NCBI RefSeq assembly: GCF_036345995.1
Contig: NZ_CP107796.1
Location: 7,502,001-7,566,000, forward strand
Direction: 5' to 3'
DNA from: Streptomyces sp. NBC_00557
Lineage (GTDB): Bacteria > Actinomycetota > Actinomycetes > Streptomycetales > Streptomycetaceae
Length of the DNA stretch: 64,000 bases
The notes under the pieces were generated by a model. That model made no database searches. It saw nothing but the letters and a program-made list of their open reading frames with translations, and was not told where the DNA came from. Shown here piece by piece: positions 1 through 64,000 of the stretch. The position numbers and the translations under genes are program-made. The stretch's first letter is position 1, and each line of letters starts with the position of its first letter.

Positions 1-334
1 CCTCGACCGTCCCGACCCCGTCGACGACGAGATGCTCCGCCTGTGCGGCGAGCACGGCATGGCGTTCGTGCCGTTCTACGCCGTCGCGGGCAACGCGGGA
101 GCGCAGGCGGCGGCCGACGACCACGACGACACCGTGCGCGACATCGCCCGCGCCCACGGGGTCGGTCCCGCGCAGATCCGCATCGCCTGGACCCTGCACC
201 AGGGCCCGCACGTCCTCGCCATTCCCGGCACCGGCAACCCGGACCACGTCGCGGAGAACATCGCGGCCGGCGCCCTGCGCCTCACCGACGACGAACTGGC
301 CCGCCTGAACGCGCTCCACGGCCCCACGAGCTGA
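1..334 (+). CDS. Aldo/keto reductase, C-terminal fragment (gene starts before the window)
   Basis: The reading frame is open from base 2 and ends at 334. The last 110 residues carry the end of a TIM-barrel aldo/keto reductase: a QIRIAWTLHQGPHVLAIPGTG stretch, which in this family binds NADPH, then the typical closing segment in which a helix begins LTDDELARLN. Such enzymes reduce carbonyls with NADPH in the cytosol. The substrate cannot be told, because the catalytic Asp/Tyr/Lys/His region lies outside the window. Confidence 0.85.
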   Translation, partial: LDRPDPVDDEMLRLCGEHGMAFVPFYAVAGNAGAQAAADDHDDTVRDIARAHGVGPAQIRIAWTLHQGPHVLAIPGTGNPDHVAENIAAGALRLTDDELARLNALHGPTS

Positions 335-1010
335 CGCGCACCCGACCGCCGCACCCCGGGCCACCCGAGGCGGCGGCTGACCACGCAGGCCGCCCGGGCC
401 CGGTGCCGAGGCGCCCTGCCCGGCAGCGCCGCACCCTTGCCCGGGGCCGGGCGAGGGCGAGGGCCGGGGCCGATGCCGGTGCCGGGGCAGGGCCTGGGAA
501 GGGCGAGGGTGAGGGCCGGGCGAGGGCCAGGGCCGGGGCTGCGGCTTGCGCCGGAGCCGGTGCTGGGGCCGGGCTGGGGGCCTGGGTCCCGCACCCATCG
601 CCGCGAACATGGACCAGCCGGTGCCGGACCCGGCCGCCCCCTCAGGGAAGCCGCCCCGACCCCCAGCCCGCCCCCGTAGCCCCCTCCCGACGGTCCCCGG
701 CAGCCCCCGGCCTGGGCGGCGGCCCGCGGTCCTCCGGGCGACACCCCGGTCCTCCGCAGGACGTCAACGCACCGGTCGCGCCCAGGCGCCCGGCCACTCC
801 CGCCCGCCCGTGCTCGCAGCCCTCCGTCCCGCGAACGGTTCCCGCCCCTCCGTCCACGGACGGTTCCCGCCCCTCGTCCGCGGACGACGGCCATCGCGAG
901 CGCTCCTCACATAATGGGTGCGGGGGCCCAGCCGTACGAAGGAGCGGTTGACTACTATCGTGTAGACGGTCGCCCGGGCCGCCAGACCAAGACGGGGTGA
1001 GGGACGTTCC
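335..1010. other. Gene-free spacer with G-rich low-complexity sequence
   Basis: No convincing gene lies here. The frames that stay open encode only Arg/Gly/Pro/Ala-rich translations without family features. Bases 430-590 are a degenerate simple repeat of GAGGGCC/GGGGCCG-like units on the plus strand, with five G-runs at 443-469 that fit a G-quadruplex pattern. The right end holds the promoter and operator of the BlaI-type gene. Confidence 0.6.
950..967 (+). promoter_or_regulatory. Candidate BlaI-type operator in the blaI promoter
   Basis: GACTAC-N6-GTAGAC forms a dyad (one mismatch) overlapping a TTGACT -35-like box at 948-953, about 45 bp before the BlaI-type start codon. BlaI/MecI repressors bind short TAC/GTA dyads and often repress their own promoter. 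The assignment to this repressor is inference from position. Confidence 0.45.
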
Positions 1011-1391
1011 ATGACCGAGGCGAAGGACGAGCGCCGGCCGGCCGGTGAGCTCGAGGCGAGCGTCATGGCCGCGCTCTGGGCCGCCGGCGCACCGCAGACG
1101 TCCGGTCAGGTGCAGCGGAGCCTCGGCGGCGGCCTGGCCCGTACGACGGTGACGACGATCCTCACCCGCCTGTACGACAAGGGCGTCGTCGAGCGGCACC
1201 GCCAGGGCCGCGGCTACGCCTACTTCCCGGTCCGCGACGTCCAGGACGCCCACGGTCTCACCGCCCGCCGGATGCACACCGAGCTCGACCGGGACAGTGA
1301 CCGCGAGACCGTCCTCGCCCGGTTCGTCGCCCAGCTGAGCCCCGACGACGAACGCATCCTGCGGGACCTGCTCGAAGCCGACGAACGATGA
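1011..1391 (+). CDS. BlaI/MecI/CopY-family transcriptional repressor
   Basis: This 126-residue protein has the size and layout of BlaI/MecI repressors. An N-terminal winged helix contains VMAALWAAGAPQTSGQVQ and the recognition-helix region LARTTVTTILTRLYDKG, and a C-terminal dimerisation helix follows (VLARFVAQLSPDDERILRDLL). It overlaps the M56 peptidase gene by four bases (ATGA), the classical repressor/sensor-protease pair. In known systems the protease cleaves the repressor on a cell-wall or antibiotic signal. No beta-lactamase lies next to it, so the regulon is unknown. Confidence 0.9.
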   Translation: MTEAKDERRPAGELEASVMAALWAAGAPQTSGQVQRSLGGGLARTTVTTILTRLYDKGVVERHRQGRGYAYFPVRDVQDAHGLTARRMHTELDRDSDRETVLARFVAQLSPDDERILRDLLEADER

Positions 1392-2314
1392 CCGCGCTGC
1401 TCCTGCTGCCCCTGCTGCTGCCGTTCGCCCTGCCGGCGCTGGCCCGCCGGGCCCTGGACCGGCTCGCCCCGGTCGCCGCGCTGTGGGCCGTCACCGTCTG
1501 CGCGATCGTCCTCGCCGGCTGCTCGCTGGCCGCGCTCGGCTCGTTCGTGCTCATCGGGCTGCTCAAGGTCCCGCTCTTCGCGGCGGTCGGCGAGCTGATC
1601 CACCCGCTGCGCACCGCCTCGGACCTCGTGGTGCTGCCGGCCGCCGCGACGTCGGTCGGCGCCCTCGCGGTCTGCGGCTGGACCCTCGCACGCTCGGTGC
1701 TGTGGCAGACCCGCGCCTTCCGCGCCGCACGGGCCGAGGCCGGATGCAGGCCCGCGGCCGGCGATCTGTGCGTGGTGGACTCGCCGCGCCCGGACGCCTA
1801 TGCGCTGCCCGGCCGCCCGCACCGCATCGTCGTCACCACCGCCATGCTGCGCAGCCTGGACGGCTCCGAGCGGGAGGTGCTGTTCGCCCACGAGCGGGCC
1901 CACAACGACGGCCGCCACCACTACTTCCTGGCCGCCGCCGAACTCGTCGCGCACTGCCATCCGGCGCTGCGCCCGGTCCGGGACACGATCCGCCTGGCCG
2001 CCGAGCGTGTCGCCGACGAGGCCGCCGCAGCCAGCGTCGGTGACCGGCGTCTGACCGCCCGCGCCATAGCCCGCGCCGCCCTCGCCGGACAGGGCGCCCG
2101 TGCCGAGCGCCCCGGCTTCGTGCCCGCCGCGACCGCCGGTCCCGTCCCGCAGCGCGTCCAGGCGCTGCTGGCCGCGCCCCTCGTTCCCCGCGCCGGCTGT
2201 GCCGTCGCCGCCCTGCTCATCGCCTGCACGGCCGTCTCCTGTGCGGCCTCCGTCGCCGGACTGGCCGACTTCCACCACCGCGTGGAGATCGCCCAGGGCG
2301 ACGAGGCCCCCTGA
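1388..2314 (+). CDS. M56-family (BlaR1-like) membrane metallopeptidase
   Basis: The 308-residue product has hydrophobic segments at about 3-20, 35-65 and 80-100, and another near the C-terminus (about 260-290). The zinc motif HERAH is at residues 168-172, with a downstream helix containing ERVADEAAA that supplies the third ligand in M48/M56 enzymes. There is no extracellular penicillin-binding domain, so it is the short actinobacterial type rather than full BlaR1. It is translationally coupled to the BlaI-type repressor and probably inactivates it by proteolysis at the membrane; the stimulus is not evident. Confidence 0.88.
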   Translation: MTALLLLPLLLPFALPALARRALDRLAPVAALWAVTVCAIVLAGCSLAALGSFVLIGLLKVPLFAAVGELIHPLRTASDLVVLPAAATSVGALAVCGWTLARSVLWQTRAFRAARAEAGCRPAAGDLCVVDSPRPDAYALPGRPHRIVVTTAMLRSLDGSEREVLFAHERAHNDGRHHYFLAAAELVAHCHPALRPVRDTIRLAAERVADEAAAASVGDRRLTARAIARAALAGQGARAERPGFVPAATAGPVPQRVQALLAAPLVPRAGCAVAALLIACTAVSCAASVAGLADFHHRVEIAQGDEAP

Positions 2315-2441
2315 TCCGGGACTCGCACAAGATCCTGGCCGGCTTTGCGTCCCCGCTGGCAACGCGCGTAGACCGGGACTGGCGCTGACACGGGTTTTAC
2401 GTATAACCTCACCCGCTAACCACTCCCACCGGAAGGTCCCG

Positions 2442-2831
2442 ATGCGACGCGTCGCCCTGGTCACCCTCGTCGTCGACGACTACGACGAGGCCGTTCGCTT
2501 CTACACCGAGGCTCTCGGGTTCCGGCTCGCCGAGGATGCCCCGCGTCCCGACGGCTCCCGCTGGGTCGTGGTGGAGCCCGGCGCCGCCGCCGGCACCGGC
2601 CTGCTGCTGGCCCGCGCCAAGGGTGAGGCCCAGAGGTCCAGGGTCGGCGACCAGACCGGCGGCCGCGTCGGGTTCTTCCTGCACACCGACGACTTCGCCC
2701 GCGACCACGCCCGGATGACCGCGGCCGGCGTGACCTTCCTGGAGGAGCCGCGGCACGAGCCGTACGGCACCGTAGCCGTCTTCCAGGACCTCTACGGGAA
2801 CCGCTGGGACCTGCTCCAGCCCGCCGGCTGA
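2442..2831 (+). CDS. VOC-family (glyoxalase/bleomycin-resistance fold) protein
   Basis: This 129-residue single-domain VOC protein starts with LVTLVVDDYDEAVRFYTEALGF and ends with the typical AVFQDLYGNRWDLLQPAG metal-ligand region. The ATG at 2442 has GGAAGG five bases upstream; longer upstream reading is ruled out by the M56 gene. Family members are small metalloenzymes or ligand-binding resistance proteins, and the substrate here is unknown. It precedes adenosine deaminase by 45 bp in the same direction, so co-transcription is likely. Confidence 0.85.
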   Translation: MRRVALVTLVVDDYDEAVRFYTEALGFRLAEDAPRPDGSRWVVVEPGAAAGTGLLLARAKGEAQRSRVGDQTGGRVGFFLHTDDFARDHARMTAAGVTFLEEPRHEPYGTVAVFQDLYGNRWDLLQPAG

Positions 2832-2876
2832 CTTCTTCCCGCCGCTTCGAACCGCCTGCTCAAGGAAAGACCCGCC

Positions 2877-3947
2877 ATGACTGCTACGCGCGTAGATGCT
2901 GATGTGATCCGCCGCCTCCCCAAGGCCGTGCTGCACGACCACCTCGACGGCGGCCTGCGCCCCGCCACCCTCGTGGAACTGGCGGCCGAGGCCGGTCACA
3001 CCCTTCCCACCACCGATCCCGACGAGCTGGCCGCCTGGTTCTTCGAGGCCGCCAACTCCGGCGACCTGGTGCGCTACATAGCCACCTTCGAGCACACCCT
3101 CGCCGTCATGCAGACCCGTGAAGGCCTGCTGCGCACCGCCGAGGAGTACGTGCTGGACCTCGCCGCCGACGGTGTCGTCTACGCCGAGGTGCGTTACGCC
3201 CCCGAGCTGAACACCCGGGGCGGGCTGTCGATGCGCGAGGTCGTGGAGACGGTCCAGGAGGGGCTCGCCGCCGGCATGGCCAAGGCGGCCGCCGGCGGCA
3301 CTCCGGTCCGGGTCGGCACGCTGCTGTGCGGGATGCGGATGTTCGACCGGGTGCGTGAGGCCGCCGACCTGGCCGTCGCCTACCGCGACGCCGGGGTCGT
3401 CGGCTTCGACATCGCCGGCGCCGAGGACGGCTTCCCGCCCGCCGACCACCTCGAGGCCTTCGAGCATCTGCGCCGCGAGAGCGTGCCCTTCACCATCCAC
3501 GCCGGCGAGGCGCACGGCCTGCCCAGCATCCATCAGGCCCTTCAGGTGTGCGGCGCCCAGCGCATCGGCCACGGGGTGCGCCTGACCGAGGACATCGTGG
3601 ACGGCAAGCTCGGCCGGCTCGCCTCCTGGGTGCGCGACCGCCGGATCGCCCTGGAGATGTGCCCCACCTCCAACCTGCAGACGGGCTGCGCCGCCTCGAT
3701 CGCCGGCCACCCGATCACGGCCCTGAAGGACCTCGGCTTCCGGGTCACCCTCAACACCGACAACCGGCTGGTGTCGGGCACGACGATGACCCGGGAGATG
3801 TCCCTGCTGGTCCGGGAGGCCGGCTGGAGCGTCGAGGACCTGCGCACGGTCACGGTGAACGCCGTCAAGAGCGCGTTCCTCCCGTTCGACGAGCGCAAGG
3901 CCCTCATCGAGGACGTGGTCCTGCCGGGCTACGCGGCCGCGCTCTGA
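2877..3947 (+). CDS. add: Adenosine deaminase
   Basis: The 356-residue protein has the expected length and the metal-dependent amidohydrolase signature: HDHLDGG (H20, H22), a HAGE motif (about residue 208-211) with the catalytic Glu, the IGHG histidine and the NTDNRL aspartate. It hydrolyses adenosine and deoxyadenosine to inosine and ammonia in purine salvage, in the cytosol. An AAGGAAAGA Shine-Dalgarno sequence precedes the ATG. Its 3' end overlaps the convergent DinB-like gene by 19 bp. Confidence 0.95.
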
Positions 3948-4444
3948 ACGAGCCCCCTGAGGTAGGCGGCCTGTCCGGCGTGCTGAAGGTCGTCGGACAG
4001 GACGCTCACCAGCCGCACGCCGAGGCTGACCGGCGGATCCCAGCGCTCGTCCACGATCCGTTCCAGATCCTTGGCGGCCAGGGAGCGCAGCGCGCGGAGC
4101 GTCTGCTCGTGCACGGCGTCGTAGTACCCGGTGAGCAGGTCGGCCGACTCGACCCGCACCTTCGCGACCTTCGCGGGGCTGTGCCCGTACCCGGTGTCGT
4201 GCCGGGGCAGGTCGAGGCCGAAGCGCTTCTCCCAGCCCTGGCTCAGCCACACCTGGTCGAGGTCGAACGCGTCGGCGACGTGGTCGTCCTGCACCCGGGT
4301 GAGATGCCAGACGAGCCAGGCGATGGAGTTGGCGTCGGGGGCCGGACGGTGGTGCAGCGCGTCCGGGCCGAGGCCGTCGAGGGCGGCATGGACTTCTTCC
4401 TGGATGCGGCCGTAGCCGTCGATGAGGATGTCCTTCGCATGCAT
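3929..4444 (-). CDS. DinB/DUF664-type four-helix-bundle protein
   Basis: The 171-residue product resembles mycothiol-dependent maleylpyruvate isomerase/DinB-like proteins. It has an N-terminal helix ([18 protein letters not shown]), the metal-site histidine in [19 protein letters not shown], and a C-terminal [15 protein letters not shown] helix with the third histidine. Known relatives are thiol-S-transferases or isomerases; the reaction here is unknown. I chose the ATG at 4444 because similarity begins there; an in-frame ATG at 4456 is possible. Confidence 0.8.
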
Positions 4445-4620
4445 ACCGTCCACCATCCCAAACAGCGGGCGTTCACGCGCCCGGAATCCAGCTCCCGTGG
4501 AAACCGAACGGCACACGTCCCGGCAGGTGCGTCCGCCTTGGCGGCTCCCCGCTGAGCTGCCCTGACAGGTCCCGCTGACCGCCGTCGCCCCGGCCGGCGG
4601 TCACGTGTCTCGTGCGGCCG

Positions 4621-5544
4621 TCAGCAGGAGGGGTGGGCTCCTCGTGGTGCCAGGCCCCCTGTCTCGCCGGCCGTCTCCAGCAGTGTGACGAGTGCCCGGG
4701 CGGCGGGGCTGGTGGCGCGGTCCGGGGGCAGCAGCGCCACGGTCTCGTACTCCGTCTCGCCCGTGCCCTTCAGGGGCAGCGCCGTGAGGGAGGGCCGCTT
4801 GTGCCGGAAGTGCCGGGGTACGACCGCGATTCCCAGGTTCTCGTCCACCAGGTCCAGCAGGCTGTGCACGTCGTTGACCTCCAGGGCGACCGTGCGCCGC
4901 ACCCCGGCCGCGGCGAACGCGGCGTCGGTGGTGCGGCGCGGGCCCCAGTCCGGGTGGAAGTCCACGAAGACCTCGCCGGCCAGATCCTCCGGGGTCAGCA
5001 CCGCGCCGGCCGAGGCCAGCCGGTGCCCGGAATGGCACAGCACGGTCATCGGCTCGCTCGTCAGCGACACCGAACGCAGCTGGTCGCTGTCCGCCTGGGT
5101 GCGGTAGGCGAAGGCCAGGTCGAGCCGGCCGGCCCCGACCTCCTCGGCCAGCGCGCCCGAGCCGGTCTGCCGCAGCCGGATCTCCACGTCCGGGTGCCGG
5201 CTCCGGAACGCGGCCAGCAGCCGGGCGACGTGCACCCCGGCGATGCACTGCTCGGTGCCCAGGGCCAGGGTGCCGCGCAGCACGCCCTGCACCGCCGCCA
5301 CCGCCTCGTGCGCGGCGCGCACCTGCGCCAGGATCCGCTCGGCCTCCACCAGCAGTGCCCGCCCCGCCTCGGTGAGCGTGACCCGGCGGGTGGTGCGCAC
5401 GAACAGCGGCGCCCGCAGCTCCCGCTCCAGCGCCCGGATGGACGCCGACAGACCCGACTGGGACACCATGAGGCGTTCGGCGGCCCGGGTGAAATGCTGG
5501 TCCTCGGCGACGGCGACGAAGTGCTGGAGATGGCGCAGTTCCAT
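4621..5544 (-). CDS. LysR-family transcriptional regulator
   Basis: The 307-residue protein begins MELRHLQHFVAVAEDQHFTRAAERL, the LysR helix-turn-helix (residues 1-60), and continues with a periplasmic-binding-like effector domain. It is divergent from the aldo/keto reductase at 5688, the usual arrangement for a LysR regulator and its target, so control of that reductase is a reasonable inference. The frame is open upstream to 5700, but the conserved N-terminus and a TAGGCT box just upstream place the start at 5544. Confidence 0.9.
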   Translation of the reverse strand: MELRHLQHFVAVAEDQHFTRAAERLMVSQSGLSASIRALERELRAPLFVRTTRRVTLTEAGRALLVEAERILAQVRAAHEAVAAVQGVLRGTLALGTEQCIAGVHVARLLAAFRSRHPDVEIRLRQTGSGALAEEVGAGRLDLAFAYRTQADSDQLRSVSLTSEPMTVLCHSGHRLASAGAVLTPEDLAGEVFVDFHPDWGPRRTTDAAFAAAGVRRTVALEVNDVHSLLDLVDENLGIAVVPRHFRHKRPSLTALPLKGTGETEYETVALLPPDRATSPAARALVTLLETAGETGGLAPRGAHPSC

Positions 5545-5552
5545 GATTGAGA

Positions 5553-5558
5553 AGCCTA
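5553..5558 (-). promoter_or_regulatory. -10 box of the lysR gene, leaderless type
   Basis: On the minus strand TAGGCT lies eight bases before the ATG at 5544, leaving no room for a Shine-Dalgarno sequence. This spacing implies transcription starting at or next to the start codon. Confidence 0.5.
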
Positions 5559-5687
5559 GCCGCACAATTCCATCGGATTCTTCTGTTGGACCGCTGCCCG
5601 GCCCGCGGGGAAGAGTGGGACCGGCGACCGGGAGCCCGCCGCTCCCGGGAGCCGGGAACACCGTGTGCCAACCCCTCTGGAGTCGCG

Positions 5688-6680
<993 letters not shown>

Positions 6681-6784
6681 GCCGCCGGATGGCGGGACCG
6701 GGCTGAACCGCCGGATCGGCAGGACCGGGGGAGGTGAGCCGCTCGCTCACCTCCCCCCAGGCGTTCATCGCCGGGCAGGCGGGG

Positions 6785-7168
6785 TCAGGCGGTCGGCGGC
6801 ACCCGGTCGAGAAAGCCCAGCACCTGCCGGATCCGGCCCTCGTCGTCCAGCGTGACGACGTCGAACCCGGCCACCGGCGCCGAGCCGTCGGCCCCGCTCA
6901 CCAGCTCCCAGCCGAAGCGCGCGGTGTCGTGGTGCCCGTCCACCGCGCCGAGCGGCCGGAAGACGAACCCGGGGAACTGCTCGTGCGCCGTCGCGATCAC
7001 GGCCGCGATGGCGTCGTGGCCGCGGACGTCGGCGAGCGGGTCGGTGTAGCCGCCGTCGGCGGTCCAGGCGGCGGCGACCGCCTTCTTCAGCGCCTCCGGA
7101 TCGGTGGCGTTCCAGGCCTCGAAGTAACGGGCGGCGGCGTTCTCGTAACGGTCGGTGTTCACGGACAT
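6785..7168 (-). CDS. NTF2-like/SnoaL-fold protein
   Basis: The 127-residue protein has a cone-shaped NTF2/SnoaL-like pattern: an N-terminal helix (RYFEAWNATDPEALKKAVAAAWT), then DGGYTDPLADVRGHDAIAAVI and strands GFVFRPLGAVDGHHDTARFGWELV and GFDVVTLDDEGRIRQVLGF. Members are isomerases, hydrolases or ligand binders in steroid, polyketide or detoxification pathways. Function here cannot be assigned. A 19-bp palindrome lies about 105 bp upstream. Confidence 0.8.
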   Translation of the reverse strand: MSVNTDRYENAAARYFEAWNATDPEALKKAVAAAWTADGGYTDPLADVRGHDAIAAVIATAHEQFPGFVFRPLGAVDGHHDTARFGWELVSGADGSAPVAGFDVVTLDDEGRIRQVLGFLDRVPPTA

Positions 7169-7481
7169 GCTGCATCAGCCTCCATCGAGGTCGTAACCAC
7201 TGGTCGGACCCGGATCCGTGGCCGTCGCCGATCCGGTGTGACCACCATGCCGGAGCACGGGGGAGCGGGTCGATTACCTCGCTGGTAATCACCCGGGGCC
7301 CCAACTCCCGCCGCATTCCGGCCAGAACGGGTGGTGAATATGCCAACAGACTGGCCGGAAACCCATGGTGACAGTGTTTCGGCAGTGGCGATACTCGAAC
7401 ATCAGGGGCACTTCACCGCACAGGAGCCGCACGGAGAGCGAGGGCGGGACCGGCAGCAGCGAGGCGACGGGGGAGTGGGAC
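7169..7481. other. Intergenic region between divergent genes
   Basis: No gene is supported in these 313 bp. The only clear structure is the interrupted palindrome at 7272-7290; a GGGGGAG Shine-Dalgarno sequence (7469-7475) for the gene at 7482 closes the region. Confidence 0.6.
7272..7290. promoter_or_regulatory. Interrupted palindrome GATTACC-N5-GGTAATC, probable operator
   Basis: A perfect 7+7 dyad with a 5-bp centre lies between the NTF2-like gene and the divergent small gene. Its AT-rich arms stand out in this GC-rich DNA. The form suits a dimeric MarR/HxlR/TetR-type repressor, but no such regulator gene is adjacent, so the binder is unknown. Confidence 0.5.
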
Positions 7482-7892
7482 GTGCACGACGAATTCCTGT
7501 GCCATGTCACGGCGTACGGCATGTGCGACGGCCGGCGCATCGGGGTACCGCTCGGCACCTATCGCGCGCCGACGCTGGCCCTGGCCCTGTGGTGGCTGCG
7601 CGACCGCGCCTCCTGGATCGCCGAACGCCTGGACCCGAGCCCGGACGACCCCGCCTTCCCGGCGGGCTCGCTGGTGCCGGTCGCCGGCACGGTGGCCGAC
7701 GTGCCCGCCCTGCTGCGCGCCTGGTGCGCCGACGACGCCGGGCAGGAGCGGGTGGCCGAGGAGCTGGCCGGCGGGCGGCTGGTGCGGATCGCCGCCAGCG
7801 ACGACACCACCGAGTACGAGCTGCTCGCCGAGTCCGTCGACGCGCTGCGCATGCAGCGCACCCTGCCGGCGCTCGTCGTACCCGTCGCCTGA
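7482..7892 (+). CDS. Conserved hypothetical protein, 136 residues
   Basis: I do not recognise a family. The GTG at 7482 follows GGGGGAG by seven bases and starts the sequence VHDEFLCHVTAYGMCDGRRIGV, where codon bias becomes strong; the frame is open upstream to 7365 but with poorer bias. The product is acidic in its second half and has no signal peptide, membrane segment or metal motif. It ends 79 bp before the FHA-ABC transporter, which has its own promoter. Confidence 0.7.
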   Translation: MHDEFLCHVTAYGMCDGRRIGVPLGTYRAPTLALALWWLRDRASWIAERLDPSPDDPAFPAGSLVPVAGTVADVPALLRAWCADDAGQERVAEELAGGRLVRIAASDDTTEYELLAESVDALRMQRTLPALVVPVA

Positions 7893-7958
7893 CACGTGTC
7901 CACTGGTGCTCCCCCCGCACTCCGGCCGGGACTCCGGGCGCGAAACAGGGTGAATCGG

Positions 7959-7964
7959 TAGAAT
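7959..7964 (+). promoter_or_regulatory. -10 box of the FHA-ABC gene, leaderless type
   Basis: TAGAAT lies seven bases before the ATG at 7972. With normal spacing from -10 to transcription start, the mRNA would begin at the start codon. Confidence 0.5.
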
Positions 7965-7971
7965 TCTGGCC

Positions 7972-10311
7972 ATGGCGGAGCGGCCGGTCGCCTTCACGGC
8001 GCCCGAACTCCTCGTGGAGACCGACACAGGCTCCACGGTGATGAGCCCGGGCCACGACTACCACGTCGGACGCGACCCCTCGAGCGACATCGTCCTCGAC
8101 GACGCCCGGGTCTCGTGGCACCACGCCGTGCTGCGCTGCGACCGGGACCGCTGGACCCTGAAGGACCAGCACAGCACCAACGGCACCTACGCCGACGGCC
8201 ACCGGATCGACGAGTGGGGCGTGCACCCCGGCAGCGTCATCCGCTTCGGCAATCCCACCGACGGCCCCCGCGCCGTCCTCACCGACGCCCCGCCGCCCGC
8301 CCCCGGCCGTCCCTCCGCGGTGTCGCAGCCGCTGCTGACCGGCACCTTCCGCCGGCCCAGTAGCGTCCGCCCGCTGCCCGTGCGCTCGGTGCGCATCGGC
8401 CGGGCCGCCGACAACGACCTCGTGGTGGACGACCTGATCGTCTCCCGCCGCCACGCCGAACTGCGCGCCCACCCCGACGGCACGTACGAGATCGTCGACC
8501 TCGGCAGCCACAACGGCACCTATCTCAACGGGCGGCCCGTCACCCGCGCCCCCCTCCGCCCCGGCGACGTCGTCGGTGTCGGCCACTCCGCCTTCAGCCT
8601 GGTCGGCGACGAACTCCAGGAGTACGTCGACACCGGCGAGATCTCCCTCGACGTCCAGGACCTCACCGTCGCCGTCGACGGCGGCCGGAAGGTGCTCCTC
8701 GACCACGTGTCCTTCCCGGTGCCGGAGAAGTGCCTGCTCGCGGTGGTCGGGCCGAGCGGCGCCGGCAAGTCCACGCTGCTCAACGCCCTGACCGGGCAGC
8801 GGCCCGCCGACCGGGGCACCGTCCTGTACGACGGCCGCGACCTCTACCGCGACTACGCCGAACTCCGCCAGCGCATCGGCCTGGTCCCGCAGGACGACAT
8901 CCTGCACCCCCAGCTCACCGTGCGCGCCGCGCTGTCGTACGCCGCCGAGCTGCGCTTCCCGCAGGACACCGCACGGACCGAGCGGCGCGCCCGGGTGGAC
9001 GAGGTCGTCCGGGAACTCGGCCTCGAGCAGCGCGCGGGCCAGCCGGTGCACAGCCTCTCCGGCGGCCAGCGCAAGCGGGTCAGCGTGGCCCTGGAACTGC
9101 TCACCAAACCGTCCCTGCTCTTCCTGGACGAGCCGACCTCCGGCCTCGACCCCGGAATGGACCGGTCGGTGATGCACATGCTGCGCGGCCTCGCTGACGA
9201 CGGCCGCACCGTCATCGTAGTCACCCACAGCGTCCTCAGCCTCGCCGTCTGCGACCGCCTGCTGGTGCTCGCCCCCGGCGGCAAGGTGGCCTACTACGGG
9301 CCGCCCGAGGACGCCCTCGCCTTCTTCGGCTTCGAGCAGTGGCCGGAGGCCTTCGAGGCCTTCGACCGGGACCCGGAACGCGACTGGGCGCGCGAGTACC
9401 GCGAATCGCCGTTCCACCGGCACTACGTCACCGAGGCCACCACCCAGCCCCACCATCCGGGCCCCGCCCCCGTCCCCCCGGCGCCGCCGCCCCACCCGCG
9501 CGGCTGGGGCGCCCAGCTCGGCACCCTGATCCGGCGGTACACGGCCGTGCTCGCCGCCGACCGCACCTTCCTGGCCGTCATGGTCGCGCTGCCGTTCGTC
9601 ATGGGCGCCATGGCCCGCGCCCTGGCAGGCGGCCGGCTCGGCCGGGACACCGCGATGAACGCCCTGCTCATCCTGTGCGTCGGCGCGGTACTGACCGGCG
9701 CCGCCAACGCGGTACGCGAACTCGTCAAGGAACGCGTGGTCTACCAGCGCGAACGCGCCGTCGGACTGCCCCGCTCGGCCTATCTGCTGTCCAAGGTGGT
9801 GGTGCTCGGCACGGTCAGCGTCGTCCAGGCCGTCGTGCTGACCCTGGTCGCCCTCCTCGGCGCCGACCTGAACAGCCCAGGCGGCCGGGGCGTCCTGCTG
9901 CCGCCGCTCGCCGAGCTCGCCCTCGCCGTCGCCCTGCTCGCGTTCACCGCGATGATGCTCGGCCTGCTCGTCTCCGCGCTGGTGCGCAAGGAGGAGGTGA
10001 CGATGCCGCTGCTGGTGCTGCTCGCCATCGTCCAGGTGGTGTTCTGCGGGGCCCTGCTCAAACTGCACGGTGTGCCCGGCCTGGAGCAGCTGTCCTGGCT
10101 GGTGCCGTCCCGCTGGGCGCTCGGCGCCATGGCGGGCACGGTCGGGCTGTCCAGGACCGTCCCCGGCAAGCTCACCGCCGACCCCCTCTTCCGGCACTCG
10201 ACGGGCGTCTGGCTGCTCGATCTGGCCATGCTGGTGGTGCTGTCCGTCCTCTACGGGCTCGTCGTCGCACGGCTGCTGCGCCGGCAGGAGCCCGCCGTGA
10301 TGCGGAAGTAG
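7972..10311 (+). CDS. ABC transporter (ABC-2 type) with two N-terminal FHA domains
   Basis: This 779-residue half-transporter fuses two phosphothreonine-binding FHA domains to an ATPase and a membrane domain. FHA1 has VGRDPSSDI at about residue 32 and HSTNGT; FHA2 has IGRAADNDL at about 142 and SHNGTYLNG. The ATPase has Walker A GPSGAGKS (about 260), signature LSGGQRKR (about 362) and Walker B LLFLDEP (about 382). About six membrane helices follow after residue 530. The layout matches mycobacterial Rv1747, whose FHA domains bind autophosphorylated Ser/Thr kinase PknF. A Ser/Thr kinase lies 0.6 kb downstream, suggesting a similar pairing. The cargo is unknown. Confidence 0.9.
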   Translation: MAERPVAFTAPELLVETDTGSTVMSPGHDYHVGRDPSSDIVLDDARVSWHHAVLRCDRDRWTLKDQHSTNGTYADGHRIDEWGVHPGSVIRFGNPTDGPRAVLTDAPPPAPGRPSAVSQPLLTGTFRRPSSVRPLPVRSVRIGRAADNDLVVDDLIVSRRHAELRAHPDGTYEIVDLGSHNGTYLNGRPVTRAPLRPGDVVGVGHSAFSLVGDELQEYVDTGEISLDVQDLTVAVDGGRKVLLDHVSFPVPEKCLLAVVGPSGAGKSTLLNALTGQRPADRGTVLYDGRDLYRDYAELRQRIGLVPQDDILHPQLTVRAALSYAAELRFPQDTARTERRARVDEVVRELGLEQRAGQPVHSLSGGQRKRVSVALELLTKPSLLFLDEPTSGLDPGMDRSVMHMLRGLADDGRTVIVVTHSVLSLAVCDRLLVLAPGGKVAYYGPPEDALAFFGFEQWPEAFEAFDRDPERDWAREYRESPFHRHYVTEATTQPHHPGPAPVPPAPPPHPRGWGAQLGTLIRRYTAVLAADRTFLAVMVALPFVMGAMARALAGGRLGRDTAMNALLILCVGAVLTGAANAVRELVKERVVYQRERAVGLPRSAYLLSKVVVLGTVSVVQAVVLTLVALLGADLNSPGGRGVLLPPLAELALAVALLAFTAMMLGLLVSALVRKEEVTMPLLVLLAIVQVVFCGALLKLHGVPGLEQLSWLVPSRWALGAMAGTVGLSRTVPGKLTADPLFRHSTGVWLLDLAMLVVLSVLYGLVVARLLRRQEPAVMRK

Positions 10312-10358
10312 CGGAAGCAGGCGAACGCCATGGCCCCCACGCGGAAGCAGGCGCCCCG

Positions 10359-10913
10359 ATGAGCAAGGCGACCGGTCCCGGATTCCGGCCCACGCACGTG
10401 GTGCCGCGGCACGGCATGCCCGCCTGGGAGGCCCCCGACCCGGCCCGGCCCACCGTGCCCCTCGACCCGCTGCTGCCCGTCGAACTCGTGGAGCGGCGCG
10501 GCGACTGGGGGCACGTCCGGTGTTCCAACGGCTGGGCCGCCTGGGTCGACGGCCGCCGCCTCGTCGCCGTACCCGACGACCCGCCCGCCGCGGACGGCCC
10601 GGCCGCCACCACCGCCGACCCCCGCCCCCTGCTCGCCCGCGCCGAACAGGCCCTGGCCGACTACCGGTCCGCCGTGGAGGGGCTGGCCGCCGGGACCCTG
10701 GACGGCGAGGACTTCGCCGACCGCACCGGCGGCCTGCGCATCGGCCTCGTCGTCGACGGGGAGTCGATGTGGCTGTACGACCCCGAGGAGGGCCGCTGGG
10801 TCTACGGCGACGGACGGCGGCTGACCACCTACGCCACCGACCGGGAGGTCACCGGCGCAGAGGACACCGGACACGCCCCGACCCGGGTGGTCGCGCCCGA
10901 GGGCGAGCGGTGA
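10359..10913 (+). CDS. SH3-like domain protein of unknown function
   Basis: The 184-residue protein has an SH3-like N-terminal part: a PxLPVELVERRGDWGHVRCSNGWAAWVDGRRL stretch at about 37-68 resembles bacterial SH3 repeats. A proline/alanine-rich linker and a C-terminal part with SMWLYDPEEGRWVYGDG follow. There is no signal peptide. It sits between the FHA-ABC transporter and the kinase; its stop overlaps the kinase ATG (TGATG at 10911-10915), so the two are translationally coupled. It may be an accessory or substrate of this signalling cluster. Confidence 0.75.
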   Translation: MSKATGPGFRPTHVVPRHGMPAWEAPDPARPTVPLDPLLPVELVERRGDWGHVRCSNGWAAWVDGRRLVAVPDDPPAADGPAATTADPRPLLARAEQALADYRSAVEGLAAGTLDGEDFADRTGGLRIGLVVDGESMWLYDPEEGRWVYGDGRRLTTYATDREVTGAEDTGHAPTRVVAPEGER

Positions 10914-12070
10914 TGGCGCCCGGGACCAGCCTGTCCTCCGGCCGGCCCGCCGAACCGGTCGGCCGGCGGATCGCGGGCTACCTCATCGAGAGCGAGATCG
11001 GGCGCGGCGGCATGGCCGTCGTCTACCGCGCCCGCGACCTGCGGCTGGAGCGCACGGTCGCCCTGAAGCTGCTCGCCCCCGAACTCGCCCGCAACGACAC
11101 CTTCCGCAAGCGGTTCACCCATGAGTCCCAGGTGGCCGCCGCCATCGACCACCCGCACATCGTGCCGGTCTTCGAGGCGGGCGAGACGGACGGGGTGCTC
11201 TACATCGCCATGCGGTACGTCGCCGGCAGCGATCTGCGGCGCCTGCTCGACCTGCGCGGGCCGCTGCCCCTGCCGGACGCCGTGCGGATCGCCGCGCAGG
11301 TGGCCTCCGCCCTCGACGCCGCCCACGACCACGGTCTGGTGCACCGGGACGTCAAACCCGGCAACATCCTGATCGCCGAGGGCATCGACAGCGACCACCC
11401 CGAGCACGTGTACCTCACCGACTTCGGGCTCACCAAGAAGTCGCTGTCGCTGACCGGATTCACGAGTGTCGGCCAGCTCGTGGGCACCCTCGACTACGTG
11501 GCCCCCGAGCAGATCTCCGGCCGCCCGGTCGACGGCCGCTGCGACGTCTACAGCCTGGCCTGCGTCGTGTACGAGAGCCTCGCCGGCCGCCCGCCCTTCC
11601 TGCGCGACGACGACATGGCCCTGCTGTGGGCCCACCAGTACGACGAACCGCCCCCGCCGAGCCGGGCGCGCCCCGGTCTCGCCGCCGGGGCCGACGCCGT
11701 CTTCGCCAAGGCCCTCGCCAAGAGCCCCGACGCCCGCTACCCCACGTGCCTCGGCTTCGTCACCGCCCTGCGGTCCGTCACGGACACCGCCCGCCCGGCC
11801 GCCTCGCACCCGGCGCAGGCGCCCGGCACGGAGACGGACCACGCGGTGACCGGACCAGCACCGCATCAGCCGGGGGCCGGACCAGCACCGGATCAGCCGG
11901 GGGCCGGACCAGCACCGGATCAGCCGGGAGCCGGGCCGCCGTCGGACCGCGCGGCGGCAGGGCCGCGTCCGGACCGTCCGGCGTCCGCGTCCGGGCGCAC
12001 AGACCATTCCGCCGTGGCGGCCGGGGCTCCCCGCCCACCACACTGGGCCGGAGCGGTGTTCCCCACCTGA
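10913..12070 (+). CDS. Ser/Thr protein kinase (Hanks type), soluble
   Basis: The 385-residue protein has an intact kinase domain at about 20-285: glycine loop IGRGGMAVVY, VALK lysine, HRDVKPGN catalytic loop (about 144), DFG (about 170) and an APEQ segment. The C-terminal 100 residues are Pro/Ala/Gly-rich and include three 9-residue repeats (GPAPDQPGA-like). I see no transmembrane helix and no PASTA domain, so it is likely cytosolic. It overlaps the SH3-like gene by 1 bp in the FHA-ABC cluster, and the FHA domains are plausible readers of its phosphorylation. Confidence 0.9.
   Translation: MAPGTSLSSGRPAEPVGRRIAGYLIESEIGRGGMAVVYRARDLRLERTVALKLLAPELARNDTFRKRFTHESQVAAAIDHPHIVPVFEAGETDGVLYIAMRYVAGSDLRRLLDLRGPLPLPDAVRIAAQVASALDAAHDHGLVHRDVKPGNILIAEGIDSDHPEHVYLTDFGLTKKSLSLTGFTSVGQLVGTLDYVAPEQISGRPVDGRCDVYSLACVVYESLAGRPPFLRDDDMALLWAHQYDEPPPPSRARPGLAAGADAVFAKALAKSPDARYPTCLGFVTALRSVTDTARPAASHPAQAPGTETDHAVTGPAPHQPGAGPAPDQPGAGPAPDQPGAGPPSDRAAAGPRPDRPASASGRTDHSAVAAGAPRPPHWAGAVFPT
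11850..11930 (+). repeat. Three tandem 27-bp repeats in the kinase tail
   Basis: Three consecutive 27-bp units (11850-11876, 11877-11903, 11904-11930) differ at only a few bases and encode GPAPxQPGA in frame. Being a multiple of three, copy number can change without a frameshift. Confidence 0.85.
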
Positions 12071-12191
12071 GGCTGAGACCGACCCACCCCGCCCAATACC
12101 GGCCCGCGCCGCCACGACCCGTCCGCCTCACCTGACACGGGCCGGCGTCGCCCAGGCCCCGTCCGTCTCGCCCCGCGCCCGTCCGCCGCCG

Positions 12192-13460
12192 CTAGCGCGT
12201 GTCCACCTCGCCGCGGCGGCGTACCCCCTTGGCCAGCAGGCCGCCCAGGAATCCGGCGACCAGCCCCCACAGCGCGCCCAGGCCCACCGCCTGCCACAGC
12301 CGGGGTGTGAGGAACAGTTCCCCGGACAGACCGCCGCCCAGGTCGCCGATGCCGAGCAGGGAGAGGCCGTAGTGGGCCGAGACACGACAGATCAGGCAGA
12401 TCATCAGCACCGCCAGCGCCAGCGCCACCGCCAGATGGACGGCGTGCCGCCACAGCCGGATCCGGGCCGGTGAGCGGGCCGCCATCCGGAAGGACACCGC
12501 CAGCAGCAGGATCGCGTCCACGGCCACCAGCCACCACCAGCGGCCGTCGTACGCGGTGAGCGACCGCAGATTCAGTTCGGAGACGTCCGGGGTGCGCAGG
12601 ATCACGTCCAGGACGTGCGGCATCGGCAGACCGAACGGGCCGTCCACCCGGCCGTTCCAGGTGGCGCCCAGGCCGATGGTGAGGGCCGGCCAGGCCAGAT
12701 TGGGCAGGCCCAGCAGGATCACGGCGAAGGTCGCCGGGGCGTGCCCGCGCGTGGCCGCCGTGATCAGCGCGGCGACGAGGGCGACGACGACATGGGCGAG
12801 CAGCAGGACCACCACCGCGTGCGCCGCCGGGCGTACCGACTCCTGGCAGCGCAGCAGCCGCCCCGGCAGCGGCGCCCCGCGCGCCACCAGCAGCGCCAGC
12901 AGCAGCACCCCGGCCAGCCACAGCAGGCCGAACAGCACCGTCAGCGGCACGTCCGTGGTGAACCCGACCCGGGGCGCCGAGCCGAACAGCCCGGTGAGAT
13001 CGCTGAGGGTGCCGTTGCCCACGTCGACGGCGAAGGTCTGCCGGGCGCCGAGGGCCAGCCCGATCAGCACGAGCAGCCACAGCACCGCGATCCGGGCGGC
13101 CCAGCTGGCCAGTTCCCGGGCCGACGCCACCGCCCGGTGCCGCAGCGGGCGCAGGAAGCCCGCGCCGATCACCAGTGCGCCGACCAGGGTCACCGACAGC
13201 GGGATCACGGTCAGCCCGGCCCGCGTCTGCGCCAGCGCGCCCGCGTTGCCGGCCAGGTCCACGCTGCCGCCGACCGACATGACCAACGTCGCGGCCACCA
13301 CGCGCGGGAACGCGGCGTCCGGCAGGCCGGTCGCGCCGGCCGCCCACAGTCCGAGCGCCGCCGCCAGCGCCATCACGGCCAGCCCGGTCAGCACCGCGGC
13401 CAGGGCCTGCGCCCAGCCGTGACGGGCGGCGGGCCGCGCGGAGACGGTCGGAACGCTCAC
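12192..13460 (-). CDS. Streptophobe-family polytopic membrane protein
   Basis: The 422-residue protein is very hydrophobic with about ten predicted helices (e.g. ALAAVLTGLAVMALAAALGLWAAG, IAVLWLLVLIGLALGA, LTVLFGLLWLAGVLLLALLVARG) and a conserved middle segment LPNLAWPALTIGLGATW. This is the pattern of the Streptomyces family called streptophobe; its function is unknown. The frame opens at a GTG at 13544, but the GTG at 13460 is favoured because TAGCGT lies seven bases before it and the extra 28 residues are Arg/Pro-rich. Confidence 0.8.
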   Translation of the reverse strand: MSVPTVSARPAARHGWAQALAAVLTGLAVMALAAALGLWAAGATGLPDAAFPRVVAATLVMSVGGSVDLAGNAGALAQTRAGLTVIPLSVTLVGALVIGAGFLRPLRHRAVASARELASWAARIAVLWLLVLIGLALGARQTFAVDVGNGTLSDLTGLFGSAPRVGFTTDVPLTVLFGLLWLAGVLLLALLVARGAPLPGRLLRCQESVRPAAHAVVVLLLAHVVVALVAALITAATRGHAPATFAVILLGLPNLAWPALTIGLGATWNGRVDGPFGLPMPHVLDVILRTPDVSELNLRSLTAYDGRWWWLVAVDAILLLAVSFRMAARSPARIRLWRHAVHLAVALALAVLMICLICRVSAHYGLSLLGIGDLGGGLSGELFLTPRLWQAVGLGALWGLVAGFLGGLLAKGVRRRGEVDTR

Positions 13461-13467
13461 GAGGGAC

Positions 13468-13473
13468 ACGCTA
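13468..13473 (-). promoter_or_regulatory. -10 box of the streptophobe gene, leaderless type
   Basis: On the minus strand TAGCGT lies seven bases before the GTG at 13460. It also decides the start-codon choice for this gene. Confidence 0.5.
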
Positions 13474-13656
13474 GGCACCCACCGGGCGGCCCGCCCGCCG
13501 AGTGGGGCCGTCCGCGTCGGCTTGCGGCCCTCATCCCGCGACACACAATGGGATCAACGTGCAGCCAAATACCCCAAAATGCACCCAAAAGGTTTTGACT
13601 GAGCAAGCCGCGTGTCGCACCGCGTACCGCGACGATCGCGACGGGAAGAAGTGCTC

Positions 13657-15066
13657 GTGAGCGCCGAACCTCCGTCTTCCGGCCGCCCGACCGGGCCGCC
13701 CTCCGGCCCGCTGTCGGGCTCCTCCCGGCCGCCCTCCGGGCCACCGCCCGCCGGACCGCCGCCCTCCGGGCCGGGCGGAGCCAGGGGGCCGCACGGGCCG
13801 TGGTGGAAGTCCGTACCGCGCGTGGCAGGCATCACCGCCGTGGTCGTGGCCGCCGTGGTCCTGGCGGTGGTCCTCACCCGTTCGGGTGGCGGCTCCTCCG
13901 CCAAGGGCGGCGAGGTCTTCCTGCAGTCCGCGAACAGCAGCGGCGAGGACCCGTTCACGGAATCGACGGCCCGGCAGAGTTCCGCCCCGCCGCCGCCCTC
14001 GGCCTCCGCCGCGCCCTCCGGCCCCGCCAACGCGGTGCAGGGCGTGGACGGCGCAGCGCCCGGCCTGTACGGCGGCACCAAGAGCACCCCCGCGTGCGAT
14101 GTCGAGAAGCAGATCAGGTTCTTCCGGTCCGACCCGGCCAAGGAGAAGGCCTTCGCCTCCGTGGCCGGCGTCCAGTCGTCCGGCGTGCCCGCCTACCTGC
14201 GCTCGCTGACGCCGGTGCAACTGCGCGTCGACACCCGGGTCACCAACCACGGCTACCGCGACGGCGCCCCCACCTCCTACCAGTCCGTGCTCCAGGCGGG
14301 CACCGCCGTGCTCGTGGACAGCCACGGTGTGCCGCGCGTGCGCTGCGCCTGCGGCAACCCGCTGACCTCGCCGGTCGCCCAGAAGGCCGCGCCGAAGCTG
14401 GTGGGTCCGCGCTGGCCCGCGTACCGGCCCTCGAACGTGGTCGTGGTGACCCCCGCGCCGAAGCCCGTCAACGTCTTCGTGCTCTACGACACCCGCCACG
14501 ACGACTGGATCCACCGCCGGCGCGGCGACCACGACTGCCGGCACGACCAGCGCGCCGAGCCGCCGAAGGTCGCGCACCCCTGGACGGCCCGGCCCCGGCC
14601 CGCGTCACCGTCGTGCCCGCCGGGCACGAAGCACTGCCCGTCCCCGTCCGGCAAGCCGAGCCCGTCGCCGTCGTCCTCCCCGTCGGCTTCCAAGTCCCCG
14701 TCGCCGTCGTCGCCGTCCTCGTCCCCGTCCAAGCCTTCTTCGTCACCGTCCCAGCCATCTTCGTCGCCGTCCCACTCCTCGCCGTCGACGGGTTCGTCGG
14801 GGCCGTCCTCCCCGACCTCGCCTCCGGCGTCGAAGCCGACGTCATCCCCCTCCTCGGCCTCTTCCGCTTCCTCGGCCTCTTCGCCCCCGGCGTCGACGTC
14901 CGCGGAGTCGAGGCCGGCGTCGTCGCAGACGTCCTCCGCCGCGACCGGCTCCCCGTCGTCCGCGGGGCCCCGGTCGGCCGCCTCCTCGGTAAGCTCTGCT
15001 CCGGCCCCGGTGACCAGCGGGACGCCCGGCGAACCGGCGATCACCCCCACTCGGCAGCAGTCGTAG
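13657..15066 (+). CDS. DUF6777-like membrane-anchored protein with Ser/Pro-rich tail
   Basis: The 469-residue protein has a Pro/Gly/Ser-rich cytosolic N-terminus (1-50), one membrane helix (VAGITAVVVAAVVLAVVLT, about 58-77), an extracellular domain beginning GGEVFLQSANSSGEDPFTEST and containing CDVEKQIRFF and RVRCACGNPLTSP, and a 150-residue Ser/Pro/Thr/Ala-rich tail (bases 14620-15060). The middle domain looks like DUF6777 of Streptomyces; that name is from memory. The GTG at 13657 follows GGGAAGAA. The tail could span the cell wall or be glycosylated. Function is unknown. Confidence 0.75.
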   Translation: MSAEPPSSGRPTGPPSGPLSGSSRPPSGPPPAGPPPSGPGGARGPHGPWWKSVPRVAGITAVVVAAVVLAVVLTRSGGGSSAKGGEVFLQSANSSGEDPFTESTARQSSAPPPPSASAAPSGPANAVQGVDGAAPGLYGGTKSTPACDVEKQIRFFRSDPAKEKAFASVAGVQSSGVPAYLRSLTPVQLRVDTRVTNHGYRDGAPTSYQSVLQAGTAVLVDSHGVPRVRCACGNPLTSPVAQKAAPKLVGPRWPAYRPSNVVVVTPAPKPVNVFVLYDTRHDDWIHRRRGDHDCRHDQRAEPPKVAHPWTARPRPASPSCPPGTKHCPSPSGKPSPSPSSSPSASKSPSPSSPSSSPSKPSSSPSQPSSSPSHSSPSTGSSGPSSPTSPPASKPTSSPSSASSASSASSPPASTSAESRPASSQTSSAATGSPSSAGPRSAASSVSSAPAPVTSGTPGEPAITPTRQQS

Positions 15067-15146
15067 AACGCTCTGCCGGTGGGAGGGTGGTGGGCGCCGG
15101 ACGGCGTGAGCCTCGCCACTGTGCGCGGTGGGCGAACGCCTCCGGG

Positions 15147-15171
15147 GACTGCCGCGCCGGGCTCGGGGTAC
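15147..15171 (+). promoter_or_regulatory. Sigma-B-type promoter before the anti-sigma-like gene
   Basis: GACT (15147-15150), 15 bases, then GGGTAC (15166-15171) fits the Streptomyces sigma-B-family consensus GNNT-N14-16-GGGTAC/T exactly. It is 53 bp before the ATG at 15225, facing the gene. Confidence 0.65.
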
Positions 15172-15224
15172 GAGGACAGGTGCACCACGTGACTGGCCGG
15201 ATCCGGCTTTCCGAGAGAGACAGC

Positions 15225-15677
15225 ATGAGCAAACACCTGGGCGGGGATGTGATACCCACTGGTTTCGACGTTCCCGTGGAACCGCTGCGCCGTGCCGCGC
15301 ACTACACGGGCGAACCCGGATGCATCGCCGAGGCGCGCGACTTCGCGGCCCGTTTTCTGGAGCAGCTGCGCACCGAGTGGTGCGCGGACGCCGACCGTCG
15401 TGCCGGCGGCGAGCTGCTCCTGCTCGTGAGCGAACTCGTCACCAACGCCGACCGGCACAGCAACGGCCCGTACATCCTGGAACTGGAGGGCACGGACAGC
15501 GAGGTCACGGTGTCCGTCTACGACAGCAGCTCCGCCCTTCCCCGCCGCTTCCCCAAGGACCCCGAACGCATCGGGCGGCACGGCCTGGAGATCGTGCACG
15601 CCCTCGCCTCCGAGGTCACCGCCGAGCGCGTGCCGGTGGGCAAGCGGATCCGTGCCCGCTTCGAGCTGAACCGCTGA
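15225..15677 (+). CDS. Anti-sigma-type ATP-binding protein (RsbW/HATPase fold)
   Basis: The 150-residue single HATPase domain has the N-box ELLLLVSELVTNADRHSNG and a GRHGLEIVHALASEV lid/G2 region, as in RsbW/SpoIIAB-like kinases and the many related Streptomyces proteins. Such proteins bind and block a sigma factor or phosphorylate an anti-anti-sigma factor. It lies 109 bp from a convergent SigB/F-family gene, and both have sigma-B-type promoters, so that sigma factor is the obvious candidate partner. This is inference. Confidence 0.85.
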   Translation: MSKHLGGDVIPTGFDVPVEPLRRAAHYTGEPGCIAEARDFAARFLEQLRTEWCADADRRAGGELLLLVSELVTNADRHSNGPYILELEGTDSEVTVSVYDSSSALPRRFPKDPERIGRHGLEIVHALASEVTAERVPVGKRIRARFELNR

Positions 15678-15785
15678 GGCGCAGGCCCAACCGACCGCTG
15701 GGTCCCCGCCGAACCGGCCACCGGGCCGGCACACCGAACGGCCCCAGCCCACCGGCGTCCGCGCCCCGTCGGGGCCGGACCGGCG

Positions 15786-16673
15786 TCAGGCGCAGCCGAG
15801 TTCGCCGAGCATCCCCTCACGCAGCCGGGTGATGATCCGCTTGATCAGCCGGGACACGTGCATCTGGGAGCAGCCGAGCCGTTGCCCGATCTCCGCCTGC
15901 GTGGCCTCCTCCACGAACCGCATGTGGATGATCTGCCGGTCCCGTTCGCTGAGTTCGGCCATCAGCGGGGCGAGCGCGTGGAAGTCCTCGACGAGTCGCA
16001 GCCCCTCCTCCTCCACGCCGATGAAGTCGGCGAGCACCGCCTCGCCGTCCTCCGGCCCGTCACCGGTGAGCGCCGCGTCCAGCGAGGCCGAGTTGTAGCC
16101 GTTGGAGGCGATCTGGGCCTCGATCACCTCGTCCTCGGTGATGTTCATGAGGGTCGCCAGCTCGGCCACCGTCGGGTCCCGGTCCAGCCGGCTGGACAGC
16201 TCCTCGCGCGCCTTGGCCAGCTCCACCCGCAGCTCCTGGAGCCGGCGCGGCACGTGCACCGCCCAGGTGGTGTCCCGGAAGAACCGCTTGATCTCACCCA
16301 CGATGTACGGCAGCGCGAAGGAGGTGAACTCCACCTCGCGGGACAGCTCGAACCGGTCGATGGCCTTGATCAGGCCGATCATGCCGGTCTGGACGATGTC
16401 CTCCATGTCGTCGCCGCGGCCCCGGAACCGTCCGGCGGCGAACCGCACGAGCGACATGTTCATCTCGATCAGGGTGTTGCGCGCGTACTGGTACTCGTGC
16501 GTGCCCTCCTCCAGCTCGGTGAGCCGCTGGAAGAACTGGCGGGACAGCTCCCGCGCGTCCCGTGGTGCGACGGATGCCGGGTCCGCGACGCCAGGCAGTG
16601 ACCCCTCGCCCGTCCCGTCCTGCTCGGCCCTCTGGGTGACCTCTGCTTCCGACCGGATCCCGGCGGTGTTCAT
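15786..16673 (-). CDS. SigB/SigF/SigG-family RNA polymerase sigma factor
   Basis: The 295-residue protein has regions 2-4 of group 3 stress/sporulation sigma factors: region 2 with NMSLVRFAAGRFRGRGDDMEDIVQTGMIGLIKAIDRFE and the FTSFALPYIVGEIKRFFRDTTW core, region 3 with VPRRLQELRVEL, and region 4 ending with the helix-turn-helix TQAEIGQRLGCSQMHVSRLI. It would direct a stress or developmental regulon. The ATG at 16673 follows GGGAGAGG; an in-frame GTG at 16694 lacks that support. Two sigma-B-type promoters lie upstream, suggesting self-activation. Confidence 0.93.
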   Translation of the reverse strand: MNTAGIRSEAEVTQRAEQDGTGEGSLPGVADPASVAPRDARELSRQFFQRLTELEEGTHEYQYARNTLIEMNMSLVRFAAGRFRGRGDDMEDIVQTGMIGLIKAIDRFELSREVEFTSFALPYIVGEIKRFFRDTTWAVHVPRRLQELRVELAKAREELSSRLDRDPTVAELATLMNITEDEVIEAQIASNGYNSASLDAALTGDGPEDGEAVLADFIGVEEEGLRLVEDFHALAPLMAELSERDRQIIHMRFVEEATQAEIGQRLGCSQMHVSRLIKRIITRLREGMLGELGCA

Positions 16674-16751
16674 TACCTCTCCCACGGTAGTCACGGTTCT
16701 GCGGCTGCCTCGGCGGCTTCCGCTTCTGTCGACTCCTCGGCGTGTGCCCGG

Positions 16752-16776
16752 ATACCCCGGGCCCGGCGTTGCATGC
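16752..16776 (-). promoter_or_regulatory. Sigma-B-type promoter, proximal, of the sigma-factor gene
   Basis: On the minus strand GCAT (16776-16773), 15 bases and GGGTAT (16757-16752) match GNNT-N14-16-GGGTAC/T exactly, about 78 bp before the start codon. Confidence 0.55.
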
Positions 16777-16804
16777 CTGACCGCGAGGTGTGCACACGAG
16801 GCGG

Positions 16805-16829
16805 GTACCCCCGGTCACGGACAGCATGC
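16805..16829 (-). promoter_or_regulatory. Sigma-B-type promoter, distal, of the sigma-factor gene
   Basis: On the minus strand GCAT (16829-16826), 15 bases and GGGTAC (16810-16805) match the same consensus. It has the same -35 sequence and spacing as the proximal copy, 53 bp further upstream. Confidence 0.55.
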
Positions 16830-16930
16830 ATGCCTGCTTCGCCGGCGGCGGAAAACGCTCGGCTCCCGCCCGGCGGGGCGGTTTCCCTCAGGGCGCAATG
16901 CCGCCCCCTTGCCCCGCGGCCCCCGGTTCC

Positions 16931-16936
16931 TAGGCT
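16931..16936 (+). promoter_or_regulatory. -10 box of the XRE regulator gene, leaderless type
   Basis: TAGGCT lies six bases before the GTG at 16943, which has no Shine-Dalgarno sequence. Confidence 0.5.
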
Positions 16937-16942
16937 GGCGGG

Positions 16943-17338
16943 GTGAGCAACCAGGTGAGCGACGCAGCCCGAGTGATTCCCCTGCGATCCGCGCCCGCCC
17001 GTCCGGCGGCCCCCGGGTCCGGGCCCGCGGCGGACAAGGAGCCGCTGTGGCGCGATCTGGTCGGCGAGGTGCTGCGCCGCGAGCGCCGGGCCCAGGGCCG
17101 CACCCTCAAGGAGGTGGCCGACGCGGCGCGGATCTCGCTGCCGTATCTGTCCGAGATCGAGCGCGGCCGCAAGGAGGCCTCCTCCGAGGTGCTCGCGGCC
17201 GCCGCGCACGCCCTCGGCCTGGGCCTCGGCGGCCTGCTGTCCCTGGCCCACGGCGAACTGACCCGCCGCACGGCGGCTCCCCACCGCCCGGCGTCCGCAC
17301 CCCACCGCCCGTACAACGGCCTCTGCCTGGCGGCCTGA
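16943..17338 (+). CDS. XRE-family regulator resembling ClgR/PopR
   Basis: The 131-residue protein has a disordered Pro/Ala-rich N-terminus (1-33) and one helix-turn-helix domain (about 40-100) with GEVLRRERRAQGRTLKEVADAARISLPYLSEIERGRKEASSEVL. That core closely resembles ClgR and PopR, activators of clp protease genes in Streptomyces. It ends in Leu-Ala-Ala; ClgR and PopR also carry C-terminal alanines that mark them for ClpP degradation. No clp gene is in the window. Identity as PopR or ClgR is not established. Confidence 0.82.
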   Translation: MSNQVSDAARVIPLRSAPARPAAPGSGPAADKEPLWRDLVGEVLRRERRAQGRTLKEVADAARISLPYLSEIERGRKEASSEVLAAAAHALGLGLGGLLSLAHGELTRRTAAPHRPASAPHRPYNGLCLAA

Positions 17339-17443
17339 GCCGCGAAAGTCCCCATGGCCGGCCGTTCGGCGTCCCGGCCGATGAGTTTCGCCGCGAGGAC
17401 CCGTCTACACGGATGACCGCGTTCCCTCGCCCAGGAGGTACTC

Positions 17444-17926
17444 ATGACCGCCGACGGTTTCACCACCTGTCTCTGGTTCGACGGCCAGGCCCAGGAGGCC
17501 GCCGAGTTCTACGTCTCCGTCTTCAAGAACTCCAGCATCGGCCGCGTCGGCCGCTACAACGAGGCCGGGCCCGGTCCGGCCGGCTCCGTGATGGCCGTGG
17601 AGTTCACGGCCAACGGCCAGAAGTTCGTCGCGCTCAACGGCGGTCCCCAGTTCACCTTCAGCGAGGCCGTCTCGTTCCAGATCTTCTGCGCCGACCAGGC
17701 CGAGATCGACTACTACTGGACCAAGCTCACCGAGGACGGCGGCGAGCCCGGTCCGTGCGGCTGGCTCAAGGACAGGTACGGCCTGTCCTGGCAGGTCGTC
17801 TACGACCGCCTGATCGACCTGATCGGCGACCCGGACCAGGAGAAGGCGTCGCGCACCATGAAGGCCATGATGGGCATGGGCAAGCTGGACGTCGCGGCGC
17901 TGAACAGGGCGTACGCGGGGGAGTAG
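17444..17926 (+). CDS. VOC-family protein, PhnB/3-demethylubiquinone-methyltransferase-like
   Basis: The 160-residue protein starts TTCLWFDGQAQEAAEFYVSVFKNSSIG and has ALNGGPQFTFSEAVSFQIFC and DRYGLSWQVVYDRLIDLI, all typical of the PhnB-like VOC subgroup. The AGGAGG box at 17433-17438 sets the ATG. No real methyltransferase motif is present; the old family name is misleading. Its substrate is unknown. Confidence 0.88.
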   Translation: MTADGFTTCLWFDGQAQEAAEFYVSVFKNSSIGRVGRYNEAGPGPAGSVMAVEFTANGQKFVALNGGPQFTFSEAVSFQIFCADQAEIDYYWTKLTEDGGEPGPCGWLKDRYGLSWQVVYDRLIDLIGDPDQEKASRTMKAMMGMGKLDVAALNRAYAGE

Positions 17927-17961
17927 GGGCCACCGGGGCTCCCCCCGCCGGCCGGCCCCCG

Positions 17962-18879
17962 TCATCCGGCCTCGGCGAGGATCTCGGCGATCACATGCCG
18001 GGAGTTCTCCGCCAGGGCCGGGTTGGTGTCCCAGTAGTACGGCAGCTGGATCAGCGCGATCGACAGCGCCCAGCCCCGCCCCCGCGCCCACTGCGCGTCG
18101 TCGGCGCCTGCGGCCTTGCGGAAGGTGTCCCGGGCCGGGGCGGGCAGCAGGTTCCAGGCCACGATCAGGTCCACCGCCGGGTCGCCTGCCCCCGCACAGC
18201 CGAAGTCGATGACCGCACTCAGCCGGTCCTCGTCCACCAGCACGTTCCCGGGGGAGAGGTCCCCGTGGGCCCACACCGGCGGCCCGGTGTGCGCGGGGGC
18301 GCGCAGCGCCTCCTCCCACAGCGCCGTGACCGCACCCGTGTCGACGCGTCCGCCGAGTTCGGCGAGGGCGGCCCGGGTGGGAGCGTCCCGGTCGCGCAGG
18401 GGGCCGGCCCGATAGCCGGCCGGCGCGTCCCGCGGGTCGGCACGGCGCAGCGCGCGCACGAACGCCCCGAGGTCCCCGGCCAGCCGCTCGGGGTCCCGCA
18501 CGGCGCCGGCCGCCGGATTGCTGCCGGGAAGCCAGCGATAGACGGACCAGGGCCACGGGTAGCCCTCGTCCGGCTCGCCGAGGCCCACCGGCTCCGGCAC
18601 GGCGACCGGCAGCAGCGGCGCGAGCCGGGGCAGCCAGCGCTGCTCCAGCCGCACGTCCGGCACGGCTCCGGGCCGCCGGGGCAGCCGTACCAGCAGGTCG
18701 GCGCCCAGGCGGAACATGGCGTTCTCGGTCCCGGAGGACGCGAGCCGGCGGACCGGCAGGGCGGCCCACTGCGGGTACCGGCGGGCGATCAGGCGCCGGA
18801 CCAGCGGGGCGTCGAGGTCGATCTCGTCCGCGTGCATCTTCGGCAGCGCCGGCGGAGTCCGGCTGTCGGAGGCAGTCAT
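17962..18879 (-). CDS. Aminoglycoside phosphotransferase-family (APH) kinase
   Basis: The 305-residue protein has the APH/choline-kinase fold: an N-lobe with RLASSGTENAMFRLGADLLVRLPR, the catalytic loop WAHGDLSPGNVLVDE (about 215-229) and metal-binding IDFGCAGAGDPAVDL. Related chromosomal genes in Streptomyces phosphorylate small alcohol or amino-alcohol substrates and are annotated broadly. There is no sign that this one confers antibiotic resistance. It ends 36 bp from the convergent PhnB-like gene. Confidence 0.85.
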   Translation of the reverse strand: MTASDSRTPPALPKMHADEIDLDAPLVRRLIARRYPQWAALPVRRLASSGTENAMFRLGADLLVRLPRRPGAVPDVRLEQRWLPRLAPLLPVAVPEPVGLGEPDEGYPWPWSVYRWLPGSNPAAGAVRDPERLAGDLGAFVRALRRADPRDAPAGYRAGPLRDRDAPTRAALAELGGRVDTGAVTALWEEALRAPAHTGPPVWAHGDLSPGNVLVDEDRLSAVIDFGCAGAGDPAVDLIVAWNLLPAPARDTFRKAAGADDAQWARGRGWALSIALIQLPYYWDTNPALAENSRHVIAEILAEAG

Positions 18880-18940
18880 CGCGGCCCATGACAGCGCCTC
18901 GGCCCCCTCCCTGTCGACGCGTTTTCCCGGGGGCCCGCGC

Positions 18941-19819
18941 TCAGACCCGGTCGGCCGCGATCAGCAGGTACTGGAAGCTGCCGTTGCGGTAGGCGTCCAG
19001 GAACGTGTCCTCGACGCCGGTGACCAGGTGCTCGGCCTTCCGGCGCAGCTCCCAGTAGGGGATGGCCGCCTCGGTCAGGTCCTCGACGTGGACCGGCACC
19101 AGGCGGTTGCGGGCCATCGCCTTGAAGTACTCCGAGCGCGGGTGGATGTCGCAGATGTAGTGGGCGTTGATCAGCGACACCTCCCGCGAGGCCTGACCGT
19201 AGGTGTCGTTGTAGCAGCCGGTGATCACCACATAGCGTCCGCCGCGGCGCAGCAGCCGGGCGTGCTCGGCGAACAGCAGGTCCAGCTCGACGTACATGGT
19301 GGACTCGTTGTTCCACGACGCCGCGTACGCGCCGGTCTCCAGGCCTGTGTCGAGCATGTTGCGGTGGTGGTAGCGCACCTTGTCGTCGATGCCCCGGGCG
19401 CGGGCCTGCTCGCTGGCGAAGGCGGCCTGCTTGGCGGAGATGGTGACGCCGTCGGCGTGGCAGCCGTAGAGCAGATGCGCCACCACGCTGCCGCCGCCCC
19501 GGCCGCAGCCGGCGTCGAAGACCCGGTCGGCGGGGGAGAGCGGCCCGAGATGCGAGGCGAGCAACTCGGCCTGGGCGTGCTCCAGGCGGTGCAGTTCGGC
19601 GGTGATGCGGTCGCGGCGCGCCTGCGGATCGGGCTCGTCCAGCACCGACAGGTCGGCGGCGCCGATGCCGTAGTGGTGGTGGTACAGGTCGTCGAGCTTG
19701 CCGAGTTCCAGGTTGACCGGGTTCTCCTCGGCGTTCCAGTAGTCCGCGACCCGGCTCTGGTAGACGGACTGGGCCGGGACCGTGACGGGCGTGGTGCGGG
19801 CGACGGGGGCGAAGGTCAA
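18941..19819 (-). CDS. Geranyl diphosphate 2-C-methyltransferase
   Basis: The 292-residue SAM-dependent methyltransferase has motif I VFDAGCGRGGG, preceded by YWNAEENPVNLELGKLDDLYHHHYGIG, which is diagnostic for GPP methyltransferases. It methylates geranyl diphosphate at C2, giving the substrate for 2-methylisoborneol synthase. The start is a TTG at 19819, six bases after GAGGAG; the frame is open further upstream through the terpene synthase gene. It is the last gene of the 2-methylisoborneol operon, 46 bp after the synthase. Confidence 0.93.
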   Translation of the reverse strand: MTFAPVARTTPVTVPAQSVYQSRVADYWNAEENPVNLELGKLDDLYHHHYGIGAADLSVLDEPDPQARRDRITAELHRLEHAQAELLASHLGPLSPADRVFDAGCGRGGGSVVAHLLYGCHADGVTISAKQAAFASEQARARGIDDKVRYHHRNMLDTGLETGAYAASWNNESTMYVELDLLFAEHARLLRRGGRYVVITGCYNDTYGQASREVSLINAHYICDIHPRSEYFKAMARNRLVPVHVEDLTEAAIPYWELRRKAEHLVTGVEDTFLDAYRNGSFQYLLIAADRV

Positions 19820-19865
19820 GGGTGGCTCCTCTTGGCGCGTGTGACGGTGTTCCGGAAGGCGGCGG

Positions 19866-20932
19866 TCACCAGTAGTCGGGCAGGTGGTAGCGGTGGGTGT
19901 TGGTGGCGTGCCACTCGTGGTTGCCGGACACCCAGGCGGCGAGCCCCCGGGCATAGCGCTCCACCAGCGGCGAGGTCGCCGACAGCAGGGCCGACTCCTC
20001 CTCGAACGCCGCCATGATCCGGTTGTGGATCTCGACGGACTTCAGATAGGCGGCCTTCAGCCCGCGCCGCTCGTTGGCGGCGACGACCTGCGGCAGATTG
20101 AGGTGCGTGGGGTCGGCGGCCAGTTCCTTGGTGAAGGAGTACAGGTCGTTGACGATCGTGGTGGCGTTGCAGGCGAGCGCGGTGATCCGCTGGATCTCGG
20201 GCCGGGCGTAGATCTGCTCGGGCAGCTCGTAGCCGTCCACGGCGTCCACGATGGACAGGCAGGGCCGGAAGCTGTTGAACTGCCGCATCACCAGGTACTC
20301 CCAGACCCGGGGCATGTACCGCGTCTCCGCCCACGCCGCCTCCGCGAGGTAGCCCAGGTGCAGCCGTGCGATGTCGTGCACGAACCGGTCGGTCTGGCTG
20401 GGCGTGGCGAAGCCCGCGAAGTCCTCCAGGGCGAAGTGGTACGACCGCAGCGGCCCGTCGGCCCGCACGCCCCGGCGCCACTCCTCCTCCAGCTCGGGGA
20501 CGCCGTGGAAGGGGTCGAGCGCCGACTGGGCCATGACCAGCCGGCCGCCGAGCCCGCGGCGCGCACCGCCCCGGCCCTCGTCCTCCTCGCAGTAGCAGGA
20601 GTCCACGATGTTCTCGGCGAGCAGCAGCTTCCCGGCGGCCGTCAGCCGGTCCAGGTCGAGCGCCCCAGGGTGCTGCAGGACGACGGCCCGGCCGAACCGG
20701 AAGCCCGAGAAGTCCCCCTTCCAGGTCTCCGGGAACAGATCGAGGCCGCGGGCCCACGTCTCCAGCCGGCGGTCCACCTCGGCGGCCTTCACCGGGTCGG
20801 CGGGCACGGCCGGCCGGTGGTGCAGTCCGGGGACGGTGCCGGTGCGCCGGGGTCTGCGCAGGCGCGCGGCGATGTCGGGCGGTCCGGGCAGCGTGTACGA
20901 CGCGGGGGCCGCGCCCAGCGGGTTCTCGGACG

Positions 20933-20936
<4 letters not shown>
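19866..20936 (-). CDS. 2-Methylisoborneol synthase (class I terpene cyclase)
   Basis: The 356-residue terpene synthase converts 2-methylgeranyl diphosphate to 2-methylisoborneol. It has a Pro/Gly-rich N-terminal tail (about 1-50), a variant Asp-rich motif DSCYCEEDE (residues 112-120) and an intact Mg-binding NSE motif NDLYSFTKE (263-271). Its ATG overlaps the encapsulin stop by four bases (ATGA at 20933-20936), so the two are coupled. In published work on this operon the synthase is packaged in the encapsulin through its disordered N-terminus; here that tail is short. Confidence 0.93.
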
Positions 20937-22375
<1,439 letters not shown>

Positions 22376-22626
22376 ATTCCCTCCAGCGGAGCTGCGTGCG
22401 AACAGGGGTGACCGGATCGAGGGGTGGTGAGCCTGGTGATCCTGTACCCGGGCCAAGCCAAACAGTTCTCGTGAGGCGCCCGATACAGCGCGAAGGGGGC
22501 GGATCATTCCGCTTGGGTGCGTAAACCCGTGAACCGGGGCATCAGCGGCGAACCGTGTGCCGCCGCGCCGGTGTACTGCGCCGCCCGCACACGTTCCCGC
22601 GCGCCGGCGTGGTGCGCCCCGGGCGC

Positions 22627-23634
22627 TCAGGCCAGGTCGCCGACCAGTACGGCCGCTCCGTCGAACCGGCCGGCCTTGAGGTCGGCGAGCGCCTGCGGGG
22701 CCCGCGACAGCGGATAGGGATGGGTGGTCGCGCGGATGCCGTGCCGGGCGGCGAGCGCCAGGAACTCCCGGGCGTCCGCACGGGTGTTGGAGGTGACGCT
22801 GCGCAGCTCCTTCTCGTAGAACAGCTCGGTCTCGTAGTGCAGCGCCGGCACGTCGGTCAGGTGGATGCCGGCCAGGGCCAGCACCCCGCCCCGGTCGAGG
22901 GCGCGCAACGCCACCGGCACCAGGTCGCCGACCGGGGCGAACAGGATCGCGCCGTCCAGCGGCTCCGGCGGCGGCTCGGTCAGGTCGTGCGCCGAGGCCG
23001 CGCCCAGCTCCAGGGCCAGCCGCCGGGCCGCCGCGCCCCGGGTGACCACGTGGACGCGGGCGCCCTCGGCGAGCGCCACCTGCGCGCACAGATGGGCGCT
23101 GCCGCCGAAGCCGTACAGCCCGAGCCGGCCGCCCGGCGGCAGTGCCGTACGGCGCAGCGCACGGTAGCCGATGATCCCCGCGCACAGCAGCGGCGCCGCC
23201 GCCACGTCGTCCAGGGCCTCCGGCAGACGGTGGGCGAAGGCGGCCGGCACGGTGGTGTACTCCGCGTAACCGCCGTCGGCGTCCCAGCCGGTGTACTGCG
23301 AGCGGGGGCACAGGTTCTCGGCGCCCCGGGCGCAGTACGCGCACACCCCGCAGGTGCGCCGCAGCCAGGCCACGCCCACCCGGTCGCCCGCCGCGAAGCC
23401 CCGCACCGCGGAGCCGGCGCCCACGACCTCGCCGACCGCCTCGTGGCCGGGGGTGACCCCGGCCCGGTGCACCGGCAGGTCGCCCTCGGCGACGTGCAGA
23501 TCGGTCCGGCACACCCCGCAGGCCCGCACCCGCACCAGCAGCTCGTCCGCGCCGGGCGCCGGCACCGGCCGCTCCAGCAGCCGCAGGGGCCGCTCCCCGA
23601 CCGGTCCGGGCCGCACCACCGACCACGCTCGCAT
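22627..23634 (-). CDS. Zinc-dependent alcohol dehydrogenase (MDR family)
   Basis: The 335-residue protein has catalytic-zinc ligands in GVCRTDLH and [10 protein letters not shown], four cysteines for the structural zinc in [15 protein letters not shown], and a cofactor loop [10 protein letters not shown] replacing the usual GxGxxG. It oxidises alcohols or reduces aldehydes with NAD(P)H in the cytosol; the exact substrate is unknown. It lies upstream of the 2-methylisoborneol operon on the same strand but 251 bp away, so co-transcription is not obvious. Confidence 0.9.
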
Positions 23635-23795
23635 GGCGTCCGTCCTCGTCGTGCCGTCGCCTTCCCTCCCAGTGTCCGGCGGGCGCCCGGTTCGGCGCGC
23701 GGGCCGGCGGCGGGATGGCTAGCGTGAGCTTCGGGACGGGGGCCTCGAAGGGCGGGGAACCATCCGTACGGGACACACACCAGGAGGGCCGCAGC

Positions 23796-24590
23796 ATGGC
23801 CGTGCAACCCGAGGGAACGCCCTGTTGGGCCGATGCGATGTTCGGCGACGTGGAGGGAGCCAAGCGGTTCTACGGCGACGTCCTCGGCTGGACCTTCGGC
23901 GAGTCGTCGTCGGAGTACGGCCACTACACGCAGGCCTACGCGCAGGGCAAGGCGGTGGCCGCCGTCGTCCCGCCCATGCCCGGCCAGGAGGGCCAGTCGC
24001 AGTGGTGCCTGTACTTCGCCTCCCCGGACGCCGCGGCCACCGCGGAGAAGATCCGGGACAACGGCGGCGAGGTGCTGATGGAGCCGATGCAGGTCGGGGA
24101 CTTCGGCACGATGTGCCTGGCCCGTGAGCCCAGCGGAGCCGTCTTCGGCGTCTGGCAGGCGGGCGTCCACGAGGGCTTCGAGGCGACCGCGACCCCGGGC
24201 GCCTACTGCTGGGCGGAGGTCTTCACCCGGGAGCCCGAGAAGGCCGACGCCTTCTTCTCCGCCGTCTTCCCGTACCGCATGAAGGACATCGTGGACGACG
24301 CGGTGGACTTCCGGATGTTCGACATCGGCGAGGACACCGTGCTGGGCCGGATGCGGATGACCGACGACTTCCCGCCCGAGGTGCCCTCGTACATCAACGT
24401 CTACTTCACCGTCGACGACTGCGACGAGGCCGTGGCCCGCGCGACCAAGCTCGGCGGAGTGCTCCGCTTCGGGCCGATGAGCAGCCCCTTCGGCCGGTTC
24501 GCGGCGCTCAGCGACCCGCAGGGAGCGAACTTCTCCGTGATCGACATCACGACCACGGAGGGCGAGATGCCCAGGGTCCAGGAGGTCTGA
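23796..24590 (+). CDS. Two-domain VOC protein (CFP30B/hydroxylase-like)
   Basis: The 264-residue protein contains two VOC modules: residues 8-125 ([25 protein letters not shown] to [10 protein letters not shown]) and 135-257 ([21 protein letters not shown] to [11 protein letters not shown]). Such tandem VOC proteins are common in actinobacteria and are sometimes labelled hydroxylase by similarity to daunorubicin-cluster proteins; activity is unproven. CAGGAGG 10 bp upstream sets the ATG at 23796. Confidence 0.87.
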
Positions 24591-24622
24591 CCGGCAGGGG
24601 ACGGCGCCCGCCGCGGCCGTGG

Positions 24623-24628
24623 CATGAT
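24623..24628 (+). promoter_or_regulatory. -10 box of the RNase H gene, leaderless type
   Basis: CATGAT lies seven bases before the ATG at 24636 and there is no Shine-Dalgarno sequence. The first base departs from the TAnnnT consensus. Confidence 0.4.
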
Positions 24629-24635
24629 CGGGCGT

Positions 24636-25319
24636 ATGCGTGAACGTGTGGTGGCCGCGTGCGACGGGGCTTCGAAGGGAAACCCGGGACCGGCCGGATG
24701 GGCGTGGGTGGTCTCGGACGGCGACGAGCGGACCCCCGCACGCTGGGAGGCCGGTCCGCTCGGCCGGGCCACCAACAACGTCGCGGAGCTCACCGCCCTG
24801 GAGCGGCTGCTCACCGCCGTCGAGCCGGACGTGCCGCTGGAGATCCGGATGGACTCCCAGTACGCGATGAAGGCCGTCACCACCTGGCTGCCCGGCTGGA
24901 AGCGCAACGGCTGGAAGACGTCCGCCGGCAAGCCCGTCGCCAACCAGGACCTGGTCGTCCGCATCGACGCGCTCCTCGACGGCCGCGAGGTCGAGTTCCG
25001 CTACGTCCCGGCCCACCAGGTCGACGGCGACCCGCTCAACGACTTCGCCGACCGCGCCGCCAGCCAGGCCGCCTCCGTCCAGCAGGCGGCGGGCAGCGCG
25101 CTCGGCTCGCCGGAGCCGCCGCCCTCGCCGGACACCCCGAAGGCGTCCGCCCCCCGCAGGAAGGCGCCCCGCCGCACCGGCGGCACGGCGTCCGCCCGCA
25201 CCATCAAGGCGAAGTTCCCCGGCCGCTGCCTGTGCGGCCGCGCCTACGCGGCCGGCGAGTCCATCGCCAGGAACGCGCAGGGATGGGGCCACCCCGAGTG
25301 CCGTACCGCCGACGCCTGA
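24636..25319 (+). CDS. Ribonuclease HI with C-terminal Cys/His extension
   Basis: The 227-residue protein has a complete RNase HI domain (1-145) with the catalytic D10 (CDGASKGN), E51 (NNVAEL), D73 (MDSQY) and D139 (NDFADRA). It cleaves RNA in RNA-DNA hybrids. A Pro/Ser/Lys-rich linker leads to a C-terminal module GRCLCGRAY...GWGHPEC with three cysteines and a histidine spaced like a small zinc site. The extra module could bind nucleic acid; this is inference. An in-frame ATG at 24624 is less likely because of the -10 box. Confidence 0.9.
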   Translation: MRERVVAACDGASKGNPGPAGWAWVVSDGDERTPARWEAGPLGRATNNVAELTALERLLTAVEPDVPLEIRMDSQYAMKAVTTWLPGWKRNGWKTSAGKPVANQDLVVRIDALLDGREVEFRYVPAHQVDGDPLNDFADRAASQAASVQQAAGSALGSPEPPPSPDTPKASAPRRKAPRRTGGTASARTIKAKFPGRCLCGRAYAAGESIARNAQGWGHPECRTADA

Positions 25320-25329
25320 TCCGCCGTCC

Positions 25330-26151
25330 TCAGACGTCGAACGTGTAGAACCCCGTGTGGTCCAGCAGATCCGCCGGGCGCACGTCGTTCCACGGCTTCA
25401 TCGTCTCGCCGAGGTCGACGACGTCGGGCGTGCCGCCCGTGGGCGCGTACCCCGCGTCCGGATGCCGCCGCTGCCACTCGGCCCACAGCTTGTCGACGTA
25501 GGCGTGGTGGAGCCAGAACACCGGGTCGTTGGGGGAGACCCCGGTGGCCATCTGCCCGCCGACCCAGACGTGGACCCGGTTGTGCAGATTGACCCCGCGC
25601 CACCCTTCCAGATGGTTGCGGAAGCCGTCGGAGGCGCTGTTGTACGGCGGCCTGTCGTACGCCGGTATGGACAGCACCGACTCCACCTCTGCGGGCGTCG
25701 GCAGGTCGCGTACGGCCGTGCCGAGCGAGCGGCGCAGGAAGGTACGGCCGTCGACGCGCACGGTGACCGGCCAGTTGCCGGTCGCGGCGGCGAACGGGCC
25801 GTCCATCACCCTGCCGTCGGAGCTGCGCCCGGTGCCGCCGAGGAAGTCCGGCGCCCACAGCGCGGCCCGCACCGTGCGGTCGGTGCTCCAGTCCCAGTAC
25901 GGCAGCGCGACCGAGGGGTCCACCGACTGCAGCGCCCGCTCGAAGTCGAGCAGGAATCTGCGGTGCCAGGGCAGGAAGGACGGCGAGCGGTGGCCGGTCC
26001 GCTCGCCGGTGTCGGTGTCCGACATGACGAAGGCGTTGTGCGTGCGGACGAAGTCGTCGTAGCGCCCGCTGTGCTTGAGTTCGAGGACGGCGGCGACGAA
26101 ACGGCGCTTCTCGTCGGCGGTCAGGGCGGCCTGGTTCTTGCGTACGGTCAT
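25330..26151 (-). CDS. melC2: Tyrosinase (monophenol monooxygenase)
   Basis: The 273-residue type-3 copper enzyme has the CuA ligands H38, H54 and H63 (THNAF, TGHRSPSFLPWHRRF) and CuB ligands H190, H194 and H216 (LHNRVHVWVGG, FWLHHAYVD). It hydroxylates monophenols and oxidises diphenols to quinones, giving melanin. It has no signal peptide and is exported together with its MelC1 caddie protein. It follows melC1 by 35 bp on the same strand. Confidence 0.97.
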   Translation of the reverse strand: MTVRKNQAALTADEKRRFVAAVLELKHSGRYDDFVRTHNAFVMSDTDTGERTGHRSPSFLPWHRRFLLDFERALQSVDPSVALPYWDWSTDRTVRAALWAPDFLGGTGRSSDGRVMDGPFAAATGNWPVTVRVDGRTFLRRSLGTAVRDLPTPAEVESVLSIPAYDRPPYNSASDGFRNHLEGWRGVNLHNRVHVWVGGQMATGVSPNDPVFWLHHAYVDKLWAEWQRRHPDAGYAPTGGTPDVVDLGETMKPWNDVRPADLLDHTGFYTFDV

Positions 26152-26186
26152 GGTGCGCGGTGCTCCGGAGTTCCTTGCGGCGGCGG

Positions 26187-26567
26187 TCAGTTGGCGGGGA
26201 AGGGCAGCAGCGGGGCGCCCTGCAGCTCGTCCACCGCGGCCCGGGCGGCGGCGCGCGGGGTGGGCACCGGGGCGTAGTGGCTGACGACGCTGATCCAGGT
26301 GCCGTCGGCGTTGCGCATCACATGCAGCCGGACGCCGTCGACCGACACCTCGTACCCGCCGCCGTGTTCGTGGTGGTGGTCCCCGCCGCTCGTCGGACGG
26401 CCCTGTATCCGGCGGCCCCGGTAGACCTCGTCGAAGGCCTGCGGCATCGGCATGGGGTGGCCGTGGCCGGCGGCCGGGGCGGCCGGGGCCGCGAGGACGG
26501 TGACGCCGGCCGTCGCGGCCAGGGCGGCCGTCGCGGTGAGTGCGCGGCGCCGGGTGATGTCGGGCAT
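26187..26567 (-). CDS. melC1: Tyrosinase copper chaperone (caddie protein)
   Basis: The 126-residue protein has a twin-arginine signal ([30 protein letters not shown]) and a histidine-rich loop ([18 protein letters not shown]), then [25 protein letters not shown], as in MelC1. It delivers copper to tyrosinase and carries it through the Tat pathway. AGGAGG precedes the ATG by seven bases. It is the first gene of the melC operon. Confidence 0.95.
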
Positions 26568-26908
26568 ACGGGTCCTCCTGGAGGGCGTGTTCGCGGGGGT
26601 GACGACGCATGCCTACCGGGGCCTTCGGGGCGGGAGGAAATCACCTGTGACCGGTGGGCCGCGATCCGGACAAGTGGCCACATGTCGTACGGCGTTGAAT
26701 CAAGATGATCTTGCCGTGGCGGAGGGCGGCTCACCCCGGAACGGGGAATTCCTTGCCGGGTCCGATCCGTTTCCGGTGATCCTTGCCGCGCGCCGTCCGT
26801 CCGAGTGGCCCGGCTCACCACGCCAAACTGACGCGATCGCGTGGCCCGGCCGCCCTGCTACCCTCCGGTGCCGTTCCCTCACATCCAGTGACTGTCGGGG
26901 GTGTGCGT
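26568..26908. other. melC upstream region
   Basis: No gene is supported in this 341-bp stretch, which is less GC-rich than its surroundings. It contains the perfect dyad CAAGAT-G-ATCTTG at 26701-26713, about 135 bp before melC1, a candidate regulator site for the melanin operon. The plus-strand side leads into the FAD-monooxygenase remnant. Confidence 0.5.
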
Positions 26909-27556
26909 GTGAAGGTCGTCTGCGTCGGGGGCGAGGGCTTCGGCATCGGCCGCCACCGGCTGCTCCCTGCTCGCCGACCGGGGCGCCGTCCGGGGCGGCG
27001 TGCGAGCCAGGCGGACAGCGTCGCCCTGCTGGAGAGACTCTTCGCCGACGTCCTGGACGGCCACCCGCTCATCGGCCGCCCCGGCGGCTGGGAGACCTTC
27101 CGCACCGTCACCTACCGCACCTGGCACCGCGGCAACCTGGTCCTGCCCGGCGACGCGGCCCACACCACTCACTTCTCCGTCGGCGCGGGCACCACCCTGG
27201 CCCTGGAGGACGCCATGTGCCTCGCCCACGCCCGGCACGAGCACGCCGGTCTGCCCGAGGCCCTCACCGCCCACGAGTCCCGGCGCCAGGCCGAACTGCT
27301 CCCCGTGCAGCGCGCGGCCCGCTGCAGCGCCCAGTGGTACGAGAACGTGCCCCGCTGCATCCACCTGCCCCCGCACCGCATGTTCGCCCTGCTCGGCCGG
27401 CGCCACTCGCCGCTGCTGCCGTACGTCCCGCCGCAGCCGTACTACGGCCTCGACAAGGCGGCCGGCCGGCTTCAGGCGCTGCGCAGGCTCAAGCGCCGGC
27501 TCGGCCCCAGGGTGGGCGGCACCCTGCGCGCCCGGTCGTCGGCCCACCGCGGCTGA
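26909..27556 (+). pseudogene. Remnant of an FAD-dependent monooxygenase
   Basis: A 215-residue reading frame starts VKVVCVGGE, the beginning of a Rossmann FAD motif, but jumps directly to GFGIGRHRLLPA, a segment that lies much later in such enzymes. A neighbouring frame then carries SLLADRGA, suggesting a frameshift. From base 27010 the frame reads a normal C-terminal third: WHRGNLVLPGDAAHTTHFSVGAGTTLALEDAMCLA, where GDAA is the second FAD motif. The ATP-like GxGxxG motif and most of the substrate domain are missing, so the gene is an internally deleted relic. Confidence 0.75.
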
Positions 27557-27591
27557 CCGCCGGCCACCCACCGCACCGAGGAGAACCGCCC

Positions 27592-28329
27592 ATGGCCGTG
27601 CCCGTCCCGTTCGACCAGACCTCGTCCGGATACAGCCTGCGGCGCGCCTACGGGCTGGCCCGCGCGGCCGGCCTCGCCCACCAGGACCGCGCTGCCGTCG
27701 AGGCCCAGGCCGCGCGGTGGGGCTTCGACCGGGTGCGCCACCACGAGAGCCGGTTCACCCCGCCCTTCCCGCTGCATGCCGTCCACGCCTGCACGCTGGC
27801 GAGCGACCGGATGATCGTCACCGCCTTCCGCGGCACCGAGCCCACGCGGATCAAGGGCTGGCTCACCGACTCCGGCACCCCGCTGAAGCCCGGCCCCGGC
27901 GGCAACGGATACGTCCACCAGGGCTTCGCCGAGGCCCTGGAGCCGCTCTACCCGGACGTCCAGCGGGCCATCGCCGACCTGCGCACGCACGGTCAGGCCG
28001 TCTACCTCACCGGGCACGGCCTGGGCGGCGCCCTCGCGATGCTGGCCGCCGCCCGCATGTACCTGGAGGACCCGTACCTGGCCGCCGACGGCGTCTACAC
28101 CTACGGCCAGCCGCGCACCTGCGACCGGCTGCTCGCCGAGGCGTTCCACCAGGGGTACGGCGGCCGGATGTACCGCTTCGTCAACAACGGCGACCTCGTC
28201 GCCCGGCTGCCGCCCGAACCCGTCTTCACCCACGTCCGCGCGCTGCGCTACATCGACTCCGGCGGCAGGCTGCACGAGAGCATGCCGATGTTCTCCGCCC
28301 TCACCGACCGGGCCGGCGAGCTGACCGAC
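27592..28329 (+). pseudogene. Class 3 lipase-like gene, 5' part, cut by an inversion
   Basis: An ATG preceded by GAGGAG starts a lipase-family protein with LHAVHACTLASDRMIVTAFRGTEPTRIKGWLTD, the nucleophile-elbow region YLTGHGLGGALAMLAAARMY, GVYTYGQPRTCDRLLAEAFH and RFVNNGDLVARLPP. The elbow is GHGLGG, where active lipases have GHSLGG, so the catalytic serine is absent. The normal frame stops making sense at 28329; the missing last 26 residues lie inverted at 28877-28957. Rejoined, the protein has 272 residues. In the present order the frame runs on for a further 160 meaningless residues. Confidence 0.88.
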
Positions 28330-28776
28330 GGTGGAACTCATCAGCGCCACCGCCGAGCCCCGCCGCTCCGGCGGGAGTTCGTCGCGCAGGATGCTGATCG
28401 ACAGCGGTACGACGGAGGCGGCGGCGCCCTGCAGCGCCCGGGCGGCGATGAGGACGCCGATGTCGGAGGACAGCGCGCACAGCACCGAGCCGGCGGTCAT
28501 CAGGGCGAGCGCCGAGGTGAGCACCCGGCGCTTGCCGTACATGTCGCCGGCCCGGCCGAGCACCGGGGTGAGGACGGCGCCGGAGAGCAGGGTCGCGGTG
28601 ACGGTCCAGGAGACGGTCGCGGCGGAGGCGCCGGTGAACTCGGGCAGGTCGGGGAGCAGAGGGACGACGACGGTCTGCATGACCGCCATGAGGATGCCGC
28701 CGAAGGCCAGCACCGGGATGGTGAGCCGGTGCCGGGGCCGGGCCGGCGGCAGGGGTGTCGGGGCGGGCTGGTCCAT
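28330..28776 (-). pseudogene. MFS transporter, N-terminal part, in the inverted segment
   Basis: An ATG at 28776 with AGGAGC upstream starts 149 residues with four or five membrane helices (LTIPVLAFGGILMAVMQTVVVPLLPDL; VSWTVTATLLSGAVLTPVLGRAGDMYGKRR, the MFS signature loop; ALALMTAGSVLCALS; LIAARALQGAAASVVPLSISILRDELPPERRGSAVALMSST). At 28330 the frame leaves MFS sequence and runs antisense into the lipase gene. It is the front half of a DHA2-like drug exporter whose remainder is at 28958-29989 on the other strand. Confidence 0.88.
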
Positions 28777-28807
28777 CGGCGCTCCTGCGGACGACGTGTA
28801 GCGGTGA

Positions 28808-28849
28808 GGTGAATGGCCATTCACCCTATCGGGTGAATGGCCATTCACC
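28808..28849. promoter_or_regulatory. Twin 18-bp palindromic operators
   Basis: GGTGAATGGCCATTCACC occurs twice, at 28808-28825 and 28832-28849, each a perfect palindrome, 24 bp centre to centre. They sit in the promoter of the MFS gene; on the minus strand TAGGGT, a -10-like box, overlaps the edge of the copy nearer the MFS start. The layout suits two dimers of the TetR protein encoded at 29994. Because the sites are palindromic, the inversion leaves them unchanged. Confidence 0.75.
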
Positions 28850-28876
28850 CATGCCGCCGGCGCCCGCCGGGAGCGC

Positions 28877-28957
28877 TCAGCCGAGGTTTCTCTCCAGGGC
28901 CGCCAGGTAGCTGTGCATCGCGTGGTCGCGGAGGCCGTCGGAGGCGGGCGCGAAGGC
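28877..28957 (-). pseudogene. Class 3 lipase-like gene, 3' end, in the inverted segment
   Basis: On the minus strand this 81-bp piece encodes AFAPASDGLRDHAMHSYLAALERNLG and a TGA stop. Joined to base 28329 it continues the lipase frame without a shift. The HSYLAAL ending is typical of lipase-family tails. It has no start codon of its own. Confidence 0.85.
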
Positions 28958-29989
28958 GTCGGCGGCATCGGCGCCGCGCTCGGCCTGCCGCTGGCCGCCC
29001 TGGTCGTCCAGTACGCCGACTGGCACACCATGTTCTGGCTGACCAGTGCCCTGGGCGCGGCGGGCGTCGCGGCGACCTGGTGGGCGGTCGAGGAGTCCCC
29101 GGTGCGCGAGCCGGGCCGGTTCGACGTGCCGGGTGCACTGGGCCTCGCCGCCGGGCTGGTCTGCCTGCTGCTCGGCGTCTCCCAGGGCGGCACCTGGGGC
29201 TGGGCGAGCGCACGGGTCCTCGGGCTGTTCCTCGCCGCCGCCGTCGTCCTGGCCCTGTGGTGGTGGCAGCAGCTGCGCGCCCGGAGGCCGCTGGTCGACC
29301 TGCGGCTGGCGGCCCGGCCCCGCGTCGGCCTGTCCCACGTCGCCGCCCTGCTCACCGGATTCGCCTTCTACGCCAACTCGCTGGTCACCGCACAGCTGGT
29401 GCAGGCGCCGGAGGCCACCGGCTACGGCCTCGGCCTGTCGATCGTCGCCACCGGCCTGTGCCTGCTGCCCGGCGGCGTGACCATGCTGTTCTTCTCGCCG
29501 CTGTCGGCCCGTGTCTCGGCCGCGCGCGGTCCGCGGATCACCCTCGCGCTGGGCGCCGCCGTCATCGCCTGCGGCTACGCGGTGCGCATCGCCGACAGCC
29601 GCGACCTGTGGATGATCATCCTCGGGGCGACCGTCGTGTCGACCGGCACCACGCTCGCCTACTCCGCGCTGCCCACCCTGATCCTGCGGGCCGTCCCCGC
29701 CGGGCAGACCGCCTCCGCCAACGGCGTCAACGTCCTGATGCGCACGATCGGACAAGCCGCCTCCAGTGCCGCCGTCGCCGCCGTCCTGGTGCACCACAGC
29801 ACCCCCGTCGGCGGCGCCCCGGTCCCGACCCTGCACGGCTACCTGCTGGCGTTCGCGATGGCGGGCGCCGTCGCCCTCGCCGCCTGCGCCGCCGCCCTGT
29901 CCATCCCCGGCGACGGCCCCGCGGACGGCGTCCGGCGCGGCGGGAGCGCCACCCGGGGCGCCCGCGACGAGGCGATGGAGGGAGCATGA
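28958..29989 (+). pseudogene. MFS transporter, C-terminal part
   Basis: From VGGIGAALGLPLAALVVQYADWHTMFW onward this 343-residue stretch continues the MFS protein with about nine helices, ending in a charged tail. With the N-terminal part it makes a 492-residue, 14-helix exporter of the DHA2 type. In the present order an ATG at 28913 could start a truncated product with 15 foreign residues, which would lack the first helices and the MFS signature loop. The stop is 4 bp before the TetR start, so the two form one transcription unit. Confidence 0.87.
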
Positions 29990-29993
29990 GGGG

Positions 29994-30575
29994 GTGAGCA
30001 CCCCACCCGCACCGAGCATGTCCGCCCGCCGCGACGCCGAGGCGACCAAGGAGGCCATCCTGAAGGCGGCCCGCCACCTGCTCGCCCGGCACGCGCACGC
30101 CGACATCACGCTCAAGGCGGTCGCCGAACGCGCCGGTGTCAGCCCGCCGCTGATCGTGAAGTACTTCGGCAACAAGGACGCCCTGTTCGCCCGCGTGATG
30201 TCCTTCGACACCGACGCCGACGCCCTGCTGGACGCGCCGCTCGCCGGCCTCGGCCGGCACATGGTCCGGCACGTCCTCGCCGGCCAGCGCGAACGCGGCG
30301 CCGACCCGCTGCTGCGCATCGCCTTCGCCCCGCTCCACGGCGACCACGGCGACATCCTGCGCGCCAACTTCCGCGCCCAGGTGACCGAACGCCTAGCGGC
30401 CCGGCTCACCGGCCCCGATGCCGGCCTGCGCGCCGAACTCGCCGTCGCGGCGCTCGTCGGCCTCGGCGTGATGTACGGCATCGCACGCGGCCCGCACCTG
30501 CGCGAGACCGACCCCGACACCCTCGCCGACCGCTACGGGCCGCTGGTGCAGGCGCAGTTGACGCCCGGAATCTGA
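29994..30575 (+). CDS. TetR-family transcriptional regulator
   Basis: The 193-residue protein has an N-terminal helix-turn-helix (EAILKAARHLLARHAHADITLKAVAERAGVSPPLIVKYFGNKDALF) and a C-terminal ligand domain of the TetR_C type (HMVRHVLAGQRERGADPLLRIAF). It directly follows the MFS gene and is likely its repressor, binding the twin palindromes at 28808-28849. The GTG at 29994 is used; an ATG at 30018 is an alternative. With the MFS promoter now facing away, expression of this gene is probably altered. Confidence 0.88.
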   Translation: MSTPPAPSMSARRDAEATKEAILKAARHLLARHAHADITLKAVAERAGVSPPLIVKYFGNKDALFARVMSFDTDADALLDAPLAGLGRHMVRHVLAGQRERGADPLLRIAFAPLHGDHGDILRANFRAQVTERLAARLTGPDAGLRAELAVAALVGLGVMYGIARGPHLRETDPDTLADRYGPLVQAQLTPGI

Positions 30576-30672
30576 AGCGGGCACCGTCGCCCGGACGGGT
30601 GAACGACACCCGGCCGCCGACTCCGGAGCGGCCCGTTCCGCATGGCCGGGTGGCGGATGACACACTGGCGCC

Positions 30673-31656
30673 ATGGACGAACGCGTAATCGGCAGGTCGG
30701 GGCAGTGGGCATCGGTGATCGGCCTCGGCACATGGCAGCTGGGCGCCGACTGGGGCGACGTGGACGCCAAGGAGGCGGAGGCCGTCCTGGAGGCGGCGGC
30801 CGAGTCGGGCGTCACCTTCTTCGACACGGCCGACGTCTACGGCGACGGGCGCAGCGAGGCGACCATCGCCACCTTCCTGCGCACCCGCCCCGACCTGCAC
30901 GTGCTGGTGGCGACCAAGATGGGCCGCCGGGTCGAGCAGATCCCCGAGAACTACGTCCTGGACAACTTCCGCGCCTGGAACGACCGCTCGCGCCGCAACC
31001 TCGGCGTCGACCGGATCGACCTGGTGCAGCTGCACTGCCCGCCCACCCCCGTCTACTCCTCCGACGCGGTGTTCGACGCCCTGGACACCCTGGTGGAGGA
31101 GGAGCGGATCGCGGCGTACGGGGTGAGCGTGGAGACCTGCGCCGAGGCGCTGACCGCGATCGCCCGCCCGCACGTGGCGAGCGTGCAGATCATCCTCAAC
31201 CCGTTCCGCATGAAGCCCCTGTACGAGGTGCTGCCCGCCGCCCGCGAGGCCGGCGTCGGCATCATCGCGCGCGTGCCGCTCGCCTCCGGGCTGCTGTCCG
31301 GCAAGTACACCAAGGACACGGTGTTCGCCGCCAACGACCACCGCACCTTCAACCGGCACGGCGAGGCCTTCGACCAGGGCGAGACCTTCTCCGGCGTCGA
31401 CTACGAGACGGGCGTCGAGGCCGCCGCCGAGTTCGCCGCGCTCGCCCCCGAGGGCTACACCCCGGCCCAGCTCGCCCTGCGCTGGATCATCGAGCAGGAC
31501 GGCGTGACCACGGTGATCCCCGGGGCCCGCAACCCGGAGCAGGCCCGCGCCAACGCGGCCGCCGCCAAGCTGCCGCCGCTGCCGCAGGAGACCTTCACCG
31601 CGATCCGCGAGCTGTACGAGCGCCGGATCAAGGACCAGGTCGAACACCGCTGGTAG
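30673..31656 (+). CDS. Aldo/keto reductase
   Basis: The 327-residue TIM-barrel oxidoreductase has the catalytic tetrad region FFDTADVYGDGRSE (Asp, Tyr), ATKMGRR (Lys) and QLHCPP (His position), and the cofactor segment VTTVIPGARNPEQARANA. It reduces carbonyl compounds with NADPH; the substrate is unknown. It begins a new unit 97 bp after the TetR gene. A weak CACACT -10-like box lies six bases before the ATG. Confidence 0.9.
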   Translation: MDERVIGRSGQWASVIGLGTWQLGADWGDVDAKEAEAVLEAAAESGVTFFDTADVYGDGRSEATIATFLRTRPDLHVLVATKMGRRVEQIPENYVLDNFRAWNDRSRRNLGVDRIDLVQLHCPPTPVYSSDAVFDALDTLVEEERIAAYGVSVETCAEALTAIARPHVASVQIILNPFRMKPLYEVLPAAREAGVGIIARVPLASGLLSGKYTKDTVFAANDHRTFNRHGEAFDQGETFSGVDYETGVEAAAEFAALAPEGYTPAQLALRWIIEQDGVTTVIPGARNPEQARANAAAAKLPPLPQETFTAIRELYERRIKDQVEHRW

Positions 31657-31709
31657 TCACGGCGGCACCGATCGTTTGAAGCAACGGCCGTGCGGTTACC
31701 CGAGACCGC

Positions 31710-32258
31710 ATGACGGAGGACGGACGGCGCAGAGGGCGGCACGAGACCGAGGAGGAGCGGGCCGACCGGATGTGGGGTGAACTCATCCAGGAGGTCCGCG
31801 TCGCCCAGACGGGCGTGCAGATCCTGTTCGGTTTCCTGCTGACCGTGGTCTTCTATCCGAAGTACACGACGCTCTCCCACACCAACCAGGTCATCTACAT
31901 CGTGACCGTCATCCTGGGCGCCTGCACGACCGGCGCCCTCATCGGTCCGGTCTCCCTGCACCGCCTCATCTCCGGCCGCATGGTCAAGCCGCAGGCGGTG
32001 CGGCTGGCGTCCCGGATGACCCTCGTCGGCCTGGTGCTGCTGTTCGGCACGATGACGTTCGCGCAGCTGCTGATCCTGCGGGTGGCCACGCACAACCCGT
32101 ATGTGCCGTGGCTGGTGACGGCCGTGGTCGCCTGGTACCTGCTGTGCTGGTTCGGCCTGCCCCTGTGGGCCCGCCACAGGTACGCGCCCTACTCCGCGGA
32201 CCGGGCCGGGGGCCCGCCCGCCGGCTCCGCCCGGGAGGAGCGCCCGGACCGGCCGTGA
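31710..32258 (+). CDS. DUF6328-type small membrane protein
   Basis: The 182-residue protein has a charged N-terminus (ETEEERADRMWGELIQEVRVAQTGVQILFGFLL) and four membrane helices ending about residue 155, then a Pro/Gly-rich tail. The N-terminal signature fits the actinobacterial family DUF6328, whose function is unknown. Just upstream, GTTT (31674-31677), 16 bases and GGTTAC form a near match to a sigma-B promoter. Confidence 0.8.
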   Translation: MTEDGRRRGRHETEEERADRMWGELIQEVRVAQTGVQILFGFLLTVVFYPKYTTLSHTNQVIYIVTVILGACTTGALIGPVSLHRLISGRMVKPQAVRLASRMTLVGLVLLFGTMTFAQLLILRVATHNPYVPWLVTAVVAWYLLCWFGLPLWARHRYAPYSADRAGGPPAGSAREERPDRP

Positions 32259-32299
32259 ACACCGGCCGCCCGGACGGGCTGCCGTGAACCCCGGCTCCC

Positions 32300-32324
32300 C
32301 GGCCGCCCGGTTGAGCGGCGGCCG
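32300..32324. terminator. Hairpin between convergent genes
   Basis: CGGCCGCC (32300-32307) pairs with GGCGGCCG (32317-32324) around a 9-nt loop. It lies between the ends of the DUF6328 gene and the SsgA-like gene. There is no U-tract, which is common for Streptomyces terminators. Confidence 0.4.
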
Positions 32325-32373
32325 TCCAGGGCTGCTGTCCGGGGCTGCCGTCCGGGCCGCTCAGCCCGCGCGC

Positions 32374-32799
32374 TCAGCCCGCGGAGAGGATCTCGGCCAA
32401 CAGCGCGTCCACCGGGACCCGTTCCCGGCCCGGCGGGACGATGCGGTGCGTCTCCCGCAGGAAGGCGGCGACCGCCGGCGCCCAGGCGAACACCACCGCG
32501 TGGTGCCGCCCGCCGTCCGGCCGCACGTCCCCGAGGAACTCCATGCGCAGCTCCCGCAGCGCGCCCGTCACGACCGGCCGCAGCCGTACGTCCCCGACTC
32601 CGACGGGCCGCTCCAGGCCGGCGCAGAGCATCTCCCGGTCCAGCCGCCAGCACGCCAGCACCCGGCCGTCGTGGCCGAAGGCGGCGGTGACGGCGAACGG
32701 GTCGTCGGCGTCGTAACTGAGATGGGCCAGCACGGGGCACCGGCCGGTGCCTTCCGCGCGGAGCTGTACCACCAGCGTCTTGTGCACGAACGTGTTCAC
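32374..32799 (-). CDS. SsgA-like sporulation and cell-division protein (SALP)
   Basis: The 141-residue protein has the SALP pattern: PVLAHLSYDADDPFAVTAAF near residue 22, VLACWRLDREMLCAGLERPVGVGDVRLRP in the middle and FLRETHRIVPPGRE near the end. SALPs steer septum placement and peptidoglycan synthesis during sporulation of streptomycetes. It is not SsgB by sequence; which member it is I cannot say. A GGGTAC box lies 40 bp upstream, but without a good -35 match. Confidence 0.87.
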   Translation of the reverse strand: MNTFVHKTLVVQLRAEGTGRCPVLAHLSYDADDPFAVTAAFGHDGRVLACWRLDREMLCAGLERPVGVGDVRLRPVVTGALRELRMEFLGDVRPDGGRHHAVVFAWAPAVAAFLRETHRIVPPGRERVPVDALLAEILSAG

Positions 32800-32955
32800 G
32801 GGCGGGCCTCCGGGCCTCGACGGGCTCAGGGCCTCCTAGTACCCCGTGGCGCCGGGGATGTTCATCTGTGTGGCCGATTCCCGGCGGTTGTGCGTGGATG
32901 CCGGCCTCCGGTGCCTCCCCGGCGGCCCGACGGTGCGCGCCGCCGGGGCCCGGGG

Positions 32956-33927
32956 TCAGCCGAAGGCCTCCCGGAGCGCGGGCAGCAGGGTCTTCGCGGA
33001 CCAGTCCAGGAACTCGGGCTGCGCGTCGCCGCCGATCTGCACCAGCGCGACCTCCCCGAACCCGGCCTCGGCGTACGGCCGTACGGCCTCGACGAAGGCG
33101 TCCGGGTCGTCGCCGCAGGGGATCGAGGCGGCGACGTCGTCCTCGTCCACGAACTGCGTCGCGGCCTCGAAGGCGTCGGGGTGCGGGAGTTCGGCGTTCA
33201 CCTTCCAGCCGAGCCCGAACCAGCGGAACTGGGAGTGGGCCCGCTTGACCGCCGTGTCCCGGTCGGGGTCGTAGCACACCGGCAGCTGGCCGACCCGGGG
33301 CTTGCCGCTGCCGCCGTGCCGGTCGAACGCCTCCAGCAGTCCCTGCTTCGGCTCGGTCGCGATGACCAGGTCGGCGAGGTGCCCGGCGAGCTTGCAGGAC
33401 TGCTCGCCGGAGACGGCGATCCCGATCGGCGGCGGCTGGTCCGGAAGGTCCCACAGGCGGGCCGACTCCACGTCGTAGTGCTGCCCGTGACGGGTGACAT
33501 GACCGCCCTCGAACAGGGCGCGGATGATCTCCACGGCCTCCTCGAGCATCTCGTGGCGCACGTCGACCGGGGGCCAGCCGCCGCCCACCACATGCTCGTT
33601 CAGGTTCTCGCCGGCGCCCAGCCCGAGCCGGAACCTGCCCTCGGACAGCAGCTGCACGGTGGCCGCCTTCTGCGCCACGATCGCCGGGTGGTAGCGCAGG
33701 ATCGGGCAGGTCACGTAGGTCATCAGCGGAATCCGCGAGGTGGCCTGCGCGGCCGCGCCCAGCACGCTCCACGCGTAGGAGGAGTGGCCCTGCGAGCGCA
33801 GCCACGGAAAGTAGTGGTCGGAGATCACCGAGAAGTCGAACCCGGCCTCCTCGGCCCGGACCACATGGTCCACCAGCTCCCGGGGGCCTGCCTGCTCGGT
33901 CATCATCGTGTATCCGATTTGCACCAT
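32956..33927 (-). CDS. LLM-class F420-dependent oxidoreductase
   Basis: The 323-residue protein has the luciferase-like barrel of the F420-dependent G6PDH-like subgroup: IGYTMMTEQAGPRELVDHVVRAEEAGFDFSVISDHYFPW, RFRLGLGAGENLNEHV and GIAVSGEQSCKLAGHLADLVIATEP. It would transfer hydride between cofactor F420 and an unknown substrate. The ATG at 33927 has no strong Shine-Dalgarno sequence but starts the family N-terminus. Confidence 0.88.
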   Translation of the reverse strand: MVQIGYTMMTEQAGPRELVDHVVRAEEAGFDFSVISDHYFPWLRSQGHSSYAWSVLGAAAQATSRIPLMTYVTCPILRYHPAIVAQKAATVQLLSEGRFRLGLGAGENLNEHVVGGGWPPVDVRHEMLEEAVEIIRALFEGGHVTRHGQHYDVESARLWDLPDQPPPIGIAVSGEQSCKLAGHLADLVIATEPKQGLLEAFDRHGGSGKPRVGQLPVCYDPDRDTAVKRAHSQFRWFGLGWKVNAELPHPDAFEAATQFVDEDDVAASIPCGDDPDAFVEAVRPYAEAGFGEVALVQIGGDAQPEFLDWSAKTLLPALREAFG

Positions 33928-33977
33928 AGGGGGCGAGTCCCCGCGTCGGCGGTGCGAAAACGAGCCGCGGGCGCGGG

Positions 33978-35537
33978 TCAGCCCGCCGGCGCCCGGAACG
34001 TGCGCAGGAACGTCGTCAGCGCCAGCCGGTTGGCGGCGTCGTCCCAGGCCGCGGCCGGGGTGGTGAAGCGCAGGGAGAAGCCGTCGCCGCCGGTGAGGAA
34101 CCCGCGCCCGAAGGTGTGCACCCGTGCCGCGCCGGTCCCCGCGAGCCACTCCAGGTCGGCGGCCGGGTGCCCTTGGTAGGTGAGGGCGCGGACGTCGCCG
34201 ACGCGGTCGTACCCGGGAAGCCGCCGCAGCCCCGGTTCCACGTCGTCGCGCCAGATCGCCACCGGATCCGGGCCGACGTGCTCGCTGTGGGTGACGGCGA
34301 GGGTGGGGGAGGCGCCGTCCCGGCCGAAGACGACGCGGTAGGCGCCGGTGACACGGGTGGTGGTCAGCCGCTTCCAGGCGTCCGGCAGAGCCACGGAGAA
34401 GCCCTCCGGGGCGGTGTAGCGGCGGTAGCCGGCGGGCAGGGCGGACGACGCGCTCGCCGTGGGGGACGGCGTGCCGGTGCCGGTGCTGGTGCCGGTGCCG
34501 GCTCCGGTCGGCGGGGCGGAGACGCCGGGGCGGGCCGGTGCCTGCGCGGTGCCGGGACCCGTATGCCCGTGCGTGGCGGCGAGGACGGCGGCGGCGACGG
34601 TGAGCACGGCCAGCGCGGTGCCGACGGCCAGGGCCGTTCTGCCCCGCTGCCGCGCGGCGAGGCGCACTCCCGCGTACGCGGCGCGCAGCCGGGGCACGGG
34701 AGCCGGCTGCCGGTCGGCGTCGGTGTCCTCGTCCAGGACCCGGATGAGCGCCTCCCGGACCACCGGCCGGGTCAGCCGCTCCCGCGAGTTCTTCCGCAGC
34801 AGCCCCTGCACCGCCTGGGTGAGCGGCCCCGCGCGCAGCGGGGTGCGCAGCGGCAGCCGGTCCACCGCCTTCAGGGTGGCGTCGGGCCGGCCGCGGTCCC
34901 GGAACGGCGGCCGGCCCTCGACCATCGTGTACAGCAGCGCACCCAGCGCCCACAGGTCGGCGGCCGGCCCGATCCGCTCGTCACGGGCCTGTTCCGGCGA
35001 GGCGTACGACGGCGCCGTGAGCCGAGGCACCAGGGTCGCGCCGGCCAGCCCGAACCCGGTGACGACGACCGGGCCGCTGCTGCGGACGAAGACCTGGCCG
35101 GGGCTCAGCTCGCCGTGCGTGATGCCCTCCTCGTGCGCGGCGTGCAGCACGTCCAGCAGCTCCAGGCCGATGCGAGCCGCCCGCAGCGCGTTGAACGCGC
35201 CCTCCCGGTCCAGGAGTTCGCCGAGCGGTGTGCCGTCGATCCACTCGATGACCGTCCACAGGACACCCGCCTCCACCACGGCGTCGACGACCTGGGCGAT
35301 CTGCCCCGGGCACAGCAGCCGCATCGTCTCCGAGGTCCGCACGACACGGGTCGTGACCCGGCGGGCGGAGTCGTCGTCGGCGGGCTCCGGCAGGGCGGTC
35401 TGCGCCACCAGCCGGGGCTGCTCCGCGGCCACGTCCTCGGCGTACCACCACAGGCGGTTCGTCTCGCGGGCGAAGACCTCGAGGAGCCGGTACCGCCCGG
35501 CGACCAGTTCGTGTGCGGAGACGTGCGACTTGGTCAT
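33978..35537 (-). CDS. Transmembrane pseudokinase
   Basis: The 519-residue protein has a Ser/Thr kinase fold (about 10-270) without the key residues. There is no glycine loop or VAxK lysine (LVAQTAL instead), the catalytic HRD is HGE (141-143, followed by LSPGQ), and the DFG is GFG (161-163). The SPEQA and DLWALGALLYTMVEGRPPF segments remain. A membrane helix (TALAVGTALAVLTVAAAVLAA, about 310-332), a Thr/Ser/Pro linker and an extracellular domain with YRRYTAPEGFSVALPDAWKRL follow. It probably binds partners rather than phosphorylating them. GAGGG lies six bases before the ATG at 35537. Confidence 0.87.
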   Translation of the reverse strand: MTKSHVSAHELVAGRYRLLEVFARETNRLWWYAEDVAAEQPRLVAQTALPEPADDDSARRVTTRVVRTSETMRLLCPGQIAQVVDAVVEAGVLWTVIEWIDGTPLGELLDREGAFNALRAARIGLELLDVLHAAHEEGITHGELSPGQVFVRSSGPVVVTGFGLAGATLVPRLTAPSYASPEQARDERIGPAADLWALGALLYTMVEGRPPFRDRGRPDATLKAVDRLPLRTPLRAGPLTQAVQGLLRKNSRERLTRPVVREALIRVLDEDTDADRQPAPVPRLRAAYAGVRLAARQRGRTALAVGTALAVLTVAAAVLAATHGHTGPGTAQAPARPGVSAPPTGAGTGTSTGTGTPSPTASASSALPAGYRRYTAPEGFSVALPDAWKRLTTTRVTGAYRVVFGRDGASPTLAVTHSEHVGPDPVAIWRDDVEPGLRRLPGYDRVGDVRALTYQGHPAADLEWLAGTGAARVHTFGRGFLTGGDGFSLRFTTPAAAWDDAANRLALTTFLRTFRAPAG

Positions 35538-35741
35538 GGTCATCCCTCGCTGAAACCCCTGTTTCGTGTCCTGACAGAGGTACGCGGCGCGAGCGGGGGT
35601 GCGTTCAATGAATCCGTGACCCGGCGCGGTTCCTGCCTTTCATTCAATTCTTCGAAAGGGCTTGCGACTTTGCGATGGCCGCACCCGGCGGTGGTTCAAC
35701 CTGCGGGTAACCGAGGGTAAGTCACCGGATGCGGCCCCGCC

Positions 35742-36704
35742 TCACAGCAGGCCGAACCGCTCGGCCCAGCCGGTCAGTTCGCGCGGTGTCGTGTTGCCGC
35801 CGCAGACCACGAGCCCGATCCGGGCGCCGTCGCCGACCCGTGCCGCGACCCGCCGGGCCGCCGGCAGCAGACAGCCGGCGGCCGGCTCCGCCCACACCTT
35901 GGCGTGCTCGGCGAGGTCCAGCGAGCCCTGCACCGCGTCCCGGTCCGGCACCACCAGCACCTCCTCGACCAGCGCGGACACATGGTCGTACGTCAGCTGG
36001 GACACCGAGGGCGCGCTGAGGGTGGTGACCAGGGACGACAGGGGCACCGGCACCGGTCCGCCCGCCGTCAGCGCGGCCGACATGGCCTCGGCGCCCTCGG
36101 TCTCCACCCCCCACACGCGCACGCCGGGCCACCGGGCCGCGAGGGCCGCCGCGATCCCCGCGATCAGCCCGCCGCCGCCGATGCTGACGACGACGTCCGT
36201 CAGCTCCTCGCCCGCGTCCTCGGCCAGCTCCAGCCCGACCGTGCCCTGCCCGGCGATGACCACCGGGTCGTCGAAGGGGTGGACCAGGGTCAGGCCCTCG
36301 TCCCGGAGCCTCGTCACCAGCTCGAAGGCGCTGTCCATGCCGTCGGTCAGCCGCACCTGCGCGCCCGCCCGCTCGGCGAGCGCGATGGAGCGCTCGGGTG
36401 CGGTACGGGGCATGACCACGGTCGCCTTCACGTCGAGGACCGCGGCCATCACCGCGAGGGCGATCCCGTGATTGCCGCCGCTGACCGCGACCACGCCCGC
36501 CGCCCGCTCGGCCTCGCTCAGCGACAGCAGCTTCGCCGTCGCCCCGCGCGCCTTGAACGAGCCGGTGCGCTGGAGCAGTTCGAGCTTGGCGGTGACCGGG
36601 ACGCCGAGCAGCGCGGTCAGGCCCGGACTCGGCACGGTCGGCGTCCGCACCACCTGTCCGGCGATCCGCTCCGCGGCGGCTTCGATCTCCTTGATGCCGA
36701 TCAA
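35742..36704 (-). CDS. Threonine/serine dehydratase-like PLP enzyme
   Basis: The 320-residue fold-type II PLP enzyme has the Schiff-base lysine in GSFKARGA (about residue 50), SGGNHG, and the phosphate loop SIGGGGLIAG. It would deaminate threonine or serine to a 2-oxo acid; there is no C-terminal regulatory domain, so it is a catabolic type or a serine racemase-like enzyme. It follows the polyprenyl synthase by 93 bp on the same strand. Confidence 0.88.
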   Translation of the reverse strand: MIGIKEIEAAAERIAGQVVRTPTVPSPGLTALLGVPVTAKLELLQRTGSFKARGATAKLLSLSEAERAAGVVAVSGGNHGIALAVMAAVLDVKATVVMPRTAPERSIALAERAGAQVRLTDGMDSAFELVTRLRDEGLTLVHPFDDPVVIAGQGTVGLELAEDAGEELTDVVVSIGGGGLIAGIAAALAARWPGVRVWGVETEGAEAMSAALTAGGPVPVPLSSLVTTLSAPSVSQLTYDHVSALVEEVLVVPDRDAVQGSLDLAEHAKVWAEPAAGCLLPAARRVAARVGDGARIGLVVCGGNTTPRELTGWAERFGLL

Positions 36705-36797
36705 GGTGCTTCACCCTTCCGGCGCGGGGGTGAGGGCCGCGCCGAAGGCACCCTGACCCGCGGGGAGCGCGATGGTCAACACGGTTTCGCCCGCCGC

Positions 36798-37817
36798 CTA
36801 CAACACGCGGCCCACCAGGAAGTCCAGCAGCCGCAGCAGCTCCCGCGCCGCTCCGGGGGCCGCGGGTGCCCGGGTGAGCAGCGCCCGGGCGGCGGCCGTG
36901 TGCGCACGGGCCTCCGCCAGCGCGGCCGTACGGCCGCCCGCCGCCTCGATCAGCGCGGCGGCCTCGTCCGCCCGGCCCGGCGCATCGAGCAGCTCGGGCA
37001 GCCCGCGGGCCGCCGGGGAGCCGAGCGCGGCCAGCACCGGATAGGTCTTCTTGCCCTCCCGCAGATCGCCGCCCACCGGCTTGCCGGTGACGTCCGGGTC
37101 GCCCCAGATCCCCAGCACGTCGTCGACCAGCTGGAAGGCGACGCCGAGCCGCCGCCCGGCCCGGTCCAGCGCGCCGACCACGGCCTCGTCCGCCCCGCCG
37201 AGCAGGGCGCCGAGCGCGACGGCGCAGCCCAGCAGGGCGCCGGTCTTGCCCTCCGCCATCGCCCGGTACTCCTCGAGCGTCACCCGCTCCGGGCCGGTGC
37301 ACGGGCGGGCGGCGAACAGCAGGTCGTCGGCCTGCCCGCGCACCAGGTCGGCGAGGGCCGCCGACAGCAGCCGTACGGCGCCCGCGCCCCGTGGTGCCTG
37401 CGCCAGCGTCTCCACCGACAGCGCGAACAGGGCGTCCCCGGCGAGCACCGCCGGGCCGGTGCCGTAGGCCTGCCACACGGCCGGGCGGCGGCGCCGGGTC
37501 GCGTCGCCGTCCATGATGTCGTCGTGCAGCAGCGAGAAGGCGTGCACCAGTTCCACCGCGACCGCGGCGGGGACGCCGGTCCGCCCGTCCGCCCCCGCGG
37601 CCTCGGCGCCGAGCACGGCCAGCGCCTGCCGTACGCCCTTGCCGCCGGGCGCGGTGGCGGGCGCCCCGCCGACCTCGCACCAGCCGAAGGAGTAGGCGGC
37701 CATCTCCGCCACCCACGGGTGCAGCCGGCCCACCGCCTCGCGCAGCGCCGGGTCCGCCAGCCGACGGCACCGGCCGAGGACGTCGGCAACGGACGGCGGA
37801 GCCTGTACGGCGGTCAC
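36798..37817 (-). CDS. Polyprenyl (probably geranylgeranyl) diphosphate synthase
   Basis: The 339-residue all-alpha isoprenyl synthase has the first Asp-rich motif LLHDDIMDGD and second motif FQLVDDVLGIWGD, with GDLREGKKTYP following. It condenses isopentenyl diphosphate onto allylic diphosphates. Bulky residues before the first motif (VHAFSLLHDDI) suit a C20-range product, which I infer only. GTG at 37817 overlaps the stop of the TPR gene by four bases (GTGA), so the two are coupled. No terpene cyclase is adjacent. Confidence 0.9.
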   Translation of the reverse strand: MTAVQAPPSVADVLGRCRRLADPALREAVGRLHPWVAEMAAYSFGWCEVGGAPATAPGGKGVRQALAVLGAEAAGADGRTGVPAAVAVELVHAFSLLHDDIMDGDATRRRRPAVWQAYGTGPAVLAGDALFALSVETLAQAPRGAGAVRLLSAALADLVRGQADDLLFAARPCTGPERVTLEEYRAMAEGKTGALLGCAVALGALLGGADEAVVGALDRAGRRLGVAFQLVDDVLGIWGDPDVTGKPVGGDLREGKKTYPVLAALGSPAARGLPELLDAPGRADEAAALIEAAGGRTAALAEARAHTAAARALLTRAPAAPGAARELLRLLDFLVGRVL

Positions 37818-38854
37818 CGGGCGGCCTCCGTGCCGAGACCGAACTCCTCCTGGGCCCGGGCCACCATCTCCCGGGCGTGCTTCAGTCCGCTGCGCTCCAG
37901 CGTCCGCGCCAGATCGGCGAGTTCGGCCGCGGTCTCGGCGCGGTCCCGCCCGAGCCGGGCCAGCGACTTGGCCAGCCCCAGCCGGGCCAGCGCCTCGCCG
38001 CGCGGCTCGCTCATGGCGCGGAACTCCGTCAGCGCCAGCTCGTACATCCGGCGGGCCTCGGGGTAACGCCCGGCCCGGTACAGGACGTTGCCGCGCATCT
38101 TGTGGTTGTAGGCGAGAGCGCTGGAGAGGTTCATCGCCCGGCAGTCGGCCTCCGCGCGGGACAGCAGCTCCAGCGCGCCCTCGGTGTTCTTGTCGCGCAC
38201 CGAGAGGATGTCGGCGAGTCCGCGCAGCGCCCAGGCGTGCCCGCGCCGGTCCTCCGCCCGCTCGGCTATCTCCGCCGCCTCCTCGAACAGCGCGTAGGCC
38301 CGGTCGAGGTCGCCGGTGTTGCGGTGCATCTGGGCGATGCCCTCCAGCGCCCACACCGTGTGCCGGGCCTCGCCGCGCCTGCGCGCCTCGGCCAGCAGCT
38401 GCTCGTGCAGCCGGCCGACCGCCGCGTAGTCGCCCTGGATCCGGCCGGTCTCCGCGAGACCGGCCAGCGAGTAGCCGCGGACCACGACGTCCCCGCCGCG
38501 TTCGCCGAGTTCGGCCGCGAGCCCCAGCAGCCGCCAGGCCAGCGGGAAGGCGCCGCGCTGCCGGGCCAGGGTGCCGCCGCTCCACAGGGCCCACGCCATC
38601 GCGGCGGTGTCGCCGGCCGCGCGGGCGGCGCGGTAACTCGCCTTCCACGCCCGGTCGGCGTCCCGCACCTGGCCGAGCCGCCGGTGCGCCTCGGCCACGG
38701 CGAGCCCGCAGCGGGCCGCCTCGGCCGGGCGCCCGGACCGCTCGGCCTCGCGCAGCTTCTCGGTGCCCTCCGCCAGCACATCGACCAGCGAGGAGTTCAC
38801 GGACAGGGTGGTCAGGGCGCCCTGGTACTCGGGGGCGAAAGCCTTGCCGTACAT
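37814..38854 (-). CDS. Tetratricopeptide-repeat protein
   Basis: The 346-residue helical protein consists of about seven TPR-like units, for example AEAARCGLAVAEAHRRLGQVRDADRAWKASYRAARAAGD, HTVWALEGIAQMHRNTGDLDRAYALFEEAAEIAERAEDRRG and LAYNHKMRGNVLYRAGRYPEARRMYELALTEFRA. No helix-turn-helix is seen. I start at the ATG at 38854, preceded by AAAGG; the frame is open to 38968 through the repeat region. It is translationally coupled to the polyprenyl synthase, so it may regulate or scaffold isoprenoid synthesis. Confidence 0.82.
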   Translation of the reverse strand: MYGKAFAPEYQGALTTLSVNSSLVDVLAEGTEKLREAERSGRPAEAARCGLAVAEAHRRLGQVRDADRAWKASYRAARAAGDTAAMAWALWSGGTLARQRGAFPLAWRLLGLAAELGERGGDVVVRGYSLAGLAETGRIQGDYAAVGRLHEQLLAEARRRGEARHTVWALEGIAQMHRNTGDLDRAYALFEEAAEIAERAEDRRGHAWALRGLADILSVRDKNTEGALELLSRAEADCRAMNLSSALAYNHKMRGNVLYRAGRYPEARRMYELALTEFRAMSEPRGEALARLGLAKSLARLGRDRAETAAELADLARTLERSGLKHAREMVARAQEEFGLGTEAAR

Positions 38855-38863
38855 GCGTGCCTT

Positions 38864-38908
38864 TCTATACGCGATGTGTATACAGCGCGTGTATACATGG
38901 CGTGTATA
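38864..38908. repeat. Four TGTATA repeats at 13-bp period upstream of the TPR gene
   Basis: TCTATA (38864), TGTATA (38877), TGTATA (38890) and TGTATA (38903) recur every 13 bp; the spacer after each is also similar (CAGCGCG, CATGGCG). On the minus strand the copy nearest the gene reads TATAGA, a good -10 box nine bases before the ATG. The AT-rich iterons are striking in this DNA and are probably operator sites for an oligomerising regulator. Confidence 0.7.
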
Positions 38909-39023
38909 GGTGGGTCCGAATACGCCCCGGCCGAGAGAACCGGGGCGTGTCGGTCTGTCGACGATCAAGACGCGGGTGCGGCGTTGCGGGTTGCCCGTGC
39001 GGTGCGGATCACCGTGTGAAGGT

Positions 39024-39698
39024 TCAGTGCTGCTGGCTGTGCGCGGTCAGCTCGCTGGGGCGCACCACGACGAAACCCTCGCCCTGGAGCTTCAATTGGA
39101 CGGTTTCTCCGGAACCGCCGCGCAGCATCGAGCCGATGGACTGGGACCGGTGCAACGAGGTCTGCAGGTGCGCGGTCCAGCCGACCACCGCGTCGGTGTC
39201 GGCGTACACCGGCGCCTGCGCCGAGACCGGGATGACCAGCGGGCTGCCGTCGCAGACCAGGCCGAGCCGGCCGTGCCCGCTGAACACGCTGTTGAACAGG
39301 CCGCCGCCGGCGATGCCCGAGCCCTTGACGGTCTTGATGTCGTACGACAGTGAGGCGTCGAAGCACAGTACGTTGCGGCCGTTGACCGTGAACCGGTCGC
39401 CGGGCTCGACCTCGACGATGAAGCAGTTCTGCGCCTCGTGCGCGAACCAGGCCTCGCCCCGGCCGCGCACCGCCATGAGGGGCAGCCCCTCACCGGTGAC
39501 CGCGCGCTTCAGCATGCCGCCGACGCCCTGGCCCTTGCGCTCGAAGGCGAGGCTGCCCCGGTAGGCGACCATCGCGCCCTGGCGGGCGTACATCGCGCCG
39601 TCCACCGCGTACTTGAGGCACTTGGCGTTCTCGACGGACATGCCCGGCTCCACGGCCGGCTGCACCACGTGCTCACTGGAAAAGAGATCACCCTTCAT
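39024..39698 (-). CDS. AIM24-family protein
   Basis: The 224-residue all-beta protein has the AIM24/DUF124 pattern: an N-terminal KCLKYAVDGAMYARQGAMVAYRGSLAFE, then GLPLMAVRGRGEAWFAHEAQNCFIVEV and a repeated strand motif through GRNVLCFDASLSYDIKTV. Its biochemical role is unknown in bacteria. GAGGAG precedes the ATG. It is transcribed divergently from the M4 protease. Confidence 0.85.
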   Translation of the reverse strand: MKGDLFSSEHVVQPAVEPGMSVENAKCLKYAVDGAMYARQGAMVAYRGSLAFERKGQGVGGMLKRAVTGEGLPLMAVRGRGEAWFAHEAQNCFIVEVEPGDRFTVNGRNVLCFDASLSYDIKTVKGSGIAGGGLFNSVFSGHGRLGLVCDGSPLVIPVSAQAPVYADTDAVVGWTAHLQTSLHRSQSIGSMLRGGSGETVQLKLQGEGFVVVRPSELTAHSQQH

Positions 39699-40036
39699 GC
39701 GGGCATGGTCTCCTCCCGCCGAGGACCGGCACCAGGGCCCTCGCCCGCGCGAAGGTGCGTGCGACGTCGGTCACATTCCGGCCGTGCAACCCGTGCCATG
39801 GCGTGAACGTCCTCACAGGCGACACACAGTTGGTCAGTCGGTGATCACTCTGCGGCACGCATTCGTAAAGGATTGCCATAGAAGGTCGCGAAATCGATCA
39901 TTCCGCCTTTACGTGCACATGACTGATCCGCAAGGGTTACGCCCGGGGGCCCGACCAGCCCCCGTGACGCGCAACCGCGTCACGCCTCAGGGCGGTTGGG
40001 GACCCCAGCCGCTGCAGACAAAAGGAACCTTGATCC
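39699..40036 (+). other. M4 protease upstream region with hairpins
   Basis: No gene is supported in these 338 bp. TTGCCA (39873-39878), 17 bases and GATCAT (39896-39901) may be a promoter for the protease, giving a leader of about 130 nt. The leader contains CGTGACGCG/CGCGTCACG (39963-39971/39976-39984) and GCGGTTGGGG/CCCCAGCCGC (39992-40001/40003-40012) hairpins; the second ends eight bases before the AAAGGAA Shine-Dalgarno sequence. Confidence 0.5.
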
Positions 40037-41830
40037 TTGCGTAGACCGCACATACGCAGCGTCGCTGTCGCCATCGCGGTGACGACCGCTGCCACGGGCC
40101 TGGCCGGTACGGCATTCGCGGGTCCCTCGACGGGGGTGGAGCGGTCCTCGGCGTCCGCGACCACGAACGCCACCGCGGTGGTGGAGGCGGCGCGCACCGC
40201 GGCCTTCGCCCACGCCTCGGCGACCGGCGTCTCCCAGGGCGACGCACTGCACGCCCAGGACGTCATGCTCGACCCCGAGGGCGCCCGGCACGTCCGCTTC
40301 GTCCGCACCCACGACGGCCTGCCCGTCCTCGGCGGCGACCTCGTCGTCCACCTCGACCACAAGCTGGCCTACACCGGTGTGACCCGCGCCGCCGATCAAG
40401 CCGTCAAGCCGGCCACCACCAAGGCCGAGCTGACCGCGGCTCAGGCCGCCGCGAAGGCCGCCCGCGCCGCCAAGGGCGAGGCGGGCGCCGCGCAGCTCGT
40501 CGTCGACGCGCGCGACGGCTCCTCCGCCCTCTCCTACCAGGTGAGCGTGACCGACGACCAGGGCGGCTCCCACACCGTCGTCGTCGACGCCGTCACCGGC
40601 AAGGTGCGCAGCAACACCCCCGACAGCGACGAGTTCCTGTCGCCGAAGCTGCTCCAGAGCCTGCGCAGGCACGGCGAGACCATCGACCCGGCCACCGGCA
40701 CCGGCTCCGCCTCGCCCGAGGCCGGCCTGCTCGGCTCCGGCGTCTCCGGCGCCACGGCGAGCTACCCGTCGGCCGCCAAGGGCACCGGCAAGACCCTCTT
40801 CGTGGGCTCCGTCGGCCTGACCACCACGCAGACCTCGCGCGGCCACTACCAGCTGAAGGACCCGAGCCGGTACGGCACCGAGACGCGCGACGCCAAGGGC
40901 TCGTACACGGAGAAGTTCAGCTCCGGCACCAAGTTCACCGGCACCACCAACGTGTGGGGCAACGGCACGACCGCCAACCGGGCCAGCGCCGCGGCCGACG
41001 CCCAGTACGGCGTCACCAAGACCCTGGACTTCTACAAGAGCACCTTCGGCCGCAAGGGCATAGCCAACAACAGCAAGGCCGCGCAGGCGATGGTGCACTG
41101 GGGCAAGAAGGTCGCCAACGCCTTCTGGGACCCGACCTGCAACTGCATGCTGTACGGCGACGGCGACGGCGACATGTTCAAGAAGCCGCTCGTCGTCCTC
41201 GACGTCACCGGCCACGAGCTGACGCACGGCGTGGTGGACGCGACCGCCAAGCTGGAGCCGACCTACGTCGACTCCGACGGCAACCAGTACGGCGAGCCGG
41301 GCGCGCTGAACGAGTCGCTCGCCGACATCTTCGGCTCCAACGTCGAGTTCTACGCCAAGAACACGAAGGACACCGGGGACTACCTGATCGGCGAGAAGCT
41401 GGGCCTGTCGCAGAAGTTCCTGCGCCGTCTCGACCACCCGTCGCTCGACAAGCTCGAGGGCACCATCGACTACTGGTCGCCGGACACCTACTACACCGAG
41501 GTGCACGCCGGTTCCGGTGTCTCCTCGCACGCCTACTACCTCCTCGCGGAGGGCAGCGGCAAGAAGACCATCAACGGCGTGGCCTACAACTCGCCGACCT
41601 ACGACCACTCCACGGTCAAGGGCATCGGCCGCACCAAGGCCACCGCCATCTTCTACCGTGCCCTGACCCGCTACATGGTCTCCACGACCGACTTCCACGA
41701 CGCGCGGATCGCGACGCTGAAGGCGGCCAAGGACCTGTACGGCGCGAACAGCACCGAGTACAAGACGGTGGACAAGGCGTGGGCCGCGGTCGACGTCACC
41801 GCCGCCAACACCCCGGCCGCCCGTCACTGA
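40037..41830 (+). CDS. Secreted M4-family (thermolysin-like) metalloprotease
   Basis: The 597-residue pre-pro-protein has a Sec signal (RRPHIRSVAVAIAVTTAATGLAGTAFA), a propeptide with an FTP-like DGLPVLGGDLVVHLD segment, and a mature M4 domain. The zinc motif HELTH is at residues 393-397, the third ligand Glu lies in GALNESLADIFG, and the catalytic His is in GVSSHAYYLL. No C-terminal PPC domain is present. It degrades extracellular protein. The start is a TTG at 40037 after AAAGGAA. A strong hairpin follows the stop. Confidence 0.93.
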   Translation: MRRPHIRSVAVAIAVTTAATGLAGTAFAGPSTGVERSSASATTNATAVVEAARTAAFAHASATGVSQGDALHAQDVMLDPEGARHVRFVRTHDGLPVLGGDLVVHLDHKLAYTGVTRAADQAVKPATTKAELTAAQAAAKAARAAKGEAGAAQLVVDARDGSSALSYQVSVTDDQGGSHTVVVDAVTGKVRSNTPDSDEFLSPKLLQSLRRHGETIDPATGTGSASPEAGLLGSGVSGATASYPSAAKGTGKTLFVGSVGLTTTQTSRGHYQLKDPSRYGTETRDAKGSYTEKFSSGTKFTGTTNVWGNGTTANRASAAADAQYGVTKTLDFYKSTFGRKGIANNSKAAQAMVHWGKKVANAFWDPTCNCMLYGDGDGDMFKKPLVVLDVTGHELTHGVVDATAKLEPTYVDSDGNQYGEPGALNESLADIFGSNVEFYAKNTKDTGDYLIGEKLGLSQKFLRRLDHPSLDKLEGTIDYWSPDTYYTEVHAGSGVSSHAYYLLAEGSGKKTINGVAYNSPTYDHSTVKGIGRTKATAIFYRALTRYMVSTTDFHDARIATLKAAKDLYGANSTEYKTVDKAWAAVDVTAANTPAARH

Positions 41831-41849
41831 CGCACGGCCGACGCACCAC

Positions 41850-41878
41850 CGGATGCCCCGCCCCGCGCGGGGCATCCG
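41850..41878 (+). terminator. Terminator of the M4 protease gene
   Basis: CGGATGCCCCG (41850-41860) pairs perfectly with CGGGGCATCCG (41868-41878) around a 7-nt loop, 20 bp after the stop codon. There is no U-tract. Confidence 0.75.
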
Positions 41879-42118
41879 CATGTCCGGGCCGCCGCAGGGC
41901 ACCGGTACCTGCGCACACGGGCCGTACCCGTGTGTCACCGGCTGGAGGAGAGGATGGCCCCGGACAACCACGGCGAGACCACCCGCGCCGGACGGGACAC
42001 CCGTCGAGGTGCGCGGCAGGCGCGTCGGCGCGACCATGATCTGCGTGGGACGGGCAGCCCTGTCCCGGAGGACCCGCAGACGGCCCGGCGGGTCCGGCAC
42101 GCTCCTGGACGCCGCACC

Positions 42119-43336
42119 GTGACCGGCCGGTTCGCCCGCGGCTGCCGCCTCGCCGCCGCCCTGCTCACCGTCGCCGCCTGCCAGTCCGCGCCCGCCCGCG
42201 TGGGCGCCCTCCCCCCGCCCACCGAGCGGGCCTCCGGGGTCGTGACCTGGGCGGCGAGCGCGGACCGCCTGGGCGAGGGCGTCGCCGGCCAGGACTACCG
42301 GCTGATCGTGCACACCAGCGTCGGCGGCGACGATCTGCGCGTCCGCCTGAGCAACGCCTTCGGCGACCGGCCGCTGACCGTGGACGACGTGCACGCCGGG
42401 ATACGCGCCCGGGGCGCCGCCCTGCGGCCCGGCAGCAACCGGCGGCTGACCTTCGCCGGCGCCCGCACGGTCACCGTCCCCGCGGGCGGCACCGCCTGGA
42501 GCGACCCCGTGCCCGGCCGGGTGCCCGCCGGCACCGATCTCGCCGTCAGCCTGCACACCCCGGACGCGGCGGGACCGGCGACCGGCCACTGGCTCGCGAT
42601 GCAGACGTCGTACACCGGCCAGGGCGACCACACCGCCGAGGACGGCGGCGCCCACTGGACCCGGACGACCGGCGCCTGGTGGTACCTCGACGCCGTGTCC
42701 GTACGGCCGTCACGTCCGGGCACCGGGGCCGTGGCCGTGCTCGGCGACTCCCTCACCGACGGCTGGCACTCCACCCCGGACACCGACCGCCGCTGGCCCG
42801 ACTACCTCGCCCGCCGCCTGCACAGGGCCCACACGGCCGTCCAGGGCGTCGCCGACGAGGGCGTCGCGGGCAACCAGGTGCTCGCGGACGGCGCCGGGCA
42901 GAGCGCCCTGCACCGGCTGGACCGGGATGTGCTGTCCCTGCCCGGGGTGCGCACCGTGTTCCTCTTCGAGGGGGTGAACGACCTCAAGGCACACACCGGT
43001 GTCCGCGCGCGGGACCTGATCGCCGGCTACCGGAAGATCGTCCAGCGGGCGCACGCGGCGGGCAAGTGCGTGGTCGCCGCCACCATCGGACCCTTCGGGG
43101 GCTGGCCCGAATGGGACCGGCGCGACGACGCGGTGCGCCGGCAGGTGAACCGGTTCGTCCGCGGCGGCGGGGAGTTCGACGCCGTCACCGACTTCGACCG
43201 CGCCCTGCGCCGCCCGCACGACCCCGCGCGGCTGCGGCCCGCCCTCGACGGCGGCGACCATCTCCACCCCGACGACCGCGGCATGCGGTCGCTGGCGGAC
43301 GCGGTCCGCCCGAGCAGCCTCGACTGCGCCCGCTGA
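42119..43336 (+). CDS. GDSL/SGNH-family lipase or esterase, lipoprotein
   Basis: The 405-residue protein has a short signal with lipobox LTVAAC at about residues 14-19, so it is likely anchored outside the membrane. The SGNH domain has block I VLGDSLTDGW, block III GVND and block V DGGDHLHPDD with the catalytic Asp and His. It is preceded by a beta-rich part (42240-42700) as in rhamnogalacturonan- or sialate-esterase-like Streptomyces proteins. I start at GTG 42119 because the signal peptide then lies at the N-terminus; an ATG at 41954 after GGAGGAG would add 55 residues. Confidence 0.82.
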   Translation: MTGRFARGCRLAAALLTVAACQSAPARVGALPPPTERASGVVTWAASADRLGEGVAGQDYRLIVHTSVGGDDLRVRLSNAFGDRPLTVDDVHAGIRARGAALRPGSNRRLTFAGARTVTVPAGGTAWSDPVPGRVPAGTDLAVSLHTPDAAGPATGHWLAMQTSYTGQGDHTAEDGGAHWTRTTGAWWYLDAVSVRPSRPGTGAVAVLGDSLTDGWHSTPDTDRRWPDYLARRLHRAHTAVQGVADEGVAGNQVLADGAGQSALHRLDRDVLSLPGVRTVFLFEGVNDLKAHTGVRARDLIAGYRKIVQRAHAAGKCVVAATIGPFGGWPEWDRRDDAVRRQVNRFVRGGGEFDAVTDFDRALRRPHDPARLRPALDGGDHLHPDDRGMRSLADAVRPSSLDCAR

Positions 43337-43441
43337 CCGGCCGGGACGCCGGAGCCGCGCGCACGCGAAGCGGCACGGGGAACCACGCGATCCCACGAGC
43401 CCCCGCAGCCGCCGACGCGGACACCCCCGGCCCGCCGGCGC

Positions 43442-43795
43442 TCAGCCCCGCAACGTCTCCGCCCAGTTCCCCGGCACCCGCCCGGCAGGCCCCGGCACCG
43501 GCTGGTCCGCGGGATGGCTGGCGGGCGGCGCCAGTTCGGGCCCCGCCGTGTACAGCTCGTCCGTCGCGTAGTTCCAGAACCACTCCTCGCCCGGCTCGAA
43601 ACTCCGGATCACCGGATGCCCCGTGGCGTGGTAGTGGGCGGTCGCGTGCTTGGCGGGGGAGTCGTCGCAGCACCCGATGTGCCCGCACTGCGCGCACCGG
43701 CGCAGATGGAACCACCAGCCGCCCGCCGCCTCGCACTCCACACATCCCGGGCCGCTGGGCGGGACGCCCGGGTCGACTCCTTCGACGGTGCTCAT
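43442..43795 (-). CDS. UBP-type zinc-finger protein
   Basis: The 117-residue protein contains a ZnF-UBP domain: GCVECEAAGGWWFHLRRCAQCGHIGCCDDSPAKHATAHYHATGHPVIRSFEPGEEWFWNYATDEL. It has the Cys/His zinc ligands and the loop that in eukaryotes binds the free C-terminal Gly-Gly of ubiquitin. The bacterial role is unknown. Its ATG overlaps the stop of the CNBD histidine kinase by four bases, so it belongs to that operon. Confidence 0.88.
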   Translation of the reverse strand: MSTVEGVDPGVPPSGPGCVECEAAGGWWFHLRRCAQCGHIGCCDDSPAKHATAHYHATGHPVIRSFEPGEEWFWNYATDELYTAGPELAPPASHPADQPVPGPAGRVPGNWAETLRG

Positions 43796-45249
43796 GCCGT
43801 TTCCTCCACTTCCTCCGGCGCCTCGGCGGTCAGCGGCAGCAGCACCTGGAAACGGGTGTCACCGGGGACCGAGTCGACGCGCAGGCTGCCGTGATGCTTG
43901 TTGACGACGATCCGCCAGGAGATGTCCAGGCCCAGCCCGGTGCCCTCGCCGACCGGCTTGGTGGTGAAGAACGGGTCGAAGATCCGGTCCTTGATCTCCG
44001 GCGGCACACCCGGGCCGGTGTCCCGGAACTCGACCAGGAGCCGCTCGTGGTCGAGCGCGGTCCGCACCGTCAACGTGCCCGAGCCGCCCGCCCCGTTGAT
44101 GGCCGACACGGCGTTGTCGACCAGGTTGGTCCACACCTGGTTCAGCTCGGCCGGGTAGGCGGGCACCGGCGGGAGCGTGCGGTCGTACTCCTTGACGACC
44201 TTGATGCCGGCGCCGATCTTGCCGGACAGCATCAGCAGCGTGCTGTCGAGGAGTTCGTGGACGTCCACCACCCGGTAGGGCGCCCGGTCCAGCTGGGAGT
44301 ACTGCTTCGCGGCGTCGACCAGATGCGAGATCCGGGTGGTGGAGTCCTCGATCTCGTTCATCAGCAGCTCGGTCTCGATGGTGTAGTTGAGCCAGCCGAC
44401 CGCTCCGGGCAGGATCTCCGGGTCCACGGCCGCCGCGACCTGCTCCAGCCAGTCGACGTCGAGCCCGGCCTGCACGAAGGTGGGCGCCAGCTGCCAGGCC
44501 TGGCCGATGCCGTGGTCCTCCAGCCAGTCCGTGAGCAGGTCCTCCCGGTCGGCGGCCTCCAGGGGAGTGAGCACCGGCGCCTTGGCGACCCGCTCCGCGG
44601 TGCGCTCCTGCACCTCGATCAGGCTCGCCAGCGCGTCACGGGAGAAGGGCCCTTCGGAGATCACGGCGAGCTTGCGCCGCATCTTGGCGACCCGTTCGCG
44701 CAACGTCGCGGTGGCCCGGACCGCTGCCGCCGCCGGGTTGTTCAGCTCGTGCGTGAGCCCGGCCGACAGCGAGCCGAGCGCCAGCAGCCGCTCCCGCTGC
44801 CCGATCGCCGCCTGCGTGTTCTTCGAGCCGAAGAACAGGCCCTCCAGCAGGTGCACGGCCATCGGGAACCACTCGGTCATGACGTCCGCGAAGATGTCCG
44901 CCGGCAGCACGAAGAACCGCGACGGCTCCGTCACCCGCATCGAGTTGTTGTAGACCTGCCGCACCCGGTCGCCGAGGTAGGCCTGCATCGCGCCCGCGTA
45001 CACCCCGCGCTGCGAGGTGCGGGCGACCTCCACGTCGTCGCCGGCGACCCGGCGGGACAGCACCACCGTGCCCTCGATCATCACGAAGAAGCAGGTCGCC
45101 GGGTCGCCCTCGGTGTACACCGGGCCGGGCTCGAACAGCTCCACCCGCCCCTCGCCGCACAGCCGGCCCAGCTGCTCGGGGCTCAGCTTCTCGAAGAGGA
45201 ACAGCGAGCCGATCTCCTTCGGACTGCACGGCATGATCTGCCCGCTCAT
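43792..45249 (-). CDS. Soluble histidine kinase with cyclic nucleotide-binding sensor domain
   Basis: The 485-residue protein has an N-terminal CNBD (about 14-140; GRVELFEPGPVYTEGDPATCFFVMIEGTVVL), a dimerisation helix with the phosphoacceptor H167 in GLTHELNNPA, a long linker and a HATPase domain with NLVDNAVSAINGA, DTGPGVPPEI, FDPFFTTKPVGEGTGLGL. No membrane helix is present, so the ligand is intracellular. It follows the receiver-flavoprotein gene by 16 bp, which supplies the likely phosphorylation target (D68). It is coupled to the UBP zinc-finger gene. Confidence 0.9.
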   Translation of the reverse strand: MSGQIMPCSPKEIGSLFLFEKLSPEQLGRLCGEGRVELFEPGPVYTEGDPATCFFVMIEGTVVLSRRVAGDDVEVARTSQRGVYAGAMQAYLGDRVRQVYNNSMRVTEPSRFFVLPADIFADVMTEWFPMAVHLLEGLFFGSKNTQAAIGQRERLLALGSLSAGLTHELNNPAAAAVRATATLRERVAKMRRKLAVISEGPFSRDALASLIEVQERTAERVAKAPVLTPLEAADREDLLTDWLEDHGIGQAWQLAPTFVQAGLDVDWLEQVAAAVDPEILPGAVGWLNYTIETELLMNEIEDSTTRISHLVDAAKQYSQLDRAPYRVVDVHELLDSTLLMLSGKIGAGIKVVKEYDRTLPPVPAYPAELNQVWTNLVDNAVSAINGAGGSGTLTVRTALDHERLLVEFRDTGPGVPPEIKDRIFDPFFTTKPVGEGTGLGLDISWRIVVNKHHGSLRVDSVPGDTRFQVLLPLTAEAPEEVEETA

Positions 45250-45265
45250 GGCTGCTCCCCGTCGT

Positions 45266-46942
45266 TCACGACTGTTCCAGATACCGGTGGACGAGCATGA
45301 CGGCCATCGCTCCCTCGCCGACCGCGGACGCCACGCGCTTGGCGGACTCGGCACGGGCGTCACCGGCCACGAACACGCCGGGGACGCTGGTCTCCAGGTG
45401 GTACGGCGGCCGGTCCAGCTCCCAGCCGGCCGGCGGCCGCCCGTCGGCGGTCAGATCGGGCCCGGCCAGGATGAACCCGCGCTCGTCGCGCAGCACCGCG
45501 TCGCCCAGCCAGTCGGTCAGCGGGGCGGCGCCGATGAACACGAACATCCACTGGGCGTCGACCCGTTCGCACTCTCCGGTCACCGTGTCACGCAGCGTCA
45601 GCTGCTCCAGGTGGTCCGAGCCGTGCGCCGCGTCCACGACGGTGTGCGGCCGCACCGAGATGTTCGGCGCCTCGTTGATCTGCTGGATCAGGTAGTGCGA
45701 CATCGACGCCGACAGGTCGGGCCCGCGTACCAGCAGCGTCACCGACTTCGCGCCCCGGGACAGGTACATCGCCGCCTGGCCCGCCGAGTTGGCGCCGCCG
45801 ACGATGTAGATGTCCTGGCCCTGGCAGGAGGCGGCCTCGGTCAGCGCCGAGCCGTAGAACACGCCGCACCCCGTGAGATCGGTGCAGCCCTGCGCCTCCA
45901 GCTGCCGGTACTGCACGCCGGTCGCGAGGATCACGCTGTGCGCCGCGATCGCCGTGCCGTCCGCGAACCGTACGACCCGGGCGGCGCCGTTGGCCTCCAG
46001 CGCCGTCACCTCGCGGGCGGTGAGGATCTCCGCGCCGAACTTGGCGGCCTGCCGGCGCGCCCGGTCGGTGAGCTGGGCGCCGGACACCCCGTCGGGGAAG
46101 CCCAGGTAGTTCTCGATCCGGGAGCTCTGCCCGGCCTGCCCGCCGGTGGCCGAGCGCTCCACCAGCACGGTCCTGAGCCCCTCGGACGCCCCGTACACGG
46201 CGGCGCCGAGCCCGGCGGGCCCGCCGCCGATCACGATCAGGTCGTAGAAGTCGGCCGTCGGAGTCGTCGCCAGGCCCACCCGCGCCGCCAGCTCCGGGGC
46301 CTCCGGCTCGACAAGGGTGCCGCCGTCCGGCGTGATCACCAGCGGCAGCCGCGCGTCGTCCGCTCCGGCGGCCGCCAGCAGCCGGCGGCCCTCCGGCTCC
46401 TCCACCGAGTACCAGCGGTAGGGCACCTGGTTGCGGGCCAGGAACTCGCGCACGTTCGACGACCGGGCCGACCAGCGGTGCCCGACGACCTTGGTGCTGG
46501 GCACGGGCCGGTAGGCGCTGCTGCGCCAGGCCTCGAGCAGGTCGTCCAGGACCGGGTAGAGCTTCTCCTCCGGCGGGTCCCAGGGCTTGAGCAGATAGTG
46601 GTCCAGGTCGACGACGTTGATCGCGTCGATCGCCGCGTTGGTGTCCGCGTACGCGGTGAGCAGCACCCGCCGCGCGCCCGGATACACGTCCAGCGCCTGC
46701 TCCAGGAACTCGATGCCGTTCATCTGCGGCATCCGGTAGTCGGCCAGGATCACCGCCACCAGGTCGCCGCGCAGCTTCAGCTCCCGCAGCGCCTCCAGCG
46801 CGGACGGACCGGACTCCGCGCGCACGATCCGGTACGACTCGCCGTAGCGCCGCCGCAGATCGCGGGCGACGGCGCGGGAGACCCCCGGGTCGTCGTCCAC
46901 GGTCAGGATGACGGTCCGCGCTGTGTCGGCGGCCTGTGCCAT
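45266..46942 (-). CDS. Response-regulator receiver fused to a thioredoxin reductase-like flavoprotein
   Basis: The 558-residue protein has a receiver domain (10-130) with the acidic pair in TVDDD, the phosphoacceptor D68 (ILADYRMPQMNG), and K in YLLKPWD. A glutaredoxin/thioredoxin-fold-like linker follows (about 150-230). The flavoprotein domain has FAD motif DLIVIGGGPAGLGAAVYGASEG, ATGGQAGQSSRIENYLGFP, and NAD motif IYIVGGANSAGQAA. The CxxC pair of true thioredoxin reductase is absent (GCGVFYGSA instead). A phosphorelay from the adjacent CNBD kinase probably controls this oxidoreductase directly. It is the first gene of the three-gene operon. Confidence 0.9.
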   Translation of the reverse strand: MAQAADTARTVILTVDDDPGVSRAVARDLRRRYGESYRIVRAESGPSALEALRELKLRGDLVAVILADYRMPQMNGIEFLEQALDVYPGARRVLLTAYADTNAAIDAINVVDLDHYLLKPWDPPEEKLYPVLDDLLEAWRSSAYRPVPSTKVVGHRWSARSSNVREFLARNQVPYRWYSVEEPEGRRLLAAAGADDARLPLVITPDGGTLVEPEAPELAARVGLATTPTADFYDLIVIGGGPAGLGAAVYGASEGLRTVLVERSATGGQAGQSSRIENYLGFPDGVSGAQLTDRARRQAAKFGAEILTAREVTALEANGAARVVRFADGTAIAAHSVILATGVQYRQLEAQGCTDLTGCGVFYGSALTEAASCQGQDIYIVGGANSAGQAAMYLSRGAKSVTLLVRGPDLSASMSHYLIQQINEAPNISVRPHTVVDAAHGSDHLEQLTLRDTVTGECERVDAQWMFVFIGAAPLTDWLGDAVLRDERGFILAGPDLTADGRPPAGWELDRPPYHLETSVPGVFVAGDARAESAKRVASAVGEGAMAVMLVHRYLEQS

Positions 46943-47153
46943 ACGTCTCCCACCCCGAGCTTCCGTGTCACGGACCGGTGTCGTGGGGACCACCGCGCCG
47001 GTTCCCAGCCATCGTATGTTCGATCGCCCCGGTTCGCCCTGGGATACGGCAGGCGGCCCGGTCACCCGGGGCGGCCGGAGATCACCGGGCCCGTGCGCGC
47101 CGTGCCCGATAGTGGGCACCAGGACCACGACGGCGACGACGAGGGGAGCACGC

Positions 47154-48020
47154 ATGACACGCCCGATCACGGCAGGAGTCGACGGCACCGAGGAGAGCCT
47201 GGCCGCGCTGGACTGGGCCTGCCGGGAGGCCGTACGCCGCGGGCTGGCCCTGCGCGTGGTGCACGCCTGGCGCTACGCCGAGTCGCTCGCCACCGCCGAC
47301 CGGGACACCCAGTACGGATGGGTCTCGCAGGGTGTGGCCGACGCCGTGCGGGCCGTCTGCGAACGGCATCCGGAGCTGCCGGTGAGCGTCGACGTCGTCG
47401 AGGGCGACCCGGTGGACGCGCTGACGGGTGCCGGGGCGGAGGCCGAGATGCTGGTGCTGGGCTCGCGCGGGCACGGGGCCGTCCTCGGGTTCCTGCTGGG
47501 CTCGGCCGGCCGGCAGGTGATCGCCGGGGCGACCCGGCCGGTGGTCCTGGTGCGCGCCGGGGACCGGCCCGCCGCGGAGGCCGCCGGGCGGGACGTCGTG
47601 GTCGGCCAGCACGGCGAACCCGAGGACAGCGCGGCCGCCCTGCGGTTCGCCTTCGAGACGGCGGCGGCCCGCGACGCGACCGTCCGGGCGGTGCGCGCGT
47701 GGACCCTGCCGCCGGTGTTCGCCTACAGCCCCGGCTCGCTCAAGCTCCTCGACGACGCAGGCGGTCTCGAACCCTACGAGCGGCAGGCCCTCACGCGGGC
47801 GCTGCGGCCGTGGCGGGAGCGGTTCCCCGAGGTGCCCGTCGCCGAGCAGGTCGAGATGGGCAGCGCCGGCCAGGTGCTGCTGTCGGCGGCCGAGCGGGCC
47901 CAGCTGGTGGTCGTGGGGCGCCGCGCGCACCGCGGTGCCGTGGGCGCGCGGATCGGGTCGGTCGCGCACGGGGTGCTGCACCACGCCGGGTGCCCGGTCG
48001 CCGTGGTCCCGCACGACTGA
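47154..48020 (+). CDS. Universal stress protein with two Usp domains
   Basis: The 288-residue protein has two Usp modules (about 3-138 and 148-287). The ATP-binding loops are GSRGHGAVLGFLLGSAG and GRRAHRGAVGARIGSVAHG, the first a good fit to G-2X-G-9X-GS. GAGGGGAG precedes the ATG. It is divergent from the receiver-flavoprotein gene, sharing a 211-bp promoter region, so it may belong to the same stress response. Confidence 0.93.
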   Translation: MTRPITAGVDGTEESLAALDWACREAVRRGLALRVVHAWRYAESLATADRDTQYGWVSQGVADAVRAVCERHPELPVSVDVVEGDPVDALTGAGAEAEMLVLGSRGHGAVLGFLLGSAGRQVIAGATRPVVLVRAGDRPAAEAAGRDVVVGQHGEPEDSAAALRFAFETAAARDATVRAVRAWTLPPVFAYSPGSLKLLDDAGGLEPYERQALTRALRPWRERFPEVPVAEQVEMGSAGQVLLSAAERAQLVVVGRRAHRGAVGARIGSVAHGVLHHAGCPVAVVPHD

Positions 48021-48021
48021 G

Positions 48022-49257
48022 CTACTCGGCCTCGACCGGCTCCAGACCGGCCCGCGCCTTGGGCAGCACGTTCTCGATGTAGTCCTTGACGGCGGTGTCG
48101 AGGCCTATGTCGTGCTGGGCGCGCTCGGACAGGTACCAGCGGTGCTCGAGGAGCTCGTGGTAGATCTCCGCCGGGTCCATCGAGCCGCGCAGCTCGGGCG
48201 GCACGGCCCGCACGGTGGGCCGGAACACGTCCCGCACCCAGCGGTGGGCCAGCACCTCGGGGCGGGCGGCGAGGGGGTCGCCCGGGGCGTAGTCCTCCTG
48301 GGTGGCCATCCAGCTCTCCAGGTCGTTCAGCAGCCTGCGCGCCAGGTTCTCCTCGGCGTCCAGGCCGGTCAGCCTGAGCAGCTGGCGCTGGTGGTGGCCG
48401 GCGTCGACGACCTTCGGCACGAAGGTGACGCTGTCGCCGTTGGAGGAGTGCTCGATCTGCATCTCGGCGACGTCGAACCCGAGGTCGTTCAGCCGGCGGA
48501 TCCGGCGTTCGATGTAGTGGTACTTGCCCGCCGGGTACACCGAGGTGCGGGTCAGCTCCTGCCACAGGCCCTGGTACCGGGTGCAGATCTCGTGCCCGAA
48601 CTCCACCGGGTCGACGGAGGGGTGCAGCGCGCCGGACGCCTCCAGGTCCAGCAGCTCGCCGCTGATGTTCACCCGGGCCAGATCGAGGTCGTACTCCCGC
48701 TGCCCGGGGCTCAGCCGCGGGTGCAGGTCGCCGGTCTCGGCGTCGACCAGGTAGGCGGCGTAGGCGCCCGCGTCCCGGCGGAACAGCGTGTTCGACAGGG
48801 AGCAGTCGCCCCAGGCGAACCCGGCCAGGTGCAGGCGCACCAGCAGCACCGCCAGGGCGTCCATCAGCCGGTGCATGGTCGCCGGGCGCATGGTCGTCTC
48901 GAACATCGAGCGGTACGGCATCGAACCGCGCAGATGCCGGGTGACCAGCACCGGCTCCAGCGGCCGGCCCGCGCGGTCGGTGCGGCCGGTGACCACGGCG
49001 AGCGGGTCGACGGCGGGGATGCCGAGCCGGTCGAGGTCGCGCAGCAGCTCGTACTCGCGCAGCGCGGGACGCTCGGCCAGCTCCTTGACGGCGATCACCT
49101 CGTCCCCGGCGTGGGCGTACCGCACGATGTGCCGGGAGATGCCCCTCGGGAGCGGCACGAGGTATTCCTCGGGCCACTCCTCCAGGGGCACGTCCCAGGG
49201 GAGGGCGAGCAGCAGGGCGGGGTGCTCCGGGTTCGTGGCGCTGATGTGCAAGGCCAT
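48022..49257 (-). CDS. DUF4032-family kinase-like protein
   Basis: The 411-residue protein has kinase-fold marks in its first half: an invariant-lysine strand DEVIAVKELAERPALREYELLRDL (about 52-75), a catalytic-loop analogue GFAWGDCSLSNTLF and a metal-site analogue AYLVDAETGDLHP. The second half, IERRIRRLNDLGFDVAEMQIEHSS and onward, is the DUF4032 region. The phosphorylated substrate is unknown. It ends 1 bp after the convergent Usp gene. TAGGGT lies seven bases before its ATG. Confidence 0.83.
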   Translation of the reverse strand: MALHISATNPEHPALLLALPWDVPLEEWPEEYLVPLPRGISRHIVRYAHAGDEVIAVKELAERPALREYELLRDLDRLGIPAVDPLAVVTGRTDRAGRPLEPVLVTRHLRGSMPYRSMFETTMRPATMHRLMDALAVLLVRLHLAGFAWGDCSLSNTLFRRDAGAYAAYLVDAETGDLHPRLSPGQREYDLDLARVNISGELLDLEASGALHPSVDPVEFGHEICTRYQGLWQELTRTSVYPAGKYHYIERRIRRLNDLGFDVAEMQIEHSSNGDSVTFVPKVVDAGHHQRQLLRLTGLDAEENLARRLLNDLESWMATQEDYAPGDPLAARPEVLAHRWVRDVFRPTVRAVPPELRGSMDPAEIYHELLEHRWYLSERAQHDIGLDTAVKDYIENVLPKARAGLEPVEAE

Positions 49258-49264
49258 GGCACGA

Positions 49265-49270
49265 ACCCTA
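49265..49270 (-). promoter_or_regulatory. -10 box of the DUF4032 gene, leaderless type
   Basis: On the minus strand TAGGGT lies seven bases before the ATG at 49257, with no Shine-Dalgarno sequence between. Confidence 0.5.
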
Positions 49271-49288
49271 AGGCCCCGCGCGGCTGTT

Positions 49289-50035
49289 CTAGGAGGCCCG
49301 CTCCCGCGCCTGCTCGGCCGCCGCGCGCACCGGGCCCCGGTGCACCGGGCCGTGGCCGGGCAAGAGGGTGTCGCCGTCGAGCGCGCCGATGACCTCCAGC
49401 GAGGCCACGGCCCGGGCGCGCTCGTGGTGGAAGAAGTCGAGGAGCATCTGGGGGCCCTTGGTCCGCGAGGTCGCGTGGCCGGTGGCCAGGGCGTCGCCGG
49501 AGATGACGATGCCCGCCTCGGGCAGGTGGTAGACGCAGTGGCCGTCGGTGTGGCCCGGGGTGTGCACGGGCACCGGGCGGCCGGGCAGGTCGAGCGGGCC
49601 CTCGGCCGGGAACGGCTCGGGCGCGGTGACGGGGTTGTGCCGGGTGCCGCCGACCTTGATGACGTGCCGCGCCCACGGCACGACACCGGGCCGCCAGGCG
49701 TTGCGCACCACGTCTCCGATGGTGGCCTGCTGCAGGAAGTCCCGTCGCGCGTGCGGCACTTCGGCCGGGTGCAGATAGACGGGGGTGCCGTGGGCGGCGC
49801 GCAGGTACTCGGCCGAGCCCAGGTGGTCGTTGTGCGCGTGGGTGATCAGCACGGCGGCCACCGCCTCCGGTGAACTGCCCACCTCGGCCAGGGAGTCCAG
49901 GACCCCCTGGCGGTCTCCCGGGTAGCCGGTGTCCACCAGCGTGACGGCGTCGCCGTCCTTCAGGATCACCCAGTTGACGTGGTGGCCGTGCACCAGATAG
50001 GTGCCGTCGGCGACCTGGTGTACCTCTGCCCGCAT
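49289..50035 (-). CDS. MBL-fold metallohydrolase
   Basis: The 248-residue protein has the HxHxDH motif THAHNDHLG (about 73-80), further ligands in VHTPGHTDGHCVYHL, GDAL and LPGHGPVH. Such enzymes are lactonases, glyoxalase II-like thioesterases or related hydrolases with two metal ions. GGGGAG precedes the ATG at 50035. The substrate is unknown. Confidence 0.9.
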   Translation of the reverse strand: MRAEVHQVADGTYLVHGHHVNWVILKDGDAVTLVDTGYPGDRQGVLDSLAEVGSSPEAVAAVLITHAHNDHLGSAEYLRAAHGTPVYLHPAEVPHARRDFLQQATIGDVVRNAWRPGVVPWARHVIKVGGTRHNPVTAPEPFPAEGPLDLPGRPVPVHTPGHTDGHCVYHLPEAGIVISGDALATGHATSRTKGPQMLLDFFHHERARAVASLEVIGALDGDTLLPGHGPVHRGPVRAAAEQARERAS

Positions 50036-50114
50036 GATCTCCCCGAGCCCTGTGCGGCCGATCGTCGGGGACAGCCAACCAGATGCGCCGGCGCCGCGCA
50101 CCACCCGGCTGGTG

Positions 50115-50744
50115 TCACCGCACGCCCTGCGGCCGGAACTGGATGCTGATGCGCGGCCCCGCGGCCCGGGCGGTCTTCGGCACGCAGTGCTCCCAGGTCC
50201 GCTGGCAGGAGCCGCCCATCACGATCAGGTCGCCGTGCCCGAGCGGGCGGCGCACCGCCGCACCGCCTCCGCCGGCCGGGCGCAGCAGCAGGTCGCGGGG
50301 CTCGCCGACGGAGAGGATCGCGACCATGGTGTCCTCGCGGGCGCCCCGTCCGATCCGGTCCCCGTGCCAGGCCACGCTGTCCCGGCCGTCGCGGTAGAAG
50401 CACAGCCCCGCCGTGGCGAACGGCTCGCCCAGCTCCTCGGCGTAGTGCCGGGACAACGCCTCGCGCGCCTCCTCCAGCACCGGATCGGGGAGCGGGTCGC
50501 CGGCGCCGTAGAAGGCCAGCAGGCGCGGTACGGCGACCACGTTGTCGTACATCTTCCGGTGCTCGGCGCGCCAGGGCACGTCGGCCGCGAGCTTCTCGAA
50601 CAGGGCGTCGGCGCCGCTCAGCCAGCCCGGAAGCACGTCGATCCAGGCGCCGGCGCCCAGGTCGGTCCGGCGCAGCCCGTCCAGCGGGCCGGGCCGCAGC
50701 TCGTCGGTCTGGTCGAACAGGGAGCCCTGGAGGTGCGTGGCCAT
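50115..50744 (-). CDS. AlkB-like Fe(II)/2-oxoglutarate dioxygenase
   Basis: The 209-residue protein has the AlkB pattern: VPRLLAFYGAGDPLPDPVLEEAREAL, the iron-binding HGD in SVAWHGDRIG, the second His in RTWEHCVPK, and the 2-oxoglutarate-binding Arg in GPRISIQFRP. It directly reverses N-alkyl lesions on DNA or RNA bases. It is 79 bp upstream of the MBL gene on the same strand and divergent from the TetR gene. Confidence 0.93.
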   Translation of the reverse strand: MATHLQGSLFDQTDELRPGPLDGLRRTDLGAGAWIDVLPGWLSGADALFEKLAADVPWRAEHRKMYDNVVAVPRLLAFYGAGDPLPDPVLEEAREALSRHYAEELGEPFATAGLCFYRDGRDSVAWHGDRIGRGAREDTMVAILSVGEPRDLLLRPAGGGGAAVRRPLGHGDLIVMGGSCQRTWEHCVPKTARAAGPRISIQFRPQGVR

Positions 50745-50814
50745 GAGCCCAGCCTACGCCTTAATCGAAAACCTGTTCCCATGATCTACCGGCCCGCCGA
50801 ATCGGGGGCCCTTC

Positions 50815-50850
50815 CCGATACACCGGTGTATCGGATACATTCTCGTATCC
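50815..50850. promoter_or_regulatory. Overlapping operator palindromes before the TetR gene
   Basis: CCGATACACCGGTGTATCGG (50815-50834) is a perfect 20-bp palindrome. GGATAC-N6-GTATCC (50833-50850) is a second, overlapping it by 2 bp. Both lie within 55 bp of the TetR-family start codon and are probably its own operator. Confidence 0.7.
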
Positions 50851-50867
50851 AACCGGAGGGAGCCGTG

Positions 50868-51563
50868 ATGGACGACCCCGCCCCGCGGGTCACCAGACGC
50901 CGGGTCCGGACGCGGGCGCGGCTGCTGGACGCCGCGTTCCGGGTGTTCGCCGCGAAGGGCTTCGGCCGGGTCTCCATCGAGGAGGTCTGCGAGGCGGCCG
51001 GCTTCAGCCGGGGCGCCTTCTACTCGAACTTCGCCACGCTGGACGAGCTGTTCTTCGCGCTGTACCAGGAGCGCGCCGACCTCATCGCCTCCCAGGTGGC
51101 CGAGGCCCTCGCCCAGGAAGGCCCCGGACTCGACGTGCCGGCCTCCGTGGACCGGGTCACCGAGGTGCTGCTCCTCGACGTGGACTGGCTGCTGGTCAAG
51201 ACCGACTTCCTGGTGCACGCCGCCCGCGACCCCGAGGTCGCCCGGGCGCTCCTCGACCACCGCGCCCGGCTCCGGGAGGCGATCGCCGACCGGCTGTTCC
51301 GCGCCCGCGGCCGCACCGGCCTGCCCGCCGTGCTGGGGGGCGTGGAAGGCGCCGCGCACGCCGTGGTCGCCGCGTACGACGGCGTGACCGTCCAGCTGCT
51401 GCTGGACAAGGACGTCGAGGCCGCCCGGGTCTGGCTCAAACAGCTGCTCACCGCCCTCCTCACCGACGGCAGCCACGCCCCCAGCAGCCCGCACTCCGCC
51501 GCACGTCCCCGCAGAACCCCGCACGAGGACCCTCAGGAAGGACACAGTCACGATGGACGCTGA
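50868..51563 (+). CDS. TetR-family transcriptional regulator
   Basis: The 231-residue protein has the TetR helix-turn-helix at about 12-58 (RARLLDAAFRVFAAKGFGRVSIEEVCEAAGFSRGAFYSNFATLDELF) and a ligand domain. GGAGGG precedes the ATG at 50868; a GTG at 50865 is adjacent. Its end overlaps the FAD dehydrogenase start by 11 bp, so it is coupled to that gene and likely represses both through the palindromes at 50815-50850. Confidence 0.92.
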   Translation: MDDPAPRVTRRRVRTRARLLDAAFRVFAAKGFGRVSIEEVCEAAGFSRGAFYSNFATLDELFFALYQERADLIASQVAEALAQEGPGLDVPASVDRVTEVLLLDVDWLLVKTDFLVHAARDPEVARALLDHRARLREAIADRLFRARGRTGLPAVLGGVEGAAHAVVAAYDGVTVQLLLDKDVEAARVWLKQLLTALLTDGSHAPSSPHSAARPRRTPHEDPQEGHSHDGR

Positions 51564-53226
51564 CGTCATCGTCGTCGGAGCGGGCCTCGCCGGCCTGGTC
51601 GCGGCACACGAGCTGACCAGCCGGGGCCGCCGGGTCGCCCTGGTCGACCAGGAGAACGCCGCCAACCTCGGCGGCCAGGCGTACTGGTCCTTCGGCGGGC
51701 TCTTCCTCGTCGGCTCCCCGGAGCAGCGCCGCCTCGGCATCAAGGACTCCTTCGAGCTGGCCTGGAGCGACTGGCAGGGCAGCGCGCAGTTCGACCGGCT
51801 GGACGACGAGGACTCCTGGGCGGTGCGCTGGGCCCGCGCCTACGTCGAGTTTGCGGCCGGCGAGAAGCGGTCCTGGCTCCAGGGCCACGGCATCGAGCTG
51901 CTGCCGACCGTCGGCTGGGCCGAGCGCGGCGACCTCAGGGCGGACGGCCACGGCAACTCCGTGCCCCGCTTCCACATCGCGTGGGGCACCGGCACCGGCG
52001 TGGTCGAACCCTTCGTGAAGTACGCCCGCCGGGCCGCCCGCGACGGACTGCTCACCTTCCACCACCGCCACCGGGTCGACGAACTGGTCGTCGAGAACGG
52101 CACGGCACGCGGGGTGCGCGGCACCGTGCTCGCCGACGACCACGCGCCGCGCGGCGCCGCCTCCAACCGCGACCGCGTCGGCGACTTCGAACTCACCGCG
52201 CAGGCCGTCGTCGTCACCACCGGCGGCATCGGCGCCGACCACGACATCGTGCGCCGCTACTGGCCCGCCCGGCTCGGCACCCCGCCCGCCGAGATGGTCA
52301 CCGGCGTCCCGGCCTACGTGGACGGACGGATGCTCGACATCAGCGCCGAGGCCGGCGTCCGGCTGGTCAACCGCGACCGCATGTGGCACTACACCGAGGG
52401 CCTGCAGAACTGGGACCCCATCTGGCCCGGCCACGGCATCCGCATCCTGCCCGGCCCGTCCTCCATCTGGCTCGACGCCCTCGGCCGCCGGCTCCCCGGC
52501 CCCTGCCTGCCGGGCTACGACACCCTCAACACCCTCAAGTACCTGCGCACCACCGAGGACATCGCGGGCTACGACCACTCCTGGTTCATCCTCACCCGGA
52601 AGATCATCGAGAAGGAGTTCGCGCTCTCCGGCTCCGAGCAGAACCCCGACATCACCGCCAGGGACCGCAAGGCCGTCCTGCGCGACCGGCTGCTGGGCAG
52701 CGGCGCGCCCGCACCGGTGCAGGCCTTCGTCGACAAGGGCGCGGACTTCGTCACCGCGCGCAGCCTGGAGCAGCTCGTCGGCAAGATGAACGCGCTGGCC
52801 GGCACACCGCTGCTGGACCCGGCCGAGGTGCGCCGCCAGATCGAGGCCCGCGACCGGCAGCTGGCCAACCCGTACAGCAAGGACTCCCAGATCCAGGGCA
52901 TCCGCAACGCCCGCCGCTACATAGGGGACCGGCTCGGCCGGGTGGCCACGCCGCACCGCATCCTCGACCCCGCCGCGGGCCCGCTCATCGGCGTCAGGCT
53001 CCACATCCTCACCCGCAAGACCCTCGGCGGCATCCAGACCGACCTCGACTCGCGCGCCCTGGCCGCCGACGGCACGCCGATCGAGGGACTGTACGCGGCC
53101 GGTGAGGTGGCGGGCTTCGGCGGCGGCGGTGTGCACGGCTACAACGCGCTGGAGGGCACCTTCCTCGGCGGCTGCCTGTTCTCCGGGCGCGCCGCCGGCC
53201 GGCACGCGGCCGCGCACACGGGCTGA
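51553..53226 (+). CDS. FAD-binding dehydrogenase (fumarate reductase/KstD-like flavoprotein)
   Basis: The 557-residue protein begins with the FAD motif DVIVVGAGLAGLVAAHELTSRG and NLGGQAYWSFGGLFLVGSP, and ends with GLYAAGEVAGFGGGGVHGYNALEGTFLGGCLFSGRAAG, as in flavoproteins of the fumarate reductase/3-ketosteroid dehydrogenase superfamily. It would oxidise a CH-CH bond of an unknown substrate. It is co-transcribed with the TetR regulator. Confidence 0.9.
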   Translation: MDADVIVVGAGLAGLVAAHELTSRGRRVALVDQENAANLGGQAYWSFGGLFLVGSPEQRRLGIKDSFELAWSDWQGSAQFDRLDDEDSWAVRWARAYVEFAAGEKRSWLQGHGIELLPTVGWAERGDLRADGHGNSVPRFHIAWGTGTGVVEPFVKYARRAARDGLLTFHHRHRVDELVVENGTARGVRGTVLADDHAPRGAASNRDRVGDFELTAQAVVVTTGGIGADHDIVRRYWPARLGTPPAEMVTGVPAYVDGRMLDISAEAGVRLVNRDRMWHYTEGLQNWDPIWPGHGIRILPGPSSIWLDALGRRLPGPCLPGYDTLNTLKYLRTTEDIAGYDHSWFILTRKIIEKEFALSGSEQNPDITARDRKAVLRDRLLGSGAPAPVQAFVDKGADFVTARSLEQLVGKMNALAGTPLLDPAEVRRQIEARDRQLANPYSKDSQIQGIRNARRYIGDRLGRVATPHRILDPAAGPLIGVRLHILTRKTLGGIQTDLDSRALAADGTPIEGLYAAGEVAGFGGGGVHGYNALEGTFLGGCLFSGRAAGRHAAAHTG

Positions 53227-53373
53227 GGCCGCGGGCGGACGGAGGGCGCCCGCCAGCCTGACGCGCGGTCACCCGGGCCGGCTGAGACTTGACCAGAACG
53301 AGAGGGAGCGCGGCACACCGGCGCGCCTAGTCTGTCGGCCAGCCGTTCCCCCGCCCCCTCCCGAGGAGCGCCC

Positions 53374-54798
53374 GTGTCGCCACGCCCCGGACAGCCCGCC
53401 CGCCGCCGCACCGCCGTCCTGCGCCGCGAGGCGGTCCTCGCCGCCGTCCCGGTCGCCGTGGCGGCACTGCTGGGCGCCGCCGCACCCGCGGCGCCGGGCA
53501 CGGCCGGCGCGCCCGGCGCGGGCGACCCCTACTTCCCGCTCAGCGGCAACGGCGGCTACCACGTCCGGCACTACGACCTGACGCTCCGTTACGACACCAC
53601 CTCCCGGCGTCTCGACGGCACGGCCGTGCTCGCCGCCCGCGCCGGCCGGAACCTCAGCCGCTTCGACCTCGACCTGACCGGCCTGAAGGTAACCCGCGTC
53701 ACCGTCGACGGCGCCCCCGCGGCCTTCCGGCACACCGGCCAGGAACTCGTCGTCACCCCGCGCCGCACTCTGCGCACCGGCCGGGACTTCCGCATCGCCG
53801 TCGCCTATCACGGCACCCCGAAACCGGTCACCGACCCCGACGGCAGCGCGGACGGCTGGATCCCCACCGACGACGGCGCCTTCGTCGCCGGCGAGCCCCA
53901 GGGCGCGATGACCTGGTTCCCGGCGAACGCCCACCCCAGGGACAAGTCGTCGTACGACATCACGATCACCGTCCCCCAGGGGCGCACGGCCGTGGCCAAC
54001 GGCGTCCTGCTCGGGCAGCGCACCGCGCACGGCCGTACCACCTTCCGCTGGCGCGAGCCCCAGCCGATGGCCGCCTACCTGGCCACCGCCACCGTCGGAA
54101 CGTTCAAGGCCGAGCAGTACACCACCCGCGACGGCATCCGCGTCTACAACGCCGTGGACCCGCGCGAGGCGAGCGCGGCCGCGCCGGTGCTGAAGAAGCT
54201 GCCGTCCGTCCTCGCCTGGGAGAGCACGCTGTTCGGGCCGTACCCGTTCCGCTCGGCCGGGTCGGTCGTCGACCACGCGAACGTCGGCTACGCCCTGGAG
54301 ACCCAGACCCGGCCGTTGTACGACTCCGCGCCCGACCTCGGCACCCTCGTCCACGAGAGCGCCCATCAGTGGTTCGGCGACTCCGTCTCCCTGACGGCCT
54401 GGAAGGACATCTGGCTCAACGAGGGCTTCGCCACCTACGCCGAGTGGCTCTACACCGAGCAGCACGGCGGCGACAGAGCGCAGAAGGCCTTCGACGCGCT
54501 CTACGCCCGCCCGGCGAGCGACCACCTGTGGGCCTTCCCGCCCGGCGACCCGGGCAGCGGCGCGCGCATCTTCGACACGCCGGTCTACGCCCGCGGCGCC
54601 ATGGCCCTGCACGAGCTGCGCCGCGCCGTCGGCGACCGGGACTTCTTCCGGATCCTGCGCGCCTGGGCGGCCGGCCACCGCTACGGCCACGGCACGACGG
54701 CGCAGTTCGAGCGGCTCGCCGAGCATGTCTCGGGCAAGCGGCTGGACGGGGTGTTCCACACCTGGCTGTTCACGAAAGGCAAGCCGAACCGCGCCTGA
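53374..54798 (+). CDS. Secreted M1-family metallopeptidase (aminopeptidase N-like)
   Basis: The 474-residue protein has a signal peptide (about 1-45, with RRRTAVLRREAVLAAVPVAVAALLGAAAPA), an N-terminal beta domain (DPYFPLSGNGGYHVRHYDLTLRYD) and a catalytic domain with HESAHQW (327-333) and the third ligand in WLNEGFATYAEW. The usual GAMEN exopeptidase motif is replaced by YALETQTRP. It lacks the long C-terminal helical domain of full aminopeptidase N. GAGGAG precedes the GTG. Confidence 0.92.
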   Translation: MSPRPGQPARRRTAVLRREAVLAAVPVAVAALLGAAAPAAPGTAGAPGAGDPYFPLSGNGGYHVRHYDLTLRYDTTSRRLDGTAVLAARAGRNLSRFDLDLTGLKVTRVTVDGAPAAFRHTGQELVVTPRRTLRTGRDFRIAVAYHGTPKPVTDPDGSADGWIPTDDGAFVAGEPQGAMTWFPANAHPRDKSSYDITITVPQGRTAVANGVLLGQRTAHGRTTFRWREPQPMAAYLATATVGTFKAEQYTTRDGIRVYNAVDPREASAAAPVLKKLPSVLAWESTLFGPYPFRSAGSVVDHANVGYALETQTRPLYDSAPDLGTLVHESAHQWFGDSVSLTAWKDIWLNEGFATYAEWLYTEQHGGDRAQKAFDALYARPASDHLWAFPPGDPGSGARIFDTPVYARGAMALHELRRAVGDRDFFRILRAWAAGHRYGHGTTAQFERLAEHVSGKRLDGVFHTWLFTKGKPNRA

Positions 54799-54915
54799 AT
54801 CCTGACCGGTTCCCCACACGTGTCCGCCAGGGTCGGCACCATGAACCGCCACGCAACCGCCGTCGCCCCTCCGGGCACACGCCCACCGGCCCGCACGCCG
54901 AGCGTCCCGGACGCC

Positions 54916-54921
54916 TAGGAT
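54916..54921 (+). promoter_or_regulatory. -10 box of the response-regulator gene, leaderless type
   Basis: TAGGAT lies eight bases before the GTG at 54930, with no Shine-Dalgarno sequence. Confidence 0.5.
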
Positions 54922-54929
54922 CCGAACTC

Positions 54930-55634
54930 GTGTGCGCACATGTGCTGGTCGCCGAGGACGACGAGAAGCAGGCCGAACTCATCCGCCGCTCCCTGCTGGC
55001 CGAGGGACACACCGCCACGGTGGTGCACGACGGCGCCGCCGCCCTGGACGCCGCCCGCGGGCTCAGACCCGACCTCGTCGTCCTGGACCTGATGCTGCCG
55101 GTCGTCGACGGCTTCGAGGTGTGCCGGGCGCTGCGCGGCGGCGCGGACCCGGAGACACCGGTCGTCATGCTCACCGCCCGCTCCGCCGAGGACGACGTGC
55201 TGCTCGGCCTCGGACTTGGCGCCGACGACTACATGACCAAGCCGTACAGCCCGCGCGAGCTGATGGCCCGCATCCGCACGGTGCTCCGGCGCAGCGGGCG
55301 CGGCGCGGGCGGCCGGGACGGCGACCCCGCCGTCCGGGCCGCCGGGATCAGCGTCGACCCGGTACGGCACGAGGTGCGCTGCGACGGGGCGCTCGTGGAC
55401 TGCACGCCCGCCGAGTTCCAGATCCTGCTGGCCATGGCGGCGGAGCCGGAACGGGTCTTCACCCGGCGGCAGTTGCTGCAGTGCACCCGCGGCTTCGACC
55501 GGGCCTCCACCGAGCGGGCCGTCGACGTGCACATCATGAACCTGCGCCGCAAGATCGAGACCGACCCGCGCCGCCCGGCCCGGCTGCTGACGGTCTTCGG
55601 CGTCGGCTACAAGCTGAGCGGCCCCCGCCCGTGA
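54930..55634 (+). CDS. OmpR/PhoB-family response regulator
   Basis: The 234-residue protein has a receiver domain (AEDD acidic pocket, phosphoacceptor D53 in VVLDLMLP, K in DYMTKPYSP) and a winged-helix DNA-binding domain (about 135-230) ending RRKIETDPRRPARLLTVFGVGYKL. The GTG at 54930 follows a -10 box; the long open frame upstream belongs to no protein. It overlaps the histidine kinase by four bases (GTGA). Confidence 0.94.
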   Translation: MCAHVLVAEDDEKQAELIRRSLLAEGHTATVVHDGAAALDAARGLRPDLVVLDLMLPVVDGFEVCRALRGGADPETPVVMLTARSAEDDVLLGLGLGADDYMTKPYSPRELMARIRTVLRRSGRGAGGRDGDPAVRAAGISVDPVRHEVRCDGALVDCTPAEFQILLAMAAEPERVFTRRQLLQCTRGFDRASTERAVDVHIMNLRRKIETDPRRPARLLTVFGVGYKLSGPRP

Positions 55635-57517
55635 GACGCCCCGGGCACACGGACGCCCGCCCGGACCGCCGGGCCGGCTCCGTCAAGCGGCGGATCCCGG
55701 TGCGCAAGAGGCTCCTGGTGCGGCTGCTCTCCGTCTCCGCCCTGATCGCCGTCTGCTCGGTGGCCGCCACCGCCTGGCTCGCGGTGACCACCACCACCAG
55801 CGCCCTGAAGGAGGAGCAGGGCCAGGACCTCGCCGCCGACAACAGCATCCTGGCCCGGCTCAGCGGGTACGCGGCCACCCACTCCGACTGGACGGACGTC
55901 CGCACGACCGTCCGCCGGCTGGCCGCCGAGACCGGCCGCCGCATCGCCCTCACCACCACCGACCGCACCCTCCTCGCCGACTCCGCGCCCCGCGGCACCC
56001 CGCTGCCGCCCCGGCCCGCCGCCACGGTCGACCCGCTGCGCACCGACACCTACAGCGAGACGGGCGCCCAGCTCAGCGGCATCGACCCGCCCGTGGTCGG
56101 CCCCTACCGGCTCCCGGCGAAGGAGCGCGCCGGCCTCGACGCGCTGGCCGCCCGGCGCAAGCAGTGCTACGAGCGCTACGGCCTGCAGGCCACCGTCGTC
56201 CACACGGCGACCGGACGGCCCGTCGTCACCGCCGGCGACGGCGCCGACCCCGCCGCGTACGGCGCGGCGGTGTGCGAGGTCGGCCGGCTCGACACGCCCA
56301 CCCTGACGGAACGCAAGGCCCTCACCGACCTCACCGGCCTCGCCCGGCCCTGTCTCGGTCAGGCCGGCATCGATCTTCGCGGGCAGCTCTGGTTCACCCC
56401 CGACCCGAGCGGCAAGGACCCCTTCGGCACCGGCTATCTCGTCGCCAAGTTCGCCAGGGCGGGCAAGGAGACGACGGCGCACGCCGTCCAGCAGTGCATC
56501 CTGACCGCCCGCCGCACCCAACTGGAGCCCTACGTCGCCCCGGTCGCCGACCTGTTCCTCGGCATCGGCGACCGTAACACCTCCCGCTTCGACATGTCCC
56601 CGGCCAACAAGGCCAAGGTGATCGGCGCGGCCGGCCTGGTCCTCGCCGTCACCGTCGCCGTGACCGCGCTCGTCGCCACCCGCCTGGTCCGGCCGCTGCG
56701 CGCGCTGACCGAGGCCGCCGGGGCGCCGCCCGACCTGCACGTACGGGTGCCGGTGACCACCCGGGACGAGACCGGCATCCTCGCCGAGGCCTTCAACGAC
56801 CTGACCGAGCGCCGCGCCCGCCTGGAGGCCCAGCGCAAGGCGATGGTCAGCGACATCGCGCACGAGCTGCGCAGCCCGCTCACCAACATCCGCGGCTGGC
56901 TGGAGGTCATGCGCGACGGCGTCGTCGCGCCCGACCCGGCCCTGCTGGACTCGCTGCACGAGGAGGCGCTCGTCCTGCAGCGGATCATCGACGACCTCCA
57001 GGACCTCGCCGCCGCCGACGCCGGCACCCTGCGGCTGCACCCGGAGCCCCTCAGGGCCGCCGACCTGCTGGACCAGGTCGCCGCCGCCCACCGGATCGCC
57101 GCCGGCACCGCCGGGGTCGCGCTGCGCACCGAGGCCGACGCCGGCGCCTGGCTGGACGCCGACCCGGTGCGGATGCGGCAGGCGCTCGGCAACCTGGTCT
57201 CCAACGCCCTGCGGCACACCCCGGCCGACGGGACGGTCGCGCTCGCCGCCCGGCGGGAGGGCGCCGACGTGGTCCTCACCGTCACCGACACCGGCACGGG
57301 CATCGCGCCCGAGGACCTGCCGCACGTCTTCGACCGGTTCTGGCGCGCCGAGAAGTCCCGCAGCCGGCGCACCGGCGGCAGCGGCCTGGGCCTGCCCATC
57401 GTGCGCCACCTGGTCGCCGCCCACGGCGGCACGGCCGAGGCCGGCGGCGAGCCCGGCGGCGGCGCGGTCTTCACCCTGCGGCTGCCCGCGGCCGGCCCGC
57501 CGGCCGACGGCACCTGA
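55631..57517 (+). CDS. Membrane sensor histidine kinase
   Basis: The 628-residue kinase has two membrane helices (LLVRLLSVSALIAVCSVAATAWLAV, about 28-52, and VIGAAGLVLAVTVAVTALVATRLV, about 334-357) around a 280-residue extracytoplasmic sensor containing four cysteines. A HAMP segment, the H-box VSDIAHELRSPLTNIRGWL and a HATPase domain with NLVSNALRH, DTGTGIAPEDL and GGSGLGLPI follow. It phosphorylates the coupled OmpR-type regulator. The signal is unknown. Confidence 0.93.
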   Translation: MRRPGHTDARPDRRAGSVKRRIPVRKRLLVRLLSVSALIAVCSVAATAWLAVTTTTSALKEEQGQDLAADNSILARLSGYAATHSDWTDVRTTVRRLAAETGRRIALTTTDRTLLADSAPRGTPLPPRPAATVDPLRTDTYSETGAQLSGIDPPVVGPYRLPAKERAGLDALAARRKQCYERYGLQATVVHTATGRPVVTAGDGADPAAYGAAVCEVGRLDTPTLTERKALTDLTGLARPCLGQAGIDLRGQLWFTPDPSGKDPFGTGYLVAKFARAGKETTAHAVQQCILTARRTQLEPYVAPVADLFLGIGDRNTSRFDMSPANKAKVIGAAGLVLAVTVAVTALVATRLVRPLRALTEAAGAPPDLHVRVPVTTRDETGILAEAFNDLTERRARLEAQRKAMVSDIAHELRSPLTNIRGWLEVMRDGVVAPDPALLDSLHEEALVLQRIIDDLQDLAAADAGTLRLHPEPLRAADLLDQVAAAHRIAAGTAGVALRTEADAGAWLDADPVRMRQALGNLVSNALRHTPADGTVALAARREGADVVLTVTDTGTGIAPEDLPHVFDRFWRAEKSRSRRTGGSGLGLPIVRHLVAAHGGTAEAGGEPGGGAVFTLRLPAAGPPADGT

Positions 57518-57525
57518 CCGCCTCT

Positions 57526-57550
57526 GATTCCCCGCGCGCACCAGGGGTAC
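57526..57550 (+). promoter_or_regulatory. Sigma-B-type promoter before the DUF6098 gene
   Basis: GATT (57526-57529), 15 bases and GGGTAC (57545-57550) match GNNT-N14-16-GGGTAC/T exactly, 35 bp before the ATG at 57586 and in the right orientation. Confidence 0.6.
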
Positions 57551-57585
57551 TCCGGTCGCGCGGCGCAGTCGAGGGAGGTCAGGTC

Positions 57586-58035
57586 ATGAGCGCAGCGGAG
57601 AACATGCCGGTCGTGTCCACGCTCGCCGAGGTGGCCCGCCTCCTGGACGGCCGGCCGGGCCTGTACGTGCGCTGGTCCAAGGGGCCTCGGACCGACCTCG
57701 CCGACGTCTCCAGCACCGATGACCTCACCGGCGTGTCCATGCCGGGGCTGTCCGCCAATCCGCTGGACGTCGAGGAGTGGTGGGCCGACCGGTCCGTGGA
57801 ACTGTGGGTGGCCCGCCGGCTGTACGACTACTCCCACCTCCCGCACGACAAGGGTCCCGGCGTACGGCCCTGGGTGCTGCGGGGCCGGGAGGCCGCCCGG
57901 GGCCCCGACAACGAGCCGCTGGTGACGGACGTCGAGCCGCTGTGCTGGATCGCGGACGAGGCGATCGCCGAGGCCGAGGCCGAGGTCACCCGCCAGGAAA
58001 GGGCCTGGGGTACCCTGCGCCGCAGCGGCCCCTGA
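57586..58035 (+). CDS. DUF6098-like protein of unknown function
   Basis: The 149-residue protein has LAEVARLLDGRPGLYVRWSKGPRTDLADVSSTDDLTGVSMPGLSANPLDVEEWW and ELWVARRLYDYSHLPHDKGPGVRPWVLRGREAARGPDNEPLV, conserved in Streptomyces as DUF6098 as far as I recall. It is acidic and soluble. AGGGAGGTCAGG precedes the ATG. A sigma-B-type promoter suggests induction under osmotic or oxidative stress. Confidence 0.78.
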   Translation: MSAAENMPVVSTLAEVARLLDGRPGLYVRWSKGPRTDLADVSSTDDLTGVSMPGLSANPLDVEEWWADRSVELWVARRLYDYSHLPHDKGPGVRPWVLRGREAARGPDNEPLVTDVEPLCWIADEAIAEAEAEVTRQERAWGTLRRSGP

Positions 58036-58552
58036 GACCGGGGACCGGGAGGGCGCCGCCTGCCGACGGGGTCCGGCGCGGTGTGCCCGGGACGGCGGGA
58101 GCGGCCCGCCGAGCGATCGACGCCCGCCCTGACGAGGGGCGATGAGAGAGCGACCGGGCCCCGGGCCCCGGAGCCCGGGCAAGGGGCCGGCCGGAGGGGC
58201 GGCGGTGCGTCCGGAGCCTGGCCGGGGCTCGGCGGCCGCGCCCCTGTGCCGGCCGTGGTGGGTCCGAGCGGGGGCCTGGCCGCAGCGGGCGGCGGTTCGC
58301 CCGGGGGGCGTGGCCGCGGCCGGACCCGCCGGTGCGAGCCGGGGGTGAACCGCCCGGGGGCGTGGCCACGGCCGGACCCGCCGGTGCGTGCCGGGGTCGT
58401 GTCGGCCGGAACCGCCGGAGCGTGCCGGGGGTGAACCGCCCGGAGCCGGGCCGGGGTTGCGTCGGCCGGAGCGGGCGGCGGTTCGCCCGGCGGGGGCGGG
58501 CGGTCGGTGCGGGGGTGTCAGCCCGAGCGGGGGCGGGCGGTCGGTGCGGGGG
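58036..58552. repeat. GC-rich spacer with degenerate direct repeats
   Basis: No gene is supported. The spacer holds near-identical blocks: an about 36-bp unit beginning CGTGGCC at 58308 and 58360, motifs such as GGCGGTTCGCCCGG repeated several times, and an about 36-bp unit (GGGGGCGGGCGGTCGGTGCG...) at 58492-58527 and 58528-58562. The last copy runs into the 3' end of the WhiB-like gene. Confidence 0.6.
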
Positions 58553-58810
58553 TCAGCCCGAGCGGGGGCGGGAGCGGGCGCGGGTCCGGCGGTGCAGGGC
58601 CCGGCGTTCCAGTTCGGTTGTTCCGCCCCAGATGCCGATGCTCTGGCCCGTCTCCAACGCCCAGTCCAGGCACGGCTCCCGGACGGGGCACTGCTCGCAG
58701 ACCGCCTTCGCCCGCTGGGTCTGCACCTGCGCCGGCCCGGTGGTGCCGATGGGGAAGAACAGATCGGGGTCCTCGTGACGGCACGCGGCATGGTCGCGCC
58801 AGTTCTCCAT
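58553..58810 (-). CDS. WhiB-like iron-sulfur transcription factor
   Basis: The 85-residue protein has the four cysteines of a 4Fe-4S cluster (AACRHEDPDLFFP, then AVCEQCPVREPC) and the GIWGG turn (IGIWGGTTELERR), followed by a basic RRTRARSRPRSG tail that contacts DNA. Wbl proteins work with the principal sigma factor in development and redox response. Its 3' end is formed by the adjacent repeat sequence. GGAGAC precedes the ATG. Confidence 0.93.
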   Translation of the reverse strand: MENWRDHAACRHEDPDLFFPIGTTGPAQVQTQRAKAVCEQCPVREPCLDWALETGQSIGIWGGTTELERRALHRRTRARSRPRSG

Positions 58811-59158
58811 GGAAGTCTCCTGGATCGGATGGATGTCGTCCGTGCCTGTCGTATGCACTGCGGGTCGGGTGACCGGTCGGGGCGGCGTGAAACAGCCGCG
58901 CCGCAGGGGGAATCGCGCGACGACCGCGATCCGGCCACGGGCACGCGCACGGCCCGGGGCGATCCGTACGCGCTCAACAGGCCGGACGACGGGGCGAACA
59001 ACCACGGGGCCGGGACCGCCCGTGCCCGACCGGGCGCCGGCGGCGCGGAGTTGGGGGCGAGAACCGGCCGGGACCGCCGTCCGCCGCGCCACCGCCCGAC
59101 CACCGTACTCCGCGCGGCGCATCCGGAGGTGCGAAAAGGAAGAAACGCCCCGAGTGCC
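58811..59158. other. Upstream region of the WhiB-like gene
   Basis: No gene or clear site is visible in this 348-bp spacer between the WhiB-like gene and the end of the LysR gene. It should contain the WhiB-like promoter; I see no convincing -10/-35 pair. Confidence 0.5.
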
Positions 59159-60043
59159 TCAACGGCGCAGCGCCGAGGCCGCCGTCGCCGCCACCGCCTC
59201 GGCCAGCGCCGCCAGCGCGGGGGAGTCCAGCCGCCACTGCTGCCAGTACAGCGTGACGTCCATCCACTCCCGGGACAGCAGCACCAGCCGGCCCTCGGCC
59301 AGCAGCGGGTCCGCCTGGACCTCCGGCACCATGCCCCAGCCGAGCCCGGCGGCGACCGCGTCCAGGAACCCCTCCGAGGTGGGCACGAGGTGCCGGAGCC
59401 GGCCGGCGGCGCCGCGGCCGAGCCGGCGCACGAAGGCGTCCTGAAAGTCGTCCTTGCGGTCGAAGACGACGACGGGCGCCTCGGGCAGGGCGTCGGGCAG
59501 TGACCGGCCGTCCAAGTGCGCGGCGGTGAACTCCGGTGCGGCGACGGGGAGATACCGCATCCGGCCGAGCGGCCGGACCGTGCAGCCCGGCACCGGATCG
59601 GCCGCCGTGGTCACCGCCGCCATCACCAGGCCCTCGCGCAGCAGGGCCGCCGTGTGGTCCTCGTCCTCCCGGTGCAGCTCGAAGCAGAGGCCCGGCGCCC
59701 GGGTCAGCGCCGGCAGGAACCAGGTCGCCAGCGAGTCCGCGTTCACCGCCACCGACACCCGCGTCGGCTCCCCGGCGCCGCTCAGCCCCAGTTCGCCCCA
59801 GGCGTCCCGCTCCAGCCGCGCGAGCTGCCGGGCGTACCGGACCAGCACGGTGCCCGAGTCCGTGGGCCGCACCGGTTTGGTGCGCTGCAGCAGCACCCGG
59901 CCGGTGCGCTGTTCGAGCGCCTTGACCCGCTGGCTGACCGCCGACGGCGTCACGTGCAGGGCGGCGGCCGCGGCGTCGAAGGTGCCTTCGTCCACCACGG
60001 CGAGCAGCGTCCTGATCTGGTCCAGCGGCAGGTCGGGCATCAC
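59159..60043 (-). CDS. LysR-family regulator, ArgP type
   Basis: The 294-residue protein starts DLPLDQIRTLLAVVDEGTFDAAAAALHVTPSAVSQRVKALEQRTGRVLLQRTKP, the ArgP/LysG helix-turn-helix. It is divergent from a LysE-type exporter, the classical lysG-lysE arrangement in which the regulator activates export of basic amino acids. GTG at 60043 or ATG at 60040 may start it; TATCAT lies eight bases before the GTG. Confidence 0.92.
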   Translation of the reverse strand: MMPDLPLDQIRTLLAVVDEGTFDAAAAALHVTPSAVSQRVKALEQRTGRVLLQRTKPVRPTDSGTVLVRYARQLARLERDAWGELGLSGAGEPTRVSVAVNADSLATWFLPALTRAPGLCFELHREDEDHTAALLREGLVMAAVTTAADPVPGCTVRPLGRMRYLPVAAPEFTAAHLDGRSLPDALPEAPVVVFDRKDDFQDAFVRRLGRGAAGRLRHLVPTSEGFLDAVAAGLGWGMVPEVQADPLLAEGRLVLLSREWMDVTLYWQQWRLDSPALAALAEAVAATAASALRR

Positions 60044-60051
60044 AAGGGCTA

Positions 60052-60057
60052 ATGATA
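60052..60057 (-). promoter_or_regulatory. -10 box of the ArgP-type gene, leaderless type
   Basis: On the minus strand TATCAT lies eight bases before the GTG at 60043. An AAGA-A-TCTT dyad at 60061-60069, between the two divergent genes, is a possible regulator contact. Confidence 0.45.
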
Positions 60058-60096
60058 CCTAAGAATCTTTAGCTGTACTTGAGTGCCGGCGCTCCT

Positions 60097-60102
60097 TAGC
60101 GT
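60097..60102 (+). promoter_or_regulatory. -10 box of the LysE-type gene, leaderless type
   Basis: TAGCGT lies seven bases before the ATG at 60110; no Shine-Dalgarno sequence is present. Confidence 0.5.
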
Positions 60103-60109
60103 CGACCGC

Positions 60110-60727
60110 ATGAACCACGCCCTGACCGCCGCTGCGGCCGGATTCGGCACCGGCCTGTCCCTGATCGTCGCCATCGGCGCCCAGAACGCCTTCGTCCTGC
60201 GGCAGGGGGTGCGCCGGGACGCCGTTCTCGCGGTGGTGGGCATCTGCGCCCTGTCCGACGCGGTGCTGATCGCCCTCGGCGTCGGGGGAGTGGGGGCGGT
60301 CGTGGTGGCATGGCCCGGCGCGGTCCGGGCGGTCGGGATCGTCGGCGGTCTCTTCCTGCTCTGCTACGGCCTCCTCGCCGCCCGCCGGGTGCTCAGGCCG
60401 GCCGTGGCGGGACTGAGCACCGAGGGCGAGGCCGCGGGCTCCCGGCGCCGCGCGGTGCTCACCTGCCTGGCGATGACCTGGCTGAACCCGCACGTCTACC
60501 TGGACACCGTCTTCCTGCTCGGCTCGCTCGCCGCCGACCGCGGCGCGCTGCGCTGGACCTTCGGGCTCGGCGCCGCGCTCGCCAGCCTGTGCTGGTTCGC
60601 CGCGCTCGGCTTCGGCGCCCGGCTGCTCGGCCGCTTCCTGGCCCGGCCGGCGGCCTGGCGGGTGCTGGACGGCCTGGTCGCCGTCACCATGCTCGCACTG
60701 GGGGCCACGCTCATGACCGGATCCTGA
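60110..60727 (+). CDS. LysE/ArgO-type amino-acid exporter
   Basis: The 205-residue membrane protein has about six hydrophobic segments and the LysE signature GFGTGLSLIVAIGAQNAFVLRQGVRRD, followed by MTWLNPHVYLDTVFLLGSLA. It exports lysine or arginine. It is divergent from and probably activated by the ArgP-type regulator. Confidence 0.93.
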   Translation: MNHALTAAAAGFGTGLSLIVAIGAQNAFVLRQGVRRDAVLAVVGICALSDAVLIALGVGGVGAVVVAWPGAVRAVGIVGGLFLLCYGLLAARRVLRPAVAGLSTEGEAAGSRRRAVLTCLAMTWLNPHVYLDTVFLLGSLAADRGALRWTFGLGAALASLCWFAALGFGARLLGRFLARPAAWRVLDGLVAVTMLALGATLMTGS

Positions 60728-60856
60728 GTCAGCGGAGTTCTGCGTGCGCAGCGGAGCCCGAGTCACGGAGTTCGGCGTGCACAGGGGTTGCTGAGATAGT
60801 TAGGCTCTCGAATCGAAAAGATGTAGCCGGCAACCTCTACGCGCAACAGGACACCC

Positions 60857-62155
60857 GTGGACACGAGCGAGAGCAGCACCACCGAACGCGACACCGCGCC
60901 GGATCCCGCAGCCCCGCCCCGGCGCGGCTGGCGCCGCTGGGCGATGGACACCCGTCCGTTGCGCATCCCCGCCTACCGGCGCCTGTGGACGTCGACGATC
61001 GTCACCGCCGTCGGCAGCCAGCTCACCGCCGTGGCCGTGCCCAAGCAGATCTACGACGTCACGCACTCCTCGGCCTGGGTCGGCTACGCGAGCCTGGCCG
61101 GACTGGTGCCCATGGTGGCGTTCGCACTGTGGGGCGGGGCGGTCGCCGATACGGTGGACCGCCGCAGGCTGCTGCTGGTCACCAACTGCGGCATCGCGGT
61201 GACGTCGCTGCTGTTCTGGGCGCAGGCGGTCACCGGACTCGACTCGGTCGCCGTCCTGATGGTGCTGCTCGTGCTGCAGCAGGCGTTCTTCGGGCTCAAC
61301 TCGCCCGCCCGCAACGCGTCCATCGCCCGGCTGGTCCCGGCCGAGGAACTGCCCGCCGCCAACGCGCTCGGCTCCACGGTGATGCAGACCGGCCTGGTCG
61401 CAGGCCCCCTGCTGGCCGGTGTGCTGATCCCGGTCATCGGGCTGCCCGAGCTGTACCTCATCGACGCCGTGGCGCTGTGCGTGACCGTGTGGGCCGTCTA
61501 CCGGCTGCCCGCGCTGCCGCCGCTCGGCGAGGCCGCCGCCCGCCGGGCCGGGCTGCGCGAGATCGCTGCGGGCTTCCAGTACATGTCCCGGCACAAGGTG
61601 CTGCTGCTGTCCTTCCTCGCCGACATCGTCGCCATGGTGTTCGGCATGCCGCGCGCCCTGTTCCCGCAGCTCGCGGCCGAGACGTACCACTCCTGGGGCG
61701 AGGGGCTGGCGCTCGGCGTCCTGTTCGCCGGGATCCCGGTCGGCGCGGTGCTCGGCGGCCTGTTCTCCGGGGTGTTCTCGCGGGCCCGCAGGCACGGCTG
61801 GATGGTCATCGGGGCGGTCGTCGGCTGGGGCGTGGCCATCGCCGGGTTCGGGCTGAGCGGCAACCTCTGGGCGGCCCTTGCCTTCCTCGCCGCGGCCGGC
61901 GTCGCCGACATGGTCTCGATGGTGTTCCGGGGCGCCATCCTGCTGTCGGCGGCCACCGACGAGATGCGCGGCCGGATGCAGGGCGTGTTCACGGTGGTCG
62001 TCGCGGGCGGCCCGCGCCTGGCCGACGTGCTGCACGGCACGGCCGGCTCGGCCTTCGGCCCGCGCGCCGCGGTGGCGGGCGGCGGCGCGCTGGTCGTCGT
62101 GGTGATGCTGGCGCTGGCGGCCGCCGTACCTGCGCTGCGCCGGTACCGGATCTGA
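60857..62155 (+). CDS. MFS transporter (EntS-like, MFS_3 type)
   Basis: The 432-residue protein has a charged N-terminus and about 12 membrane helices. Typical segments are LWTSTIVTAVGSQLTAVAVPKQIYDVTHSSAWVGYASL, GGAVADTVDRRRLLL (MFS loop) and LNSPARNASIARLVPAEELPAANALGS. Relatives export siderophores or drugs; the cargo is unknown. The GTG at 60857 follows CAGGA. It does not share a promoter with the LysE gene, 129 bp upstream. Confidence 0.9.
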   Translation: MDTSESSTTERDTAPDPAAPPRRGWRRWAMDTRPLRIPAYRRLWTSTIVTAVGSQLTAVAVPKQIYDVTHSSAWVGYASLAGLVPMVAFALWGGAVADTVDRRRLLLVTNCGIAVTSLLFWAQAVTGLDSVAVLMVLLVLQQAFFGLNSPARNASIARLVPAEELPAANALGSTVMQTGLVAGPLLAGVLIPVIGLPELYLIDAVALCVTVWAVYRLPALPPLGEAAARRAGLREIAAGFQYMSRHKVLLLSFLADIVAMVFGMPRALFPQLAAETYHSWGEGLALGVLFAGIPVGAVLGGLFSGVFSRARRHGWMVIGAVVGWGVAIAGFGLSGNLWAALAFLAAAGVADMVSMVFRGAILLSAATDEMRGRMQGVFTVVVAGGPRLADVLHGTAGSAFGPRAAVAGGGALVVVVMLALAAAVPALRRYRI

Positions 62156-62156
62156 G

Positions 62157-62615
62157 CTACAGCGGACCCGTGCGGCGCTGGATGGCGTACTGGTCCATCA
62201 GCTTGCCCCGGGTGATCTCCAGGCGGTGGGCGAGGATCTCGGCCACCGTGCGCACCAGCGACAGCCCGAGCAGGGGGTCCTCCACGCACACGGCGAGCAC
62301 GGAGGGTCCGTCGAACTCGTAGGCGCGTACGTCGGTGAAGGCCACCGCGCCGAAGTCCCACTGGTACGGCGGGAACAGCCAGGACCAGCCGAGCAGGTCG
62401 CCCGCGCCGAGCGAGGCCACCGTCACCCGCCGCCGGGGGGTGACCTGCGTGTCGAGATGGACCGCGCCCGAGCGGATCACCCAGAACCGGTCGGCGGTGC
62501 CGCCCGCCTCGAAGATGCGGGTGTCCTCCGGGAACGAGACCTCCTTGGCCAGTTCCATCAGGCGCTCGCGCTGCGCCTGGGGGAGGGCGGTGAGCAGTTT
62601 GATCGCTTTGGTCAT
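62157..62615 (-). CDS. Stand-alone cyclic nucleotide-binding domain protein
   Basis: The 152-residue protein consists of a CNBD beta-roll (EVSFPEDTRIFEAGGTADRFWVIRSGAVHLDTQVTPRRRVTVASLGAGDLLGWSWLF) and a C-terminal helix (HRLEITRGKLMDQYA). There is no Crp helix-turn-helix, so it is not a classical regulator. It ends 1 bp from the convergent MFS gene. Function is unknown. Confidence 0.88.
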   Translation of the reverse strand: MTKAIKLLTALPQAQRERLMELAKEVSFPEDTRIFEAGGTADRFWVIRSGAVHLDTQVTPRRRVTVASLGAGDLLGWSWLFPPYQWDFGAVAFTDVRAYEFDGPSVLAVCVEDPLLGLSLVRTVAEILAHRLEITRGKLMDQYAIQRRTGPL

Positions 62616-62749
62616 GGCGCGGGACTCCTCGCCGGCGGCGGTTGGGGTGCTTCCCCTAAGCCCATTTCAGCCGTTGCCGCCCCACCGGGCACCTCGAAGG
62701 ACCCGGCGCTTCCCGCCGCGCCCTCGGTCACGCGCCGTTTCCGGGCAGC

Positions 62750-62786
62750 AAAAAGCCCTGGCTGGACGGGGGAAACCAGCCAGGGC
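62750..62786 (-). terminator. Rho-independent terminator on the minus strand
   Basis: GCCCTGGCTGG and CCAGCCAGGGC (62755-62765 and 62776-62786) form an 11-bp perfect stem. Read on the minus strand the stem is followed by five T residues, so it would end transcription of the small gene at 62897-63139. Confidence 0.75.
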
Positions 62787-62878
62787 CGTATACGGTGGCG
62801 TACGCGGAGGGAGGAAGGACGGTTCCGGTCACCTCCGGCACCACGTATGCATGAACGATAAACCATCCGGTGGTCTTT

Positions 62879-62892
62879 CTACCAATCGGTAG
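62879..62892. promoter_or_regulatory. Small dyad CTACC-N4-GGTAG
   Basis: A perfect 5+5 dyad with AATC centre lies just past the end of the small minus-strand gene. It resembles a TetR-type half-site pair, but no start codon faces it closely, so its role is uncertain. Confidence 0.3.
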
Positions 62893-62896
62893 CGGG

Positions 62897-63139
62897 TCAC
62901 GTGACCTGTTTCACGCCTCCGGCTCCGGGCGGCTGCCCTCCGGGTCGGGTGATCTCCGTCAGCACCCGCCCCACCGCCTCGAACGCCCACGCCCGGACCG
63001 CCGCCTCCCGGGCTGCGTCCGGATCCGTCGCCGTCAGGCTCTGCGCGCGCTCCCGCCAGGCCTTCTCCTCCTCGGCCGCGTGGTCCCGGCCCCGCTGGAT
63101 GCGCCGCAACAACTCGTCCGCGTCCACGACATCGGTCAT
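62897..63139 (-). CDS. Small hypothetical protein, 80 residues
   Basis: I do not recognise a family. The protein is mostly helical and charged (ADELLRRIQRGRDHAAEEEKAWRERAQSL, AAREAAVRAWAFEAVGRVLTEI) and may form a coiled coil. I start at the ATG at 63139 because TATGAG lies six bases before it; the frame is open to 63301. A terminator lies about 110 bp downstream. Confidence 0.65.
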   Translation of the reverse strand: MTDVVDADELLRRIQRGRDHAAEEEKAWRERAQSLTATDPDAAREAAVRAWAFEAVGRVLTEITRPGGQPPGAGGVKQVT

Positions 63140-63145
63140 ACCGGT

Positions 63146-63151
63146 CTCATA
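63146..63151 (-). promoter_or_regulatory. -10 box of the small gene, leaderless type
   Basis: On the minus strand TATGAG lies six bases before the ATG at 63139. Confidence 0.35.
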
Positions 63152-63264
63152 CCCGGAAGATCCGCGGTGATGACACGGCCACGGCATGTGTTTGAGGGCG
63201 TCGGCAGGGGTCAGCCGAAAAAGGAGGCATGCTAACAGTCCCGGCACCGCCCAGGGAGGTAGGG

Positions 63265-63693
63265 ATGCGCTCCACCCACCGGACCAGCGCCCCCACGACA
63301 CGGCCGGAACCGTGCCGTCGGCTGCCGTCCCGGCCGGCCGACGCCCGCAGAACCGTGGAGTGCGTGGTGGCCGAACGGTGCCGGGCGCGCGCCATCCCCT
63401 GCGGCGCCGGCGCCATGGATGACGCCCTGCTGGTCACCTCGGAGCTCACCACCAACGCCATCCTGCACGGCGGCGGCATCACCGGCTTCGACGTCGACGT
63501 CGACTCCGGCGGCGTACGCGTCTCGGTGAGCGACAACAGCGACGAGATGCCGATGGCCGCCCCGCCCGCCGACGGCCCGGGCCGGCTCGGCGGCCGCGGC
63601 TGGCCCATCGTGTGCCGGCTGGCCCGGGACGTCCGGGTGGCCCAGCTGCCCTGCGGGGGCAAGCGGATCACCGCCGTCGTACCGCTGCACTGA
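63265..63693 (+). CDS. Anti-sigma-type ATP-binding protein (HATPase fold)
   Basis: The 142-residue protein has the HATPase N-box LLVTSELTTNAILHGGG, a VSVSDNSDEMP metal-site segment and GGRGWPIVCRLARDVRV, like the RsbW-like proteins of Streptomyces. GGGAGG lies five bases before the ATG at 63265. It may control a sigma factor elsewhere; no sigma gene is adjacent here. Confidence 0.83.
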   Translation: MRSTHRTSAPTTRPEPCRRLPSRPADARRTVECVVAERCRARAIPCGAGAMDDALLVTSELTTNAILHGGGITGFDVDVDSGGVRVSVSDNSDEMPMAAPPADGPGRLGGRGWPIVCRLARDVRVAQLPCGGKRITAVVPLH

Positions 63694-63928
63694 AACGGCG
63701 CGGAAGTTCCGCTCAGCGGTGTTTGCGCCCCGGGCCGGGGGGCAGGCGGAATCTCGTGCTTCGGACCGGAGGCGCGCACCCGGCGGGACTCGTATGACCG
63801 CCCGGGTCCGCCTCCCGGCGGCCCGGGCGACGATCCCGCGGCGAACCTGACACCACCGTTCGGGCCACGCTCCGGAACCTCGCTTCCGGTTTGGTGTGCC
63901 CTGAAACCACGTTCAGGAGCGATTCCGC

Positions 63929-64000
63929 ATGCTGACCGACATGTCGACAAGCCGTCCCGGCACGCCCTCCACGGACTCCACCACCACCGCGTCCACACGG
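63929..64000 (+). CDS. Start of an unidentified gene (runs off the window)
   Basis: An ATG nine bases after AGGAG opens a frame of 24 codons to the window end, encoding MLTDMSTSRPGTPSTDSTTT and a few more residues. The Ser/Thr/Pro-rich start looks like a disordered N-terminus. A second in-frame ATG is at 63941. The family cannot be told. Confidence 0.5.
   Translation, partial: MLTDMSTSRPGTPSTDSTTTASTR

Follow-up and report, generated by a model that had tools for sequence, protein, structure and literature searches.

A small, genuine-looking inversion splits a lipase gene and an MFS transporter gene in one Streptomyces lineage among the genomes examined

Why do two neighbouring genes of Streptomyces sp. 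NBC_00557, one for a class-3 lipase and one for an MFS transporter, each break off at the edge of the same short block, with the missing end of each lying inside that block on the opposite strand? We addressed this question in a window of 64,000 nucleotides (the whole stretch of DNA that was analysed), which lies at 7.50-7.57 Mb of the 8.68-Mb contig of a 9.02-Mb genome that consists of 2 contigs and was scored 100% complete. From left to right, the locus contains a tyrosinase gene on the minus strand, the remnant of a gene for an FAD-dependent enzyme, the 5' part of the lipase gene, the inverted block, the 3' part of the MFS gene, a TetR-family gene and, downstream of the latter, an aldo/keto reductase gene. 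The features are as follows.

25333-26244, minus strand: tyrosinase gene (PF00264, 157.8 bits), adjoining the locus
26909-27556, plus strand: remnant of an FAD-dependent enzyme gene (FAD_binding_3, 22.8 bits against a cut-off of 22)
27592-28326, plus strand: 5' part of the class-3 lipase gene (Lipase_3, PF01764), with GHGLGG in place of the GHSLGG of most relatives
28325-28327, plus strand: left joint, shared bases CCG (3 bp common at the inferred register)
28327-28963, minus strand: inverted segment of 637 bp, in the register that fits both joints (blastn minus-strand block 28324-28965 against genome G349)
28327-28776, minus strand: 5' part of the MFS transporter gene, inverted, with its ATG from 28776 (MFS_1, PF07690)
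28808-28825, no strand assigned: operator-like palindrome 1, GGTGAATGGCCATTCACC; similar pairs lie upstream of the MFS gene in relatives
28832-28849, no strand assigned: operator-like palindrome 2, identical in its letters to GGTGAATGGCCATTCACC, its start 24 bp from that of the first
28877-28963, minus strand: 3' end of the lipase gene with its stop codon, within the inverted segment (from the translation; matches the tails of relatives)
28963-28965, plus strand: right joint, shared bases CGG, the reverse complement of CCG
28964-29989, plus strand: 3' part of the MFS transporter gene (MFS_1, PF07690)
29994-30575, plus strand: TetR-family regulator gene (TetR_N, TetR_C_16), directly 3' of the MFS 3' part

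Judged by its relatives, the segment is inverted: the window carries a derived order found in one lineage, and the relatives carry the ancestral one. All 80 Streptomyces loci compared (the best 80 of 193 found) had the MFS halves adjacent and co-oriented, and so did 11 of 11 further stretches from relatives, at least four of which repeat contigs of the 80 loci. G349, the closest match found at the locus (though not shown to be the closest genome), aligned by blastn in plus, minus and plus blocks (27576-28333, 28324-28965 and 28960-30575). With the exception of the flipped block, it was collinear with the window over most of 1.3-46.9 kb, in blocks that are 83-92% identical. A search of 392 genomes of the genus (391 besides the window's own, from a larger group) returned some match in 381. 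With two candidates scored per genome, the left joint was spanned only in the window's own genome among the matches listed; other genomes overran it by at most about 25 bp among these matches, and G349, the best other genome in this search, matched as two pieces in opposite orientations. No other genome had the flip among the matches listed (the best 80 of 193 loci and the 391 genus genomes), and a near-identity DNA search of a plasmid collection gave no match. The best reading of these comparisons is that the inversion is private to this lineage among the genomes examined. The sequence-only reading of this DNA had noted that both frames break at the edges of the block, and that the MFS 5' part, the twin palindromes and the lipase tail are inverted together; both observations were confirmed. 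It had also proposed that lipase, twin operators, MFS and TetR once read in one direction, which the relatives bear out, and that related genomes be checked for the flipped order, which none of the matches listed contained.

The same reading had placed the inversion at 28330-28957 (628 bp), between 5-bp repeats CCGAC and GTCGG, and had called it exactly reversible. The inversion itself stands, but its ends were off by 3 bp and are here corrected to 28327-28963 (637 bp). The repeat is also present but measures 6 bp rather than 5 (CCGACG at 28325-28330 and CGTCGG at 28957-28962). Turning the block back at this repeat does not restore the genes exactly, as the resulting lipase of 272 residues and MFS transporter of 492 residues each differ from the relatives by one codon. 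The 492-residue frame contains 3 codons at the MFS joint, whereas relatives contain 2 (6 nt). This 2-codon joint was found in 80 of 80 loci (the best 80 of 193) and in 11 of 11 plus 6 of 6 further MFS-bearing stretches, 97 of 97 in total, with at least 6 of these 17 further stretches being contigs already among the 80 loci. The relatives' residues here, S/A-T-V/L/I-G-I-G, have a constant spacing to which the earlier flip adds one Gly codon. In the 272-residue lipase, DR and F at the joint are separated by 7 residues, whereas the distance is 8 residues in 13 of 13 distinct relatives. The left joint lacks a codon (GCC) that is the reverse complement of the one in excess at the right joint (GGC), so that a single flip of 28327-28963 explains both. 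On this alignment with relatives, such a flip would be conservative over its 637 bp, with no base gained or lost, and the breakpoints are located to within 3 bp, the ends of the segment being ambiguous within the 3 shared bases. Alternatively, if the lipase gene had lost a codon and the MFS gene had gained one beforehand, a clean inversion at the 6-bp repeat seen today would give the present arrangement. A match of 6 bp or more in that register is above chance (probability 0.0044). However, this scenario requires two extra indels, each exactly at a joint and each the reverse complement of the other, and neither was present in the 97 MFS joints or the 13 lipase joints, which makes it extremely unlikely. 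Re-inversion at the most obvious repeat can thus give open frames in the wrong register, and it was the relatives that revealed the 3-bp offset.

At the inferred register, the joints have 3 bp in common, the little homology that is expected of an end-joining inversion. Three or more shared bases have a probability of 0.085 by chance, so this is near chance and proves no pathway. In the inferred ancestor, the ends of the segment formed an inverted repeat of 7 bp (GCCGACG and CGTCGGC), offset by 3 bp from the register of the actual breaks. The probability of such a repeat lying so close to both of two random breaks is about 0.008, with limits that were set after seeing the case. It could be a pointer to a route in which a conservative flip was guided by the repeat, needed no dedicated recombinase and was rejoined 3 bp out of register. 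We consider this route rather unlikely. If it were true, it would represent a repeat-assisted mode of inversion that is missed by searches for longer terminal repeats. The ancestral repeat is made of codons and its left arm differs among the lipase-bearing relatives; as aligned, it is not conserved across relatives. Shared flanks of the recombinase type were also sought at the breaks and rejected, as the 40-bp stretches there are no more alike than chance (14 against a mean of 12.2, P 0.34).

An orientation found in a single genome raises the question of whether the block was reversed only in assembly, the strain itself retaining the ancestral order. The MFS halves, which still appear mostly constrained, would fit such an assembly error. 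However, there is little to mislead an assembler in 3 shared bases (inferred register) or 6 (earlier register), and the genome, in only 2 contigs, was scored 100% complete. In a survey against G349 there was one clear local inversion in about 360 kb that aligned collinearly, about 149 kb of the arm (window included) and 211 kb of a second region; a doubtful second case, a 109-bp match of 80%, lacked close collinear flanking blocks. Furthermore, the decay of the lipase 5' part and the FAD gene, described below, is independent of the orientation of the block. Taken against its two supporting points, this evidence makes an assembly error very unlikely. The sequenced orientation may also be a subpopulation variant in a mixed population.

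To describe the decay of the locus, changes were assigned to the window and G349 branches by outgroups, and only sites where the outgroups agree were kept; this rule drops many synonymous sites, equally on both branches. By these counts, the lipase gene is decaying. In its 5' part, 31 nonsynonymous changes fall on the window branch and 3 on that of G349 (binomial p 8e-7), with 4 against 3 synonymous changes, and the tail has 2 against 1 nonsynonymous and 2 against 1 synonymous. The ratio of nonsynonymous to synonymous changes in the lipase gene differed between the window and G349 branches with p 0.051, and from the ratio in the MFS gene, both on the window branch, with p 0.0002. Amino-acid relative-rate counts for the lipase were higher on the window branch whichever of the 14 outgroups was used (from 19 v 7 to 40 v 10). 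The motif GHSLGG is kept in 13 of 15 aligned relatives, is altered in one of them (L150) and reads GHG in the window and in S. flaveolus (L066); the Ser of GxSxG, which we take to be the catalytic nucleophile, is replaced by Gly in the window and in these 2 of the 15 relatives. A lipase match was present in only 8 of 80 loci (the best 80 of 193), and the 72 loci that had none all had the MFS gene. The neighbouring FAD gene remnant has two internal deletions of about 243 and 301 bp relative to relatives (blastn blocks, L050), and the gene is missing at the corresponding place in G349.

The MFS/TetR operon shows a milder pattern. The two MFS parts together have 18 nonsynonymous changes on the window branch and 4 on the G349 branch (p 0.004), with 20 and 10 synonymous changes, so that the ratio is no different between branches (p 0.34). 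The corresponding counts are 2 and 1 nonsynonymous and 7 and 0 synonymous changes for the TetR gene, and 1 and 6 nonsynonymous and 4 and 7 synonymous for the reductase gene. With 13 outgroups, relative-rate counts ranged from 3 v 2 to 8 v 0 for the MFS 5' part and from 9 v 8 to 17 v 5 for the 3' part, and were about even for TetR and reductase. Pairwise dN/dS for 39 window ORFs was 0.18 for the MFS 3' part, similar to the reductase (0.20), and 0.49 for the frame that holds the lipase; this set was not used as a control because several of its 39 rows resemble antisense frames or paralogues. Together, the substitutions suggest that the lipase was already losing function, and was probably inactive, before the flip, and that the flip that broke the MFS gene is recent. 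This dating is loose, as the MFS ratio does not differ between branches and the lipase ratio differs from that of G349 only at the p value given above. The best reading is of a recent inversion in a decaying stretch, and the biology of the locus looks like ordinary gene decay.

What the flip would do to the operon can be read from the layout. A scan of the 200 bp upstream of the MFS gene, with up to 4 mismatches of 18 allowed, found two palindromes in 86 of 92 stretches from relatives, a single one in 5 and none in the remaining stretch; at least 3 of these stretches repeat contigs of the 80 loci. The two palindromes in the window are likely operators. The palindrome-bearing MFS start now faces the lipase gene, and the MFS 3' part and TetR gene lie downstream of no such palindrome. 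The interrupted frames are chimeric, the lipase running on to 406 codons and the MFS to 434 codons. The flip would thus have disrupted the MFS/TetR operon and a lipase that was probably already inactive; an antisense transcript into the lipase gene and the loss of the TetR promoter would be consequences predicted from the layout.

As the block holds the MFS start together with both palindromes, expression would depend on which way it points, and a recombinase that flips it could switch the MFS/TetR operon off and on. A conservative flip is indeed what site-specific recombination produces. Nevertheless, no other genome had the window's orientation among the matches listed, and an invertible element would be expected to conserve its site across relatives, whereas here the repeat consists of codons with a variable left arm and most of the 80 loci have no lipase match at all. 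Terminal inverted repeats of about 10-20 nt were not found at the ends, where repeats measure 3 bp (inferred register), 6 bp (earlier register) or 7 bp (ancestor), and the 40-bp flanks of the breaks are alike only at chance level. Profile searches placed no resolvase or integrase gene over the cut-off within 1.8 Mb: PF00239 had 1 weak match about 6 Mb away, and PF00589 had 7 matches over the cut-off, none within that distance, and 1 below it about 0.9 Mb away. Finally, the lipase at one end of the supposed switch lacks its presumed catalytic Ser. A phase-variable switch is hardly credible on this evidence.

Our preferred explanation, which we hold with high but not complete confidence, is a one-off chromosomal inversion of the end-joining type, confined to this Streptomyces lineage within the set of genomes examined. 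The chromosome would have broken twice, close to the 3' end of the lipase gene and after MFS codon 150. The 637-bp piece between them would then have been turned round and rejoined at both ends, by Ku-type non-homologous end joining or by microhomology joining, with the chance 7-bp inverted repeat at the ancestral ends perhaps helping. The outcome would be a disrupted MFS/TetR operon next to a lipase that was probably already inactive, if the order of events is as proposed. End joining is the simplest route because the flip is conservative, 3 bp are shared and the genome has three matches to the Ku domain over the cut-off, one of them partial (positions 119-189 of 190). In Streptomyces, kuA is described as nearly ubiquitous and the further ku genes as variable, with kuC present in 17 of 38 genomes (PMC5124664). 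A literature search found no such inversion in Streptomyces and, its coverage being partial, this is weak evidence. Of the four options that the sequence-only reading had offered, a rare microhomology event, a subpopulation variant, a phase switch or an assembly error, the first is favoured, and the phase switch and the assembly error are unlikely.

The inversion is thus genuine-looking, private and small, an ordinary kind of mutation that is well resolved. It provides a nearly base-exact example of a small conservative inversion arising in a large actinomycete chromosome and splitting an operon, and the example is readable because both ancestral joints are kept in relatives. Small lineage-specific inversions of chromosomal segments by end joining or microhomology are a known class, and the inversion resembles them as a short conservative flip with few shared bases, found in one lineage, with broken genes and with Ku-domain matches in the genome. 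Unlike them, it adjoins a 7-bp inverted repeat of the inferred ancestor from which its breaks are offset. MFS operons that are regulated by TetR proteins through palindromic operators are likewise a known class. Relatives of the locus conform to it, with MFS then TetR in the same direction and paired palindromes upstream, whereas the flipped palindromes and MFS start of the window face away from the remainder of the operon. Invertible elements are described as typically having terminal repeats of 10-20 nt and as being often located in intergenic or 5' untranslated DNA (PMC5903667). The locus resembles these elements in the conservative flip of the operator side of an operon, but differs from them in its repeats of 3-7 bp within two genes, in having no resolvase or integrase gene over the cut-off within 1.8 Mb and in having no second orientation among the matches listed.
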